Positions 1-64,000 of a stretch of 64,000 nucleotides of DNA are shown piece after piece. How positions within the stretch are numbered: the first letter of the stretch is position 1; every line of letters starts with the position of its first letter. A program made the translations under genes and the position numbers. Location of the stretch: assembly GCF_900102375.1 (NCBI RefSeq), contig NZ_FNBO01000007.1:62001-126000 (forward strand). The letters run 5' to 3'. This DNA is from Halorubrum xinjiangense (GTDB taxonomy: Archaea; Halobacteriota; Halobacteria; Halobacteriales; Haloferacaceae). The notes beneath the pieces are model-generated. The model saw only the letters and a list, made by a program, of their open reading frames with translations. It was not told where the DNA came from and did no database searches.

Positions 1-1894
1 CCAGTACGATCAGCACGTCGCCCATGTCGACGCTGTCGCCCTCGCCGACGTGGACGCTCGCGACGGTGCCGCCGCGCTCGGCGACCACGTCGTTCTCCAT
101 CTTCATCGCCTCGAGGACGCAGACCACGTCGCCGGCGGCGACCTCGTCGCCCTCGTCGACGTCGACCGAGAGGATCGTCCCCTGCATCTCCGCGTCGATG
201 GCCTCGCCGCCCTCGGCCACGTCGACGCCGCCCTCGTCACCGCCGTCATCGGACGTCGCCTGGGGCGGGCGCTGAGCGCCGCCCGCACCGCCCCCGCCCG
301 AGCCGCCCTCGGGTACCGGGATCGCGGGCGCGCCGCGCTCCTCTAACTCGACGTCGAAGCGCTTGCCGTTCACCTCGACGGTGAACTCGCGTTCGGTGAC
401 CTCCTCGTCGTCGCCCCCGCTCGACGACGATTCGGTCCCCCACTTCTCTTGCGCCTCGGCGACCAGCTCGCGGTCGAGCTCCTCGTCGAGGTACTTCGTC
501 GTGTGCGTCCCGTCGACGAACCGCTCGTCGTCGAGCATGAGCCGGTGGAAGGGGACGATGGTGACGACGCCCTCCAAGTCGTACTCCGCGAGCGCGCGCT
601 TCGAGCGGGCGAGACACTCCTCGCGGTCCGAGCCCCACACGATCAGCTTCGCGATCATCGAGTCGTAGTCGGTGACGAGCTCGTCGCCCTGCCGGAGCGC
701 GTCGTCGACGCGGACGCCGATCCCGCCCGGCGGGTCGTACGTCTCCAGCGATCCCTCGTTGGCGGGCTGGAAGTCGTCGGCGGCGTTCTCGGCGTTGATC
801 CGGAACTCGATCGCGTGCCCCTCCAACTCGACGTCGCCCTGCGAGACGGAGAGGCCCTCGCCGCTGGCGACCCGGAGCTGCTCTTTGACGATGTCGATCC
901 CCGTCAGCTCCTCCGTGACGGTGTGTTCGACCTGGATCCGCGTGTTCACTTCGAGGAAGTAGAACGGCGTGTCGGGGCCGAGCGGCTCGGACGGGTCGCG
1001 GTCGGGGTCCTCCTCGACGAGGAACTCGACCGTCCCGGCGTTGGTGTAGTCGGCGGCGGCGACGCCGCGGCGGGCCGCCTCGCCGATCTTCTCGCGCAGC
1101 TCGTCGGAGAGCGCGGGGGAGGGCCCCTCCTCGATCACCTTCTGGTGGCGGCGCTGGAGCGAGCAGTCGCGCTCGCCGAGGTGGACCACGTCGCTCTCGG
1201 TCACCGGGGCGTCGGCGCCCGCGTCGTCCGACGCCGCCGGGTCGTCCGCGACGATCTGGACCTCCACATGGCGGGGGGTCTGGAGGTAGCGTTCGAGGTA
1301 CACCGAGTCGTTCGAGAAGTACGCCTCGCCCTCGCGTTTGGCGGATTCGAGCGCCTCCTCGGCCGCCGCGGCGCTCTCGACGACCTTCATCCCGCGGCCG
1401 CCGCCGCCGCCCTCCGCCTTGATCGCGACGGGGTAGCCGTACTCGTCGCCGAACTCCGTGACGGCGTCGACCTCGGTCACGGGCTCCGTCGTCCCGGGGA
1501 CGATCGGCACGTCGGCGTCGTCCATCACGCGGCGCGCGTGCGTCTTCTCGCCGAGCCGTTCCATCGCGTCGCTTTCGGGGCCGATCCACGTGATCCCGTC
1601 GGCGGCCTCGACGCGGGCCGCGAAGTCGGCGTTCTCCGCGAGGAAGCCGTAGCCGGGGTGGATCGCGTCGGCGCCGGCCGACCGCGCCGCCTCGACGACG
1701 GCCTCGCCGTCGAGGTACGAGTCGGCCGCGCGGGCGGGCCCGACGTTGTACGCCTCGTCCGCGTACCGGACGTGGCCGCCGTGCTTGTCGGCGTCGCTGT
1801 AGACGGCGACGGTGTCGACGCCCAGCTCCGCGCAGGCGCGCATCACCCGGACCGCGATCTCGCCGCGGTTCGCCACGAGAACCTTATCGAACAT
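1..1894 (-). CDS. pccA: Propionyl/acetyl-CoA carboxylase biotin carboxylase-biotin carrier subunit (3' end cut by window)
   Basis: ATP-dependent carboxylation of the biotin carried on its own C-terminal domain, the first half of the acyl-CoA carboxylase reaction. The N-terminus reads [20 protein letters not shown], a biotin carboxylase start. A glycine-rich ATP-grasp loop ([10 protein letters not shown]) lies at about 1390-1425, and the biotinyl motif EAMKMEND at about 88-111 with the modified Lys codon at 101-103. About 631 codons are visible. The last residues (MGDVLIVL) are the usual C-terminus, so only the last residue or two and the stop lie outside the window. pccX and pccB lie upstream on the same strand, separated by a small opposite-strand gene. 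The subunit type is certain. Propionyl-CoA rather than acetyl-CoA as main substrate is inferred from the haloarchaeal PccX neighbour. Confidence 0.93.
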
Positions 1895-2026
1895 TCCTGT
1901 CGGTTCTTCCACGAACTGCTACCAAACTCTGTCGGTCCGTGCCGAAACGAACAGTCGGTCCGTGCCGGGACGAATGATCGATCCGTGCCGGGACGGTTAA
2001 GGGGGTCGCGGGCGCCACGATGAGGT

Positions 2027-2278
2027 ATGCTCGACGCGGGAAACCCGTACGTGCTGCCGTCGGTGTTGGTCGGCGCCGCCGTCTATCTCGGGCTGACGGT
2101 CGCCACCGAGGCGTCGCTTCCGATTCGGATCGGCGCGCTCCTCGTCTTCGTGGGCGTCGTCCCGGTCGTCCTCAACCGACTGCTCGGCGACCGCGGCGGA
2201 CCGACGGGACTCGGCGACGGCGACGAGTCGACCGCCGCGACGGCGGGCGAGGACGCCGGCGACGAGGGGACGCGCTGA
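2027..2278 (+). CDS. Small membrane protein, unknown function
   Basis: 83 residues. Residues ~8-50 are hydrophobic and give two predicted membrane helices (YVLPSVLVGAAVYLGLTV, then IGALLVFVGVVPVVL), followed by an acidic, Gly/Thr-rich tail. A GAGGT element sits just before the ATG and supports this start over the out-of-frame ATG at 2020. The gene lies on the strand opposite to the carboxylase genes, inserted between pccX and pccA. I recognise no family beyond small haloarchaeal membrane proteins. Confidence 0.7.
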   Translation: MLDAGNPYVLPSVLVGAAVYLGLTVATEASLPIRIGALLVFVGVVPVVLNRLLGDRGGPTGLGDGDESTAATAGEDAGDEGTR

Positions 2279-2578
2279 GCGACCGACCGCGGGAGATGTT
2301 ACCATAGGTATATACGTCAGCGGACGTATCTCCGAACGCGCCCTGAGGCAGGGCCGGGTCGACAGTGCGACGGTTTGACGCCGCGCTGTCGGGGGAATGT
2401 ACGCGACCGGACGCCTCCGCGTCCGGCGACTCCGTTCGACGTGTCGACTACTCGACCAGCGACGGGTGTATCGACCGAAACGGAAAAACCAGCGCGGCGC
2501 GGCCGCGGAAACCAGCGCGGCGCGGCCGCGGAAACCAGCGCGGCGCGGCCGCGGAAACCAACGCGACGCGGCCGCTAT
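2279..2578. other. Gene-free interval between the small membrane gene and pccX
   Basis: About 300 bases without a convincing gene. It contains a TATA-like stretch near 2302-2315 and the 23-bp tandem repeat at 2486-2575. Open frames crossing it are ordinary high-GC shadow frames. Confidence 0.6.
2486..2575. repeat. Tandem repeat, 23-bp unit, about 3.9 copies
   Basis: Three exact units (2486-2508, 2509-2531, 2532-2554) and a fourth partial, slightly diverged unit (2555-2575). Each starts with AAACCAGCGCGG and continues with a NotI-like GCGGCCGC palindrome. The array ends a few bases from the pccX stop codon. The period is not a multiple of three and the array is intergenic. Copy number may vary between strains. 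Confidence 0.9.
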
Positions 2579-2884
2579 TCAGAAACGGTCGCTGCGACCG
2601 GCCGCGCTCCACGGGTCTGTAGGCGCGTCGGCGGGGACGCGCACCCGGCGACGGTGGAGCCGCTCGATCCGGCCGGCGAGCCCCCAGCGGTCCTCGTCGC
2701 GGCCGTCGTCCACGTCGCTCGCGGCGGCCGCCGCGGCGAGTTCGCCGTCCCGGAGGTGCGCGGCGACCGCGGCGGCGATGGCGGCCGCCTCGTCGTCGCG
2801 GGCGTCGTCCGGGATCGAGAGACCGGCAATCGGGAGGGCTTCGTCGGCGGTCTCCCCGTCGACCGGGTCGTCGTCGGCCGCCAT
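2579..2884 (-). CDS. pccX: Small acyl-CoA carboxylase subunit (PccX-like)
   Basis: 101-residue acidic protein. In Haloferax mediterranei a small third subunit, PccX, is required for propionyl-CoA carboxylase together with PccA and PccB. Here a protein of matching size lies directly downstream of pccB, its ATG overlapping the pccB stop by one base (TGATG), so the two are very likely translationally coupled. The sequence has an Ala-rich helix (residues ~35-55, [12 protein letters not shown]) and a basic stretch ([13 protein letters not shown]) near residue 75. The assignment rests on size, position and general character, not on a catalytic motif. Confidence 0.8.
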
Positions 2885-4428
2885 CAGATCGGGATGTTAC
2901 CGTGCTTCTTCGCGGGCTGGTCCGTGCTTTTCCCCTTCAGCATCCGCAGGTCCTCGACGAGGCGCGCGCGCGTCTCGGCCGGCTCGATGACGTCGTCGAC
3001 GAAGCCGCGGTCCGCGGCGGTGTAGGGGTTCGCGAACTCCTCGCGGTACTCGTCGATGAGCTCCTGTCTGCGCGCGTCGGGGTCGTCGGCCTCGGCCAGC
3101 TCCTCGCGGTAGAGGACGTTGACCGCGCCCTTCGGCCCCATCACCGCGATCTCCGAAGTGGGCCACGCGTAGTTGACGTCGCCGCCGATGTGCTTCGACG
3201 ACATCACGCAGTAGGCGCCGCCGTACGCCTTCCGGGTGATGACGGTGAGCAGCGGCACGGTCGCCTCCGAGAAGGCGTACAGCAGCTTCGCGCCGTGCCG
3301 GATGATCCCGTTGTGCTCCTGATCGGTGCCGGGCATGAAGCCGGGCACGTCCTCGAAGGTGAGGATGGGGATGTTGAACGCGTCACAGAAGCGGACGAAG
3401 CGCGCGCCCTTCTGGCTCGCCTCGATGTCGAGCGTGCCGGCGTTCACGCGTGGGTTGTTCGCGACGATTCCCACCGAATGCCCGTCGAGCCGAGCGAAGC
3501 CGACGACGATGTTCTTCGCGAAGTTCTCGTGCACCTCGAAGAAGGAGCCCTCGTCGGCGACGCTGCCGATAACGTCTTTCATGTCGTACGGCTTCCGGGG
3601 CGCGTCGGGGACGATCTCCGCGAGCTCGTCGTCGGCGCGCTCGGGGTCGTCCCACGGCTCGACGCGCGGCGGGTCCTCCACGTTGTTCGCCGGGAGGTAC
3701 GAGAGCAGCCGCGCGATGTTGTCTAACGCCTCCTCCTCGCTCTCCTCCGCGAAGTGCGCGACGCCGGAGGTAGAAGAGTGGGTGACCGCGCCGCCCAGCT
3801 CCTCGAAGCTCACCTCCTCGCCGGTGACCGTCTCGATGACGTCCGGCCCGGTGATGAACATGTGCGAGGTGTCTTTCACCATGAACGTGAAGTCCGTGAT
3901 GGCCGGGGAGTACACCGCGCCGCCGGCACAGGGGCCCATGATCGCCGAGATCTGGGGTATCACGCCGGAGGCCTCCGTGTTGCGTCGGAATATCTCGGCG
4001 AAGCCGCCGAGCGAGGCGACCCCCTCCTGGATCCGGGCGCCCGCGGAGTCGTTGAGGCCGACGACGGGCGCGCCCACGTCCATCGCCTTGTCCATCACCT
4101 TACACACCTTCTCGGCGAACACCTCGCCGAGCGACCCGCCGAAGACGGTGAAGTCGTGCGCGAACACGAACGTCTTCCGGCCGTTCACTTCGCCGTAGCC
4201 GGTCACCACCCCGTCGCCCGGGATCTGCTGTTCCTCCATCCCGAACGTGTGGTTGCGGTGGGTGCGGAACCGGTCGAACTCGTGGAAGGTGCCGTCGTCG
4301 AGGAAGTAGTCGATCCGCTCGCGGGCGGTCATCTTCCCTTTGTCGTGTTGCGACTGGATCCGTTCTTCGCCCCCGCCCTTCGCCGCCCGCTCGCGGCGCT
4401 CGCGGAGGTCCTCGATGCGGTCGTCCAT
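2884..4428 (-). CDS. pccB: Propionyl/acetyl-CoA carboxylase carboxyltransferase subunit
   Basis: 514-residue biotin-dependent carboxyltransferase that moves CO2 from carboxybiotin to acyl-CoA. Visible family motifs are [23 protein letters not shown], the C-terminal-half [19 protein letters not shown] and [13 protein letters not shown]. The start at 4428 ([15 protein letters not shown]) matches the normal family N-terminus. The frame stays open far upstream, but that extension is Ser/Arg-rich shadow sequence that would overlap the L1 gene, so it is rejected. First gene of the pccB-pccX unit. Its promoter must lie between 4429 and the divergent L1 promoter. Confidence 0.95.
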
Positions 4429-4633
4429 TGTCACGGCGGACCACCCTGCGTCATTACCTCGTGGGTCGGCGACCGCCGTCAAAAGGGTTCCCCTATCCGA
4501 CGTTTCGACGTTCGACATCCGTCGAATCCGCGCCGCGACGGCGACGGCGAAGCGGGGGCAGCAGGGGTCGACGGCGTGACCGCCGCGGAGCGGCCCTGCT
4601 TCCGGTTCACACGGGGACGGGCGGTTCGACGCT

Positions 4634-4700
4634 TTTAAACCTCCGATGGACCTCTCTCCGATGAGACAGGCTTCGCCTGTTTCACTGACCCGTAGGAGCG
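4634..4700 (+). promoter_or_regulatory. L1 operon TATA box and structured leader, possible L1-binding autoregulatory site
   Basis: A TTTTAAA box sits near 4633-4639. The leader then forms a 9-bp hairpin (4663-4671 with 4675-4683, loop TTC). Below it an asymmetric internal loop has GATGA on the 5' side and CACTGACCCG on the 3' side, closed by CTCC (4656-4659) with GGAG (4695-4698). Shape and loop resemble the L1-binding site of 23S rRNA. Halobacterium L1-L10-L12 mRNA is known to carry such a site in its leader. Caveat: TATA spacing predicts a transcript start near 4660, which may leave out the lower stem. Confidence 0.5.
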
Positions 4701-4723
4701 ACCTGCGTACTACGGAGGTGAAA

Positions 4724-5362
4724 ATGGCAGACACAATACAAGAGGCCGTAACCCTCGCACTCGACGATGCGCCCGAGCGGAACTTCCGCGAGACCGTGGA
4801 CATCGCGATCAACCTGCGAGACCTCGACCTCAACGATCCGTCGAACCGTATCGACGAGTCCGTCGTGCTGCCGGCTGGAACGGGGCAGGAGACACAGATC
4901 GTCGTCTTCGCGGAGGGCGAAACCGCCGTCCGCGCAGGGGACGTCGCTGACGAAGTACTCGACAGCGACGACCTCGAAGACTTAGGAGACGACGACGACC
5001 GCGCAAAGGACCTCGCCGACGAGACCGACTTCTTCGTCGCGGAGGCCAACCTGATGCAGGACATCGGTCGGTACCTCGGTACCGTCCTCGGTCCGCGCGG
5101 GAAGATGCCTACCCCACTACAGCCGGACGACGACATCGTCGACACAGTCAACCGGATGAAGAACACGGTGCAGCTCCGGTCGCGCGACCGGCGCACGTTC
5201 CACACCCGCGTCGGCGCCGAGGATATGGGCGCCGACGCGATCTCGGACAACATCGACGTCATCATCCGGCGGCTCGAAGCGAACCTCGAGAAGGGCCCGC
5301 TCAACATCGACGGGATCTACGTGAAGACCACGATGGGTCCCGCGAAGGAGGTGCCCGTATGA
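4724..5362 (+). CDS. rpl1: Ribosomal protein L1
   Basis: 212 residues. Large-subunit stalk protein and, in archaea, often a translational autoregulator of its operon. It begins [20 protein letters not shown] and contains [17 protein letters not shown], the L1 signature, near residue 115. The start at 4724 is set by a strong GGAGGTGA ribosome-binding site at 4714-4721; in-frame upstream codons belong to the leader. Its stop overlaps the L10 start by four bases (ATGA), indicating coupled translation. L11 is not beside it. Confidence 0.97.
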
Positions 5363-6402
5363 GCTCGGTCCGCAAGACCGAGACGATCCCCGAGTGGAAA
5401 CGCGAGGAGGTCGACGAACTCGTCGAGTTCATCGACTCCTATCAGTCCGTCGGGATCGTCGGCGTGGCCGGCATCCCGAGCCGGCAGCTCCAGGCCATGC
5501 GCCGGGAGCTCCACGGCTCGGCAGCCGTCCGCATGAGCCGCAACACGCTCACGAACCGGGCGCTCGAGGAGGTCGACGACGGCGTCGAGGCGCTGACGGA
5601 GTACGTCAGCGGCCAGGTGGCGCTCGTCGGCACCAACGACAACCCGTTCGGCCTCTTCAAGCAGCTCGAAGCCTCGAAGACCCCCGCCCCGATCAACGCG
5701 GGCGAGGTGGCCCCCAACGACATCGTGATCCCCGAGGGCGACACCGGCGTCGACCCGGGACCGTTCGTCGGCGAGCTTCAGACCGTGGGCGCGTCCGCGC
5801 GCATCATGGACGGCTCGATCAAGGTGACCGAGGACTCGACCGTGTTAGCGGAGGGCGAGGTCGTCGACGACGACCTCGCGAACGTCCTCGTCGAGCTCGG
5901 CATCGAGCCCAAGGAGGTCGGCTTAGACCTGCGCGCCGTCTACTCCGAGGGCGTCCTGTTCGAGCCGGACGAGCTCGAAATCGACGTCGACGAGTACCGC
6001 GCGGACGTCCAGTCCGCCGCGGCCGCCGCGCGCAACCTCTCCGTCAACGCCGCGTACCCGACGGCCGCCACCGCCGGCACCCTTCTCGCGAAGGCGTCCG
6101 GCGAGGCGAAGTCCGTCGGCCTGTTCGCGGAGATCGAGAGCCCGGACGTCGTGCCCGACCTGATCGGGAAGGCCGACGCCCAGCTGCGCGCGCTCGCGGC
6201 GCAGATCGACGACGAAGAGGCGCTCCCCGAGGAGCTCCAGGGCGTCGAGGCGGCGCCGGCGGCGGAGCCGGCGACCGACGACGCCGACGAGGAGGAACAG
6301 GCGGACGAAGACACGGAAGACGCCGAGGCGGCCGACACCGACGACGACGCCGACGACGACGGCGACGACGGCGGCGAAGGACTCGGCGCGATGTTCGGAT
6401 AA
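5359..6402 (+). CDS. rpl10: Ribosomal protein L10 (P0)
   Basis: 347 residues, normal length for archaeal P0, which anchors the L12 dimers to the GTPase centre. The N-terminal rRNA-binding part includes [17 protein letters not shown] and [12 protein letters not shown]. The C-terminal third binds L12 and ends in a long Asp/Glu tail followed by EGLGAMFG, the peptide also found at the end of L12. Four-base overlap with rpl1; rpl12 follows after 16 bases. Confidence 0.97.
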
Positions 6403-6418
6403 CACGAGGTACACACCA

Positions 6419-6760
6419 ATGGAATACGTTTACGCTGCGCTCATCCTGAACGAGACTGGCGAAGAGATCAACGAAGACAACGTCAGCGGCGTGCTGGAAG
6501 CCGCCGGCGTCGACGTCGAGGAGTCCCGCGTCAAGGCGCTCGTCGCCGCGCTGGAGGACGTCGACATCGAGGAGGCCATCGAGACGGCCGCCGCGGCCCC
6601 GGCCGCCGGCGCCGCCGCGGGCGGCTCCGCGGACGCCGACGAGTCCGCCGACGAGGCGGACGACGACAACGAGGACGAGGCCGAGGCCGCCGACGAGGCG
6701 GACGACGACGACGAGGACGAGGGCGACGGCGGCGAAGGGCTCGGCGAGCTCTTCGGCTGA
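6419..6760 (+). CDS. rpl12: Ribosomal protein L12 (P1)
   Basis: 113 residues. Stalk protein that recruits translation factors. It begins [20 protein letters not shown], the archaeal P1 N-terminal dimerisation domain, followed by an Ala/Gly hinge (PAAGAAAGG) and an Asp/Glu-rich tail ending EGLGELFG, matching the L10 tail. Third gene of the L1-L10-L12 operon. A run of five T at 6803-6807 follows and may end the transcript. Confidence 0.97.
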
Positions 6761-6802
6761 GCCGGCGCCCCACCGACGCCGACCGCGTCGACCGATCACC
6801 GA

Positions 6803-6807
6803 TTTTT
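6803..6807 (+). terminator. T-run after rpl12
   Basis: TTTTT about 43 bases after the rpl12 stop in an otherwise GC-rich spacer, the form expected for archaeal termination. No strong hairpin is obvious. Confidence 0.35.
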
Positions 6808-6878
6808 CCGACGCGCCAGTATCCGGAGTGATAACGCCGTCCGCGATTTTATATTGCGATCCCGGAAACGGTGAGGCG

Positions 6879-7070
6879 ATGAAGATCGTCGACGGCGACA
6901 AGGCGGAGTGCGACCGGTGCGAGTCGGTGTTCCCGCTCGCGGACGTCTCCCTGTTAGAGAAGGAGACCAACCGCAACTACGAGCGGGTACTGTGCGACGA
7001 GTGTCTCGAGATCGTCGGCGTGCCGCGGGGGTACACGCTGCGGCGGGACATCACGCACCTCGCGACGTGA
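6879..7070 (+). CDS. Small zinc-ribbon protein, unknown function
   Basis: 63 residues with two Cys pairs (CDRC near residue 11 and CDEC near residue 43), likely binding one zinc ion. Remaining sequence: FPLADVSLLEKETNRNYERV and a basic, hydrophobic end. A TTTATAT box at about 6847-6853 and GTGAGG just upstream support the ATG at 6879; an in-frame ATG at 6828 would lie before the TATA box. Such small zinc-ribbon proteins are common in haloarchaea; role unknown. Confidence 0.8.
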   Translation: MKIVDGDKAECDRCESVFPLADVSLLEKETNRNYERVLCDECLEIVGVPRGYTLRRDITHLAT

Positions 7071-7096
7071 GCGGCCGGCGGCGGGTCTCGGGAGCG

Positions 7097-7714
7097 CTAC
7101 CGAGTACGCGTGAGCCGGGACGCGGGGAACCCGTACCGCTCGCGCTCCGAGAGCGGCGTTTCTGGTCGAGCCGAGTCGACGTAGACGGCCTCGACGACGG
7201 GCTCGTGGGCGCCGTAGGCGGCGTTCGAGTCGTAGGCGGCGACGGGGCGCCCCTCGTCGGTCCGGTACGCGTCGGCCCGTTCAGTCGTGACCGCGACCAC
7301 GACGAGGCGGTCTCCGGTCTCGCGGTCGCGGACGACCGCGCCCGGGTCGAAGGCGTGTCGCTCACAGAGGTGCGATCCCCCGTCCTCGGCGGGGACGAAC
7401 GTCTCGGTTCCGCAGACCGCGCAGGCGCCGACGCGCTCGTCGGGAGCCGGGACCGACTCGGCGGTCACCGCCATCGCGACGCGTCGGAGGTGTTTGCACC
7501 GCGCGCCGCGGATCGCGTGGTCCGGGCACGTGCAGCTTCCGGCGTCGACGTCGACGACGTACGTGCCGCCGTCGGTCTCGACGACGTACCGACCGTCCGG
7601 GAGGGTCCGGATCGTCATCGCCTCCGAGCGGGCGCGCTCGGCGCGCTCGTCGAGGTCGGCGGCGCGGGGCGGGTCGGCGGCTGGCGGCGCGGCCGCGTTT
7701 CTGGTGTGGGTCAT
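7097..7714 (-). CDS. SWIM zinc-finger domain protein
   Basis: 205 residues. SWIM motif CxCx(n)CxH at CTCPDHAIRGARCKHLRRV near residues 62-80, which binds zinc and usually mediates DNA or protein contacts. A second Cys/His set (CAVC, then CERH) near residues 98-118 may hold another zinc. The C-terminal half ([17 protein letters not shown] and onward) is compact and β-rich. A stand-alone SWIM protein of unknown partner; possible roles are DNA repair or transcription. The stop region faces the 6879 gene. Confidence 0.8.
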   Translation of the reverse strand: MTHTRNAAAPPAADPPRAADLDERAERARSEAMTIRTLPDGRYVVETDGGTYVVDVDAGSCTCPDHAIRGARCKHLRRVAMAVTAESVPAPDERVGACAVCGTETFVPAEDGGSHLCERHAFDPGAVVRDRETGDRLVVVAVTTERADAYRTDEGRPVAAYDSNAAYGAHEPVVEAVYVDSARPETPLSERERYGFPASRLTRTR

Positions 7715-7881
7715 GTGACGACCGCGAGGCGGGGGCCTCGCTACGTCCGAACGTTGGGGCCGCGAACTCGTAAATCCACCGCCAAACCGGGGTGGAGACG
7801 GCGATTCGTCCGGTTCGGGGGCGGAGACCCCTCGCCGCGCTCATCGAAGTCCTTTTTTAGCGGCGACGGGAAGCCGCAGAC

Positions 7882-8097
7882 ATGGAAATCGACGCGGAGC
7901 TCCGTCGGCAGATCACCGTCTCGCTGGCGGCGGCGGCGGTGTTCATCGTCGGGCTGGTCGCCATCGGGGTCACCTTCGGCGGGTCGACGGTCCTCCCGGA
8001 GGCGGGAGCGATCGCGCTCGTCGCGCTGTTGGCCGGGTTCGTCCTCCTGATGGCCGGGGTCGGGACGTACCTGATGCGCGCGGAAGACGAGTCCTAG
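7882..8097 (+). CDS. Small two-helix membrane protein
   Basis: 71 residues. Short polar start (MEIDAELRRQIT), then two hydrophobic helices (residues ~12-33 and 40-64) and an acidic tail (RAEDES). A CTTTTTAG element lies about 25 bases upstream of the ATG. Widespread haloarchaeal type of unknown function (possibly the DUF7472 family, from memory). Convergent with priL. Confidence 0.72.
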   Translation: MEIDAELRRQITVSLAAAAVFIVGLVAIGVTFGGSTVLPEAGAIALVALLAGFVLLMAGVGTYLMRAEDES

Positions 8098-8168
8098 CGG
8101 GTCCGAGCCGCCCTCCTTTTAGACAGTTTCCGCGTTCGACGCGCGCCGTTCACGCCTCCTCCGCCCCG

Positions 8169-9347
8169 TCAGTCTTCGCCCGCCTCGCTACTCTCGCGTC
8201 CGTCCCGCCAGTCGGTCACCTCGTCGGCGGCGGCCACCCGCTTCTCGTAGTACGAGAGCGGGTCGGCCGCGACCTGCATGTGGTCGTCCTCGTTGTGGCA
8301 GATCCCGTAGTTCGCGAGCGTCTCGCAGGTCGGCGGTGGGTACTGGGTCCCCCGGTCGTCGGTCAGGAACTCGGTCTGGTAGCGGATGCCCTCGGCGTCG
8401 AGGCTCGTGTCGGCGCAGAAGGCGACGACCTCGTCGGGCGTCATGCCGATGCCGACGAGGAACGCCATCAGCGCGAACGACTCCGCCGCGGAGAGCGCGG
8501 CGTCGCGCTCGGCCTTCTCGATCAGGTTCGTCATGCACGGCGGGAACAGCGCGGGGGCGACGACGTCCGGCGGCTCGGCGTACGTCCGCTCGGAGAGCAG
8601 CCGTCGCAGGTCGGCGACGCGCGACTCCAGCGCCTCGGCGATCCCCTCGTCGGCCGCCAGCTCGAAGGGGAGCCCCTCGGCGACCCGCGCCTCGACGGCG
8701 GCCTCCAGCGCCGCGAGCAGCTCCGCGCGGGAGACGCGCACCGCGCCGTCGGCGAGCGCGCGGTTGACGAGCCGCCACGAGTCGCCCCACTCCGGCGAGG
8801 TGAGCCGGAGGTACGGGCCGACGTCGATCCGGTAGCCGTCGGGGTCGCGGCCCGCGCCGCCTCCGGTCGCGCCGCCCGCCGTTCCGCCTCCCGCGCCGCC
8901 GCGGACGCCGGCCGGAGCGGTCGCGTCCGGGCGCACGGCGTCCGCGAGGTCGAACTCCGCGAGCAGGTCGTCGAGCCCGACCGTCGGGGTCGACACCGAC
9001 CGCAGCTCGTCGTCGGTCTCGAGGTCGCGGCGGACCCGCTCCATGGCGGTCGCCGCCTCCGCGGCGGCGTACTTCTCGATGGCGGGGCCGGAGTCGAGAA
9101 GCGAGACGAGGATCCGCGCGATGGGGTACGAGAGCAGCTCCGCCTGCGCGTCGTACGCCGACTCGCCGGGGAACGCGCCGCTCTCCGAGGCGACCGTCCC
9201 CTCGAGGAGGGCGCGCTCGACGCGCTCCCGGGCCCGCTCGACGGCCGGGGCGTCGGCCGCGACGAGCTCCGGCAGCGACACCGCGGCCCCCGCGACCGCC
9301 TCGCGGGCGCTCGCAAAGAACGGGTACTTGGCGTCGAGCGCGTCCAT
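8169..9347 (-). CDS. priL: DNA primase large subunit
   Basis: 392 residues. Iron-sulfur subunit that helps PriS start RNA primers. The start MDALDAKYPFFASAREAV is typical of PriL; an upstream in-frame start adds only a Pro/Arg-rich run and is rejected. The four Fe-S cluster cysteines are present at about residues 271 (FPPCMTN), 311 (FCAD), 341 (PTCETL) and 350 (GICHNED). A Gly-rich linker near residues 165-185 (RGGAGGGTAGG) separates the N-terminal helical part from the rest. PriS is not in the window. Confidence 0.93.
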   Translation of the reverse strand: MDALDAKYPFFASAREAVAGAAVSLPELVAADAPAVERARERVERALLEGTVASESGAFPGESAYDAQAELLSYPIARILVSLLDSGPAIEKYAAAEAATAMERVRRDLETDDELRSVSTPTVGLDDLLAEFDLADAVRPDATAPAGVRGGAGGGTAGGATGGGAGRDPDGYRIDVGPYLRLTSPEWGDSWRLVNRALADGAVRVSRAELLAALEAAVEARVAEGLPFELAADEGIAEALESRVADLRRLLSERTYAEPPDVVAPALFPPCMTNLIEKAERDAALSAAESFALMAFLVGIGMTPDEVVAFCADTSLDAEGIRYQTEFLTDDRGTQYPPPTCETLANYGICHNEDDHMQVAADPLSYYEKRVAAADEVTDWRDGRESSEAGED

Positions 9348-9449
9348 GTCGCTCCGTGGTAGTGAGGGCCGGCGAATAAGCGGTGCGGTCCGCGGTCGGG
9401 GAGGCCGCGGTCGGGGAGGGTACGGTCGGACCGGAGCGGCCGCCAACGG

Positions 9450-10100
9450 CTACTCGTCCGTCTCCTCGACGGCCGCGCCGGGCGCGTTCGACTTGACGCT
9501 TCGGAGCCCCTGTTTCGCCTTCTGTTTGGAGGCGTACCCCTGCCCGCTGTCGGCGACGACGTTGCCGTTGTCGTGGCGGAGCCGCCAGCGGTACTCGTCC
9601 GCGCTGTCGCGGAACAGCTCGAACGTCGCGTCGCTGCCGCCCTCGTCGGGCGCCTCCTCGTCGCGGGAGACGTCGACGACGTGCGCGCCCGGCGCGTTCC
9701 GCTGGACGCTCTCGATCCCGGAGTTCGCGTCGCGCTTGTCGGCGTACCCCTCGCCGCCGTCGGCGATGATGTTGCCGTTGTTGTGGCGGAGCCGCCAGCG
9801 GAACTGGTCGGCGCTGTCGGCGTACAGCTCGAACGTCGCCTTGCTCGCGGCCGCGTCCTCGTCGATCGCGGCCGCCTCGTCGGGCCACTCCATCTCGATC
9901 TCGAAGTGGACCGTCCCGTCCTCGCGTTCGAGCTCGACCTCGACGTCGCCGGTCCCGGCCGCGTCGACCGTCACCGTGCCGGCCTCGTCGACCGGCACCG
10001 GGTCGCCGCGCCCCAGGGCCCGAGCGATCCGGCGGAGGTACGTGGCCAGCCCCTGTCGGGTCCGCGACCGCTTCGACTCGTGGATGGTCTCTTCGGACAT
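9450..10100 (-). CDS. Amphi-Trp plus DUF1508 repeat protein
   Basis: 216 residues. The N-terminal ~95 residues (ARALGRGDPVPVDEAG through FEIEMEWPD) look like the haloarchaeal amphi-Trp domain. Two DUF1508 (YegP-like) repeats follow, each with the pattern FELF.D..D.(F/Y)RWRLRH.NGN and a G.GYA.K block, near residues 90-140 and 155-210. DUF1508 repeats are small βαβ folds of uncertain role. Start at MSEETIHESKRS; the longer frame upstream is basic shadow. A larger relative with five repeats lies at 25007-26692. Confidence 0.8.
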   Translation of the reverse strand: MSEETIHESKRSRTRQGLATYLRRIARALGRGDPVPVDEAGTVTVDAAGTGDVEVELEREDGTVHFEIEMEWPDEAAAIDEDAAASKATFELYADSADQFRWRLRHNNGNIIADGGEGYADKRDANSGIESVQRNAPGAHVVDVSRDEEAPDEGGSDATFELFRDSADEYRWRLRHDNGNVVADSGQGYASKQKAKQGLRSVKSNAPGAAVEETDE

Positions 10101-10225
10101 CGAAGAAACGGTCTCGCGCGTGAAACAAAAGCGTATGGCCCGACTCGGCTGGGTACGTCGCGTCTTGACCGGAGTATCCGGCGCCGCGCAGCGACGGGAT
10201 TGTCGGTCGTCTCGCGGCGGCGAAA

Positions 10226-10870
10226 TTATCCGTCGTCGCACGGCCGCTCCGCGATGATCGTCTCGCCGGCGCGGACGCTGTCGCCCTCGGCGACCAGCAG
10301 GTCCTCGCGGGTCACGGCCGCGGGTAGCACCACGTCCGCCCGCGAGCCGAACGAGACGTGGCCGACGCGGTCGCCGCGCTCGACGCGGTCGCCGGCCTCG
10401 ACCGAGGGGTGGATCCGCCGGGCGAACCAGCCCGCGATGACGAGCAGTTCGTACTCGCCGAAGTCGATCGCGACCTGCTCGTTTCGGTCCGACTCCTTGT
10501 CGAACGCCGGGCGGTTCGCGCCGGGGCGGTGCCGGACCTCGCGGACCTCACCGGCAAGCGGCGCGCGGTTCACGTGGACGTCGGTGACGTTCATGAACAC
10601 GCCGACTCGGAGCCGGGAGCCCTCTTCGCGCACCACGGAGACGGTGCCGTCGGCCGGGGAGACGACCGTTTCGTCCCCTTTCGGCGGGTCGCGCGCCGGG
10701 TCGCGGTGGAACCAGAGGACCCCGAGCGCGAGCGCGACGAGCGCGGCGCCGACCGGCGGGACGAACGGCAGCGCGACGGCGCCAGCGAGCGCCGGGACGA
10801 GCGCCAGGTCCCACGCGGCGTCGACCACCGGGAACGGGAGGAGCCGCGAGAGCGGCGGCGTCCGGCTCAC
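10226..10870 (-). CDS. asd: Archaetidylserine (phosphatidylserine) decarboxylase
   Basis: 214 residues. Pyruvoyl enzyme decarboxylating archaetidylserine to archaetidylethanolamine. Motifs: FHRDPARDPP, VSPADGTV, FMNVTDVHVNRAP and the self-cleavage site HVSFGSRADV, where the Ser of Gly-Ser becomes the pyruvoyl group. A hydrophobic N-terminal segment fits membrane association. The start is taken as GTG at 10870 because it overlaps the rfc stop as GTGA; an in-frame ATG further upstream lies inside the rfc gene. Confidence 0.92.
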   Translation of the reverse strand: MSRTPPLSRLLPFPVVDAAWDLALVPALAGAVALPFVPPVGAALVALALGVLWFHRDPARDPPKGDETVVSPADGTVSVVREEGSRLRVGVFMNVTDVHVNRAPLAGEVREVRHRPGANRPAFDKESDRNEQVAIDFGEYELLVIAGWFARRIHPSVEAGDRVERGDRVGHVSFGSRADVVLPAAVTREDLLVAEGDSVRAGETIIAERPCDDG

Positions 10871-11916
10871 GGGGCCACCTCCGCGTCCCGCAGTTCGGGC
10901 GAGAGCTCGGTCCGCCCCGCGGCCCACGCCGCGAGCAGGTGGACGAGGTGGGTCGTGTCGTCGAGCCCGTCGGACAGGTCGAGATCCGCCTCGCCCGCGA
11001 GCGCGTGGAGGCGCGCGAGATCGTCGCCGCCGTACTCGGAGCCGGCGCGGGCGACGCGGAGCGTCTCGCGGAGCAGCTCCTGCCCGTCGTACCCCTCGTC
11101 GAGGAGGTCGTCGAGCGTCGAGCGGGCGTCCTTCAGGTCGCCGCTCCGGGCGTCGGCGAGCGCCTCGCGGAGCGCGTCGTCGTCGCCGACCTCGCCGAGC
11201 GTCTCGTAGGCGGTCGACATGGTGATCTCGTCGCCCTCGACCGCGGTCGCCTGCGCAGCGAGGATCGCCTCGCGGAGGTCGCCGCCGGCCGCGCTGGCGA
11301 CGAACTCCAGGCCGTCGCCGTCGTAGTCGACGCCCTCGCGGTCGCAGATCGTCTCGAGGACGTCTATCGTCTCGTCGGTGGTCGGCGAGCGCACGCGGAC
11401 CGGGAAGCAGCGCGACCGGATCGGGGCGATGAGCTTCGAGGGCTGGCGGGTCGCGATCACGAACTGCGTGGTCCGGTGGTGCTTCTCCATCACGCGGCGC
11501 AGCGCCTGTTGGAAGTCCTCGCGGATCGCCTCCGCGTTGTCTAAGAGGATCGTCTTGTAGTCGCCGGACATCGGCGCGTACGACGCCGACTCCTTCAGCA
11601 CGCGGTTTATCATGTCCCGTTTCGCCATGCTACTCCGCCCCGCGAGGAACCCCTCGAACCGCGGGTCGGTCCGGATCTCCTTTTTCGTCCGGCCGAAGAA
11701 GTCGGCGACGTTGATCTCGATCAGGTCGGCGTCCGGGTCGGCGTGCGACGCGTCGGCGAGCGCGCGCGCCGCCGCGGTCTTCCCGACCCCTGGCGGCCCC
11801 TGAACGACGAGGTTCATCGGCTCGTCGACGGCCCGGCGCAGGCGGTCGCGGGCCTCGTCCTGCCGGATCTCGTCGAGGGCGGGCGCGTGCGTGTCTATCC
11901 AGAGCGGTCCCTGCAT
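10867..11916 (-). CDS. rfcC: Replication factor C small subunit, non-catalytic type
   Basis: 349 residues. Clamp-loader AAA+ subunit. Walker A GPPGVGKT is at residues 40-47, and the SRC arginine-finger motif at 168-170 (IRSRC). The Walker B site reads LLDNAEA (residues 124-130), with Asn where catalytic RFC subunits have Glu. This suggests a subunit that gives an arginine finger and structure but little ATP hydrolysis. Haloarchaea carry several RFC small subunits; the C label is by resemblance. Overlaps asd by four bases. Confidence 0.85.
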   Translation of the reverse strand: MQGPLWIDTHAPALDEIRQDEARDRLRRAVDEPMNLVVQGPPGVGKTAAARALADASHADPDADLIEINVADFFGRTKKEIRTDPRFEGFLAGRSSMAKRDMINRVLKESASYAPMSGDYKTILLDNAEAIREDFQQALRRVMEKHHRTTQFVIATRQPSKLIAPIRSRCFPVRVRSPTTDETIDVLETICDREGVDYDGDGLEFVASAAGGDLREAILAAQATAVEGDEITMSTAYETLGEVGDDDALREALADARSGDLKDARSTLDDLLDEGYDGQELLRETLRVARAGSEYGGDDLARLHALAGEADLDLSDGLDDTTHLVHLLAAWAAGRTELSPELRDAEVAP

Positions 11917-12215
11917 TGGCGTTCGATCGGGGCCGCGCGGTCAAGAATCGGTCGGTCGGCGCACCAAGAGGGGGAGTCGGCCCGACGGCGGTGAGAACGG
12001 GTCGGATCGAACGCCTCGGATCGCTATTTTGTTACGATCACCCCCATACGAATCATCTAGAAAGGGGTGTCGACGACCACCGAATCGCCGAGATAACTCT
12101 CTTACAGGGCCTTAGAGAACATCTACGTCCGGCTAACCTATTCTGGGTTTTTTAATAATTTATTGAGTAAATGAACATCAATCGTTAAGTATAGCCCTTC
12201 CGAATCTGTGGATAC
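11917..12215. other. Divergent promoter region between rfcC and the sugar transporter
   Basis: About 300 bases without a gene. GC drops sharply after 12,100. It carries the TrmB-like box and TATA of the transporter operon on the right and the rfcC promoter on the left. Confidence 0.7.
12153..12193 (+). promoter_or_regulatory. Transporter operon promoter with TrmB-like box
   Basis: TAAT-N8-GAGTA at 12153-12169 matches the Halobacterium TrmB site (TACT-N7/8-GAGTA) with one mismatch. A TTAAGTATA box at about 12185-12193 lies some 25 bases before the ATG at 12216, so the mRNA is probably leaderless. The box lies upstream of TATA, where TrmB acts as an activator in Halobacterium. Confidence 0.5.
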
Positions 12216-13535
12216 ATGTCACGTGACAACAGCGCAGACTCAGAGAACCGACTCACTCGTCGTCACTACGTCGCGGGCGCGGGCAGCCTCGCGACCGTAG
12301 GGATCGCCGGCTGTTCCGGCGGCGACGGCGGCGACGGAAGCGACGGCGGCGGCGGGGGCAGCGGTGACGCGGTCGAAGTGCTTCACGGCTGGACCGGCGG
12401 CGACGGCGCCGCGGCGGCCGAAGCGCTCGAAGAGGCGTTCAACGAGGCCCACTCCGACACGGACCTCGAGATGAACCCCATCGGTGGCGGCGGGAACCAG
12501 AACCTCGACGCGGTCGTCGCGAACCGGCTCCAGAGCGACGACCCGCCGGGAGCGTTCGCCGGATGGCCCGGTCCGAACCTCCTCCGCTATCAGGGCGTCC
12601 TCGGCAGCGTCGACGACGTCTGGGATGAGAACGGCTTCGAAGACGCGATGGTCGAGGAGGCGGTGGAGCTCCACCAGCAGGACGGCAGCTACCGCGCCGT
12701 GCCGCTCGGCTCCCACCGGCTGAACTGCCTCTTCTACAACGTCTCCGTCGTCGAGGACGCGGGCGTCGACGTCGACTCGCTCGACAGTCCCTCGGCGCTC
12801 ATCGACGCCTTGGAGACGGTCTCGACCGAGACCGACGCCATCCCGATGACCCACGCGATGGCGGGCACCTGGACGACGACCCAGCTTTGGGGCGCCGTGC
12901 TCCTCGGCGAGAGCGGCTACCAGCCGTACATGGACTTCCTCGAGGGCAACGGCGACGAGGAGGCCGTCCGGTCGGCGTTCGAGACGACCGCGGAGATGCT
13001 GGAGAACTACATCAGCGACGACGCGTCCTCGATCGCGTTGACCGAGTCGAACCAGAACATCATCAACGGCGACGCCGCCTTCATCCACCAGGGTAACTGG
13101 GCGGCGGGCGCGTTCCGGAACGCCGAGGGCTTCGAGTACGACGAGGACTGGGGCTTCAAGACGTTCCCCGGCACGGAGGGAATGTACACGCTCCACTTCG
13201 ACTCGTTCATCTACCCGGCGGACAACCCGACGCCCGAGGCCTCGAAGACCTGGGAGGCGTTCGTCGGCAGTCCGGAGGCCCAGATCGCGTTCAACCAGTT
13301 CAAGGGGTCGATCCCGACCCGCACCGACGTGAGCATGGAGGAATTCGGTCCGTACCTCCAGGAGACGGCCGAGGACTTCGCGGAAGCGGAGTACCGACCC
13401 CCGAACCTCCAGCACGGACTCGGCGTGCCCTCCGAGACGATGACGGAGCTCAACGACGTCATCTCCTCGGAGTTCACCGGTCCGTACAACGTCGACGCGG
13501 CAACGACGGGCTTCCTGGACGCGGTATCCAACTGA
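12216..13535 (+). CDS. Sugar ABC transporter substrate-binding lipoprotein (CUT1 type)
   Basis: 439 residues. Tat signal with twin arginines at residues 15-16 (TRRHYVAGAG) and a lipobox ending at Cys33 (GIAGCSGG), then a Gly/Asp-rich linker, so the protein is exported folded and lipid-anchored. The mature part has the fold-family features of extracellular solute-binding protein family 1 (LHGWTGGDGAAAAEALEEAF). First gene of a four-gene transporter operon. Ligand not readable; glucose, galactose or related sugars are plausible given the sugar-acid cluster at 56-63 kb. Confidence 0.92.
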   Translation: MSRDNSADSENRLTRRHYVAGAGSLATVGIAGCSGGDGGDGSDGGGGGSGDAVEVLHGWTGGDGAAAAEALEEAFNEAHSDTDLEMNPIGGGGNQNLDAVVANRLQSDDPPGAFAGWPGPNLLRYQGVLGSVDDVWDENGFEDAMVEEAVELHQQDGSYRAVPLGSHRLNCLFYNVSVVEDAGVDVDSLDSPSALIDALETVSTETDAIPMTHAMAGTWTTTQLWGAVLLGESGYQPYMDFLEGNGDEEAVRSAFETTAEMLENYISDDASSIALTESNQNIINGDAAFIHQGNWAAGAFRNAEGFEYDEDWGFKTFPGTEGMYTLHFDSFIYPADNPTPEASKTWEAFVGSPEAQIAFNQFKGSIPTRTDVSMEEFGPYLQETAEDFAEAEYRPPNLQHGLGVPSETMTELNDVISSEFTGPYNVDAATTGFLDAVSN

Positions 13536-13545
13536 GCACTCCCAG

Positions 13546-14586
13546 ATGCTCGATTTTTATCGTCGATTGTACCGGGCGATCAGGCCCTCCTCGGGGGACG
13601 ACGAGGCGGCCCGCACCGACGGCGGCGTCGTGAGCGACGGCTCCGCGGCCGACCCGGTCGAGCCGGACCGCGACGCGACGGCCCGCCTCAAGTCGGCGCT
13701 GGACCGGCGCTTCGGGAGCGACTTCATGGAGTCGTCGATATTCTGGCTCCCGCCGTTCCTGCTGATGGGGCTGTTCGTCTACGGTGCGGTCATCTGGAAC
13801 CTCCTCATCTCGCTGACCGACTACCAGCGCTTCGAGAACGCGCCGGACTACTCGAACCTCGACTTCGAGATGTACACCCGGGCGCTCGCGGACTCCGGGT
13901 TCATCGACGCCGCGGTCAACACGCTCATCCTGCTCATCCTGTTCACGGCGGGAACGCTCGCCGTCGGCCTCCTGCTGGCAATCCTGATCGACAGGGGGAT
14001 CCGGTTCGAGAACTCGTTCCGGACGATCTACCTCCTGCCGATGAGCCTCTCGTTCGTCGTCACGGCCCAGTTCTGGCTGTGGATCTACAACTACAACAAC
14101 GGGATCGCGAACAGCGTCATCGGGACGTTCGGGCTCGGGCCGGTGAGCTGGCTCGGTAACCAGGACATCGTCCTCTACGCGGTCATCTTCGCGTTGATGT
14201 GGCAGTTCTCGGGGTACGCGATGGTCGTGTACCTCGCCGGCCTGCGCGCGATACCGAGAGAGCACTACGAAGCGGCCAAGGTCGACGGCGCGTCGACCCT
14301 GAAGATGTACTGGCGCGTGATCATACCGCAGCTGAAGGGCGCGACCATCAGCGCCGCCGTGGTGTTGATGGTGTTCGGCATGAAGGCGTTCGACTTCCTC
14401 TACTCGCTGGCGGGCGGGTACCGGCCGCCGAACGGCGCCGACATCCTCGCGACGAAGATGGTGCGCGAGGCGTACGCGAACCTCAACTGGGCGTACGGGT
14501 CGGCGATCGCCATCGTGCTGTTCGCGATGGCGCTCGGCGTCATCGGCCCGTACCTCGTGTACGAATACCGGAGGGACAACCTATGA
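13546..14586 (+). CDS. Sugar ABC transporter permease 1 (MalF-like)
   Basis: 346 residues. Polar N-terminal ~65 residues, then six or more hydrophobic helices. The ATPase-coupling EAA loop reads YEAAKVDGAS near residue 243, followed by TLKMYWRVIIPQL. Starts 10 bases after the binding-protein gene and overlaps the next permease by four bases (ATGA). Confidence 0.93.
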   Translation: MLDFYRRLYRAIRPSSGDDEAARTDGGVVSDGSAADPVEPDRDATARLKSALDRRFGSDFMESSIFWLPPFLLMGLFVYGAVIWNLLISLTDYQRFENAPDYSNLDFEMYTRALADSGFIDAAVNTLILLILFTAGTLAVGLLLAILIDRGIRFENSFRTIYLLPMSLSFVVTAQFWLWIYNYNNGIANSVIGTFGLGPVSWLGNQDIVLYAVIFALMWQFSGYAMVVYLAGLRAIPREHYEAAKVDGASTLKMYWRVIIPQLKGATISAAVVLMVFGMKAFDFLYSLAGGYRPPNGADILATKMVREAYANLNWAYGSAIAIVLFAMALGVIGPYLVYEYRRDNL

Positions 14587-15527
14587 GCGACGGAGAAATT
14601 CGAACCGACGGCGGCACGACATCGACGACTGCGCGGCTGCGCCGGAACCTCGATCAGCTGACGGTCGAGGACGTCGGGCTGTACGTCGTGTTAGCCTTCG
14701 CGGCGGCGTTCTACCTCGTCCCCATCGAGTCCGGGCTGGTGACCTCGTTCAAGACCGGGATCGCGATCGTCGAAACGGCGCCGTTCGCGCCCCCGGGACC
14801 GTCCGGACTCACCCTCGAGAAGTGGCAGACGGCGATCGACGCCCTGCTTCGCGGCATGGGGAACAGCCTGCTGTACGCGGTCCCCGCGACGGTGATCTCG
14901 GCGTTCGTCGGGAGCATCACCGCATACGGGCTGACGATCCCGACGTGGAAGAAGTCGTACAAGGCGGTGGTGCTGATGCTCATCATCGCCGGGATCTTCA
15001 TCCCGTATCAGGCCGTGCTGGTCCCGCTGACCCAGTTCTGGTCGCAGTGGGCCCAGCTCGACCAGGTGCTGTCGTTCGTCTGGGCGCTCGGGATCGACAA
15101 CGACTACGTCGGTATCATCGAACTGGTGATCACCCACGTCGCCTACGGGATCCCCATCTGTACGCTCCTGTTCCGGACGTACTACAAGACGATGAGCGAG
15201 GAGATGATCGAGTCGGCCCGCCTCGACGGGGCGACGCTCCGCCGGGTGTACCGGCGGATCGTCCTCCCGCTTTCGGGACCGATGTTCGCCGTCGTCCTCA
15301 TCTATCAGTTCACCCAGATCTGGAACGACCTCCTGTTCACGCTCGTGATCGTCTCGACGGAGTCGAGCCCCGCGGCGCCCGTCGTGTTAATCTTAGCGGG
15401 CCTCGGGAGCTCGCTGGAGGGACAGGACTTCGCGCTCCGGATGGCCGGGGCGTTCTTTGCGGCGCTGCCGACGCTGGCGGTGTACATCTTCTTCGGCGAG
15501 GAGTTCGCCGAGGGGGTGGCGGCGTGA
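14583..15527 (+). CDS. Sugar ABC transporter permease 2 (MalG-like)
   Basis: 314 residues. Cytoplasmic N-terminus of about 30 residues, then six predicted helices. EAA loop: MIESARLDGATLRRVYRRI near residue 206. The start at 14583 overlaps the stop of permease 1 by four bases, so earlier in-frame codons are excluded. Forms the channel with permease 1. Confidence 0.93.
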   Translation: MSDGEIRTDGGTTSTTARLRRNLDQLTVEDVGLYVVLAFAAAFYLVPIESGLVTSFKTGIAIVETAPFAPPGPSGLTLEKWQTAIDALLRGMGNSLLYAVPATVISAFVGSITAYGLTIPTWKKSYKAVVLMLIIAGIFIPYQAVLVPLTQFWSQWAQLDQVLSFVWALGIDNDYVGIIELVITHVAYGIPICTLLFRTYYKTMSEEMIESARLDGATLRRVYRRIVLPLSGPMFAVVLIYQFTQIWNDLLFTLVIVSTESSPAAPVVLILAGLGSSLEGQDFALRMAGAFFAALPTLAVYIFFGEEFAEGVAA

Positions 15528-15623
15528 CCCGCACGTCGACCCAGTCCGGCGGCGGGGACCGCCCGAGAGACGACGCGGCGCGGCGCACGAACGACCACTC
15601 GACACCGACCACAACACACAGAT

Positions 15624-16769
15624 ATGGCAACGCTTGAACTCGACTCGATAACGAAGACGTTCCAGGACGGCGACGAGGAGATCGTCGCGGTCGACGATGT
15701 GTCGCTGTCGATCGACGACGGCGAGTTCCTCGTCGTCGTCGGTCCGTCCGGCTGCGGCAAGTCCACGACGCTCCGGATGGTTGCCGGCCTCGAGACGATC
15801 ACCGCCGGCACGCTCAGCATCGACAACCGCGTCGTCAACGACGTGAAATCCCAAGACAGGGACATCGCGATGGTGTTCCAGTCGTACGCGCTCTACCCGC
15901 ATATGAGCGTCCGACAGAATATGTCGTTCGGCTTAGAAGAGTCGACGGACCTCCCGGACGACGAGATCAACCAGATGGTTTCGGAGACCGGCGAGATGCT
16001 CGGTATCTCGAACCTGCTCGACCGGAAGCCGAGTGACCTCTCCGGGGGACAACAGCAGCGCGTCGCCCTCGGCCGCGCCATCGTACGCGACCCCGAAGTG
16101 TTCCTGATGGACGAGCCACTCAGCAACCTCGACGCGAAGCTCCGCGCGGAGATGCGCACCGAGCTCCAGCGGCTCCAGAACGACCTGGGCGTGACGACGG
16201 TGTACGTCACTCACGACCAGACGGAGGCGATGACGATGGGCGACCGGATCGCCATCCTCGACGGGGGCGAGCTCCAGCAGATCGCGACGCCGCTGGAGTG
16301 TTACCACGAGCCGGCCAACCGGTTCGTCGCGAGCTTCCTCGGCGAGCCGTCGATGAACTTCTTCGACGTGACGCTGGAGGGCGACCGCCTCGTCGGCGAC
16401 GCCTTCGAGTACCCGATCGACGAGGGGGTTCGGGCGGACCTCGGCGACGCGACCGACCTCGTTCTCGGTATCCGCCCCGAAGCCGTCGAACTCGTCGACG
16501 AGGACGGCGACCACGAGTTCGAGACGACCGTCGACGTCGTCGAGCCGATGGGCGACGAGAACACGGTGTACCTCCACTTCGACCCCGACGCGGACCCCGA
16601 GACCGCGGCGACGCTCGTCGCGACGATCGACGGGTTCAACCGGGTCAGCGAGGGCGACACGGTGACCGCGCGGATCCCGGAGGACGCGATCCACCTCTTC
16701 GACCGGAACACGGGCGAGGCGCTCCACAACCGGTCGATGGAGAACGCGGCCGACCAGATCAACCTCTGA
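15624..16769 (+). CDS. Sugar ABC transporter ATP-binding protein (MalK/UgpC type)
   Basis: 381 residues. Walker A GPSGCGKST (residues ~38-46), signature LSGGQQQR, Walker B VFLMDEPLSNLD and the H-loop YVTHDQTEAM. The C-terminal ~130 residues form the TOBE/regulatory region of CUT1 ATPases (GIRPEAVEL). Ninety-six bases separate it from permease 2. It powers uptake by the preceding three proteins and may also serve other sugar importers. Confidence 0.95.
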   Translation: MATLELDSITKTFQDGDEEIVAVDDVSLSIDDGEFLVVVGPSGCGKSTTLRMVAGLETITAGTLSIDNRVVNDVKSQDRDIAMVFQSYALYPHMSVRQNMSFGLEESTDLPDDEINQMVSETGEMLGISNLLDRKPSDLSGGQQQRVALGRAIVRDPEVFLMDEPLSNLDAKLRAEMRTELQRLQNDLGVTTVYVTHDQTEAMTMGDRIAILDGGELQQIATPLECYHEPANRFVASFLGEPSMNFFDVTLEGDRLVGDAFEYPIDEGVRADLGDATDLVLGIRPEAVELVDEDGDHEFETTVDVVEPMGDENTVYLHFDPDADPETAATLVATIDGFNRVSEGDTVTARIPEDAIHLFDRNTGEALHNRSMENAADQINL

Positions 16770-16793
16770 GAGCGGTGCGGGTCGTCGCGGGCG

Positions 16794-16799
16794 TTTTTT
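16794..16799 (+). terminator. T-run after the transporter operon
   Basis: Six T about 25 bases after the ATPase stop, between convergent genes. A likely archaeal terminator for the transporter operon. Confidence 0.4.
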
Positions 16800-16813
16800 A
16801 GGTATTCTAAGGC

Positions 16814-17494
16814 TCACCAGTACTTCGTCCGGTCGACCCCCGCGGCGATCAGCGCCGCGGCGGCGACGTGGGCGTAGGCGCCCCACGCAAGTGCGAGGAG
16901 CGCGGCGACGCTCCGCGTCGCCGTCGTCGCGAGCGCCGTCCACGCGACGACGACGAGCACGGTCGCGCCGACCCACGCGAGGAAGTACGAACTCGACGCG
17001 GTCCCGCGGATCGCGTCGCGCTTGAGCCCGGCGTGGAGTCCCTTCCGGACGCTCACGGCGGCCGCCGACGGGAAGAGGTACGCGCAGACGACCGTGACGA
17101 GGAGCGCGACGGTCGAGAGCGTCGCGAGGCCCACGCCGGTCAGCGCGCTCGGGACCGTCCCGACAGCGACGACGTAGCTGACGGCGGCGACCGTGACGGC
17201 CGCCGGAGCGAGGTAGACGGCGGCGACGCCGAGCAGCCGCCCGGCGAGCCGCGCCGTGGCCCGCGTCGCGACGGACGGGAACCCCTCGCCCGCGAGCACG
17301 CCGCCGACGAGGCCAAGGAACGCGAGGAGCGGACCGACGGCGAGCAGGAGCGGTGCCAGAAGCGCCGCGTCGGGCCAGAGCCCCGCCGCCGCCCGGACCA
17401 GCGCACCGCCGAGCAGCAGCGCCGCGAGACACGTCGCGGTGCCGTCCAGCCGGGCCCGGTCTGCGAACGGGTACCGGAGGGCCTCGAGGAACAT
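16814..17494 (-). CDS. DUF4013-like multi-pass membrane protein
   Basis: 226 residues, mostly hydrophobic, with about six predicted helices. The N-terminal MFLEALRYPFAD resembles DUF4013 membrane proteins; YLFPSAAAVSVRKGL near residue 145 is also typical. The start is at 17494; the longer upstream frame is basic shadow. No catalytic residues recognised. Confidence 0.72.
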   Translation of the reverse strand: MFLEALRYPFADRARLDGTATCLAALLLGGALVRAAAGLWPDAALLAPLLLAVGPLLAFLGLVGGVLAGEGFPSVATRATARLAGRLLGVAAVYLAPAAVTVAAVSYVVAVGTVPSALTGVGLATLSTVALLVTVVCAYLFPSAAAVSVRKGLHAGLKRDAIRGTASSSYFLAWVGATVLVVVAWTALATTATRSVAALLALAWGAYAHVAAAALIAAGVDRTKYW

Positions 17495-17648
17495 CAGGCG
17501 CCTCCCGACCGCTTTGCGGCGGCGCGTCCCGATCGCTCGACCGCGACGCCGTCCACCCGACCCTCGGTCGATGTCGACACGTTCGACCGGGTCACCGTCG
17601 GCTCGCAAAACGGTGTCGGTCGCGTCCACGGCGAGAGGCTGCCGTCGG

Positions 17649-18062
17649 TCACTCTCGGATCCGTTCGACCTCGCGGCGAAGCCCCTCGCGGACGCGGTCG
17701 GCGACGTCGTCGCCCGGGTCGTCGACCGTCTCGGCGTCCTCGGTCTCCAGCAGGCGGTCCAGCTTGCGCTCGAACTCCCGCTCATCGATGTCGCCGCGCG
17801 CGTAGCGCTCGCGGAGGGCGTCGAGCGCGGGGTCGCCGGTCGCGTTCTCGTCGCCCTCGGAGTCGTCGTCTGGAAGCGGCTTCGTCAGGGTGTGGAGGAC
17901 GGGGAGGACGACGAAGAGGCCGAAGAACAACACGAGCGGGAGGGTCCACCAGAGGCCGGTGATGAGCGGGGCGGCGACGCCGGCACCGACGACGCAGAGC
18001 GCGAACACCCGCCGCCAGCGGTGGCGGAGGTTCCACGCGACCCGGCGGGCGAGTCCGGTCAT
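17649..18062 (-). CDS. SHOCT-domain membrane protein
   Basis: 137 residues. Basic N-terminus (MTGLARRVAWNLRHRWRR), two hydrophobic helices (residues ~20-60), an acidic linker, then a short C-terminal SHOCT domain (LDALRERYARGDIDEREFER) at residues ~92-120. SHOCT domains form helical hairpins thought to mediate oligomerisation. The chosen start gives the normal short cytoplasmic lead. Confidence 0.8.
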   Translation of the reverse strand: MTGLARRVAWNLRHRWRRVFALCVVGAGVAAPLITGLWWTLPLVLFFGLFVVLPVLHTLTKPLPDDDSEGDENATGDPALDALRERYARGDIDEREFERKLDRLLETEDAETVDDPGDDVADRVREGLRREVERIRE

Positions 18063-18139
18063 GGTCGGGGCGACGCCTGCGAGGCCCAAAGCGGTTTCGT
18101 CGGCGGTCCCCGGCGGGTCGCGACGGGACGCGGCGGTCG

Positions 18140-18628
18140 TCACGCGCGCTCGCGGTCCTCGATCACTAGTCGGTCGCCGGGCTCGACGCCGTGGCGGTCG
18201 CTCCAGCCCCGCGGCACTTCGAGGACGTATCGCCCGGTCCCCTCGTAGCGGGTGAGCGGCTGCGACTCCGGCGCCGCCTCGTGGACGGTGGTGACCGTCC
18301 CGTTCGCGTCGACGAAGACGATGTCGAGCGCGAACGCCATGTCGCGCATCACGTAGGCACGCTCCGCGGACTCCCCGTGGACGAACAGCATCCCCTCGCC
18401 GTCGTCGAGGGCATCGGTCGCCGAGAGCCCGACGTACCGCTTCACGAAGCCGTCGGCGACCCGGGCCTCGACGGTCGCCAGCGACTCGCCGGTCTCGCCG
18501 TCGACGGCCTCGACCGTGGCGGTGTCGTAGCCGGTGATCAGGAGGGCCGGATTCGCAGCGGCGACGCCGATTCCGGCGAGGGCGATCAGTGCGAGCGCGG
18601 CCGCGACCCCGACGAGGCGACGGTTCAC
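18140..18628 (-). CDS. DUF192 family protein
   Basis: 162 residues. N-terminal hydrophobic helix (VGVAAALALIALAGIGVAAA), an anchor or signal. The DUF192 core follows: RYVGLS, GMLFVHGESAERAYVMRDM and IDRVF-like ALDIVFVDANGTV, ending with YVLEVPRGW. DUF192 proteins are small β-rich proteins, often exported; biochemical role unknown. Confidence 0.85.
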   Translation of the reverse strand: MNRRLVGVAAALALIALAGIGVAAANPALLITGYDTATVEAVDGETGESLATVEARVADGFVKRYVGLSATDALDDGEGMLFVHGESAERAYVMRDMAFALDIVFVDANGTVTTVHEAAPESQPLTRYEGTGRYVLEVPRGWSDRHGVEPGDRLVIEDRERA

Positions 18629-18688
18629 GGTCGGGGTTCGCGTCGCGGAAGGAAATCGTTTTCCGCTCTCAGGGGGTTGTTTCGGTGA

Positions 18689-18762
18689 GGGCTCGTGGTC
18701 TAGCTGGTTATGACGCGGCCTTTACAAGGCTGAGATCGGCGGTTCGAACCCGCCCGAGCCCA
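18689..18762 (+). tRNA. tRNA-Val (anticodon TAC)
   Basis: Full cloverleaf of 74 bases. Acceptor GGGCTCG pairs with CGAGCCC, discriminator A. The anticodon stem CGGCC/GGCTG (one G-U) holds loop TTTACAA with anticodon TAC. The T-arm GGCGG-TTCGAAC-CCGCC is perfect. No intron; CCA not encoded. Its last 20 bases before the discriminator are repeated at 18861-18880. Confidence 0.97.
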
Positions 18763-18880
18763 CTGTCGGCGCCGCGAACAACTCGTGAGCGGCGCCGCTG
18801 TGACTGTTCGAGGGCGCGGTTCGAACTACGCGAGACGAGCGAAGCGAGTCTCGCCATCGAGTTCGAACCCGCCCGAGCCC
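18742..18880. repeat. Direct repeat of the tRNA-Val 3' end (possible attachment-site scar)
   Basis: The 20 bases at 18742-18761 (T-loop to acceptor end of tRNA-Val) recur exactly at 18861-18880. A third partial match (GCGGTTCGAACTACGC) lies near 18816-18831. Repeats of a tRNA 3' end are the usual product of integrase-type insertion. The ~100 bases between them hold no gene, so any element has gone. Confidence 0.7.
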
Positions 18881-18908
18881 GTTTCTGAGGCGAACGAGGC
18901 GACCGACC

Positions 18909-19724
18909 TCAGAGATCGTCCGCGTCGAACTTCAGCAAGCCGGCGAGCGGCGGCGCGAGCGTCCAGAAGACCAACATTGCGGCCGCAGACAGCTGCTGGT
19001 TCACGGCCTCGCCGCTGAACAGCCGTTCGCCGAGGAACGCGTTCGACAGGGCCTCGACGGCGGTCGTGGGGTTCGACACTTGGAGGAACACGTCGAGCTG
19101 GCCCGCGGACACGGGCAGCGCGTCGACCACCGGCCCGGCGGCGTTCAACAGCTGCCCGGTGAGCGCGCCCCACAGCAGGACGAAGAGGACGTAGATCCCG
19201 ACGCCGCCGATGAGCGCCCGACGCTGGGTCGACGACGCCGCCGAGCAGCCCACGGAGATGGCGACGAACACGACGCCGAGCGCGGCCGCGAACACGGTGT
19301 AGCCGAGGAACGCGCCGGCGTTGAACACCACCGGCGCAGCGATAAGCACCAGCGCGGGCGGCAGGAAGCCGGCGAACACCGCGAGCGCGAGCGCCGCACC
19401 GCGGCCGGCAACCTTGCCCAAGACCACGTCGGCCCGCGAGTGTGGCAGCGACAGGAGCAGCTTCAGCGAGCCGGACTCGCGCTCGCCACTGACCGCGTTG
19501 TAGCCGACGACGACCCCGACGAGCGGGATGAGCGTCGTGACGAGGAAGCGACCGATAAAGGCGCTCAACAGCAGCTCCGTGGCGAACTGCTCGCTCTCGC
19601 CGGTGGGGCGCACGGCGTACGCGAACGCCGCGACGAGCAGCGAGAACAGCACCACCAGGGCGATCATGCCGCGCGACTGGACCGTCTCCCGGAAGTCCTT
19701 CCGGGCGATGGCGGCGAGGCTCAT
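18909..19724 (-). CDS. ABC-2 type transporter permease
   Basis: 271 residues, about six helices. The N-terminus MSLAAIARKDFRETVQSRGM is typical of ABC-2 permeases, and SGERESGSLKLLLSLPHSR near residue 78 is the conserved coupling region. Overlaps the upstream ATPase gene by four bases. Together they form an exporter; substrate unknown. Confidence 0.9.
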   Translation of the reverse strand: MSLAAIARKDFRETVQSRGMIALVVLFSLLVAAFAYAVRPTGESEQFATELLLSAFIGRFLVTTLIPLVGVVVGYNAVSGERESGSLKLLLSLPHSRADVVLGKVAGRGAALALAVFAGFLPPALVLIAAPVVFNAGAFLGYTVFAAALGVVFVAISVGCSAASSTQRRALIGGVGIYVLFVLLWGALTGQLLNAAGPVVDALPVSAGQLDVFLQVSNPTTAVEALSNAFLGERLFSGEAVNQQLSAAAMLVFWTLAPPLAGLLKFDADDL

Positions 19725-20797
19725 CGGTCCACCTCCTCCGCCGCCGACTCGTCGTCGGCCGGTGGTTCGGCGTCGGTCGTCTCGGCATCCGTCGCGTTGG
19801 CGTCGGTTGGCGGTTCGCCGTCGATCGTATCGGCATCGGTCGCGTCGCCATCAGTCGCGTCGGCGTCCGTCGCGCGTTCGCTCGAACTCGCCGCGTCGCC
19901 CTCGGTGTACGCCAAGAAGAGGTCCTCAAGCGACGCCTCGCGGGTGTGGAAGTCGGCGACGGCGACGCCGGCGTCCTCCAGTGTAGCGATCACGTCGGTC
20001 TTCGCGTCGCTGGCGCAGTTCACCGCCAGCTCGTCGCCGTCGCGAGTGACGCCCGAGACGCCGGGGAGCGCGCGGACCGCCGCGACCGCGTCGTCGTCGG
20101 CACCCGCGGCCGCGACCTCCAACGTCTCTTCGCCGCCGACGGCCTCGCGGAGCCCCTCGACCGAGTCCTCAGCGACCAGTTCGCCGTCGCGGAGGATGCC
20201 GACGCGGTCGCAGACGGCGTCGACCTGTTCGAGGATGTGCGACGAGAAGAAGACGGTAGCGCCGCGCTCGGCCTCGGCCCGGACGATCTCGCGCATCTCC
20301 TTGGCGCCGGCCGGGTCGAGCCCGGAGGACGGCTCGTCGAGGATCAGCAGGTCGGGGTCCCCGACGAGCGCCATCGCCAGAGCGAGCCGCTGACGCATGC
20401 CCTTCGAGTACTCGCCGGCGGAGCGGTCCGCCGCGTCGGCGAGGCCGACGCGGTCGAGGAGCGCGTCCGGGTCGTCGGCCGCGTCCTTCGACTCCACGGC
20501 GAACTCGACGTGTCGCCGGCCGGAGAGCCGGTCGTACACCGAGAAGCCGTCGGGGAGCACGCCGGTCCGGCGCCGGATCTCGACCCCTTCCGTCGCGACA
20601 TCGGCGCCGAGGACGCGGACCGTCCCGGCGGTCGGCCGGACGAGGTCTAAGAGCATGTCGATCGTCGTGGATTTGCCGGCGCCGTTCGGTCCGAGGAACC
20701 CGTACACCTCGCCGTCTTCGACGGTGAGGTCGAGGTCGCGAACGGCCGTGACCTCCGCGAACTCCTTGGTCACGCCCCGCAGCTCGATGGCGGTCAT
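19721..20797 (-). CDS. ABC transporter ATP-binding protein with acidic Thr/Asp tail
   Basis: 358 residues. Walker A GPNGAGKST, signature YSKGMRQRL, Walker B LLILDEPSSGLDP. The C-terminal ~50 residues are a low-complexity Asp/Ala/Thr tail (DATDADATDGDATDADT) that ordinary relatives lack. It is encoded by imperfect short repeats (about 19,750-19,880) and probably varies in length. Partner of the permease it overlaps. Confidence 0.93.
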   Translation of the reverse strand: MTAIELRGVTKEFAEVTAVRDLDLTVEDGEVYGFLGPNGAGKSTTIDMLLDLVRPTAGTVRVLGADVATEGVEIRRRTGVLPDGFSVYDRLSGRRHVEFAVESKDAADDPDALLDRVGLADAADRSAGEYSKGMRQRLALAMALVGDPDLLILDEPSSGLDPAGAKEMREIVRAEAERGATVFFSSHILEQVDAVCDRVGILRDGELVAEDSVEGLREAVGGEETLEVAAAGADDDAVAAVRALPGVSGVTRDGDELAVNCASDAKTDVIATLEDAGVAVADFHTREASLEDLFLAYTEGDAASSSERATDADATDGDATDADTIDGEPPTDANATDAETTDAEPPADDESAAEEVDR

Positions 20798-20869
20798 ACC
20801 GTTCGGTTCCGGCGCGGCCTGATAAATGGTTGCGGGTCGGAGCGAGCGTCGCCCGCGCGGACCGCGACG

Positions 20870-23678
<2,809 letters not shown>

Positions 23679-24860
23679 TTATTCCACGCGCTCGCCGCGC
23701 GCGAACACCGCGTCCGGGTCCTGCCACGCTTCGACGTCTTCGGTCGGGTCGGCGTCGAGGACGACGAGGTCCGCCCGATACCCCTCCTCGACGAGCCCGA
23801 CGTCGTCGAGCCCGAGCAGGTCCGCGGCGTTGACGGTGGCCGCCTCCAGCGCGCGCTCTGGCGAGAGCCCGTAGTCGACCATGTACGCCATCTCCTGCGG
23901 GATTTCCCCGAAGAAGTTGAACGGCGTGCCCGCGTCGGTCCCCATCGCGATGGGAACCCCGGCCTCCAGGGCGTGGTCCCACGCGTCGTCGAAGCGGCCC
24001 GCGGCGTCCTCGGCCTTCGCGACGGCATCCTCGGGGATCCCGGCCTCGACGCCGTTGTCGACGATACCGCGGAGTGCGCTCGCGGTCGGTACCCAGTAGG
24101 TGCCGCGCTCGGCCATCATCTCGGCGGCCTCTCGGTCCATGAACGTCCCGTGTTCGACGCTGGAGATGCCGGCCTCGACGGCGTTTTTGATCCCCACTTC
24201 GCCGTGGGCGTGGGCCGCGGTCGGCGTGTCCGTCGGCGCGGCCGCATCGGTAAACGCGGCCAGCTCCTCGGGCGTCAGTTCGGGAGCGCCCGTCACCGCG
24301 CCCTCGGTGAGGACGCCGCCGGTGGCCATACACTTGAGCACGTCCGCGCCCGCCTTCAGCTGCTCGCGGGCCGCCTTCCGTACCTCCGCGGGGCCGTCCG
24401 CCTCGCGACCGAACCAGTTGCCGTGGCCGCCGGTCATGATCACGTTGCGGCCGCACGCGAGGACGCGCGGGCCGTCGATCTTCCCGGCGCTGACCGCCTC
24501 GCCCGCGTCGAGCGCGAGCGTCCCGCGGCTCCCGAGGTCGCGGACGGTCGTGACGCCGGCCGAGACGGCGGCGTCGAGGTTGCTCGCGGCCCGGTAGCTC
24601 GCGGTGTAGTCGCTGTCGGCGACCGCGGTCGAGACGTCCGGGCGCCCGTCCATCATGACGTGGACGTGCGCGTCGATCAGGCCGGGCGCGACGACCTGGT
24701 CGCCGACGTCGATTTCGGCCGGATCGCCCTCGCGCGCCGCGATCGCGTCGTCGACCGCTCCCGGCTCGCCGACCGCGACGACCTCGCCGTCCGCGACCGC
24801 CACGTCGGCCTCGCGGGTTCCCGCGGCGTCCACCACGCGACCGCCTCGCAGTACGTACAT
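23679..24860 (-). CDS. Amidohydrolase family protein (prolidase/imidazolonepropionase-like)
   Basis: 393 residues. Metal-dependent hydrolase of the amidohydrolase superfamily. The HxH metal motif is in GLIDAHVHVMMDG near residue 65. VLKCMATGGV near residue 175 supplies the probable carboxylated Lys, later His residues occur in AHAHGEVG and SVEHGT, and the last metal Asp in MGTDAGTP. Prolidase-like members hydrolyse X-Pro dipeptides, but substrate cannot be read. Stands alone. Confidence 0.88.
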   Translation of the reverse strand: MYVLRGGRVVDAAGTREADVAVADGEVVAVGEPGAVDDAIAAREGDPAEIDVGDQVVAPGLIDAHVHVMMDGRPDVSTAVADSDYTASYRAASNLDAAVSAGVTTVRDLGSRGTLALDAGEAVSAGKIDGPRVLACGRNVIMTGGHGNWFGREADGPAEVRKAAREQLKAGADVLKCMATGGVLTEGAVTGAPELTPEELAAFTDAAAPTDTPTAAHAHGEVGIKNAVEAGISSVEHGTFMDREAAEMMAERGTYWVPTASALRGIVDNGVEAGIPEDAVAKAEDAAGRFDDAWDHALEAGVPIAMGTDAGTPFNFFGEIPQEMAYMVDYGLSPERALEAATVNAADLLGLDDVGLVEEGYRADLVVLDADPTEDVEAWQDPDAVFARGERVE

Positions 24861-24975
24861 ACCACCACGAGGGAGCCTCGGCGTCGTAAACGCTCGGGTC
24901 GCGGTAGTCGGGCGAGTCGAGCGAGCCGAGCAGAGGCCGGGTGAAAGGCGGCCAGAACCGCGTCTGCGCCCCTAC

Positions 24976-24982
24976 TTATAAA
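24976..24982 (+). promoter_or_regulatory. TATA box of the five-repeat DUF1508 gene
   Basis: TTATAAA about 25-31 bases upstream of the ATG at 25007, fitting a leaderless or nearly leaderless transcript and supporting that start over the upstream in-frame ATG at 24941. Confidence 0.6.
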
Positions 24983-25006
24983 CAGATAGCCGAAGATGTC
25001 TCCGGT

Positions 25007-26692
25007 ATGGCAAGTGATGACCAACCAAACCAAGGCGGCGGACTGTACGAGCGACGGATCGGCGCCCCGAAGACGACCGACGAGGTGAACGGCTACTGGC
25101 TGTTCGGGTTCGGAGTGCTGCTCGGCCTCGCCGGCGTCGTCGTGTTCCTCCTCACCGACTCGGCGACGGCCGCGCGCGGCATCGGGTACGCGCTCGCGGC
25201 GCTGGCCCCGGTGTTCGTGATGCTCGGAGCCGTGATCCGCTTCCCGCTCCGGCGGGGCGGGACCGCCCTCGGGTATCTGGGGACCGCCGTCAGCGTCCTC
25301 GGCGTCGTCTGGTTCGTGAGCATCTTCCCGGACGGCTGGTTCACGGTGTCCGGCGACCCGGCCGTGATCACGCTCTACGGCGTCGGGCTCCTCCTCATCG
25401 GGCTCGCCGGGACCGTCGTGCCGCTGCTCTCCGACCCCGTCTACGAGGACTACGACCGGATGCGGGGCGAGGCGGCCGCGGCGACCGAAGCGGCCGAGGA
25501 GATGAGCGGGGAACTGGAGGCGACCCGCGAGGAGCTGGCGTCGGCCGAGTCCGAGCTGGACGCGACCCGCGAGGAGCTCGCGTCCACCGAATCGGAACTC
25601 GAAGCGGCCCGCGAGGACCTGACGGCCGCGGAGGCCGCGGCCGCGTCGCTACGCGAGAGCAAGGCCCGGTTCGAGCTGTTCGATGACGCGAGCGGGCGGC
25701 CGCGCTGGCGGCTCCGCCACCGCAACGGCAACGTCATCGCGACCTCCGGGCAGGGGTACAGCAGCCGCGGGAAGGCCCAGCAGGGGCTCCACAGCGTGCG
25801 GCGGAACGCGCTCGGCGCGGGCCTCCTCCGGATCGAGACCCCCGTCGAGGCGGCGGCGGCGATCGCCGCCGACGACGGGCCGGAACCGGAAGACGCCGCT
25901 GAGCCGGACGTTGCCGTCCCGAGCGACGACGAGGAGGTCGCGAGCAACGCGACCTTCGAGCTGTTCGAGGACGCGGGCGGCGACTGGCGCTGGCGGCTCG
26001 TCCACGACAACGGAAACATCATCTCGGACTCCGGCGAGGGGTACGCCTCCAAGTCGAACGCCGAGCGCGCGCTCGGCCGGATCCGCGACCACGTCGCGGC
26101 CGCGGACTACCTCCGGATCGACCCCGCGGCGTTCGAGGTGTTCCGCGACGCCGCCGGCGAGTACCGCTGGCGGCTCGTCCACGAGAACGGGAACGTCCTC
26201 GCCGACTCCGGCGAGGGGTACGCCTCCCGGGCGAAGGCCGAGCAGGGGCTCGACAGCGTCAGGTCGAACGCCGGCGGCGCCGGGCTCGAATTCCCCGACG
26301 ACGAGGACGCGGAGGGGCGAGCGGGCGACGGCGAAAGCAAGGCGACCTTCGAAGTGTACGAGGACAGGGGCGGCTCGTGGCGCTGGCGGCTCGTCCACGA
26401 CAACGGGAACATCATCGCGGACGGCGGGGAGGGGTACGCCTCCAAGTCCAACGCGACGGACGCGGTCGAGCGCGTGAGCGAGTACGCGCCCGACGCGAGC
26501 GCCCTGGCGGCCGGGAGCGCGGCGTTCGAGATCTACGAGGACGCGAGCGAGGAGTGGCGCTGGCGGCTCCGCCACCGCAACGGTAACGTCCTCGCGGACT
26601 CGGGCGAGGGGTACGCCTCCCGGTCGAACGCCGTCGAGGCCGTGACCCGCGTGAAGGCGAACGCGCCCGGCGCGGAGACGGTCGAAAAGTAG
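25007..26692 (+). CDS. Membrane protein with coiled coil and five DUF1508 repeats
   Basis: 561 residues. Four predicted helices at residues ~25-150 (LFGFGVLLGLAGVVVFLL onwards), then a heptad-like coiled coil (residues ~160-215: ELEATREELASAESELDATR) and five DUF1508 repeats, each with FE(L/V/I)(F/Y).D, RWRL.H.NGN and G.GY(A/S)S. The repeats are separated by acidic linkers and are partly near-identical in DNA (GGCGAGGGGTACGCCTCC recurs), suggesting duplication. The layout puts a repeat array on one membrane face. Function unknown. Confidence 0.85.
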   Translation: MASDDQPNQGGGLYERRIGAPKTTDEVNGYWLFGFGVLLGLAGVVVFLLTDSATAARGIGYALAALAPVFVMLGAVIRFPLRRGGTALGYLGTAVSVLGVVWFVSIFPDGWFTVSGDPAVITLYGVGLLLIGLAGTVVPLLSDPVYEDYDRMRGEAAAATEAAEEMSGELEATREELASAESELDATREELASTESELEAAREDLTAAEAAAASLRESKARFELFDDASGRPRWRLRHRNGNVIATSGQGYSSRGKAQQGLHSVRRNALGAGLLRIETPVEAAAAIAADDGPEPEDAAEPDVAVPSDDEEVASNATFELFEDAGGDWRWRLVHDNGNIISDSGEGYASKSNAERALGRIRDHVAAADYLRIDPAAFEVFRDAAGEYRWRLVHENGNVLADSGEGYASRAKAEQGLDSVRSNAGGAGLEFPDDEDAEGRAGDGESKATFEVYEDRGGSWRWRLVHDNGNIIADGGEGYASKSNATDAVERVSEYAPDASALAAGSAAFEIYEDASEEWRWRLRHRNGNVLADSGEGYASRSNAVEAVTRVKANAPGAETVEK

Positions 26693-26742
26693 AGTAGAAG
26701 CAGAAGCAAGCGGTCCGAGCGGTCATCGCGGTCGGTCGCGGC

Positions 26743-26747
26743 TTTTT
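26743..26747 (+). terminator. T-run after the DUF1508 gene
   Basis: TTTTT after a GC-rich stretch, about 50 bases past the stop and just before the convergent glutaredoxin-like gene. Confidence 0.35.
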
Positions 26748-26751
26748 CGAT

Positions 26752-27069
26752 TCAGGTCGCCGCCAGCAGCTTCAACCGCAGCTCGCGCTCGTCGACCTCG
26801 TATTTGAACGCCGGGTTGCCGTCGACGAACACGTACGGGACGCGCTCGCCGTACTCGTCGGCCAGCTCCGGGTCGGTGTCGACGTCGACCTCGTCAAGGG
26901 CGACCGTCACGCCGTCGAGGTCGGCGCCGACGGACTCGATCGTCTCGCGGGCGACGACGCACAGCGAGCAGTCCTCGCGGGTGTAGAGGGTGACCGGGAC
27001 GGTCGCGGGGTCGTCGTCGGGGCCGTCGCTTCCGGCCGCGTCACCGCTCGGCGCGTCGTCCCCAGTCAC
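26752..27069 (-). CDS. Glutaredoxin-like protein
   Basis: 105 residues. Thioredoxin fold with redox motif CSLC in YTREDCSLCVVARE near residue 36 and the cis-Pro in RVPYVFVDG near residue 78. An acidic, disordered N-terminal ~22 residues precedes it. GTG start at 27069 overlaps the preceding stop as GTGA. Probably a thiol-disulfide oxidoreductase acting in the cytoplasm; partner unknown. Last gene of the pyrG-guaA run. Confidence 0.85.
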   Translation of the reverse strand: MTGDDAPSGDAAGSDGPDDDPATVPVTLYTREDCSLCVVARETIESVGADLDGVTVALDEVDVDTDPELADEYGERVPYVFVDGNPAFKYEVDERELRLKLLAAT

Positions 27070-27449
27070 GCTTCCGCGTCGTCGTCTGTCAACAGCTCCT
27101 CGGCGACCGTCGCGGCGTCCAGCAGGTCGGGGTCGACCGCGAGGTCGGCGACCGTCGCGACGAACTCGGGCAGCGACCGGCTCGCGTACGTCACGACCCG
27201 GACATCGGGGTTCAGCTCCTTCGCGACCGGGATCCCGGTCGCCTCCTCGACGTCGGTGAGGACGAAGTAGGCGGCCGCCTCGATGCCGGCCTCGGAGAGC
27301 GCGTCGGCGGTGACGAGCCCCTCGATCCGGCGGATTTCGGCGCCGAGCGCGGCGAGCTCCTCGCCGAGCCCGTTCTCGTCGGGCCCGGCGACGACGGCGA
27401 GCGGGCCCTGGGCGCGGCCGCCGTCAGGGCGGGCGGGGGTCCCCGCCAT
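27066..27449 (-). CDS. Haloarchaeal DUF7126-like protein
   Basis: 127 residues. Compact α/β protein (LAVVAGPDENGLGEELAALG, then VLTDVEEATGIPVAKELNPD and RVVTYASRSLPEFV), reminiscent of a Rossmann-like or response-regulator-type fold. Haloarchaeal relatives near guaA/pyrG are, as I recall, labelled DUF7126 and sometimes misannotated as CTP synthetase. The ATG overlaps the guaA stop (TGATG) and its stop overlaps the glutaredoxin start (GTGA), so it belongs to that operon. Function not known. Confidence 0.75.
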   Translation of the reverse strand: MAGTPARPDGGRAQGPLAVVAGPDENGLGEELAALGAEIRRIEGLVTADALSEAGIEAAAYFVLTDVEEATGIPVAKELNPDVRVVTYASRSLPEFVATVADLAVDPDLLDAATVAEELLTDDDAEA

Positions 27450-28366
27450 CACTCGTACTCGATCGTCGCGGGCGGCTTGTGGGTCACGTCGTATACCACG
27501 CGCGCCACGTTCTCGTTCTCGCCGGTGATCCGGCTCTGGATCCGCTGGAGCGTGCTCCAGTCGAGCTCCTGCGCGCGGGCGGTCATCCCGTCGCGGCTCT
27601 CGACGGAGCGCACCGCGACCACCCAGCCGTGGACGCGGTTGTCGCCCTTGACGCCCGTCGCCTTGCCGAGGACCGCGGCGAACGCCTGCCACGGGTCGTA
27701 CTCCGCTAACTCCTCCTCGACGACGTGGGTCGCCTCGCGGGCGACCGCGGCCTTCTCGGGAGTCACCTCGCCGACGATCCGGACGGCGAGGCCGGGGCCG
27801 GGGAACGGCATGCGCTCGGAGATGATCGCTTCGAGGCCGAGCGCGCGGGCAACCTCGCGGACCTCGTCTTTGTAGAGGTCGCGGACGGGCTCGACGATCC
27901 CCTCGAAGTCGACGACCTCGGGGAGCCCGCCGACGTTGTGGTGCGACTTGATGTTCCCCTCTGACTCGATGCGGTCCGGGTAGATCGTGCCCTGAACGAG
28001 GTAGTCGGCGTCGACGTCGCGGGCGACGGTCTCGAACTCGTCGATGAACCCCTCGCCGATGACGTGGCGCTTCTCTTCGGGGTCGGTGACGCCGTCGAGC
28101 CGGTCGAAGAACCGCTCTTGGGCCTCGATCACCCGCAGCGACTCCATGAAGTCGAACGTGTCGCGGATCTCCTCCGTCTCGCCTTTCCGCATCAGCCCCG
28201 TGTCGACGTAGACGGGGGTGAGCTGGTCGCCGACCGCCTCGTACGCGAGCGTCGCCGCGACCGAGGAGTCGACCCCGCCCGATAAGGCGATCACGGCGTT
28301 CGCGTCGCCGATCGCCTCCCGGATCTCCGCTTTCGCCTCCGCGATGAATTCCTCCGTCTCGACCAT
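27449..28366 (-). CDS. guaA: GMP synthase subunit B (ATP pyrophosphatase)
   Basis: 305 residues. Converts XMP to GMP with ammonia from the separate glutaminase subunit, the split archaeal form. The PP-loop SGGVDSS is near residue 29. [12 protein letters not shown] and the C-terminal dimer domain ([28 protein letters not shown]) are present. Its ATG directly abuts the pyrG stop with no gap. Confidence 0.96.
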
Positions 28367-30022
28367 CTATAGCCTCACGTCCGCGTTCCGCTCGGTTGTG
28401 TCCGTCGATCCCAGCGCCGCCTCGACCAGAGATACGAACGGCGGACTCGCGCGGTCCGGCCGCGACCGGAACTCGGGATGGGCCTGCGTGCCGAAGAAGA
28501 ACGGGTGGTCCGGGCGTTCGAGGATCTCCATCCGGTTGTCCGCGCGCCCGGAGAAGGCGAGGCCGTCGGCCTCCAACCGCTCGATGTACTCGGGGTTCAC
28601 CTCGTAGCGGTGGCGGTGGCGCTCCGTACAGGAGTCGGCGCCGTACACCCGCGCCGCGAGCGTGTCGGGCTCGATGTCGGTCTCGTGGGCGCCGAGCCGC
28701 ATCGTCCCGCCCATGTCCTCCGTCTCGTACTGGTCGGGGAGGAGGTCGATGACGGGGTGGGGCGTGTCGGGGTCGATCTCCGCCGAGTGCGCCCCGTCGA
28801 GCCCGAGGACGTTGCGCGCATGTTCGACGACGGCCATCTGGAAGCCTAAGCAGAGCCCGAGGAAGGGCACGTCGTTCTCGCGGGCGTAGCGGACCGCTTC
28901 GATCTTCCCATCCGTGCCGCGGGAGCCGAAGCCGCCGGGGACGACGACGGCGTCGGCCGAGGCGAGCCGCTGTTCGTGTTCCGCGCGCGTCTCGTCGGCG
29001 TCGACCCACAGCACGTTCACCTCGGTGCCGGTCTGGATGCCGGCGTGTTTCAGCGCCTCGTGGATCGACATGTACGCGTCTTCGAGGGCGTACTTGCCGA
29101 CGAGGGCGATGTCGATCTCCTCCTCGCGGTCCCGGGTGACAAGCTCGCGCCACTCCGTCGAGCGCTCCGTCTTCGGGAGCGCCTCATCAGCGAGGCCGAG
29201 CCGCTCCATCACGTACTCGTCTAACCCCTCGTCTTCGACCATCAGCGGGACGTGGTAGATGTCCTCGACGTCGGGGTTCGAGAAGACGGCGTCCGTGGGC
29301 ACGTCACAGAAGAGGGCGATCTTCTCTTTCGTCTCGGGGTCGAGCCGGTCCTCCGAGCGCCCGACGAGGATGTCGGGCTGGAGGCCGATCGAACGCAGCT
29401 CCTTCACGGAGTGCTGGGTCGGCTTCGTCTTCTGCTCGCCGTTCTTCGAGTAGGGGACGAGCGTGACGTGCGTGAAGAGGATGTCCTCGTCGTCCTCCTC
29501 GTGGGCGAACTGACGAAGCGCCTCGAGGAACGGCATCGACTCGATGTCGCCGACCGTCCCGCCGATCTCGACGAGGCAGACGTCAGAGCCCTCGGCGGCC
29601 TCGCGGATGCGGCGCTTGATGTCGTCGGTGACGTGCGGGATGATCTGGACGGTCTTGCCGAGGTAGTCGCCGGCGCGCTCGCGCTCGATGACGTGCTCGT
29701 ACGTCTTCCCCGTGGTGACGTTGTGGTCGAACGTCATGTCGGTGCCGAGGAAGCGCTCGTAGTTGCCTAAATCGAGGTCGACCTCGCCGCCGTCTTTTAA
29801 GACGTACACCTCACCGTGCTCGTACGGGTTCATCGTCCCGGCGTCGACGTTGATATAGGGGTCCACCTTGACGGCGGTGACGTCGAAGCCCGCGTTGGCG
29901 AGAAGGCGCCCGGTGCTGGCGGCCGTGATGCCCTTGCCCAGCCCGGACATCACACCGCCCGTGACGAACACGAACTTCCGACCCAGCGACGGGTCGTACC
30001 CCGTGTCGGGATCTGCTGGCAT
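28367..30022 (-). CDS. pyrG: CTP synthase
   Basis: 551 residues, full length. UTP to CTP using glutamine. The N-terminal synthase domain has [14 protein letters not shown] near residue 16, the substrate loop [20 protein letters not shown] and [10 protein letters not shown]. The C-terminal class I glutaminase has the nucleophile Cys in LGLCLGFQ and the final His-Glu in HPEFRSRP. First gene of the operon pyrG-guaA-DUF7126-like-glutaredoxin. Confidence 0.97.
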
Positions 30023-30695
30023 ATCGACCGTCCGGCAGGCCGGGTCAAAACCGTTTCGGACCCTCCGTTTCGGGTGGACGTTCGTGTTGATCTGGCGTGA
30101 TGCGTGTCGATAGACGGAGGGTGAGGCGTCAACGTGGTGAGTGACGTCGTCGTACCGGGCTCTTATTTATAATTTGTTGACCGCGGATCGGCTGTGAAGG
30201 CCGCCAAATACCCAGCCGTTCGCTTTTAAATAGATGACTACAGATCGGTGGCGAACACCTCCAAAGCCCCAGCCACGAGGCGGGCGCACGCTCGCCGCGC
30301 TGCTCGGTCGCTCACTCCGTTCGCTCCCTGCGGTGCTCGCGTCGCCTGCGCCCGCCTCGCGGCTGCCCCTTTGAGTCCCGCCCCGCACAGCAACCGCACC
30401 TCACACCTCCCCAACCTCGTCGGCCTCCCTCCGGTCGGCCGACTCCCTCGCGCGTGCGACTCGCGCCCTACGGGCGCTCGTCGGCACGCGCCGACCGCGT
30501 CTATTTATAAATAGCAGTCGCTCGCGGCGTTCGAGTGACGTTTTGCGAGGGAAGAACGCTCCGAGAGCGCCCTTCCGCATCACGGGGGATGGACCCCGGC
30601 GATGCGAGGGGAGGGATTTGAACCACGGTCGCGCCAGAGGCGCTCCCTGATTCAAATCCTCCCCCGTGTGCATTCGCGCGTTGTGGACGCGCTCA
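30023..30695. other. Gene-free interval with repeat copy B and tRNA-Leu 3'-end copies
   Basis: About 670 bases between pyrG and tRNA-Leu. It holds the pyrG promoter, repeat copy B (30163-30514) and the tRNA-derived repeats at 30602-30665. No gene is supported. Confidence 0.7.
30163..30514 (+). repeat. Dispersed intergenic repeat, copy B
   Basis: Shortest of the three copies. It starts TTATTTATAA (30163-30172) and ends in the 14-bp perfect palindrome CTATTTATAAATAG (30501-30514). The two tandem units (CCGCCAAATACCCAGCC at 30201 and CCTCCAAAGCCCCAGCC at 30258) are exactly 57 bp apart. The core CTGCCCCTTTGAGTCCC is at 30363-30379. It differs from copies A and C mainly by fewer GC palindromes. 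Confidence 0.85.
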
Positions 30696-30717
30696 TGCGA
30701 GGGGAGGGATTTGAACC
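30602..30717. repeat. Direct and inverted copies of the tRNA-Leu 3' end
   Basis: The 23 bases at 30695-30717 (end of tRNA-Leu) recur exactly at 30602-30624, 93 bases away. A near-inverted copy of the T-loop region (TTCAAATCCTCCCCC) lies at 30651-30665, so 30602-30665 can fold into a hairpin. The pattern fits old attachment-site rearrangement at the tRNA gene. Confidence 0.75.
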
Positions 30718-30779
30718 CACGGACCTCTACAGGAGCGGATCTTGAGTCCGCCGCCGTTTCCGGGCTTGGCTACCCTCGC
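30696..30779 (-). tRNA. tRNA-Leu (anticodon CAA)
   Basis: 84 bases with the long variable arm of a class II tRNA. Acceptor GCGAGGG pairs with CCCTCGC, discriminator A. The anticodon stem GCGGA/TCCGC holds loop CTCAAGA, anticodon CAA. The T-stem GTGGG/CCCTC has one U-U mismatch. No intron and no encoded CCA. The mismatched 3' half is the part duplicated at 30602-30624. Confidence 0.95.
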
Positions 30780-30809
30780 ACGCGGACTGGCGTTGTATCG
30801 GCCCCCCCT

Positions 30810-31880
30810 TTATGCCGTCGGTTCCGCGCCGACCAGCGTCGCCCGGAACCCGCCCTCGGCGGACTCGTCGATTTCGAGCGTCCACCCGTGCGCGGCCGCG
30901 ACGCGCTCGACGATGGCGAGTCCGATCCCGATGCCGCCGCCGCGAGAGACGCCGAAGTCGACCAGTTCGTCGGTCCGACCCGCGGCGTCGGAGGCCGCCG
31001 CATCATCCGGGAGCCCAGGCCCGTCGTCGGCCACGTACACCCCCCGCTCATCGACGCCGACCCGGACCGTGACGGCGTCGCCGCCGTGGTCGAAGGCGTT
31101 GCCGATGAGGTTGCCGACCGCCCGCCGGAGCAGCATCGGGTCGCCGGTGACCGGCCCGGGGTCCTCGACGACGAGGTCCGCGTCGGCCGGCCGGTCGCCG
31201 AAGTCGCCCGACTCGAGGCAGTCGGCCGCGAGGTCTGCGAGGTCGACCGCGGCGTCCGCGGTCTCGATGTCGGCCGGGTCGCGGGCCATCACGAGCGCCT
31301 CGTCGATCATCGCCTCGATCCGGTCGAGCGCGTCCTCGGCGGCCGCCAACCCCTCCTTCTCGCCCGTGTCGCGCGCGAGGTTGACGTACCCCCGCGCGAC
31401 CGACAGGGGGTTCCGGAGGTCGTGCGAGAGGAAGCCGGCGAGCCGTTCGAGCCGCTCGTTGAGCCGCTTTAGCTCCCGCTCGCGTTCGACCCGGTCCGTG
31501 ACGTCGCGAATGACCCCGACCGCGCCGACGACCGACCCGTCGCGCTCGATGGGGGTCAGCCGCGTTTCGGTTGTCACTTCCCGGCCGTCCGCGAGCGTCG
31601 TCGTGAGCTGGACGCGCTCGTCGGCGGCGTCGCCGGCGAGGACGCGCTCGACGGCGGCCCGGTAACGGTCTCCCGTCTCCGCGCTCCAGTACCCCTCCTC
31701 GACGAGCCGCTCTGGGTGTTTCCCGTGGAGGACCGCCTCGTCGAAGCCGGTCACCTCGCGGAGGCGGTCGTTGACGAACGCGCGGTTCCGGTCGGCGTCG
31801 AGGACGTACGCCCCGTCGCCGAGGGCGTTCACGATCGACTCGGCGTGGTCGATCGGCATCGGCTCCGGCGGGGAGTCCAT
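30810..31880 (-). CDS. PAS domain sensor histidine kinase
   Basis: 356 residues, no membrane segment, so cytoplasmic. PAS domain at residues ~12-125 ([20 protein letters not shown]), PAC-like [20 protein letters not shown], then HisKA with the phospho-His in [16 protein letters not shown] near residue 152, and the ATPase domain with N-box [12 protein letters not shown]1 [10 protein letters not shown] and G2 [10 protein letters not shown]. No response regulator is adjacent. Input signal unknown. Confidence 0.93.
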
Positions 31881-31959
31881 ACGATCGGGACGGGCCGAAG
31901 GACCAAGTGTCTCTCGGGTAGCGGCAGGCGTGTCGGCCGACGCGCCGGCTCGTCCCGCC

Positions 31960-32841
31960 TTATCCCGCGATCAGCGCGACGCCGACGACCGCGAGGACGG
32001 CCGCGACGAGCCGGATCCGGAAGTGGCGCTCGCCGAGCAGCACGCCCCCGAGGACGACCGCGACGATCGCCTGCGTGTTGATCACCGGGGAGGCGACGCT
32101 CGCCGGCAGCGCCGCGAACGCGACCGTCGTCAGGTGTTCGCCCAGCGCGACGAGGGCGCCGGCCGCGAGGAACTTCGGGAGGTCGTCTCGACTCGCCTCG
32201 ATCGGGGTCCGGGCCGCCGCGGGGAGCAACACGACGGCGACGCCGGCGAGCAGCAGCGGCACCCAGAGCGTGCCGGGGATCGCGAGCTCCTGGAGCGCGA
32301 TCCGCTTGCCCACGTCGCCGACCGCGTAGCAGGCCGCGCTTGCGAGCGCCAGCTGCGCGGGTCGCGAGCGGGCGGCCCGGACGAACGGCGCGAAGAAGCT
32401 GCCCGGCTCGTAGTTCGCGACGTACACCGCGAGCGTGGTGACAACGACGCCGGCGACCTGGATCGGCGCCAGCACCTGCCCGAGCAGGCCGACCTCCAGC
32501 GGGAGGACGAACATCGGGATCACCTTGTTGATCGGCGCGACGTACGACACCGCGCCGTCCTCGATGGAGCGCAGGAAGAGGACGAAGGCGGCGGCCGTCG
32601 CGAGGCTCGTGACGGCGACGACGGCGAACCGCCGCGGGACGACGAACCCGGACAGGCCGGCCGCGGCGTCGCCGAAGCCGACCGTGAGCCCGGTTCCCGC
32701 GAGGAACCACCCGAGCGCCGCGGCGTTGATCGCCACCGTCAGCGCCGCGGGGGGATACTCGGCGAAGGCGCGCTTCAGGACGAAGAGGTACGTCCCCCAG
32801 ACGACGGCGGCGGCGATCGCGAAGAGGAGTCCGGCGTCCAT
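31960..32841 (-). CDS. EamA (DMT) family transporter
   Basis: 293 residues with about ten hydrophobic helices in two halves. The start [20 protein letters not shown] is the usual EamA N-terminus, and [20 protein letters not shown] near the end is the second conserved EamA segment. The longer upstream frame is basic shadow. Metabolite exporter or importer of unknown substrate. Confidence 0.88.
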
Positions 32842-33000
32842 TCGTTCGACCCGAGCGCGACCGGCGGAAAGAAGGGTTCGATCTGGCCGCGGCGCGGCGC
32901 CGCCGCCCTCGGCGCGACGGCGGCTCGCCTCCCGCCGCGACACCCGCCTCTCCCCAGCCCCGCGAAACGGTTAGGTCGCTCCCCGGCGAACGACCCGCCC

Positions 33001-33591
33001 ATGGACGAACACACCCGCGACCCGGGCGTCGCCCCGCCCCTCGGCAACCCGACCGGGTGGCACGCGGGCGACCGCGCCCCCGACTCGTCCGCGGCGGGCG
33101 ACGAGGGCGGGTCCACAGCGAGCGACGAGGGCGGGTCGTCGGGGGGCCCGCCGGACGCGCGCGCGGTCGGCGGCTACTGGGAGCACGCGACGCTCCGGCG
33201 CGCGACCGAACACGGCGTGCGGCTGTTCAACGACGGCGCCTACCACGAGAGCCACGACTGCTTCGAAAGCGAGTGGTACAACTACGGCAGCGGCACCGTC
33301 GAGAGCGCCTTTCTCCACGGGATGGTCCAGGTCGCGGCCGGCGCGTACAAGCACGTCGACTTCGAGAACGACGCCGGAATGCGGTCGCTATTCGAGACGG
33401 CCCTCCAGTACCTCGACGGCGTCCCGGGCGACTTCTACGGGGTCGACGTCGACGACGTCCGGGAGACCCTCCGGGCCGCGCTCGACGACCCGAGCGCGGT
33501 CGACGGCTGGCGGATCACTCTCGACGACGCCCGCCCGCCGGCGTACCCCGCCGACTACGAGTACGCGGAGCGCGTCGACGAGGAACACTGA
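33001..33591 (+). CDS. DUF309 family protein
   Basis: 196 residues. Disordered, Gly/Ser/Asp-rich N-terminal ~55 residues, then a DUF309 helical domain with [19 protein letters not shown] near residue 76 and [15 protein letters not shown]. Conserved His and Glu in the HESHDCFE segment may bind metal. Starts at the first ATG after a GC-rich spacer. No known activity. Confidence 0.88.
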
Positions 33592-33642
33592 GGATCGCTC
33601 CGGATCCGAACGCCACTTATCCGCCGCGCGCCTGCGTGTCGT

Positions 33643-34446
33643 ATGGAGATTCACGATCTGGGCGACGGCGAGCCCGAGGTCGCCGTCGTCGGCGCGATCC
33701 ACGGCGACGAGCCCTGCGGCGCCCGCGCCGTGGAGCGCCTGCTCGACGCCGACCTCGACCCCGAGCGGCCGGTGCGGCTGATCGTCGCCAACGAGGCGGC
33801 GCTCGACGCCGGCGAGCGGTACCTCGACGCCGACCTCAACCGCGCGTTCCCGGGGAACCGCGACGCGGACGCGCATGAGGTGCGGCTCGCGGCCGAACTC
33901 GTCGACGCGCTCGCGGGGTGTACCACCCTCGCGATCCACTCGACGCAGTCGTACGCGGAGCCGTTCGCCGTCATCGACTCGATGGACGAGGTGACCCGCG
34001 CGGTCGCCCCGCACCTCCCGGTCGACGCCGTGATTCAGACGGACGCGTTCACCGAGGGCCGGCTCATCGAACACCCGCACACGCTCGAGGTGGAGGCCGG
34101 GCTCCAAGGCTCCGACGCCGCGGCTGACAACGCCTACTGGCTCGCCCGCGCGTTCCTCGCCGCGACCGGCGCCATCTCCGCGCCCGGCGCCGACGACGTG
34201 GTGGACGCCGGCGGGCGGGAGGACGTCTCGGTGTTCCGGCTCCGCGAGCGGATCCCGAAGCCCGACGCGGAGGCGTACGAGGTGTTCGCGCGCAACTTCG
34301 AGCGCGTCGAGTCCGGCGAGCGGTTCGCGGCCGCCGACGGCGAGCCGCTGCTCGCCGACGACCCCTTCTACCCCGTGCTGCTGTCGCCGAACGGCTACCG
34401 CGACCAGTTCGGCTACGTCGCCGACCGCGTCGGGACGCTGGAGTAG
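33643..34446 (+). CDS. Succinylglutamate desuccinylase/aspartoacylase family protein
   Basis: 267 residues. Zinc carboxypeptidase-like fold. The metal motif HGDEPCGARAVE is near residue 25, YLDADLNRAFPG near residue 66, and the third metal His in LAIHSTQS near residue 104. Such enzymes deacylate N-acyl amino acids; exact substrate unclear. The short spacer to DUF309 may mean co-transcription. Confidence 0.85.
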   Translation: MEIHDLGDGEPEVAVVGAIHGDEPCGARAVERLLDADLDPERPVRLIVANEAALDAGERYLDADLNRAFPGNRDADAHEVRLAAELVDALAGCTTLAIHSTQSYAEPFAVIDSMDEVTRAVAPHLPVDAVIQTDAFTEGRLIEHPHTLEVEAGLQGSDAAADNAYWLARAFLAATGAISAPGADDVVDAGGREDVSVFRLRERIPKPDAEAYEVFARNFERVESGERFAAADGEPLLADDPFYPVLLSPNGYRDQFGYVADRVGTLE

Positions 34447-34494
34447 CGGGCCTCTCTCCTCCCTGACCGCGGCGCGCGGCCGGCCCCTCGGCTC

Positions 34495-34875
34495 CTACTC
34501 GACCAGTTCGATCGCGTCGTCGCCGTTCGGCACGACGCAGATGAACGCGCCGGGCTCGTCGCCCTCGTTGCGGTACCAGTGTTCGACGCCCGCGGGGATG
34601 AGGAGGGCGTCGCCGGGCGACACCGTCTGCTCCTCGTCGTCGATACCGACGACGTACTCGCCGGCGAGGACGTACTGCTCGTGTTCGACCGCGTTGGTGT
34701 GGCGGGGGACCTCGGCGCCGGGCGCGAGCTCGAACCGGCGCATCGCGAAGTTCGGGGCGCCGTCGGACTCGTCGAGGAGGACGCCCTTCGAGAGCCCCTC
34801 CGCGGCCGCGACGGGCTCGTAGTCGACGTCGTCGCCGCGCTTCACGACCGGGTCGGCGTGGGCTGTGTCGCTCAT
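34495..34875 (-). CDS. Cupin domain protein
   Basis: 126 residues, single cupin barrel. Motif 1 is PRHTNAVEHEQYVLAGE and motif 2 GDALLIPAGVEHWYRNEG. The His/Glu set is conserved and likely binds metal. Start at MSDTAHADPV (34875). The region before it is the divergent promoter with the M50 protease gene. Ligand unknown. Confidence 0.88.
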   Translation of the reverse strand: MSDTAHADPVVKRGDDVDYEPVAAAEGLSKGVLLDESDGAPNFAMRRFELAPGAEVPRHTNAVEHEQYVLAGEYVVGIDDEEQTVSPGDALLIPAGVEHWYRNEGDEPGAFICVVPNGDDAIELVE

Positions 34876-34930
34876 AGGCGTCACTGACGGGGCCCGTGTA
34901 TTTAACCGATCACCGGCCGAACTCGAGGGT

Positions 34931-36115
34931 ATGCGTGGAATCAAGATCGGGAGCGCGTTCGGCATTCCGATCCGGCTCAACTGGACGTTCCTGATCGTCT
35001 TACCGCTCTTCGCGTACCTCATCGGCGGACAGGTCGGCACCATCGCGGAGGTGATGAACGAGACCGCCGGCCTCGGGATCGACGCGACCGCCGTCGCCGC
35101 CGGCAACACCCCGTGGCTGCTCGGGCTGGCGGCCGCGGTGGGGCTGTTCGTCGGGGTGTTGCTCCACGAGTTCGGTCACTCGCTTGTCGCCATGCGCTAC
35201 GGCTACGAGATCGAGTCGATCACGCTGTGGCTGCTCGGCGGGCTCGCCAGCTTCGCCGAGTTCCCCGAGGACTGGAAACACGAGTTCTGGATCGCGATCG
35301 CCGGCCCGCTCGTCAGCGTCGCGGTCGGGGTCGCCTGCTACGGGGTCGTCCTCGTCGCGCCCGTCGGCTCCGACGCCCTCCTCTTCGTGTTCGGCTATCT
35401 CGCGCTGTTGAACATCGTTCTCGCCGTCTTCAACATGCTCCCCGCGTTCCCGATGGACGGCGGGCGGGTCCTCCGGGCGCTGCTCGCGCGGAGCCAGCCG
35501 CACGCGCAGGCGACCCAGCGGGCCGCCGCCGTGGGGAAGGTGTTCGCGTTCCTGATGGGGATCATCGGCCTGTTCACCTTCCAGCTACTGCTCATCGTGC
35601 TGGCCTTCTTCGTCTACATCGCCGCCTCCGGCGAGGCCCAGCAGACGACGCTGAAGGCCGCCTTCGAGGGCGTCACCGTCACGGACATCATGACACGACG
35701 CGAGGACCTCCACACGGTGACCGAGGACACCTCCGTCGCCGACCTGATGAGCCGGATGTTCGAGGAGCGTCACACCGGCTACCCCGTCCTCGACGGCGAC
35801 GAGCTCGTCGGGATGGTCACGTTAGAGGACGCTCGCTCGGTCCGCGAGGTCGAGCGCGACGCCTACCGCGTCGACGACGTGATGGCGACCGACCTCGTCG
35901 CCGTCGACCCCGGCGCGGATGCCCTGACCGCGCTCCAGACGATGCAGGAACACGACGTCGGCCGGCTCCCCGTGGTCGACGCCGCCGGCGAGCTCGTCGG
36001 CCTCATCTCCCGGTCGGACCTGATGACCGCGTTCAACATCATCCAGACCGGCGGTACCCCGGGCGTCGTCAGCGGCCGGCGACAGGGGGCTGGCGACGAG
36101 CCGCGGATCCTCTAA
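34931..36115 (+). CDS. Site-2 protease family (M50) membrane protease with CBS pair
   Basis: 394 residues. Intramembrane metalloprotease with zinc motif HEFGH near residue 79 (LLHEFGHSLVA), the third ligand in NMLPAFPMDGGRVLRA, and about six helices. The C-terminal ~140 residues are two CBS domains (DIMTRREDL; DDVMATDLVAVDP) that commonly bind adenosyl ligands and may gate the protease. An ATG right after GAGGGT sets the start. Substrate unknown. Confidence 0.93.
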   Translation: MRGIKIGSAFGIPIRLNWTFLIVLPLFAYLIGGQVGTIAEVMNETAGLGIDATAVAAGNTPWLLGLAAAVGLFVGVLLHEFGHSLVAMRYGYEIESITLWLLGGLASFAEFPEDWKHEFWIAIAGPLVSVAVGVACYGVVLVAPVGSDALLFVFGYLALLNIVLAVFNMLPAFPMDGGRVLRALLARSQPHAQATQRAAAVGKVFAFLMGIIGLFTFQLLLIVLAFFVYIAASGEAQQTTLKAAFEGVTVTDIMTRREDLHTVTEDTSVADLMSRMFEERHTGYPVLDGDELVGMVTLEDARSVREVERDAYRVDDVMATDLVAVDPGADALTALQTMQEHDVGRLPVVDAAGELVGLISRSDLMTAFNIIQTGGTPGVVSGRRQGAGDEPRIL

Positions 36116-36187
36116 TTCTGCGGTCGGCGGACACAACCGGCCTCCCCCGGCGTGGGGTATATACGCGGCAACGACTTACCTCGGTAC

Positions 36188-38239
36188 GTGACAACCCGGA
36201 CCATCCGCGCCCGCGACCGGCCGGTGTTCGGCGTCGACGTCCACAGCGGCGACGTCCGCGGCGACAGTCCCTCCTACGCGCTCGTCATCCTGGACCCCGT
36301 CGACGAGGACGATCCGGACGCTCCGGACGCGGACGGCCCGATGGCTCGGATCACCCGCGACGTCGTCTCCTTCCGGAAGCTCTGCCGGCTGATCGACGAC
36401 CGGGAGCCCCTCTACGTCGCCACCGACAACGCCTACGAGCTGGCGGCCGACAAGAACGAACTGGTGGGATTCCTGCGATCCTTGCCGGACGGCACCCGGC
36501 TCGTCCAGGTGACCGGCGCGGAGCGCCCGGAGCCGCTCTCGCGGGTCGCCTCCCGACACGGGATCCCGTACGGGAAGAAGCCGATGAAGGAGGCGGAGGC
36601 GGCCGCGCGGCTCGCGGCGGCCAACGTCGGCCACGAGGTGACCGCGTTCACCGACGAGACGCGGGTGAAGGTGTCTCGCGGCCGCTCGACGGGCAAGGGC
36701 GGGTGGAGCCAGGACCGGTACACCCGGCGGATCCACGGCAACGTCAGGAAGCGGACGCGCCAGGTCCAGTCGAAGCTGAAGGAGGCGAACCTCGACTTCG
36801 AGCGCGACGTGACAGAGAAGTACGGCGGCTACGCGAACGCGACGTTCACGGTCGAAGCGCGCCCCGAGGACATCCCGGTCTCGAACTCGCGGGCCGGCGA
36901 CGTGCGCGTCGAGGTCGAGCGCGAGCGCCGCGACGGCATCGAGTACGAGCCGCTCGTGAAGCGGCGCGACCGCGTCATCGTCGGGATCGACCCCGGGACG
37001 ACCACCGCGGCCGCGGTCGTCGGCCTCGACGGCACCGTCCACGCGCTCTACTCCTCGCGGACCGGCGACACCGCCGAGGTGACCGAGTGGATCGTCGAGC
37101 AGGGCCGCCCGATCATCGTCGCCGCCGACGTCGAGCCGATGCCGGAGACGGTCGAGAAGTTCCGGCGCTCGTTCGACGCCGCGGGGTGGAAGCCCACCAC
37201 CGACCTCCCGGTCGACGAGAAGCTCCACCGCACCCGCGAGGCGAGCTACGCGAACGACCACGAGCGCGACGCGCTCGCGGCCGCGCTGTACGCCTACGAC
37301 GACCACGAGGACCAGTTCGAACGGATCGCCGCGAAGACGCCGCCGCGGCTCGATCGCGAGGCGGTGATCGCCGGTGTCGTCGCGGGCGAGTCGTCGGTCG
37401 AGGCCGTTATCGCGGACCTGAGCGAGGACGACGGCGACGAGGGCGACAGTGGCGGGAACGAGGCGAAGGGCGACCCGACCGAGCCCGAGCGCACCGAGGA
37501 GGAGGAGACGATCCGGCGGCTCCGCGAGCGCGTCGACCGGCTGGAGTCGCACGCCGAGTCGCTCGAAGGCGACCTCGACGAGCGCGACGACCGGATCGCG
37601 GAGCTGGAGGGCGAGTTGGAGGAGGCGAAACGCGAGGAGCGCATCGAGGCGCGCACGCGACGGGCGGTCTCGCGGCTCGAACGCGAGACGGACCGGTTAG
37701 AGCGCGAGCGCGACGAGGCCCAAGAGCGCGTCGAAGACCTCGAACGCAAGGTGGAGACGCTAAAGGAGCTGTGGCGCCTCGACCACTCGAACTTCGGCGA
37801 CGTCGCCGAGGGGCGGGGGCTCGTGAGCGTGAAGATCGTCGAGCAGTTCACGCTCGACGCGCTCGACGCCGCGGACGACGCGTACGGGCTCGTCGCCGGC
37901 GACGTGGTGTACCTGCGGGACGCTTCGGGGGCCGGGCGCCGGACCGCGGAGCGGCTCGTCGAGACGGAGCCGCGGGCCGTGATCCGCGGCGAGGGGAACC
38001 TCTCGGACGTCGCGGACGCGGTGCTGTTCGAGCGGGGGGTACCGGTGGTGCCCGCCGACGCGGTGCCGGTCCGCGAGGTGGACGAGTTGGCGGTCGCAAG
38101 CGAGGAGGACCTCGCCGCCGCCGTCGACGACTGGGAGGAGGAGGCCGCGGAACGCCGGCGTGACCAGAAGGCAGAGCGGATCGACCGGATCATCTCCGAA
38201 CACCGCGCGGGGCGGACGCTGCCCGAAACCGAGAAGTGA
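36188..38239 (+). CDS. DUF460 protein with RNase H-like fold and coiled coil
   Basis: 683 residues. The N-terminal half (residues ~8-390) is COG2433/DUF460, with Asp-containing RNase H-like segments (VFGVDVHSG near residue 10; VIVGIDPGTTTAAAVVGLDG near residue 265). Then an acidic stretch and a long coiled coil (residues ~440-530, EGDLDERDDRIAELEGELEE), and a C-terminal compact domain. The GTG start at 36188 is preferred because a TATATAC box at about 36158-36164 precedes it by ~25 bases, and an in-frame GTG at 36152 lies before the box. Archaeal; nucleic-acid role suspected, not shown. Confidence 0.85.
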   Translation: MTTRTIRARDRPVFGVDVHSGDVRGDSPSYALVILDPVDEDDPDAPDADGPMARITRDVVSFRKLCRLIDDREPLYVATDNAYELAADKNELVGFLRSLPDGTRLVQVTGAERPEPLSRVASRHGIPYGKKPMKEAEAAARLAAANVGHEVTAFTDETRVKVSRGRSTGKGGWSQDRYTRRIHGNVRKRTRQVQSKLKEANLDFERDVTEKYGGYANATFTVEARPEDIPVSNSRAGDVRVEVERERRDGIEYEPLVKRRDRVIVGIDPGTTTAAAVVGLDGTVHALYSSRTGDTAEVTEWIVEQGRPIIVAADVEPMPETVEKFRRSFDAAGWKPTTDLPVDEKLHRTREASYANDHERDALAAALYAYDDHEDQFERIAAKTPPRLDREAVIAGVVAGESSVEAVIADLSEDDGDEGDSGGNEAKGDPTEPERTEEEETIRRLRERVDRLESHAESLEGDLDERDDRIAELEGELEEAKREERIEARTRRAVSRLERETDRLERERDEAQERVEDLERKVETLKELWRLDHSNFGDVAEGRGLVSVKIVEQFTLDALDAADDAYGLVAGDVVYLRDASGAGRRTAERLVETEPRAVIRGEGNLSDVADAVLFERGVPVVPADAVPVREVDELAVASEEDLAAAVDDWEEEAAERRRDQKAERIDRIISEHRAGRTLPETEK

Positions 38240-38355
38240 GCGCGGCGGGACGCCCTCGTCGTCGCGAGGTGCTCGACCGCCGCGCTGACCGCGCTCCGCG
38301 TGATCCGTCGGCACGCATCCAGAAGTCATATGTCCGGTAACGTACAGTCGGACGT

Positions 38356-39342
38356 ATGGACGCTCACGAGCTGATCACCCGGAACGCGGCCGAGGTGGTC
38401 ACCGAGGAGGAGATCGAGGCGCTGGCCGACGACCCCGAGGGCAAGCGGGCGTACGTCGGCTACGAGCCTTCGGGAGTCCTCCACATCGGCCACATGCTCA
38501 CCGCGAACAAGCTCATCGACCTCCAGGAGGCGGGCTTCGAGGTGACCGTACTGTTGGCCGACGTGCACGCCTACCTCAACGACAAGGGGTCCTTCGAGGA
38601 GATCCGCCACACCGCAGAGCGGATGCGAGACCAGTTCATCGCCTACGGGCTCGACGAGTCGAACACGCAGTTCGTCCTCGGCTCCGACTTCCAGCTCGAC
38701 GACGACTACACGCTCGACCTCCACGCCTTAGAGCTTGAGACCACCCTCGCCCGCGCCGAACGCGCGATGGCCGAGATCAGCTCGGGCGACTCGGTGAAGG
38801 TGTCGCAGGCCGTCTACCCGCTGATGCAGGCGCTCGACATCCCGTACCTCGGCGTCGACGTCGCGGTCGGCGGGATGGAGCAGCGGAAGGTCCACATGCT
38901 CGCGCGCGACGTGCTGCCGAGCATCGACCGCGAGCCGCCGACGAGCCTCCACACGCCGCTCATCGCCGACCTCGGCACCGGCCGCGGGAAGATGTCCTCC
39001 AGCGAGGGCGTCACCATCTCGATGGAGGACTCCCGCGCGGACATCGAGTCGAAGGTGAACGACGCCTACTGCCCGCCGACGGCCGACCCCGAGCCGACCG
39101 ACGACGGCGTCGAGCGCGACAACCCCGTCCTCCAGGTGTTCGAGTACCACGTGTTCCCGCGGTTCGACGCGGTCACCGTCGAGCGCCCGGAGGAGTACGG
39201 CGGAAACCTGGAGTACGACGCCTACGGCGACTTGGAGGCCGATCTGGAGTCCGGCGAGCTCCACCCCGCGGACGCGAAGGGCGCGCTCGCGGAGTACCTC
39301 GACCGCCTCATCGCGCCGGGGCGCCAGCAGCTCGCAGAGTAG
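38356..39342 (+). CDS. tyrS: Tyrosine-tRNA ligase
   Basis: 328 residues, archaeal length. Class I synthetase with HIGH at residues 43-46 (VLHIGHM) and KMSSS near residue 212 (GRGKMSSSEGV). The N-terminal YVGYEPSG and YPLMQALDIPYLGVDVAVGG fit Tyr recognition by the archaeal/eukaryotic type. Monocistronic in this window. Confidence 0.95.
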   Translation: MDAHELITRNAAEVVTEEEIEALADDPEGKRAYVGYEPSGVLHIGHMLTANKLIDLQEAGFEVTVLLADVHAYLNDKGSFEEIRHTAERMRDQFIAYGLDESNTQFVLGSDFQLDDDYTLDLHALELETTLARAERAMAEISSGDSVKVSQAVYPLMQALDIPYLGVDVAVGGMEQRKVHMLARDVLPSIDREPPTSLHTPLIADLGTGRGKMSSSEGVTISMEDSRADIESKVNDAYCPPTADPEPTDDGVERDNPVLQVFEYHVFPRFDAVTVERPEEYGGNLEYDAYGDLEADLESGELHPADAKGALAEYLDRLIAPGRQQLAE

Positions 39343-39348
39343 TCGGCG

Positions 39349-40134
39349 TCATCCGGCGTTCGGGTCCGGGGATTCGGTCTTTTCGCTGCTCGTCGCGTAT
39401 CCGTCGAGCGAGCAGGTTCCGTCCAGACAGCCGAGTCCGGCCGCCGTCTCGAAGACGGGGAGCCCGCAGTCGCACTCGTCGACGACGACGCCCGCCGGGA
39501 ACGAGAAGGTGGTCTCGCAGTCGGGGTAGTTCTCGCAGCCGAGGTAGACGCGGCCGGGCGCCGAGCGCACGCGGAGATCGCCCTCGCAGTCCGGACAATC
39601 CCAGATTCCGTCGAACCGGTCGCTGACCGCGTCCTCCATCGGGTCACAGGCGGGGTCGAGACAGAGGTGGAACGGCTCGCCGCGCTCGACGCGGATCTTC
39701 GGGAGCCCGCAGTCGTCGCAGGTCGCGTCCGTCACGCTCGCGCCCGCCGGGAGCCCCCAGCGTTCCTCGCAGTCGAGACAGACGACGTCGCCGCGCGAGC
39801 GCACGAGCGGCCCGCCGTCATCGGGGCAAGTCCCCACCGGGACGCCCGCCTCGGTGACGGGAAGGGCGCGGCTGGCGGTCGCCTCTTCAGTGACCACCCG
39901 GAGCCGGCGGGAGCCGTCGCGGGCGGTGACGGTGAACCCGTCACCGTCGCCCTCGACGACGACGCTCTCGGGCCGGGTGAGCCACGCGACGGGCTGGTAG
40001 CCGTCGGCGTCGTGGACGAGCGTCGTGTCGTCGGGCTTTATCAGGACGACGACGCGCCCGCGATGGGTGCGGGTGCGGTCGCCGCGGTCGGTCACTACGC
40101 AGTCGCCGGCGAGCACGCGGAGTCGTTGCGGCAT
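39349..40134 (-). CDS. NucS N-domain-like protein with zinc-ribbon tail
   Basis: 261 residues. The first ~60 residues (RVVVLIKPDDTTLVHDADGYQPVAWL) resemble the N-terminal DNA-binding domain of endonuclease NucS/EndoMS (DUF91). The nuclease domain is missing. Instead there are several Cys-rich modules: CPDDGG, CLDCEERW, CDDCGLP, CDPMED, CPDCEGD and CENYPDCETT, the last like topoisomerase I zinc fingers. So a DNA-binding protein is probable, without visible catalytic residues. Ends just after tyrS. Confidence 0.75.
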   Translation of the reverse strand: MPQRLRVLAGDCVVTDRGDRTRTHRGRVVVLIKPDDTTLVHDADGYQPVAWLTRPESVVVEGDGDGFTVTARDGSRRLRVVTEEATASRALPVTEAGVPVGTCPDDGGPLVRSRGDVVCLDCEERWGLPAGASVTDATCDDCGLPKIRVERGEPFHLCLDPACDPMEDAVSDRFDGIWDCPDCEGDLRVRSAPGRVYLGCENYPDCETTFSFPAGVVVDECDCGLPVFETAAGLGCLDGTCSLDGYATSSEKTESPDPNAG

Positions 40135-40713
40135 GGGACGGGTGGCCGCGGTATGGGTGAAAAGCGGTCGTTACGGGGGTTTAAACGGGATACGTGGCGG
40201 GTCTCGAGGAGTGGGGATGATGCGGGAAGGGCGCGAATCGCTCGGACGCTCCGATTGTTTATTTATAAATGGTCGCTGCCGGATCGACGGCGAACACCGC
40301 CAAATCACCAGCCGCTCGCTTATAAATAGGCGATACCGGATCGAAGGCCAACGCCGCTAAAGCCCCAGCCGCGAGGACTCGCGCGGCTCGTTGCGCGCCT
40401 CACTCGGTCGCTTGCGCTCCCTCGTTCGGTGCTTCCGTCGCCGTGCTTCGTCCTCGCGGCAGCGTGGCGCTACGCGCCACGGGCAGCCGGCGGCGAAGCC
40501 GCCGGCGACTGCCCCTTTGAGTCCCGGCCCGAACCGCACAGCACCGCAGCCTCACACCTCCCCAGCCTCGTCGCTGGCGCCGGCGGCGCCAGCGACTCCC
40601 TCGCGCGTGCGACTCGCGCCCTCCGGGCGCTCGTCGGCACGCGCCACCGTCGTTTATTTATAAGTCACCGTCGCAGCCGACCGTTCGCAAAATTGGAGTC
40701 CTGCGCGGCGAGC
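40135..40713. other. Gene-free interval with repeat copy C
   Basis: About 580 bases. It starts with the promoter side of the NucS-like gene, then copy C (40257-40663) and the end of the helicase gene. No gene supported. Confidence 0.7.
40257..40663 (+). repeat. Dispersed intergenic repeat, copy C
   Basis: Bounded on both sides by GTTTATTTATAA (40257-40268 and 40652-40663), an exact 12-bp direct repeat. Units at 40297 (CCGCCAAATCACCAGCC) and 40354 (CCGCTAAAGCCCCAGCC) are again 57 bp apart. The core is at 40509-40525. It carries extra GC palindromes (near 40461-40476, 40486-40506 and 40573-40591) absent from copy B. Confidence 0.85.
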
Positions 40714-43056
40714 CTACTCGACCCGAACCTTTCGGGTCGCCGTGACCGGCAACAGCGGCAGGTCGGGGAAGACGACCTCGACGACGAACTCCAGTTCGTC
40801 GGCGTCCGGCGGTCCGAACACGCCGACCGGGAGCGTCGCCTCGCCGTCGAGGTACGTCGTCGTCGCGGTCATCTCCACGTCGTTGACGGTGACCCGGATC
40901 CCCGCGCGGGCGCTCCCGGAGACGGCGGCCACGGCGACCTCACACATCTCGTTTTCGCCGACGGCGATCGCCTCGGGGAAGTCGCCCCAGTCGACGTCGA
41001 TCCGGGGACAATCGCGCGCGGCGTCGACGATGCGCTCCGCGACGGAGCCGCTCATGCCGGCGTTTTCGAGTTCGCTCGCGCCGGCGTCGACGACGTCGGC
41101 GGGGGAAGTGAGACCGGCGTCAGCGAGGCGCTCGGCGCGCCCGGAGCCGACTCCCTCGATCGCGGTGAGCGCGACCGCCTCGCGGGAGACGCCGTGTTCG
41201 ACGCGCGCCTCGACGCGGCGCGCGAGGTTGGCGGCGCGGGGGCCGGCGAAGCGGTCGAGGAACTCCGCGAGCGCCGCGAGCAGTCGGAGCGCGTTCTGCC
41301 GGATCACCCACGCATCCGACCGGAGGTCGGCGGGGATCGAGTCCGCCATCCCGGCGAGCAGGATGGCGAACACCTTGCGGTGGCCGTCCTCCAAATCGGT
41401 GTCGCGGCCGTCGAGGATCCGGTCGATCGCGTCCGACTCGGCCGAGCGCGCCGAGACGGAGTCGAACTCGCCGGCCGACGCGACCGTCGCTAACACCGAG
41501 TCGACCGTCAGCGTCTCGCGGTCGGCGAGGCGCCGGAACACGCGCGCGGTGTCCAGGCGGAGGTAGTACTTCGAGGCGAGCCGGCCGAGGGAGGTGGGCT
41601 CGATCGCGAGGTCGTCGTCGGCCGCGACGAACCCGTCGTCGACGAGCGATTCGAGCGTGTCGCGCACGCGGTCCCGGAGCGTCGGGAAGTCGTACGCGTC
41701 CGGCTCCGACCGCGCGCGGACGTAGTAGAAGGTCGTCTCGAGCCACGCCATCACGTCCTCTAACCCCCGGATCGTCCCCATCGCGATCTCGGCGTTGAGG
41801 TGCGACTCGAGGTCGGCGGCGAGCCGCGACTCGATCTCTTTGCCCTCGCGTAGCAGCTTCCGGTACTTGTCTGCGTCCGCGCGGTCGCAGACCACCCAGC
41901 CGTACCCCACGTCGTCGTACTCCGGCCGACCGGCGCGCCCGAGCATCTGGAGCACGTCCAGCGGGGAAATGTCCGTCTCCCCCTCCAGCGGGTCGTGATA
42001 CTTCGTGTCGCGGATGACGACGCAGCGCGCCGGGAGGTTCACCCCCCACGCGAGCGTCGACGTCGAGAAGAGGAACTTGATCTTCCCCTGCTTGAACCAC
42101 TCCTCGACGCGGTCGCGGTCGTCCTTCCCGAGCCCGGCGTGGTGAAAGCCGACGCCGTCGGTGACCGACTGGCGGAGCGTGTCGTTCGTCAGCTCCGTCG
42201 CCTCGTTGTGGAAGTCGTAGTCGTCCCGGGAGTCGATTGGGATGTCCCGTTCGGTGATCTCGTCGCGCGCCTTCTTCGCCGCCTGGACCGTGTCCTGCCG
42301 CGAGGAGACAAACACGAGGGCCTGCCCGTCCTCGCGGACGTGCGGCTCGGCCAGGTCGAGCGCGCGGTAGAGCCGGCGGTACTTGTCGGCGAACGCGTTC
42401 GAGCCGTGCGAGTACGTCTTCACGCCGGTCTCGAGGTCGACGGGGCGGTACTCGTCGCCGAACGCGTAGGTCGTCTCCGCGGGCGCGTCCAGCCACTCCG
42501 CGACGTCGGCGATGTTCGGCATCGTCGCCGAGAGCGCGACGACGCGCGGGTCCTGAAGCCGGCGGAGCCGCGAGACGGTCACCTCCAGCACCGCGCCGCG
42601 CTTCTCGGAGTCGAGCAGGTGGACCTCGTCGATGACGACGCAGTCCACGTCGGTGATAAAGGAGTAGCGCGCGGAGTCGTGCTTCCGCGTCGCGCTGTCG
42701 GCCTTCTCGGGGGTCGTCACCAGCACGTCCGCGCGCTCGGCGCGCCGGGGGTTCAAGTCGCGCTCGCCGGAGACGACGTAGACGGAGTAGCCCAGCTCCT
42801 CGAAGCGCTCCCACTCGCTCTCCTTCTCGTTGGTGAGCGCGCGCAGCGGCGCGATGAAGAGCGCAGTCCCGCCGGCGGCGAGCGTCTTACAGATGGCGAG
42901 CTCGGCGAGCGCCGTCTTCCCGGATGCCGTCGGCGCCGAGGCGACCACGTTGTGGTCGGTCTCTAGGATGCCCGGGAGCGCCTCCCGTTGCATCCGGTTG
43001 AACTCGTCGAACCCGAAGGCGTCGGCGAACTCCGGCACCGCGTCCGCGACCTTCAC
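40714..43056 (-). CDS. Ski2-type DEAD/H-box helicase
   Basis: 780 residues. Superfamily 2 helicase: motif I APTASGKTALAE near residue 45, II DEVH near residue 145, III SATMPN, and VI QMLGRAGRPE near residue 375. Then a winged-helix region, a Sec63-like helical part with helix-hairpin-helix (IEGVGSGRAERL near residue 665) and a C-terminal β domain. Resembles archaeal Hel308/Ski2 relatives used in repair or RNA turnover. GTG at 43056 is chosen as start (VKVADAVPEF); upstream codons are basic shadow. Confidence 0.88.
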   Translation of the reverse strand: MKVADAVPEFADAFGFDEFNRMQREALPGILETDHNVVASAPTASGKTALAELAICKTLAAGGTALFIAPLRALTNEKESEWERFEELGYSVYVVSGERDLNPRRAERADVLVTTPEKADSATRKHDSARYSFITDVDCVVIDEVHLLDSEKRGAVLEVTVSRLRRLQDPRVVALSATMPNIADVAEWLDAPAETTYAFGDEYRPVDLETGVKTYSHGSNAFADKYRRLYRALDLAEPHVREDGQALVFVSSRQDTVQAAKKARDEITERDIPIDSRDDYDFHNEATELTNDTLRQSVTDGVGFHHAGLGKDDRDRVEEWFKQGKIKFLFSTSTLAWGVNLPARCVVIRDTKYHDPLEGETDISPLDVLQMLGRAGRPEYDDVGYGWVVCDRADADKYRKLLREGKEIESRLAADLESHLNAEIAMGTIRGLEDVMAWLETTFYYVRARSEPDAYDFPTLRDRVRDTLESLVDDGFVAADDDLAIEPTSLGRLASKYYLRLDTARVFRRLADRETLTVDSVLATVASAGEFDSVSARSAESDAIDRILDGRDTDLEDGHRKVFAILLAGMADSIPADLRSDAWVIRQNALRLLAALAEFLDRFAGPRAANLARRVEARVEHGVSREAVALTAIEGVGSGRAERLADAGLTSPADVVDAGASELENAGMSGSVAERIVDAARDCPRIDVDWGDFPEAIAVGENEMCEVAVAAVSGSARAGIRVTVNDVEMTATTTYLDGEATLPVGVFGPPDADELEFVVEVVFPDLPLLPVTATRKVRVE

Positions 43057-43214
43057 GGCACACCACACCCGTGCGCGAGCCGTCGGGAACCGCGGCTGTG
43101 TCGCATCGGATCGAGACGGGGGCTTCGAGGGCAAAGGCGTTTCTCATGCGGCCGCGACGGGGCGGGGCGGTCGCGAGCGCCAGCGGAGGCGCTCGCCGCG
43201 CGCCGCAGGGCCGC

Positions 43215-43286
43215 CGCGCTCCGCAGGGTCGCCGCGGGACGAAACGTCCCCGCGCTCCGCAGGATCGCCGCGGGACGAAGCGTCGC
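43215..43286. repeat. Tandem repeat, 36-bp unit, two copies
   Basis: Units 43215-43250 and 43251-43286 differ at three positions. Each holds CGCGCTCCGCAGG then CGCGGGACGAA. A partial third copy precedes (near 43198-43214). It lies in the divergent spacer between the helicase and the TRAM gene. Confidence 0.85.
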
Positions 43287-43330
43287 CGCGGACCCACACC
43301 GTTTAGGCGGCCGCGGCCGACCGCACGGGT

Positions 43331-43693
43331 ATGACCCCCTCGTCGCCGGTCGTCGTCGGCATCGCCGTCGCGGTCGCGCTGCTCGCGCTGTTCGTGCTCG
43401 TCCGTCGACTCCGCGGCCCGTCCGCCGACGCCCGCGAATCGAAACGGGCCCACGACGCGGCCCAGGAACGCGAGCCGCCGGTCGAGATCGGCGAGACCTA
43501 CGAGTTCGGCGTCACCGAGCTCACCGACCACCACTCCGGCGAGGAGGTCGCCGTCGGGAAAGTCGAGGGGTTCGTCGTCTTCACCGAGGACGTCCCGGGC
43601 GGGCTCGAGCCGGGCGACGTGATCCGCGCGAAGGTGCTCTCGTTCAACGAGGGGCGCACCTCCGCCGACGCGACGTTCATCGGACGCGCGTAG
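43331..43693 (+). CDS. Membrane-anchored TRAM domain protein
   Basis: 120 residues. N-terminal helix (VVVGIAVAVALLALFVLVRR), a short charged linker, then a TRAM domain (ETYEFGVTELTDHHSGEEV, then GFVVFTEDVPGGLEPGDVIR) at residues ~52-118. TRAM domains bind RNA. A membrane-linked TRAM protein is common in haloarchaea; role unknown. Lies 122 bases before mcm. Confidence 0.85.
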   Translation: MTPSSPVVVGIAVAVALLALFVLVRRLRGPSADARESKRAHDAAQEREPPVEIGETYEFGVTELTDHHSGEEVAVGKVEGFVVFTEDVPGGLEPGDVIRAKVLSFNEGRTSADATFIGRA

Positions 43694-43815
43694 TCGAGGG
43701 AGCCGGGGCGCACCCGCCGACGACCGCGCCGGCGCGGCGCCGTCGCCGCCGGCCGGCAGACCACGTCCGCTCCGAACCGGAGGTTCATACGTGATGCCGA
43801 CGAAGTGGTGTCGCA

Positions 43816-46800
43816 ATGGCTCAGGCCGGCACCCAGGACCTCACGGAGCAGTTCATCCAGTTCTATCGTAACTACTATCGAGAGGAGATCGGGCAGCTCG
43901 CGCAGCGCTACCCCAACGAGCAGCGCTCGCTGTACGTCTCCTACGACGACCTCTTTCAGTTCGACCGCGACCTCGCCGAGGACTTCCTGAACAAGCCGGA
44001 GCAGATGCGCGAGTACGCCGAGGAGGCGCTGCGACTCTACGACCTCCCTGCCGACGTGAGCCTCGGCCGCGCGCACGTCCGCATCGAAGACCTCCCAGAG
44101 AGCGTCGACATCCGCGGCATCCGCGTCCACGACGACCACATCGGGAAGCTCGTCTCGATCCAGGGAATCGTCCGCAAGGCCACCGACGTGCGGCCGAAGG
44201 TGACCGAGGCCGCATTCGAGTGCCAGCGCTGCGGCACGATGACGTACATCCCGCAGTCCGACGGCGGCTTCCAGGAGCCCCACGAGTGCCAGGGCTGCGA
44301 GCGACAGGGCCCCTTCCGCGTCAACTTCGACCAGTCCGAGTTCGTCGACTCCCAGAAGCTCCGCATCCAGGAATCCCCCGAGGGCCTGCGGGGCGGCGAG
44401 ACCCCCCAGTCGCTCGACGTCGACATCGTCGACGACATCACCGGCGAGGTGAGCCCCGGCGACCACGTCACCTGCGTCGGTGTCCTCCACATCGAGCAGG
44501 TCGAGCAGGGCAACGAGAAGTCCGCGATCTTCGATCTCTACATGGACGGCGTCTCCATCTCCATCGAGGACGAGGAGTTCGAGGACATGGACATCACCGA
44601 GGCGGACAAACGCGACATCATCGAGCTCTCCGAGCGCGACGACATCTACGAGGCGATGGTGGGCTCCATCGCGCCCGCCATCTACGGCTACGAGGAGGAG
44701 AAGCTCGCGATGATCCTCCAGCTGTTCTCCGGCGTCACGAAGCACCTCCCCGACGGCTCGCGGATCCGCGGCGACCTCCACATGCTCCTGATCGGTGACC
44801 CTGGTACCGGAAAATCACAGATGATCAGTTATGTCGAGAATATTGCCCCAAGATCAGTTTATACCTCAGGAAAAGGATCATCTGCTGCGGGGCTCACGGC
44901 CGCGGCCGTCCGCGACGACTTCGGCGACGGCCAGCAGTGGTCGCTCGAGGCCGGTGCGCTCGTCCTCGCGGACAAGGGGATCGCCGCGGTCGACGAGCTG
45001 GACAAGATGGACTGCGTCACCGGCGACACGCTGGTGTCGCTCGCCGACGGTCGTGTCGAGCGCATCGCCGAACTGGCGCGGGAGGCCGCCGCGGATGGCG
45101 ACGTCGAGGAGCTCTCGAACGGCCGCCACATCCGCGACGTCGACCTCGACGTCTGGACGATGGACGAGGACGGGAACTTAGTGGAGCGTCCCGTCTCCGC
45201 AGTCCACGAGTACGACGCGCCGTCGAAGCTGACCCGAGTGACGATGGAGACCGGCGAGTCGCTGACCGCGACCGCCGACCACCCGTTCTTCGTCCTCGAC
45301 GACGGGGAGCGCGTCGAGCGCGAGGCGGCCGCGCTCGACGACGGTGACTGGGTGTACGTCCCCCGAGAGATTCCGACGAAGGCCGCCGACGGCGGAGCGG
45401 TGGCTGCGAGCGGCGGAGCCGGGGCAGCGGCCGAGCCTGTCGACGGCGAGGGAGTCGACGCCGCGATGGCGAGCGTACTCGGATACCTCTCCGGTGACGG
45501 GAACGTCTACTACGACCGGGACCAGGGCGTCTACGGCGTCCGGTTCACCAACACCGACGAGGACCTGCTGGCCGACTTCGAACGCGCGGCGCACGAGGCG
45601 TTCGACGCGGAGCCGACTCGGCCGCCGAGCGAGAAACGCGACGGCGGCGTCGAGACGGTCCGCGTCACCGGGAAAGAGCACGCCGACGCCGTCCTCGACG
45701 CGGGGATGAACCTCGGTCGGTACGACGAGAAGTGCTTCCCGACTCCCGTTTCGACCGGGAGCCGCGCGGCGAAGGCCGCGTTCGTCCGCGCTCTCGCCGA
45801 CAGCGAGGGACACGTCGACGAGTCGGCCGGCAACGTTCGGATAGCGTCTGCGAGCCGAGACCTGCTGAGCGGCACGCGGAACCTCCTCTTAGGGTTCGGC
45901 GTGTCGAGTCAGCTCCAGCGGAGCGAGCGAGACGAGGGCCGCGACGTGTACTACCTCACGGTGACCGACGCGGATTCGCTCGCGGCGTTCCGACGCTTCG
46001 TCGGGTTCACCGCCACCCGAAAGGCGGAGTCGCTCGACCGCGTCGTCGATGCGGCCGACGGCGACCGCACGATTCTCGACGTGATCCCGGACGTCGGCGA
46101 CGCGCTCGCGCGGTCTCGCGAGTCGCTCCGGTTTCACCAGCGCGAGTGCGGACTCAACGCGGGCGCGTATCACGGCTTCGAGAGCGGGGATGCGAACGTC
46201 TCGCTTCACCGCGCCCGCCGAGTGCTCGCGGCGTTCGAGGACAGACTGGAGACGGCCGCGGAGGACCGGGATCGGCTCGACGCGACGCCGACGTGGGAGA
46301 CGCTGTCGAAGCTGCGGCACCGATACCACGTCTCGCAGTCCGAACTCGCGGACGGAACCGGGGTGTCTCAACAGCAGATCTCCCGCGAGTGGGGCGAACG
46401 CGACGAGCTCCGTCGGACGGTGACCGAGCGGCTCCGAGGGATCCTTACCGAAGTCGCGGAGACCGACCTCGACGACCTCCGTGAGTTCGTCCGCGGCGAC
46501 GTGAAGTGGCGCCGCGTCGAGTCGGTCGAGACGGTCCCCCCGGAGTCGACCGAACACCGCGGCGAGGTGCGCCGACAGCGCCTCGCAGACGTCATCGGCG
46601 GGCCGGTCGAGACCGTTAAAGAGCACGCTCGCGACCTGCTCGACCGGGGACCGGTCGGCGAAACGCGATCGGACCTGTCGGCGGCGCTCGACGCCTACGG
46701 TGTCAGTCAGGCGGACGTGGCGTCGCGGCTCGACGTGAGTCAGGCGACTGTGTCGCGGTGGTTGACCGGCGCTATCGAAACCGACCGGCTCGACGACCTG

Positions 46801-47856
46801 CGCGAGGCCGTCGCGGCGGAGGTCGACGCCGTGAAGGCGGAACTGCGGTCGATACTGGCGCGGATCGAGGACGGCGAGCGACCGCGGGTGTACGACCTGA
46901 CCGTTGAGGAGACGCACAACTTCGTCGCGAACGGGCTCGTCGTCCACAACTCCTCCGACCGCTCCGCGATGCACGAGGGGCTCGAACAACAGAAGATCTC
47001 CGTCTCGAAGGCCGGGATCAACGCCACTCTCAAGGCGCGGTGCTCGCTGCTCGGCGCCGCGAACCCGAAGTACGGCCGGTTCGATCAGTACGAGCCGATC
47101 GGCGAGCAGATCGACTTAGAGCCCGCGCTCATCTCGCGGTTCGACCTCATCTTCACGGTGACCGACAGCCCGGACCCGGAACACGACTCCCGGCTGGCGA
47201 AACACATCATCAAGACGAACTACGCCGGCGAGCTCAACACCCAGCGCGAGGAGCTGGCGAGCTCGGAGTTCACCTCGGAGCAGGTTGCGGAGGTGACCGA
47301 GGAGGTCGCGCCGGAGATCGACTCGGAGCTGCTTCGCAAGTACATCGCCCACGCGAAGCGGTCCTGCTTCCCGACGATGACGGAGGAGGCGAAGGAAGTG
47401 ATAGAGGAGTTCTACGTCGACCTGCGCTCGAAGGGCGCCGACGAGGACGCGCCGGTTCCGGTCACCGCCCGGAAGCTAGAGGCGATGGTGCGGCTCTCGG
47501 AGGCGAGCGCGCGGGTACGCCTCTCGGACACCGTCGAGCGCGAGGACGCCGACCGCGCGACGGACATCGTCGAGTCGTGTCTCAAGGACATCGGCGTCGA
47601 CCCCGAGACGGGGCAGTTCGACGCCGACGTAGTCGAGACGGGCACCTCGAAGAGCCAGCGCGACCGCATCAAGAACATCAAGGGGCTCATCGCCGACATC
47701 GAAGAGGAGTACGAGGACGGTGCCCCCGTCGACGAGGTGCTCGACCGCGCGGGCGAGATCGGGATGGACCCGGGGAAAGCGGAACAAGAGATCGAGAAGC
47801 TCCGCACGAAGGGCGAAGTGTACGAGCCCAAGCAGGGCCACCTCCGGACGACGTAG
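43816..47856 (+). CDS. mcm: Replicative DNA helicase MCM, intein-containing
   Basis: 1346 residues including a 646-residue intein, leaving ~700 residues, the normal haloarchaeal MCM length. N-terminal zinc site CQRC...CQGC (residues ~136-161), Walker A GDPGTGKSQ from residue 327, Walker B DELDKMD interrupted by the intein after residue 399, and the sensor/arginine-finger region downstream (LISRFDLIFTV). MCM unwinds DNA at the replication fork. A 93-bp AT-rich tract covers Walker A. The next gene starts directly at its stop. Confidence 0.96.
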   Translation: MAQAGTQDLTEQFIQFYRNYYREEIGQLAQRYPNEQRSLYVSYDDLFQFDRDLAEDFLNKPEQMREYAEEALRLYDLPADVSLGRAHVRIEDLPESVDIRGIRVHDDHIGKLVSIQGIVRKATDVRPKVTEAAFECQRCGTMTYIPQSDGGFQEPHECQGCERQGPFRVNFDQSEFVDSQKLRIQESPEGLRGGETPQSLDVDIVDDITGEVSPGDHVTCVGVLHIEQVEQGNEKSAIFDLYMDGVSISIEDEEFEDMDITEADKRDIIELSERDDIYEAMVGSIAPAIYGYEEEKLAMILQLFSGVTKHLPDGSRIRGDLHMLLIGDPGTGKSQMISYVENIAPRSVYTSGKGSSAAGLTAAAVRDDFGDGQQWSLEAGALVLADKGIAAVDELDKMDCVTGDTLVSLADGRVERIAELAREAAADGDVEELSNGRHIRDVDLDVWTMDEDGNLVERPVSAVHEYDAPSKLTRVTMETGESLTATADHPFFVLDDGERVEREAAALDDGDWVYVPREIPTKAADGGAVAASGGAGAAAEPVDGEGVDAAMASVLGYLSGDGNVYYDRDQGVYGVRFTNTDEDLLADFERAAHEAFDAEPTRPPSEKRDGGVETVRVTGKEHADAVLDAGMNLGRYDEKCFPTPVSTGSRAAKAAFVRALADSEGHVDESAGNVRIASASRDLLSGTRNLLLGFGVSSQLQRSERDEGRDVYYLTVTDADSLAAFRRFVGFTATRKAESLDRVVDAADGDRTILDVIPDVGDALARSRESLRFHQRECGLNAGAYHGFESGDANVSLHRARRVLAAFEDRLETAAEDRDRLDATPTWETLSKLRHRYHVSQSELADGTGVSQQQISREWGERDELRRTVTERLRGILTEVAETDLDDLREFVRGDVKWRRVESVETVPPESTEHRGEVRRQRLADVIGGPVETVKEHARDLLDRGPVGETRSDLSAALDAYGVSQADVASRLDVSQATVSRWLTGAIETDRLDDLREAVAAEVDAVKAELRSILARIEDGERPRVYDLTVEETHNFVANGLVVHNSSDRSAMHEGLEQQKISVSKAGINATLKARCSLLGAANPKYGRFDQYEPIGEQIDLEPALISRFDLIFTVTDSPDPEHDSRLAKHIIKTNYAGELNTQREELASSEFTSEQVAEVTEEVAPEIDSELLRKYIAHAKRSCFPTMTEEAKEVIEEFYVDLRSKGADEDAPVPVTARKLEAMVRLSEASARVRLSDTVEREDADRATDIVESCLKDIGVDPETGQFDADVVETGTSKSQRDRIKNIKGLIADIEEEYEDGAPVDEVLDRAGEIGMDPGKAEQEIEKLRTKGEVYEPKQGHLRTT
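44794..44886 (+). other. AT-rich tract over the MCM Walker A region
   Basis: 93 bases at about 44% GC (counted) in a gene whose surroundings are near 65-70%. Codons here are TCA, AAA, TAT, AAT, ATT and even AGA, unlike the flanks, and the boundaries are abrupt. The reading frame and protein motif are intact, so this looks like DNA from a lower-GC relative inserted by recombination. Confidence 0.85.
45013..46950 (+). other. MCM intein with LAGLIDADG-type endonuclease
   Basis: 646 codons from Cys (CVTGDTLVSLADGR) to Asn (LTVEETHNFVANGLVVHN), followed by Ser as +1 residue. Block B is TADHPFFV. Two dodecapeptide endonuclease motifs are VLGYLSGDGNV and FVRALADSEGHV, each with an acidic residue, so the endonuclease may be active. 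Between endonuclease and C-terminal splicing blocks lie two helix-turn-helix segments (SELADGTGVSQQQIS and QADVASRLDVSQATVSRWL). It sits in Walker B between DELDKMD and SSDRSAM, and splicing restores it. Confidence 0.95.
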
Positions 47857-48156
47857 ATGGACCGGATCTCCGCGATACGGAACGTCGAGGACGCGCTCCG
47901 CGAGTTCGAGAACGGCGAGGCGGACCTCGCGGCCACGGAGCGGCGCGTCGCGGCCGTACTCCGGACCTACGCCACCGAGTTCGACGGCGACGACGACGTG
48001 TACCGCGCGGTCGGCGACGACCCCGTCGACGGCACGGTCGTCGTCGCGCCCTCGGAACCGGCCGCGCGCGACCGCGTCCTCGCGGCGAGCGACGTCGAGG
48101 GGGAGGGGAGTCCGGACGCCAGCGACGGTCCCGCGTTCGACGTCGAGCGGTTCTGA
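47857..48156 (+). CDS. Haloarchaeal protein of unknown function, MCM-linked
   Basis: 99 residues. Helical N-terminus (ISAIRNVEDALREFENGEAD), then RRVAAVLRTYATEF and a β-like VVVAPSEPAARDRVL, acidic end. Starts on the base after the MCM stop (TAG-ATG), so it is translated from the same mRNA. I recall this small protein next to mcm in many haloarchaea (DUF7854-like naming), but no activity is known. Confidence 0.78.
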   Translation: MDRISAIRNVEDALREFENGEADLAATERRVAAVLRTYATEFDGDDDVYRAVGDDPVDGTVVVAPSEPAARDRVLAASDVEGEGSPDASDGPAFDVERF

Positions 48157-48261
48157 CCAGCGAGGTCGGAGCCGCGTGCGGAGGGCGGTCCGCCGTCGCT
48201 GAAGGCGACTGAAACGTTCCGGTCCGGAACGGATAAGTTCCGAAATCGACCACCGGCTGGC

Positions 48262-48600
48262 GTGTTGCTGGTCGTAACGTATTCGGCGGCCGCCCGGACC
48301 GGCCTCCGAAACCTGTGTCGTCGCCACGAGTCGGTCGTCGCCCGGCGGTTCGGCCGCGCCGCGCTGTTGGACGAGACGGTGTACGCCGCGTTCCTCGCGC
48401 TGCGGCTGCGGGAGTCTCACGGCGGGGACATCCAAATAGAGCGCACCGAGCCGTTCAACGAGTTCGTCGCCGTCGACGACGAGGTCAGAGCGGCCGCCGC
48501 GGCCTACGCGGACCGGTCCGCGAAGTCGACGCCGTACGCCGCCTTCGCGGCGGGGACGGAGCATCCGGACCCGGACGCCATGCGCGGCCGAGAGCTGTGA
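48262..48600 (+). CDS. Haloarchaeal protein of unknown function
   Basis: 112 residues with GTG start. LLVVTYSAAARTGLRNLCRR at the start suggests a small α/β fold. A C-terminal Ala-rich helix follows. It ends with GTGA overlapping the next gene. Second of the uncharacterised MCM-linked series (from memory, DUF7855-like). Confidence 0.72.
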   Translation: MLLVVTYSAAARTGLRNLCRRHESVVARRFGRAALLDETVYAAFLALRLRESHGGDIQIERTEPFNEFVAVDDEVRAAAAAYADRSAKSTPYAAFAAGTEHPDPDAMRGREL

Positions 48601-49400
48601 ACGGGGCGAGGTCGACGTCGTCCGGATCGGACAGCGAGGAGACCGAGGAGACCGGTATTTCCGTCGAAGCGACTCCGGAACCGAGCGCGGTACTCGGACG
48701 GCTCCCCGCCGAGGCTGAGCTACAACGGCAGCTCGCGGCGGCCGCGCGCTCGCGGGGGCGGACCGCGTCGGTCGCGCCCGAGATCGACGAGATCGAGGCT
48801 GAACTCGCGGCGATCGAGATCGAACCGGTCGACCTGACCGAAGCGCGGCGACGGGTCGCCGAGACGACCGGCGAGATCGAGCGGCTAAAGGAGCGAGTCG
48901 CGGCGCTGCGCGGCGACGCCCGGGCGCGCCGCGCGGTCGACGCCGAGGCGGACGAGACGCTCGACGACCTAGAGGCGGCGGCCGCGGAGCTGTCGGCCGC
49001 ACAGACGGAGGCGATCGCGGCCGAGCAGGCGCTCGAACGCGCACGAGCCGAGGCGGCGCGGAACCGCGACGAGCGGCGGCGGCGACTGCGGCTCCGCGAC
49101 CGGCTCCGGAACCGGCGGCGGACCGCCCGCCGGGAGCTCGCGAGATCGGTGTACCCGGCGTTTCGGCGCGCGCTCGCGGCCGTGCCGGGCGGCGATCCGG
49201 GCGCGGCCGGCGCGGAGCCGAGCGCCTACGACGGGGACCCCGTCGCGGCGTCGCTCGCGGCGGTCAGGGTCGCGGCGCTCGACGGTCCCGTCGAGCTACG
49301 CGGCGACGCGGCACGGCGGATCGAGGCGTCGGAGCGGAGCGCGAGATCGCTGCTTCGGGCGGCCGACGTTCGCCTCCGAGGCGCGCCCGGCGGAGTCTGA
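48597..49400 (+). CDS. Coiled-coil protein of the MCM-MinD cluster
   Basis: 267 residues. Ser/Glu-rich start, then a long predicted coiled coil (residues ~60-185) with LTEARRRVAETTGEIERLKE and EAEAA-type repeats, Arg-rich in the later half (RDERRRRLRLRDRLRNRRR). The GTG start overlaps the previous stop by four bases. Could be a structural or partner protein for the downstream ATPase. Confidence 0.75.
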   Translation: MNGARSTSSGSDSEETEETGISVEATPEPSAVLGRLPAEAELQRQLAAAARSRGRTASVAPEIDEIEAELAAIEIEPVDLTEARRRVAETTGEIERLKERVAALRGDARARRAVDAEADETLDDLEAAAAELSAAQTEAIAAEQALERARAEAARNRDERRRRLRLRDRLRNRRRTARRELARSVYPAFRRALAAVPGGDPGAAGAEPSAYDGDPVAASLAAVRVAALDGPVELRGDAARRIEASERSARSLLRAADVRLRGAPGGV

Positions 49401-49430
49401 GCCGGCGGCGGCCGCGAGTTCGCCCCGACG

Positions 49431-49436
49431 TTTAAA
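49431..49436 (+). promoter_or_regulatory. TATA box upstream of the 49460 gene
   Basis: TTTAAA 24-29 bases before the ATG at 49460, which fits a leaderless start and argues against the ATG at 49436 that overlaps the box. Confidence 0.5.
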
Positions 49437-49459
49437 TGCGATTCCGCGGGACCCGGCGC

Positions 49460-50296
49460 ATGGAACTCGACTGGTCCGTCGACCGCGAGGGGGACGCGTC
49501 GCTCGTCGGCTTTCGGGTGCGCAACGACGGGGCGGTCCCGCGGCGCGTCAGGATCGAGAGCCGGCTGGATGGCCCGCTGCTTCCGCCGCGGCGCGGCGGC
49601 GTTCCCGAGTCCGGATGGGACGCCGCGGGCGTGACCGCGGTGATCGACCCGGGCGAACGCGCGGCGTTCGGGTTCTCGGCGCTCGCGGACCCCGTCGAGC
49701 CCCCGGTCGAAATCACGAGCGTCGAGCCCGTCACGGCGGACGCGGACGACCGGGGCGCGGCGACCGAAGGCGGAGCAGACCTCGCGCGGGCGGCGGTGCG
49801 GGACCTCGAATCGCATCGCCCCCCGCGGCGCGCGGTCGCCGGAGCAGGAGCGGTCGACGGCGTCAACGAGGAGGGCGGCGACGCTGAAGCGGTCGATGGC
49901 GGGGAGGCCGACAGCGGCGGGAGAGCGATCGACCGAGATGAGGACGACGGGGGCGGCGGCGAGAGAGCGACAGACGGCAATGATGACGGCGGAGACGCGA
50001 ATCGGTCTGAGACTCCCGAATCGTCGCCGAGCGCGGCGGGCCCCGACGAGATCGACGCGTGGTTCGCGGCCGTCGAGGCGCGGATCGACCGGGCGGAGCG
50101 ACTCGACGACGCCGACCTTGCGACGGCGACGGGGGTCGTTGAGGAGGTCGGTGGGCTCGACGCAGTCAGGGAACTCGACGAGCGCTTCGCGGCCGACGCC
50201 GAACGCCTGCGGGCGGTCCGCGACCGGGCCGCGGCGCTCGCGGAACGCGCCGAGGAGAGCGAGGTCCCGACCAAGGCGTTGGAGGGGCTGACGTGA
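49460..50296 (+). CDS. β-domain protein with acidic linker, MCM-MinD cluster
   Basis: 278 residues. The N-terminal ~90 residues look β-rich and immunoglobulin-like (VGFRVRNDGAVPRRVRIES; AAFGFSALADPVEPPVEI). Then ~100 residues of Gly/Asp/Glu-rich disordered linker, and a C-terminal helical part (ARIDRAERLDDADLATATGV; ERLRAVRDRAAALAERAEE). Overlaps the ATPase gene by GTGA. Function unknown; may recruit the ATPase. Confidence 0.72.
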   Translation: MELDWSVDREGDASLVGFRVRNDGAVPRRVRIESRLDGPLLPPRRGGVPESGWDAAGVTAVIDPGERAAFGFSALADPVEPPVEITSVEPVTADADDRGAATEGGADLARAAVRDLESHRPPRRAVAGAGAVDGVNEEGGDAEAVDGGEADSGGRAIDRDEDDGGGGERATDGNDDGGDANRSETPESSPSAAGPDEIDAWFAAVEARIDRAERLDDADLATATGVVEEVGGLDAVRELDERFAADAERLRAVRDRAAALAERAEESEVPTKALEGLT

Positions 50297-50943
50297 TCCT
50301 CGCGGTCGCGGGCGGGAAGGGCGGCGTGGGGAAGACGACGCTCGCGTACAACGTCGCCGCCGAACTCGACGGCGTCGTCGTCGACGCCGACCTCGGGATG
50401 GCGGACCTACCGGACGGCCGCGGCCCCGACCTCCACGACGTCCTCGCCGGCGCGGCGGACCCGGTGGAGACGGTCCGTCCCGGTCCGGTCGACATCGTCC
50501 CGTGCGGCCGGACGCTGGCCGGCGCGCGGGCGGCCGACCTGACGCGGCTGGAGGGCGCGGTCGCCGCGGTCGAGCGCGAGTTCGGGACCGTCGTCCTCGA
50601 CTGTCCGGCGGGCCGCCGCGCCGACGCCGGCGTGCCGCTGGCGGTCGCGGACGCCTGCCTCCTCGTCGTCTCGCCCCGGGCGTTCGCGCTGGCCGACGCG
50701 ATCCGCACCCGGGAGCTCGCCCGCGAACTCGACGCCGGGCTAGTCGGCTGCGCGGTCAACCGCGTGACCGAACCGTCGCCGGCCGAGGCGATCGGCGACG
50801 CGCTCGGCGCGCCGGTCGAGGTGGTCCCGGCCGATCCGCGCGTCGGCCGGTCCGTTGCGGCGGAGCGGCCGGTCGCGGACGCCGCGCCCGACAGCGAGGC
50901 CGCGGCGGCGGTCCAAGCGCTCGCGCGGCGCGTTCCGGAGTGA
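50293..50943 (+). CDS. MinD/ParA-type P-loop ATPase (MinD1-like)
   Basis: 216 residues. Deviant Walker A GGKGGVGKTTLAYN near residue 8, DADLGMADLP (switch region) near residue 32, and FGTVVLDCPAGRRADAG (Walker B) near residue 98. Short C-terminus without an obvious amphipathic membrane helix. Haloferax volcanii has four MinD homologues, and from memory minD1 lies a few genes after mcm, the same arrangement as here, so this is probably its orthologue. Role in cell positioning or division unproven for this one. Confidence 0.88.
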   Translation: MILAVAGGKGGVGKTTLAYNVAAELDGVVVDADLGMADLPDGRGPDLHDVLAGAADPVETVRPGPVDIVPCGRTLAGARAADLTRLEGAVAAVEREFGTVVLDCPAGRRADAGVPLAVADACLLVVSPRAFALADAIRTRELARELDAGLVGCAVNRVTEPSPAEAIGDALGAPVEVVPADPRVGRSVAAERPVADAAPDSEAAAAVQALARRVPE

Positions 50944-51037
50944 AGAACGAGACGGGTGAGATATGCGATACAGGGAAAACGGGAACGCCGTCGCGACACC
51001 GCGTCTTTTTACTCGCGCCGAGCCGTCGGCGAGAGCG

Positions 51038-51736
51038 ATGATCACGGTCGCGCTCGTCCTCGGTGTCGCCGTCGTCGCCGCGCTCGCAGTCGCCGTCGGG
51101 CCGCTGTACGCGGCCGACCGCTTCCGCGACCTGCGGGAGCCGACGGACGCGGAGCGCGCGCAGATCGCGGCGCTGGCGGACCCCGGCGGACTCGACGTCG
51201 ACCGGATCGCGATCGAGTCCGTCGGGGGGGAGGGTGACGGCGCCAGCGACGGAGAGAAACCGGGACCGGCCGGCCCCGCGGATGTTTCAGTCCGGGGGCC
51301 GCCCGGCCGCCGGGTGCTGTTCCTCACGGCGGACGTGCTCACCGACCTCGACGAGGACGTGGCGGTCGGGCTGTTCGCCGCGGAGGCCGGGCGGGTCGAG
51401 ACGTACTACGCCGAGTTCCGCGCTGTCGCCGTCGGCGCCGTGCTGGCGGCGCTGGCGGCGGTCGTCACGGCCCTCGTCCCGTTCGAGTCCGGCTTCGCCG
51501 CCGTCGTCGCCGTGGGGCTCGCTTCCTTCTGGGCCGGCCGACGGGTCCAGTACGCGGCGGACGCCCGCGCCGCGGAAGCGGTCGGCGCCGGCCGCGTCGC
51601 CGACGCGTTCGAGCGCGTCGCGGAGCGCCGCGGGGTCGAACCGGCGACGGGCGACTGGTCGACGTGGTTCGAGGTCCAACCGCCGCTCGGGGATCGGATC
51701 ACGCGGCTCCGCGACGAGGCGGCGGACGACGAGTAG
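51038..51736 (+). CDS. M48/HtpX-like membrane protein without the zinc motif
   Basis: 232 residues. N-terminal helix (VALVLGVAVVAALAVAVG), a region like M48 proteases (RRVLFLTADVLTDLDEDVAVGLFAAEAGRVETYY), two internal helices (residues ~127-165), and a C-terminal PPLGDRITRLRDEA that matches the end of HtpX-type proteases. Where M48 members have HExxH, this reads AEAGR, so both zinc His are lost while Glu remains. Likely catalytically dead. Start at 51038, about 30 bases after a CTTTTTA box. Follows the MinD-like gene by 94 bases. Confidence 0.7.
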   Translation: MITVALVLGVAVVAALAVAVGPLYAADRFRDLREPTDAERAQIAALADPGGLDVDRIAIESVGGEGDGASDGEKPGPAGPADVSVRGPPGRRVLFLTADVLTDLDEDVAVGLFAAEAGRVETYYAEFRAVAVGAVLAALAAVVTALVPFESGFAAVVAVGLASFWAGRRVQYAADARAAEAVGAGRVADAFERVAERRGVEPATGDWSTWFEVQPPLGDRITRLRDEAADDE

Positions 51737-51798
51737 GAAGGGAGAACGAACCGCCCGAGCGGAAGAAGGGAGAACGGACGATTCGAGCCGGCGGCGGC

Positions 51799-52104
51799 TC
51801 AGTTCTCTGAGCGCCGAGCGACGGCGGTCTCGGGGCCGACGCGGACGGCGTAGCCCGCGACGGTGAGCGAGACGTCCACGTCGGCGTCGGCCCGACCCGC
51901 GACGAGCGCGTTCAGCGCGTCGAGGTCGACGTGTTCGTTCAGTATCACGCCCTCCTCGGGCAGGTCGGTCGAGTCGACGCCCGCGAGGTCCGCGATCGCC
52001 TCAACGACCGCGAGGCTGGGACTGGGACCCGCGTCGCCGTGCGGGACGCGAGCCGTCTCGGCTACCGAACCGGAGTCGCTCGATTCAGCCGTTAAGCTGC
52101 TCAT
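51799..52104 (-). CDS. HalOD1 output-domain protein
   Basis: 101 residues. Contains the HalOD1 pattern (SLAVVEAIADLAGVDSTDLP near residue 29; LDALNALVAG; VSLTVAGYAVRVG). Such domains follow response-regulator or sensor proteins in haloarchaea and are also found alone. TTTATATA on the minus strand (about 52127-52135) stands ~25 bases before the ATG, a leaderless start. Confidence 0.85.
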   Translation of the reverse strand: MSSLTAESSDSGSVAETARVPHGDAGPSPSLAVVEAIADLAGVDSTDLPEEGVILNEHVDLDALNALVAGRADADVDVSLTVAGYAVRVGPETAVARRSEN

Positions 52105-52226
52105 ACGCTGGTTCTCGACAGATCGGTATATAAAACAGCCGTTCAATTTATCAGGAATGATTTCGCGGCGGCGGCTCGGTCCCGGAACCGTTACCAACCA
52201 GCCGCACGCGTGTAGAGACAACTCGA

Positions 52227-53762
52227 ATGCGACTCCCGGAACGACAGCTCGCGGTCCTCGAGGCCGCGAGCGCGACGGACGAACGAACGGTGGCGGAGAT
52301 AGCCGCGGAGACCGACCTGAAGCCGGAGACGGTCGCGGGCGCCGCCTTCGATCTGGCCGACGAGGGGCTCGTCGCGGTCGGGTCGGTGACCGACGAGACG
52401 CTCGAACTCACCGACGAGGGCCGGACCTACGTCGAGGCCGGGCTCCCCGAGACGCGGCTCTACCGGGCGGGGCTCGACGCGGGCGCCGACGCCGAGCCGG
52501 TCTCGATGGGCGCGGTCATCGGCGAGGCGGGGCTGGAGGGCCCCGAGGTCGACATCGCGCTCGCGAACTTCGCGCGGAAGGGCCTCGGAAGCGTCGACGG
52601 CGGCGACCTCGCGGTCGACCCGGACGCGGACCCGGACGTCGACCCCGAGGCGACGGCGCTCGCTGCGCTCGCGGACGCCGACGACGAGGGAGCCGCCTTC
52701 GATGCGGACGCCCTCGAGGTCGACGAGGCGGTGATCGAACAGCTCGACTCCCGCGGCCTGGTCGCGGTCGGCGAGTCGGTCACCCGGACGGTGACGCTCA
52801 CCGACGACGGCGTCGACGCGCTGATGACCGGCGTGGAGGCGACCGAGACGGTCGGGGCGCTCACGCCGGAGCTCCTCGCCAGCGGCGAGTGGCGCGACGC
52901 CGAGTTCGCCGAGTACAACGTCGAGGCCGAAGCGGAGACGGCCCGCGGCGGCCGCAAGCACGTCCTCCGTCGGACGGCCGACCGCGTGAAGGACGTCCTC
53001 GTCGGCATGGGCTTTTCGGAGATGGAGGGCCCCCACGCCGACGCCGACTTCTGGATCAACGACTGCCTGTTCATGCCTCAGGACCACCCGGCGCGGACCC
53101 ACTGGGACCGGTTCGCGCTCGACGTGGACCAGATGGAGGGCATTCCCGACGAGCTGATGGCTCGCGTCGAGGCCGCCCACCGCGACGGCTGGGGGCTCGA
53201 CGGCGACGGCTACCACTCGCCGTGGTCGGCCGACTTCGCCCGCGAGGTCGCGCTCCGCGGGCACACCACCTCGCTGTCGATGCGCTACCTCTCGGGGGTC
53301 GCGGGCGCCGAACTGGAGCCGCCCCAGCGCTACTTCTCGGTCGAGAAGGTGTACCGCAACGACACGCTCGACCCGACGCACCTGCTCGAGTTCTTCCAGA
53401 TCGAGGGGTGGGTGATGGCCGAGGACCTCTCCGTGCGCGACCTTATGGGCACCTTCGAGGAGTTCTACCGCCAGTTCGGGATCACGGACATCCGGTTCAA
53501 GCCGCACTACAACCCCTACACCGAGCCCTCCTTCGAGCTGTTCGGCGAGCACCCGGAGACGGGCGAGGAGATCGAGATCGGTAACTCCGGCGTCTTCCGC
53601 GAGGAGGTCACCGGTCCGCTCGGCGTCGACTGCGACGTGATGGCGTGGGGGCTCGCCTTAGAGCGGCTCGCGATGCTGACGACGGGGGCGGAGGACATCC
53701 GCGACCTCCACGGGACCCTGGCCGACATCGACTTCCTGCGGAACGCGGAGGTGAGCTACTGA
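52227..53762 (+). CDS. pheS: Phenylalanine-tRNA ligase alpha subunit
   Basis: 511 residues. Class II synthetase. The N-terminal ~200 residues form winged-helix repeats (VAEIAAETDLKPETVAG). The catalytic part has motif 2 YFSVEKVYRNDTLDPTH and motif 3 DVMAWGLALERLAML. TGATG overlap with pheT. Confidence 0.95.
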   Translation: MRLPERQLAVLEAASATDERTVAEIAAETDLKPETVAGAAFDLADEGLVAVGSVTDETLELTDEGRTYVEAGLPETRLYRAGLDAGADAEPVSMGAVIGEAGLEGPEVDIALANFARKGLGSVDGGDLAVDPDADPDVDPEATALAALADADDEGAAFDADALEVDEAVIEQLDSRGLVAVGESVTRTVTLTDDGVDALMTGVEATETVGALTPELLASGEWRDAEFAEYNVEAEAETARGGRKHVLRRTADRVKDVLVGMGFSEMEGPHADADFWINDCLFMPQDHPARTHWDRFALDVDQMEGIPDELMARVEAAHRDGWGLDGDGYHSPWSADFAREVALRGHTTSLSMRYLSGVAGAELEPPQRYFSVEKVYRNDTLDPTHLLEFFQIEGWVMAEDLSVRDLMGTFEEFYRQFGITDIRFKPHYNPYTEPSFELFGEHPETGEEIEIGNSGVFREEVTGPLGVDCDVMAWGLALERLAMLTTGAEDIRDLHGTLADIDFLRNAEVSY

Positions 53763-55528
53763 TGCCTGTCGTCGACGTCGACCCCGACGAGCTCCGCGAG
53801 CTCACCGGCCACGAGGAGAAAGCGGACGAGGAGCTCAAGGCGGACCTGTTCGGGCTCGGCCTGGAGTTCGAGGGCGAGACCGACGACGACATGTATCAGT
53901 TCGAGTTCGCGCCGGACCGCCTCGACCGGCTTTCCGTCGAGGGGGTCGCGCGCTCGCTGCGCTACCACTACGGCGACGCCCGCGGCGTCTACGTGCCGAA
54001 CACGAACGACCCCGAGTGGACGATCGAGGTCGACGAGTCGGTCCCCGACGAGCGCCCGTACGTCACGGGCGCCGTGGTCCGCGGTCTCGACCTCGACGAG
54101 GCGGCGCTGGAGTCGCTGATCCAGCTCCAAGAGAAGCTCCACGCGACGATGGGCCGCGGCCGCGCGAAGGGCGCCATCGGCATCCACGACCTCGCGATGG
54201 TGAAGGGCGCGCCGCTTCAGGAGGGCGCGGAGCCGTCGGTCACCTACCGCGGCGTCGACCCCGACGGCGAGACGTTCGTGCCGCTCGATTCGAACGACGA
54301 GCTGACCCCCGCCGAGGTCCTCGACGAGCACGCGACCGGCGAGACCTACGCCGACCTCGTCGAGGATCTCGACCGATACCCCGCGATCTACGACGAACTC
54401 GGACTGTTCTCGTTCCCGCCGGTGATCAACGGGAAACGCACCGAGGTGACGACGGGCTCCCGCGAGCTGCTCATCGAGCTCACCGGCACCGACCAGTGGA
54501 CGATCGACCGGATGTGCACGATTATCTGTTACGCGCTGTCCGCCCGCGGCGCGACGATCGAGGAGGTCGAGGTGAACTACGCCGACGGCGCGACCCATCC
54601 GAGCGAGTACGGCGCCGAACTCGTCCGCCCGAACCTCGACGTCGACGAGAAGGCGGTCTCGCACGACCGGATCGAGACGCTCCTCGGCGTCGACTTCGAG
54701 CCCGAGGAGGTCGTCGACTGCTTCGAGCGCGCCGGCCTCGACGCCGCCTACACCCTCGACGAGGACGTGACCTACGAGGTCGAGATTCCGCCGTACCGCG
54801 TCGACGTGCTCCACCCGCTCGACCTCGTCGACGACGTGGGGCGCGCGTACGGCTTCGACAACCTGGAGCCGCGCTACCCCGACGTAGGGACGGTGGGCGG
54901 CCGCCACGAGCGCTCGCGGCTGGAGGACGCGGTCCGGACGAGCCTCGTCGGTCTCGGCTTCGAGGACCTGCTCAACTTCCACATGACGAGCGGCGCCGAG
55001 AACTACGACCGGATGAACGTCGAGCCCGGCACCGGCGGCGCCGCGGTCGCGGCCGACGAGGACGGCGTCTTTGGCGGCGGCGACCCCGTCGAGATCACGG
55101 AGCCGTACAGCGAGGAGTACACCCAACTGCGCACCTGGGCGCTCCCGTCCCTCGTGATGCTGTTGGAGCGGAACACCCACAACGCCTACCCGCAGGACGT
55201 CGCCGAGGTCGGCTTCGTCGCCGAGCGCGACGACGCCGAGGAGACGAACGTCGCCGAGTCCAGACGCGTGGCTGGCGCGGTCGCCCGGCGCGACGCCTCC
55301 TACGAGGCCGCGAAGGGGCGCCTCCAGGCGCTCTGTGACGACTTCGGCGCCGATCTGGCGACCCCACGGACCGAACACCCCTCGTTCATCGAGGGGCGCG
55401 CCGCCACCGTGGAGATCGACGGCGAGCGCGTGGGCGTGGTCGGCGAACTCCACCCCGCGGTGCTCATCGAACACGACCTCGAGGTGCCGGTCGCCGCCTT
55501 CGAGTTCGACCTCGACGCGTTACAGTAG
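53762..55528 (+). CDS. pheT: Phenylalanine-tRNA ligase beta subunit
   Basis: 588 residues, archaeal length. Starts MPVVDVDPDELRELTGHEEK. RFAPDRLDRLSVEGVAR-like FAPDRLDRLSVEGVAR and B5/B3-type segments are present; the C-terminal half resembles the catalytic fold without catalytic residues. Together with PheS it forms the (αβ)2 enzyme. Start set by one-base overlap with the pheS stop. Confidence 0.95.
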   Translation: MPVVDVDPDELRELTGHEEKADEELKADLFGLGLEFEGETDDDMYQFEFAPDRLDRLSVEGVARSLRYHYGDARGVYVPNTNDPEWTIEVDESVPDERPYVTGAVVRGLDLDEAALESLIQLQEKLHATMGRGRAKGAIGIHDLAMVKGAPLQEGAEPSVTYRGVDPDGETFVPLDSNDELTPAEVLDEHATGETYADLVEDLDRYPAIYDELGLFSFPPVINGKRTEVTTGSRELLIELTGTDQWTIDRMCTIICYALSARGATIEEVEVNYADGATHPSEYGAELVRPNLDVDEKAVSHDRIETLLGVDFEPEEVVDCFERAGLDAAYTLDEDVTYEVEIPPYRVDVLHPLDLVDDVGRAYGFDNLEPRYPDVGTVGGRHERSRLEDAVRTSLVGLGFEDLLNFHMTSGAENYDRMNVEPGTGGAAVAADEDGVFGGGDPVEITEPYSEEYTQLRTWALPSLVMLLERNTHNAYPQDVAEVGFVAERDDAEETNVAESRRVAGAVARRDASYEAAKGRLQALCDDFGADLATPRTEHPSFIEGRAATVEIDGERVGVVGELHPAVLIEHDLEVPVAAFEFDLDALQ

Positions 55529-55644
55529 GCGACCGCCGTCGAGGGGAACCGGTCAGAATCTCCGTTCCGTCGATTTCTGAACAAATTATCACAGACGTAG
55601 TCGGGAGCAGAAGACATATATTCGTCTTGCCGTAGTGGGCGGTC

Positions 55645-55800
55645 ATGAACTGTGAGAGATGTGGTATCGACGCCTCGCTCGCACACCGGGACATCGACGG
55701 GTTCGCATACTACCTGTGTGAGGCCTGTATCGGCGGGTGGGACGCGGTTCGATCCCCGCCGCCCGCCGCCGCCGACGAGAATCGGTCGCCCGCGCGGTAG
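55645..55800 (+). CDS. Small CxxC-CxxC zinc-finger protein (51 residues)
   Basis: Begins MNCERCGIDASLAHRDIDGF and ends in a Pro/Arg-rich tail. Cys pairs CERC (residues 3-6) and CEAC (near 30-33) make a one-zinc ribbon. A CATATATTC box (about 55615-55623) precedes the ATG by ~22-30 bases. Small zinc-finger proteins of this type are common in haloarchaea and some affect stress or biofilm traits. Function of this one is unknown. Confidence 0.8.
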   Translation: MNCERCGIDASLAHRDIDGFAYYLCEACIGGWDAVRSPPPAAADENRSPAR

Positions 55801-55864
55801 GGAAGCGCCGGGCGCCGTCGCGCCGTCGCGGCGGCCGGGGTCGCCGGGGCGGACTCCGGAGCGA

Positions 55865-56503
55865 TCACTCCCGGGCCGCAGCGACGGCCTCGACCACCGC
55901 GCGCGCGTTCGATCGGATCGCGTCGAAGTCGCCGTCCGCGATCGCCTCGCCGTCGACGATCGAACTCCCGACGCCGACCGCGACCGCGCCGGCCCGGACG
56001 TACTCGCCCGCGTTGTCCGCGCCGACGCCGCCGGTCGGGACGAGCGGGACCTGCGGGAGCGGGCCGCCGATCGCCGCGACGTGCTCCGGGCCGCCGGTTT
56101 TCGCGGGGAACACCTTCACCGCGTCGGCGCCGGCCTCGTAGGCCTCGATCGCCTCGGTCGGCGTGTACGCGCCGACGGCGACCGGCGTCCCGTAGCGGTT
56201 CGCCATCCGGATCACGTCGCGGTTCACGGTCGGCGTCACGAGGAACTCGGCGCCGGCGAGCTGCGCCGCGCGCGCCGTCTCCGCGTCGAGGACGGTCCCG
56301 GCGCCGACTACGGCGTCGTCGACGCGGTCGGCTATCGCCTCGATGGAGGACATCGCGTTCGGCGTGTCCGCCGTCACCTCCAGCGCCGTCACGCCGGCGT
56401 CGACGACCGCGTCCGCGACCGCCACGGCGTCGTCTCGCGCCACGCCGCGGAGGATCGCGATCACGCCGCCGTCCGTGATCCGGTCGAGTCGGTCGGTTCG
56501 CAT
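55865..56503 (-). CDS. kdgA: 2-keto-3-deoxy-6-phosphogalactonate/gluconate aldolase (EDA type)
   Basis: 212 residues. Class I aldolase that splits KDPGal or KDPG to pyruvate and glyceraldehyde-3-phosphate. Schiff-base Lys in GADAVKVFPAKTGG near residue 128, general-base Glu in ALEVTADTP near residue 43. Leaderless start at 56503, with TTTAAG at 56529-56535 on the minus strand. Divergent from dgoD and so part of one regulon. Archaeal relatives accept both C4 epimers. Confidence 0.9.
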   Translation of the reverse strand: MRTDRLDRITDGGVIAILRGVARDDAVAVADAVVDAGVTALEVTADTPNAMSSIEAIADRVDDAVVGAGTVLDAETARAAQLAGAEFLVTPTVNRDVIRMANRYGTPVAVGAYTPTEAIEAYEAGADAVKVFPAKTGGPEHVAAIGGPLPQVPLVPTGGVGADNAGEYVRAGAVAVGVGSSIVDGEAIADGDFDAIRSNARAVVEAVAAARE

Positions 56504-56749
56504 GGCTGGTACCTGCCCGCCGGGGGTCTTAAATCGGACCGTGTGGGGGACGCCCGCGGCGCGACCGCACACACCTCCTATTTAACAGACGGACGGGCAA
56601 GTACGACCGTGGCGACGGACCGGTCCGTGTCGGAGGCCGGCGGCGACGGAACGTGCGGCCCGCCGCGACCGACGGCGCGCGAATTGCGGTGGTCGGCGGG
56701 ACGCGAGTCCCGCGGCCGCCGGACCGGTTCGGAGTCGCCCCGACTCACC
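56504..56749. promoter_or_regulatory. Divergent kdgA/dgoD promoter region
   Basis: Minus-strand TTTAAG (56529-56535) serves kdgA, plus-strand TATTTAA (56579-56585) serves dgoD. The inverted pair GTGTG/CACAC near 56541-56573 flanks 22 bases and may be an operator. If dgoD starts at 56750, its leader is ~140 bases with no Shine-Dalgarno; an in-frame GTG at 56609 would be leaderless but adds a non-family extension. Confidence 0.45.
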
Positions 56750-57901
56750 ATGCACATCACCGACTACGAGCTGTTCGAAGTGCCGCCCCGCTGGCTGTTC
56801 CTGAAGCTCACGACGAGCGACGGGAGGGTCGGCTGGGGAGAGCCGATCGTCGAGGGACGCTCTCACACGGTCGTCGCGGCCGTCGAGGAGCTGCTCGACA
56901 ACTACCTGCTCGGCGAGGACCCGACGCGGATCGAGGACCACTGGCAGACGATGTACCGCGGGGGGTTCTACCGCGGCGGCCCGGTCCTGATGAGCGCCAT
57001 CGCCGGCGTGGATCAGGCGCTGTGGGACCTCAAAGGGAAGCAGTTCGGCGCGCCCGTCCACGAGCTGCTCGGCGGCCGTGCGCGCGACCGGATCCGCGTT
57101 TACCAGTGGATCGGTGGAGACCGACCGGCGGACGTCGGCGAAGCCGCCCGCGAGAAGGTCGACGCGGGCTTCTCCGCGCTGAAGATGAACGCCACCGCGG
57201 AGCTGGAGTCGATCGACACCCCAGCCACGGTGTCCGACGCGGCCGACCGGATCGCGGCCGTCCGGGAGGCGGTCGGCGACGAGGTCGACATCGGCGTCGA
57301 CTTCCACGGCCGGGTGGCGAAGCCGATGGTCCGGCGGCTCGCGGCGGCGCTGGAGCCGTACGACCCGATGTTCATCGAGGAGCCGGTGTTGCCGGAACAC
57401 AACGACGCGCTGCCGGCCATCCGAGCGTCGACGACGATCCCGATCGCGACCGGCGAGCGGATGTACTCGCGGTGGGACTTCAAGGAGGTGCTAGAGGCGG
57501 ACGCGGTGGACCTGATCCAGCCGGACGTCTCCCACGCCGGCGGGATCACCGAGCTGAAGAAGATCGCGTCGATGGCCGAGGCGTACGACGTGTCGGTCGC
57601 GCCGCACTGCCCGCTCGGGCCGATCGCGCTCGCCTCCTGCGTCCAGGTCGACGCCTGTACGCCGAACGCGCTCATCCAGGAGCAGTCGCTCGACATCCAT
57701 TACAACGAGACGAGCGACGTGCTGGACTACCTCGCCGATCCGTCGGTGTTCGAGTATCACGACGGGTTCGTCGACATCCCGGAGGGAGACGGACTGGGGA
57801 TCGAGGTCGACGAGGACCACGTGCGCGAGCAGGCCGAGAAGGACGTCGACTGGCACAACCCCGTCTGGCGCCACGGCGACGGCTCCGTCGCGGAGTGGTG
57901 A
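56750..57901 (+). CDS. dgoD: D-galactonate dehydratase
   Basis: 383 residues, collinear with E. coli DgoD (about 382). Enolase superfamily: WLFLKLTTSDG, GWGEPIVEGR, GGFYRGGPVLMSAIAGVDQA, then the metal and acid/base set DFHGRV, FIEEPVLPE, ATGERMYSRWDF, and the catalytic His in VAPHCPLGPIAL. Ends RHGDGSVAEW, as E. coli DgoD nearly does. Makes 2-keto-3-deoxygalactonate. ATG at 56750 matches the family start. Related sugar acids might also be substrates. Confidence 0.93.
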   Translation: MHITDYELFEVPPRWLFLKLTTSDGRVGWGEPIVEGRSHTVVAAVEELLDNYLLGEDPTRIEDHWQTMYRGGFYRGGPVLMSAIAGVDQALWDLKGKQFGAPVHELLGGRARDRIRVYQWIGGDRPADVGEAAREKVDAGFSALKMNATAELESIDTPATVSDAADRIAAVREAVGDEVDIGVDFHGRVAKPMVRRLAAALEPYDPMFIEEPVLPEHNDALPAIRASTTIPIATGERMYSRWDFKEVLEADAVDLIQPDVSHAGGITELKKIASMAEAYDVSVAPHCPLGPIALASCVQVDACTPNALIQEQSLDIHYNETSDVLDYLADPSVFEYHDGFVDIPEGDGLGIEVDEDHVREQAEKDVDWHNPVWRHGDGSVAEW

Positions 57902-57906
57902 TCCGG

Positions 57907-57945
57907 ATGGCGACCGAATCGCAACGGACGGGGGGTGACCGGTGA
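57907..57945 (+). CDS. Possible 12-residue mini-ORF overlapping the SDR start
   Basis: MATESQRTGGDR, begins 5 bases after the dgoD stop and its TGA overlaps the SDR GTG start as GTGA (57942-57945). This would let ribosomes end and restart at the SDR gene. No composition evidence is possible for so short a frame, so chance is a real option. Confidence 0.3.
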   Translation: MATESQRTGGDR

Positions 57946-58796
57946 CCCGTCGACGAGAGTCGCCGACCGAGGGCGCGGTGCCCGGACGGTTCGCGGGCGA
58001 GACCGTCATCGTCACCGGGTCGACCCGCGGTATCGGCGCCGGAATCGCGGAGCGGTTTGCCGCTGAGGGGGCGAACGTCGTGGTCAGCGGGCGCTCCGTG
58101 GAGGCGGGGGAGGCCGTCGCCGAGCGCATCTCGGGACGGGCCGGAGAGGAAGCGGCCGACGGCGCCGCGACCGGCGACGCGACGTTCGTCCGCGCGGACA
58201 TGCGCGACCCGGACGACGTGGCCGCGCTGGCGGAGGCGGCGGCCGAGCGCTACGGCTCGGTCGACGTGCTCGTGAACAACGCCGGCGTCCAGACGGAGAC
58301 GGCCGCGGACGAGGCGACGCTCGACGACTGGGCGTTCGTCGTCGAGACCGACTTCCGGGCGTACTGGCTCGCCGCGCGGGCAGCCCTCGAACACATGGAC
58401 CGCGGGGCGATCGTGAACGTCTCGTCGAACCACGCGTACGCGACGATGCCCGCGCACTTCCCGTACAATGCCGTGAAGGCGGGGATCAACGGCATGACGC
58501 GGTCGCTCGCCGTCGATTTCGGCCCCCGCGTCCGGGTGAACACGGTCGTCCCCGGCTGGGTGGAGATCGAGCGCACCCGCGAGGAACTCCCCGACGGGCG
58601 GTTCGAGGAGGTCGAGTCGATCCACCCGGCAGGGCGGATCGGCACGCCGGCCGACGTCGCTGGCGCCGTCTCCTTCCTCGCGAGCCAGGACGCCGCGTTC
58701 GTCACCGGGGCCGCGCTGCTCGTCGACGGCGGCCGCGGTGCGGTGATGCAAGACGACACGCTCCCGAACTACCGGGCGCGAGAGGACGGGGAGTAG
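57942..58796 (+). CDS. Short-chain dehydrogenase/reductase of the galactonate cluster
   Basis: 284 residues. Rossmann motif TGSTRGIGAGIA near residue 25, NNAG near residue 108, catalytic SSNHA with YNAVK near residue 172, and a C-terminal GAALLVDGGRG. NAD(P)-linked oxidation of a sugar or sugar acid; galactose or glucose dehydrogenase is plausible by context. GTG start, 40 bases after dgoD and preceded by a mini-ORF. Confidence 0.88.
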   Translation: MTRRRESPTEGAVPGRFAGETVIVTGSTRGIGAGIAERFAAEGANVVVSGRSVEAGEAVAERISGRAGEEAADGAATGDATFVRADMRDPDDVAALAEAAAERYGSVDVLVNNAGVQTETAADEATLDDWAFVVETDFRAYWLAARAALEHMDRGAIVNVSSNHAYATMPAHFPYNAVKAGINGMTRSLAVDFGPRVRVNTVVPGWVEIERTREELPDGRFEEVESIHPAGRIGTPADVAGAVSFLASQDAAFVTGAALLVDGGRGAVMQDDTLPNYRAREDGE

Positions 58797-58887
58797 CCGG
58801 GAACGGCGAGCGCCACCGCGCCGGCCTCGCGCTCGACTGTCGACGGCGATCACCCCTTCTTATAATCGGCCGAGCGTAGCACCGGGT

Positions 58888-58929
58888 ATGGACCCGTTCG
58901 AGACCTGCGGCGCGGGGTGGCGCCGATGA
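58888..58929 (+). CDS. Possible 13-residue leader ORF upstream of the kinase
   Basis: [13 protein letters not shown], leaderless: TATAAT at 58861-58866 lies ~25 bases upstream of its ATG at 58888. Its TGA overlaps the kinase ATG as ATGA (58926-58929). The kinase ATG has no Shine-Dalgarno and is too far from the TATA to be leaderless, so translation through this frame would explain its start. Confidence 0.4.
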
Positions 58930-59882
58930 CCGACCTCGTCACGTTCGGCGAGACGATGCTCCGGCTGTCGCCGCCGCGCGGCGAGCGGCTGGAGACGACC
59001 CGCGACCTCACCGTCCAGGCCGGCGGCGCGGAGAGCAACGTCGCGGTCGGGGCCGCGCGGCTCGGCGCCGACGCCCGCTGGCTCTCGAAGCTCCCCGACT
59101 CGCCGCTCGGCCGGCGGATCGTGACCGAACTGCGAAGCCACGGCGTCCGCCCCGGCGTCGCGTGGGCGGACGCGGACGAGAGCCGCGTGGGGACCTACTA
59201 CCTCGAACACGGCGGCGAGCCGCGGGGGACGAACGTGATCTACGACCGCGCCGACGCGGCGATCACGACCGTCGAGCCCGACGAGCTCCCGACGGACGCG
59301 GTCGCGGAGGCGGAGTGGTTCCACACGACGGGGATCACGCCCGCCCTCTCGGAGACCACGGCGGAGACGACGACAGCGCTGTTGCGGACCGCCGGCGAGG
59401 CCGGGACCACGCGTTCGTTCGACCTGAACTACCGGGCGAAGCTCTGGGACCCGGAGACGGCGCGGGCGGCCTACGAGGACCTGTTCGAGCACGTCGACAC
59501 CCTGTTCGTCCCGCGGCGGGACGCGCGCGAGGTGCTCGACCGCGAGGGCAGCGCCGTCGAGATCGCGCACGGCCTCGCCACGGAGTTCGGCTTCGACACG
59601 GTGGTCGTCACCCGCGGGCTGGAGGGGGCGGTCGCGCTCCACGACGGCTCGGTGTACGAGCAGGACGTGTACGAGGCGGAGACGTTCGACGCGATCGGCA
59701 CCGGCGACGCGTTCGTCGCCGGCTTCGTCGCGGAGCGGCTGCGCGGCGGGGACCTCCCCGCGGCGCTCCGGTGGGGCTCGGCGACCGCGGCGCTGAAACG
59801 CACCACCGACGGCGACCTCGCGGTGACGACCCCGGCGGAGGTCCGCGACGTCATCGAGGGCGAGGGCGGGATCGACCGGTAA
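58926..59882 (+). CDS. 2-keto-3-deoxy sugar-acid kinase (PfkB family)
   Basis: 318 residues. Phosphorylates 2-keto-3-deoxygalactonate or gluconate at C6. N-terminal [33 protein letters not shown] near residue 35, the ATP/catalytic motif [14 protein letters not shown] near residue 256. Functionally between dgoD and kdgA in the pathway. Length and sugar-binding pattern match archaeal KDG kinases. The GTG at 58917 is an alternative in-frame start. Confidence 0.9.
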
Positions 59883-59955
59883 GCAGCGCGACCGCGCTCG
59901 GAACGTACTGACTGGAGTCTGAAAACTGCGATCCACCGGCCGCGTTCCTCCCCGT

Positions 59956-60960
59956 TCAGAGGTCGACGGGGGCGCCGGCGGCGGCGCTCTCGGCGAGTGC
60001 GTCGATGACCTCCATGTTCGCGATCGCCTCCTCCCCGTCGGTCAGGGGCGCGGTCCCGTCGGCGACGCGCTCGGCGAAGTGCTCGACCTGGAGCCGGTAC
60101 TGGTCGACCGCGGGGAACGTCTCGACGCCGTGCCGGCCGTCGATCTCGTACGCCAGCTCGACGGGGTCGTCGGTCGGGGCGTCGAACGCGCGCTCGACTT
60201 CGATCCAGCCGTTCGTCGCGTCGACGCGGTAGCGCTGGACCAGCTGGGTGTCGAATCCGCACGCGACCCGCGCCGAGCGGCCGTCGTCGTACGCTAACAC
60301 GCCGGCGAGCTCCGTGTCGACCCCGGCCTCTCGGGTGTCACCGGCGTGGGCGTAGGCGCGGTCGGGCTCCCCGAGCACCGTCCGGGCGAGCGAGACGGGG
60401 TAGCAGCCGACGTCCATCAGCGACCCGCCCGCGAGGTCGGGGTCGAGTCGCACGTCGTTCGGGCGGTCGTACAGCGGGAAGCGGAAGGTGGCCGTCACCG
60501 ACCGGACGTCGTCGAGTTCGCTCGCCGCGAGCGCGACGGCGCGCTCGGTGCGCGGGTGGTACCGGTACATGAACGCCTCCATCAGGGTGACGCCCCGCTC
60601 GTCGCAGTGATCGACGGCCGCCCGCGCCTCGTCGGCGTCGGCGGCCAGCGGCTTCTCGCAGAGGACGTCCAGGCCGGCGTCCGCGGCGCGTTTCGTCCAC
60701 TCGGCGTGGCGCCCGTTCGGGAGCGGGACGTACACCGCGTCGAGCGCGTCGTCGTCGAGGAGGGCCTCGTAGGAGCCGTAGCTGCGGGGAATCGCGTTCT
60801 CGGCCGCGAACCGCTCCGCGCGGTCGGCGTCGCGGGACGCCACCGCGCCGACGGTGTGATCGCTGGCGGCGATCGCCGGTATCACCGCTTTACGGGCGAT
60901 CCCCGCGGTGCCGAGGACGCCGAATTCGAGGCTCGTCGAGCCGCGCTCTGAAGTGGGCAT
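59956..60960 (-). CDS. Gfo/Idh/MocA family sugar dehydrogenase
   Basis: 334 residues. NAD(P)-binding GVLGTAGIARKAVIPAI near residue 14, catalytic-type VLCEKPLAADADEA near residue 95, and C-terminal domain motif GGSLMDVGCYPVSLA near residue 175. Relatives include glucose-fructose oxidoreductase and haloarchaeal xylose dehydrogenase. In this cluster it could be the first enzyme (galactose or another sugar to lactone). Start chosen at MPTSERGSTSLEFG; 26 further codons upstream are shadow. Convergent with the kinase. Confidence 0.88.
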   Translation of the reverse strand: MPTSERGSTSLEFGVLGTAGIARKAVIPAIAASDHTVGAVASRDADRAERFAAENAIPRSYGSYEALLDDDALDAVYVPLPNGRHAEWTKRAADAGLDVLCEKPLAADADEARAAVDHCDERGVTLMEAFMYRYHPRTERAVALAASELDDVRSVTATFRFPLYDRPNDVRLDPDLAGGSLMDVGCYPVSLARTVLGEPDRAYAHAGDTREAGVDTELAGVLAYDDGRSARVACGFDTQLVQRYRVDATNGWIEVERAFDAPTDDPVELAYEIDGRHGVETFPAVDQYRLQVEHFAERVADGTAPLTDGEEAIANMEVIDALAESAAAGAPVDL

Positions 60961-61731
60961 ACGCGGGGCGACGCACCCCCCGTCCAAGTCGGTTGGGGTC
61001 CGGTGAGCGACTCGGGAGCCCCTCCCAAGACGAGGCATCCCGGCCGATGAGCCGGCAGAGGAAGAACACGAGACGGGTCGGGCGGCTGGGTTCCGCGCTC
61101 AGTTCGGTACTCGACCCGCGATTCCAAATGAATTCGAAGGTGTCGCCGCTGTGTACAGCGCCGAATCTCGTGAGGCGAATCGCGGTGAACCGGCCCGCCC
61201 GACAGTCGCTCAACGGCGATCGAAGGGACGGAGCCCACGCGAAAAATTACTGGAACCTGATTATAACTGTGTACTGGCGGGAATTTGATAATATTTTCGC
61301 TCAGGGGAGATCCTGAAGACGATAGTGACGAAACGCGGGTTTCGTTCTCTCAATTCGCTACAGAAGGTGTTTATATGGCCTATCTGGCGCGAATCGCCGA
61401 TTCTGGTCTAGGCGGAGGCGAGTCCGATCCGGATCGGCGATAACTGGGGACGCACGGAGCGAAGCTAAGATATTTAAACCAATTTCAAGAGGCCTTAGCG
61501 GCTCTAACTAGTGTTTAGAGTTCGTATTTCTGACGCGGCCGTTCGCTCGACGATCGGGCGGTCCGTCCGTGCGGATCGAGACAGATAGAAAATCTGAGTA
61601 TCAGTGTAATTTGATAGGATTTCTCCCGGCCGGTGCGAAGCGAGTCCCGTGAGCGCGGCTGGCGGCGCGCTTGGCCCGAGAGCCGGGCTCGATGGGCGAA
61701 TCGGCTCGAGACTCCTCGGGCATGGCTTAAA

Positions 61732-61753
61732 ATAACAACGTTACGGTTGTTAT
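61732..61753. promoter_or_regulatory. Perfect inverted repeat, 8-bp arms
   Basis: ATAACAAC (61732-61739), spacer GTTACG, GTTGTTAT (61746-61753). Strong two-fold symmetry of operator size in a gene-free region between the divergent Gfo/Idh and trmB genes. Binding protein unknown. Confidence 0.55.
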
Positions 61754-61870
61754 GGGACGGCGTCGATCGGCGCGCGATCACCGGACGCCGGCCGGGCACC
61801 AGCGCGTCCGCGGCTGCGACCGACCGAGTCGAAGAGACTTGCCGTGAGAGATATTTGTTCGGCCGCTACA

Positions 61871-62009
61871 TACTGATCCGGTAATACTCAAAGTACGTAT
61901 ATTTAGGTCTGAGATAGAATCTAAAAGTTGTTTAAATTGCTTCTGAAGCGTGTGAGTCCGTAAATACTATTTATAAGTAGTAGTCAAATTTTGTACTAGT
62001 ACTCGGGTA
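61871..62009. promoter_or_regulatory. Cluster of TACT/AGTA half-sites upstream of trmB
   Basis: Sites: TACT 61871-61874; TACT-CAA-AGTA 61885-61895; TACTA-N8-TAGTA 61965-61982 straddling a TTTATAAG box; palindrome GTACTAGTAC 61993-62002; and TACT-N7-GGGTA 61994-62009, one mismatch from the Halobacterium TrmB consensus. Such density suggests autoregulation by the TrmB protein encoded next to it. Confidence 0.5.
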
Positions 62010-62095
62010 CACAGCACCTCGAATCGTATGCGAATTCGAACACGTCTGGCGGGTCGTGCGATAGAAATTCATACCGGGGGCGCGAGGGGTGAGTC

Positions 62096-63178
62096 ATGGA
62101 CCGGGACACGCTCAAGCGAGCGCTGGAGAACGCCGATCTCACGGGGTACGAGGCCGAGGCGTATCTGACGCTCGTCGACCACGGACGACTCCCCGCGGTC
62201 GACGTCGCGAAAAAGTCCAGCGTGCCGACCTCGCAGGTGTACGAAACCCTTCGGTCGCTGGAGGGGAAGGGGTTCGTCGAGACCATCGATCAGGACCGGC
62301 TCCACGCGGAGCCGTCAGACCCTGTCAACCTCCTGACGCACCTGCGCGAGCGCGGGGAGCTCTTCACCGACGCCGCCGAGGAGCTCGAGGACCGCTGGGA
62401 GCAGCCGGACCTCAACGAACACCGCGTCGGCGTCGTCAAACACACCGAGACGGTGCTCGAACACGTCCGGACGCAGATCCGGGAGGCCGAGATCGCCGTC
62501 GAGGTCGCGTTGACCGCAGCGCAGTTCGAGTCGCTGCGGACGGAGCTGAAGGCCGCCGCCGACCGGGACGTGATCATTCACGTCGCGGTGTACTACGAGC
62601 CGGACCTAGCCGCGCGGAGCGAGGAGTGGGACCTCTCGGCGCCGAACTTGGAGATGCGCGTCGTCAAGATCCCGGGGCCGTTTCTCGCCGTCCTCGACCG
62701 AAGTCGGACGTACTTCGCCCCGAACTCGCGTGCCGGGGAGAGCTACGGGATCTTGATCAACGACAACATCCTCTCTTTTATCAACCACTGGTACTTCCAG
62801 ACCTGCCTCTGGTACTCGTGGGAGCCGCTGTCGTCGAACCAGCGGCTCCCGAAGACGTACATCAGCCTCAAGGAGTTCATCCGCGACATCAGCGACGTGT
62901 ATCACGGCGGCGCGACGGTGGCGGTGACCATCGACGGCCTCGACGTCGAGACGCGGGAGTTCCGGACCGTCACCGGAACGGTCGCGAACATCTACTACCC
63001 GGACATGTTCGTCAACCACAGCCCGTCGCTGGAGCGACTCTCGACGTACTCCGTCGTCTGGCTCGATACGGGAGAGGAGGAGTTCTCCGTCGGCGGCTGG
63101 GGGGCCGTCTTCGAGGACATCGAAGCGCAGAAAATAACGCTCGAAGCGATCTCCTTCGACCGCGTCGATCAGTTGTAG
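62096..63178 (+). CDS. TrmB family transcriptional regulator
   Basis: 360 residues. N-terminal winged helix (residues ~15-80; GYEAEAYLTLVDHGRLPAVD, VPTSQVYETLRSLEGKGFVE), a coiled-coil linker (~85-100) and a C-terminal TrmB sugar-sensing domain (ALTAAQFESLRTELKAAADR through the end). TrmB proteins switch sugar-transport and glycolysis genes on sensing sugars. An AAATTCATA element ~25 bases upstream suggests a leaderless start. It faces GH3, overlapping its end by 10 bases. Confidence 0.92.
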   Translation: MDRDTLKRALENADLTGYEAEAYLTLVDHGRLPAVDVAKKSSVPTSQVYETLRSLEGKGFVETIDQDRLHAEPSDPVNLLTHLRERGELFTDAAEELEDRWEQPDLNEHRVGVVKHTETVLEHVRTQIREAEIAVEVALTAAQFESLRTELKAAADRDVIIHVAVYYEPDLAARSEEWDLSAPNLEMRVVKIPGPFLAVLDRSRTYFAPNSRAGESYGILINDNILSFINHWYFQTCLWYSWEPLSSNQRLPKTYISLKEFIRDISDVYHGGATVAVTIDGLDVETREFRTVTGTVANIYYPDMFVNHSPSLERLSTYSVVWLDTGEEEFSVGGWGAVFEDIEAQKITLEAISFDRVDQL

Positions 63179-64000
63179 GTCGTCTCGACGCGCAGTCCGA
63201 CCGTCTGGTCACCGACGCGGACCGAGTAGTCGCCGGCGGCGGTCTGTCGCACGCCCTCGGCGTCGACCCGGCCGAGCGACGCCGCGTCGAGTTCGACGGT
63301 CACCGTGTCGCGCTCCCCGGCCTCGAGCGAGACGCGCTCGAAGCCGCGGAGCTCGCGGACCGGCGTCACCGTGGGGCTGGCGTGGTCGGTAACGTACACC
63401 TGGACGACGTCCGTGCCGGCTCGGTCGCTCACGTTTTCGACAGGGACCTCTACGGTCGTCGTCTCGTGCGGCCCGACGGTCGAGTCCGCCAGCGCGACCT
63501 GCCCGTACTCGAATTCGGCGTAACTGAGCCCGTGACCGAACTCGAACAGCGGGTCGTACGACGAGGGGTGTTCGTCCTGTCCGATCGGCGTCGGATGCGG
63601 GAAGTGGTTGAAGCGCGCCGGGAGGTGTCCCTCGGACTTCGGGATCGTGATCGGGAGCCGCCCGCCGGGGTCGTTCTCGCCGAACAGCGTCTCGGCGACG
63701 GCCCGGCCGCCCATCGTCCCGGGGTAGTACGCCATGAGGAGCGCCGGGACGTTGTCGGCCATCCAGTCGACGACAAGCGGCCGGCCGGTGATCAGAACGC
63801 CGACGACGGGGGTCCCCGTCTCGTGGATCGCCTCGACGAGGTCGCGCTGCGCGTCGGGGAGGCTGAGCGAGTGCCGGTTGGGGAACTCGTCCGGTTCGGT
63901 GCCGGAGTCGGCCGTCGGCCCGAACTCGTGGAGGTACCACGGCTCGCCCACGGCGACGACCGCCACGTCGGCGTCCGCGGCCGCGTCGGCGGCGGCGTCG
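63169..64000 (-). CDS. GH3 β-glucosidase-like protein, C-terminal part (5' end outside window)
   Basis: About 277 C-terminal residues visible. GH3 C-terminal domain: VVAVGEPWYLHEFGPTADSG (with the second-domain Glu/Asp surface), VVGVLITGRPLVVDWM, AYYPGTMGGRAVAETLFGE, GRLPITIPKSEGHLP, and PLFEFGHGLSYAEF. A fibronectin III-like domain closes it (GTDVVQVYVTDHASPTVTPV). Hydrolyses β-glycosides to sugars, which fits the adjacent sugar catabolism. Its last bases overlap the trmB stop. Confidence 0.92.
   Translation of the reverse strand, partial: DAAADAAADADVAVVAVGEPWYLHEFGPTADSGTEPDEFPNRHSLSLPDAQRDLVEAIHETGTPVVGVLITGRPLVVDWMADNVPALLMAYYPGTMGGRAVAETLFGENDPGGRLPITIPKSEGHLPARFNHFPHPTPIGQDEHPSSYDPLFEFGHGLSYAEFEYGQVALADSTVGPHETTTVEVPVENVSDRAGTDVVQVYVTDHASPTVTPVRELRGFERVSLEAGERDTVTVELDAASLGRVDAEGVRQTAAGDYSVRVGDQTVGLRVETTYN

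Follow-up and report, generated by a model that had tools for sequence, protein, structure and literature searches.

Separable gene units downstream of mcm in Halorubrum xinjiangense and DUF7857, a candidate adaptor of the haloarchaeal MinD1 ATPase

The window analysed here is a stretch of 64,000 nucleotides from Halorubrum xinjiangense (RefSeq assembly GCF_900102375.1, contig NZ_FNBO01000007.1, positions 62,001 to 126,000 of the forward strand), in which the replicative helicase gene mcm is followed by four genes of DUF families, a gene for a MinD/ParA-type ATPase and a gene for a membrane protein. The features are given below in window positions.

43816..47856, + strand: mcm, replicative helicase gene with intein; upstream neighbour, outside the pairs described below
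47857..48156, + strand: DUF7854 (PF25252), 99 aa; Pfam E 2.5e-36; directly after the mcm stop
48262..48600, + strand: DUF7855 (PF25253), 112 aa, GTG start; Pfam E 1.7e-55; first of the DUF7855-DUF7856 pair
48597..49400, + strand: DUF7856 (PF25254), likely coiled coil, GTG start; Pfam E 7.6e-52
49431..49437, + strand: TATA box TTTAAAT, 29 nt before the ATG of DUF7857; predicted to belong to a leaderless promoter serving DUF7857-MinD1
49460..50296, + strand: DUF7857 (PF25256), 278 aa, MinD1 partner gene; Pfam E 3.6e-33
49460..49735, + strand: DUF7857 beta-sandwich domain, residues 1-92; AlphaFold2 pLDDT ~97
49787..49834, + strand: DUF7857 helix plus RPPRRAV motif, residues 110-125, candidate MinD1-binding element, proposed from motif presence and absence
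50042..50290, + strand: DUF7857 C-terminal helical domain, residues 195-277, candidate link to DUF7855/DUF7856; pLDDT ~93
50293..50943, + strand: MinD1, 216 aa MinD/ParA-type ATPase, GTG start; profile matches, deviant Walker A GGKGGVGKT
51041..51736, + strand: M48-like membrane pseudoprotease without HExxH; Halorubrum-only neighbour, outside the conserved set

All six open reading frames after mcm lie on the plus strand at the places given by the first-pass annotation, and the TAG-ATG and GTGA junctions that it had read are present: mcm and DUF7854 abut at 47854-47859, and 4-nt overlaps join DUF7855 to DUF7856 (48597-48600) and DUF7857 to MinD1 (50293-50296). The remaining gaps are 105 nt between DUF7854 and DUF7855, 59 nt between DUF7856 and DUF7857 and, if the M48-like gene starts at 51041, 97 nt between MinD1 and that gene. 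A Pfam search of the window ORFs placed DUF7854 to DUF7857 in four families with each match far over its cut-off; DUF7857, for example, scored 115.2 bits against a gathering cut-off of 27. The M48-like protein scored 13.6 bits against a cut-off of 20.3 and did not qualify as an M48 peptidase, and HExxH was absent from it and from all relatives examined, as expected of the inactive protein that had been described. It was rejected as a member of the conserved set, and with this its proposed role as membrane partner falls away, because it adjoins MinD1 only in Halorubrum (genus g1) and its relatives in other members of the family lie away from MinD1.

Gene order was scored in 120 fetched loci by profile HMMs built from those loci. 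The genus-mates of the window genome share the locus, and the order mcm-DUF7854-DUF7855-DUF7856-DUF7857-MinD1 recurs in seven haloarchaeal families (f1, f2, f3, f6, f7, f8 and f10) and in Halomicroarcula sp. SYNS111 (locus L150), so that conservation of the gene order, which the first-pass annotation gave for Haloferax too, does extend well past Halorubrum for the five genes after mcm. All five genes from DUF7854 to MinD1 are kept in 68 of the genomes sampled and the set is absent from ~30% of genomes; no description of it was found in the literature searched. The mcm gene was found in 145/145 genomes of the class with a haloarchaeal MCM C-terminal query, and Pfam DUF7857 in 104/145, leaving 41/145 without it. 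DUF7855 was found in 92/145 class genomes (35/58 genera) and, in a phylum sample of 197 genomes, in none of those outside the class. DUF7857 is single-copy save in two genomes with two copies, where each copy adjoins a MinD1. Both DUF7855 and DUF7857 are present in H. volcanii, where minD1 (HVO_0225) and TFB (HVO_0226) are neighbours by locus-tag number; a convergent TFB-like gene, recognised by eye, follows MinD1 in several other genera. The order of the genes further downstream (TFB, DUF7858, a degenerate MinD-like gene and a HIT gene) is conserved too. In 26 loci (families f1, f3, f6, f7, f8 and f10) the array comes with a DUF7504 gene, usually between DUF7854 and DUF7855, which is missing from the Halorubrum array; no tRNA genes were found in the DUF7854-DUF7855 gap of the loci in which this gap is long.

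The genes within this order form three units, mcm-DUF7854, DUF7855-DUF7856 and DUF7857-MinD1, which correspond to predicted transcription units. DUF7857 lies next to MinD1 in 79/79 genomes having both (40 genera), and DUF7855 next to DUF7856 in 74/74 genomes (32 genera); among the genomes examined no MinD1 occurs in the absence of DUF7857. The -4 overlap is found at 73/81 DUF7857/MinD1 loci and 53/68 DUF7855/DUF7856 loci, far above chance, and the median gaps between the units are 84 and 25 nt. DUF7854 adjoins mcm in 71/74 genomes and starts at -10 to +3 of the mcm stop in 55/70 scored junctions. Natural breaks in the array show which genes belong together: DUF7857-MinD1 was relocated as a pair in G013, G065 and G097, in which the first three genes remain with mcm, all three units lie apart in G141, and the pair moved together in G135 as well. 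The 4-nt overlap typifies the junctions within the DUF7855-DUF7856 and DUF7857-MinD1 pairs and not those between units; a single six-gene system is replaced by three units that come apart in nature.

Separate transcription of these units is also predicted from the distribution of an AT-rich box at the position of an archaeal TATA element, which precedes DUF7857 in 65/80 orthologues and DUF7855 in 48/76 (the latter box is weak in this window), and is rare ahead of DUF7854 (2/71), DUF7856 (1/35) and MinD1 (0/81), with control positions at 3.4-4.1%. The predicted DUF7857 promoter has the consensus gTTTAaatccGA...CGcGgCcA followed by a leaderless ATG. A genome-wide search for the element returned 18 sites versus 2 in the control, and among four sites that were read only the DUF7857 site has an ORF start 20-40 nt downstream. 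Because related sites are found elsewhere in the genome, the element may be a core promoter of a common type, and neither a special signal nor the mark of a regulon.

MinD1 is a short protein (~216-240 aa) with an intact deviant Walker A motif and the MinD-type switch residues; GGKGGVGK[ST] is invariant or near-invariant over 40 orthologues, in agreement with the signature-lysine pattern xKGGxGK[ST]. The nearest solved structures are the archaeal MinD proteins 1hyq, 1g3q and 1ion (E ~3e-36 or lower), followed by FleN/FlhG, which places MinD1 with MinD rather than ParA or Mrp. Its score of 135.4 bits with TIGR01969 (minD_arch) falls under the NCBI cut-off of 201.75, making it a divergent relative outside that model. 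The protein ends shortly after the last ATPase helix, with tails that vary among genera, and no C-terminal extension resembling the membrane-targeting helix of MinD was seen in the MinD1 sequences. The single DUF7857 of the window genome adjoins MinD1 and not the other MinD paralogues, one of which sits in a 552-aa frame.

MinD1-3 had been listed as having no described function until MinD2 was addressed (PMC11588486, PMC11621097). Growth and division are unaffected in H. volcanii lacking minD1-4 (PMC11588486), and in motility, under the conditions used, the quadruple minD mutant equals the minD2/4 mutant (PMC11621097). The tie to replication that the first-pass annotation had proposed finds no support, since mcm is often separate, the set is often absent and the H. 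volcanii deletion is without defect. In its fullest form this explanation makes MinD1 a chromosome ParA that positions origins or replisomes together with DUF7855-DUF7857, the linkage to mcm reflecting joint function. MinD1 does lie <=4.5 kb from mcm in 59/78 genomes (27 genera), DUF7854 is coupled to mcm in most genomes, and DUF7856 gives weak Rad50/SMC/MukB-type coiled-coil matches; against these stand the many genomes in which the pairs lie apart from mcm with their own predicted promoters, the 41 class genomes that carry mcm without DUF7857, the nearest structures, which are of MinD and not ParA, and the normal growth of the deletion strain. We consider a replication role very unlikely. 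The absence of a growth or division defect and of any added effect of minD1 loss on motility favours a dispensable or accessory MinD/ParA-family switch, for which DUF7857 would be the dedicated adaptor, and we give this reading about an even chance of being right.

In the DUF7857 model residues 1-92 form a confidently predicted beta domain, which a disordered acidic linker joins to C-terminal helices of likewise high confidence, in agreement with the earlier description of a β-domain joined to an acidic linker. No confident PDB homologue was found (best E 2e-3; VIA best Z 7.9, in the common-fold range), the matches of the beta domain being of Ig-like, CBM2 and mu-homology type with Z of 7.9 or less. 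DUF7855 is a compact alpha/beta protein with a ferredoxin-like core (model pLDDT 96), likewise with no confident PDB homologue (best E 2e-2; Z 7.8, in the common-fold range). Searches of defence and phage libraries returned nothing beyond coiled-coil noise and one general match to ParA.

In the MinD1-partnered DUF7857 proteins the beta domain is followed by the segment aaLRdLGDpRPPRDAVp, a motif with the consensus LRDLGDPRPPRDAV. Only genus g32 keeps DUF7854-DUF7857 without MinD1, and in 4/4 genomes of this genus DUF7857 lacks the segment, its beta domain passing directly into the C-terminal domain, a correlation that represents one loss event. The motif was scored on printed sequences and with an HMM; five MinD1-partnered proteins missed at the cut point show the motif by eye, as with L052, which fails the HMM yet reads APPRDAVP, and three f4 proteins score low. 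The C-terminal domain varies with the presence of DUF7856. It is missing in 10/11 proteins from genomes without DUF7856, whose short forms end in the RPPRDAV segment or a diverged version of it, and is kept in g32, which has DUF7856; the independent events behind this correlation are few, the short proteins being largely one clade (type B, below), and in 12 proteins from DUF7856-bearing genomes the domain was not recognised. Two other candidates were rejected: a WPPR...GWD loop considered as the MinD1 site persists for the most part where MinD1 has been lost and is hence not MinD1-specific, and distance-matrix correlation was set aside as partner evidence since non-partner neighbours correlate equally well.

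These natural variants lend evidence to the ATPase and adaptor parts of the earlier proposal, from which the M48-like partner is dropped. The sequence patterns fit a two-sided adaptor in which one segment would face MinD1 and the C-terminal domain would face DUF7855/DUF7856. The variants also bear on whether the neighbourhood has a joint function at all, as it could consist of three unrelated two-gene units held in order by slow rearrangement, with joint work within units only. Such an explanation would account for the equally conserved order of the downstream TFB, DUF7858, MinD-like and HIT genes, for distance correlations that single out no pair, and for the separation of the units in some genomes; it is less easily squared with the 68 sampled genomes that keep all five genes and with a DUF7857 C-terminal domain that tracks the presence of DUF7856, and it appears to us unlikely.

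A second genomic context, here called type B, is defined by a MinD1 clade of its own (12 tips, support 0.99) that pairs with short DUF7857; the context occurs in several genera across families f3, f4 and f7, including f3g39 (L080 and L082), f4 (e.g. L094 and L107) and second copies in G058 and G140. The neighbours include, in varying combinations, two kinds of ATPase (a MinD-DUF7125 fusion and a HerA-like protein), a DUF7382 protein with a single helix, and polytopic membrane proteins that match TrkA_C weakly; two members of the clade (L095 and L102) adjoin mcm. This context hints that the DUF7857-MinD1 pair serves a membrane or surface machine, itself undescribed. By extension, the mcm-linked copy might be a regulator of the FleN/FlhG or CpaE kind that acts on an unlinked machine. 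That type B recurs as one clade in several genera and that FleN/FlhG are among the nearest solved relatives of MinD1 both speak for such a regulator, but the type-B machine is undescribed and the type-B proteins do not adjoin the mcm-linked copy, and we rate this explanation as improbable.

Among known systems the pair can be compared with H. volcanii MinD2 and HVO_0596, which may interact according to AlphaFold 3 (PMC11588486). In both cases a haloarchaeal MinD ATPase shares its operon with a small partner gene that is conserved over haloarchaea (PMC11588486); however, the partner lies downstream of minD2 whereas DUF7857 lies upstream of MinD1, and MinD2 has a motility and shape phenotype whereas none is reported for MinD1. 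MinD4 of H. volcanii belongs to the same ATPase family in the same organisms, but in the account of it given in PMC11621097 (citing Nussbaum 2020) it oscillates and places motility arrays, whereas MinD1 is short and without a C-terminal extension. With the bacterial MinD-MinE-MinC system MinD1 shares the MinD-branch deviant Walker A ATPase; it differs in that no MinE or MinC gene is annotated near it, no appended membrane-targeting helix is seen in its sequence, and no division role was found for H. volcanii minD1-4 (PMC11588486). No clear MinE-like partner is known for any archaeal MinD (PMC11621097). FleN/FlhG are among the nearest relatives of MinD1 with solved structures, and the membrane proteins and HerA-like ATPase of the type-B context resemble the surroundings of machine-associated MinD proteins of the FleN/FlhG and CpaE type, although no flagellar, FlhF or Tad gene adjoins DUF7857-MinD1.

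In the accessory-switch reading that we prefer, MinD1 and DUF7857 would be made from their own two-gene leaderless transcript, and the ATP-bound MinD1 dimer would bind the helix and RPPRDAV segment that follow the DUF7857 beta domain, the beta domain itself holding cargo or a site that is not MinD1-specific. Where DUF7855-DUF7856 is present, the switch would be coupled to this coiled-coil pair through the linker and C-terminal helices of DUF7857. The task of the module would be to position or gate some cargo of the cell surface or cytoskeleton that is not essential, much as MinD2 and MinD4 act on CetZ1, archaella and chemosensory arrays. A part in replication is not foreseen in this reading; mcm is a frequent neighbour, and DUF7854 alone follows it as part of its own unit. 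The published motility data, with no added role of minD1 under the conditions used, count against the reading. A more far-reaching version, which we advance tentatively and rate as less likely than not, sees in DUF7857 a new class of MinD partner that is obligate: the helix-RPPRDAV element of this beta-sandwich adaptor would dock on archaeal MinD, and a detachable C-terminal domain on the coiled-coil pair.

Reading the six genes as three units and a bystander matters in practice, as the six-gene view would be misleading for deletion studies. H. volcanii MinD1 is among the archaeal MinD paralogues to which no function has been assigned, and experiments on it become possible with a partner that is strictly co-inherited, a segment predicted to bind it and a lineage that is a natural knockout. 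If DUF7857 is an adaptor of the kind proposed, a single MinD switch would have interchangeable outputs set by genomic context.

A large intein interrupts the mcm gene of the window close to the Walker B region, and three further features of the window concern the promoter of DUF7857 and the genes beyond MinD1.

43816-47856: mcm with the large intein
49430-49452: conserved element CGA...CGCGGCCA, between the DUF7857 TATA box and ATG
51041-51736 (+): M48-like membrane protein
51799-52104 (-): HalOD1-domain protein, between the M48-like gene and pheS

The element ahead of the DUF7857 ATG is kept across most families. The M48-like protein belongs to a family that has no HExxH motif in any member seen and is apparently a haloarchaeal pseudoprotease family, and the HalOD1-domain protein scored 40 bits against the disk-determining factor DdfA, below the cut-off of 70.

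The mcm array of many genera includes a gene for a DUF7504 (PF24336) protein about 200 aa long; that of Halorubrum is without it. At another haloarchaeal locus, L085 (genome G086), a DUF7855 fragment lies between mcm and a full DUF7855 copy about 8 kb further on, and this fragment is a remnant of a duplication or insertion. Downstream of MinD1, again in many genera, a gene facing DUF7858 (PF25257) encodes a MinD-like protein whose P-loop is degenerate (at L053, GGAGTTR in place of KGGVGKT) and which is probably a pseudo-ATPase.

L028, L025, L113, L119 and about 22 further loci: DUF7504 gene, usually between DUF7854 and DUF7855
L053:6344-7096 (-), and similar loci: MinD-like protein with degenerate P-loop
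L080, L082, L084, L094, L101, L104, L107 and L117: DUF7857-MinD1 in a second context

In the second context, the neighbours of the DUF7857-MinD1 pair include, in varying combinations, a MinD-DUF7125 fusion ATPase, membrane proteins whose ends resemble TrkA_C, a HerA-like ATPase and a single-helix protein of the DUF7382 family. This second-context cluster is undescribed.
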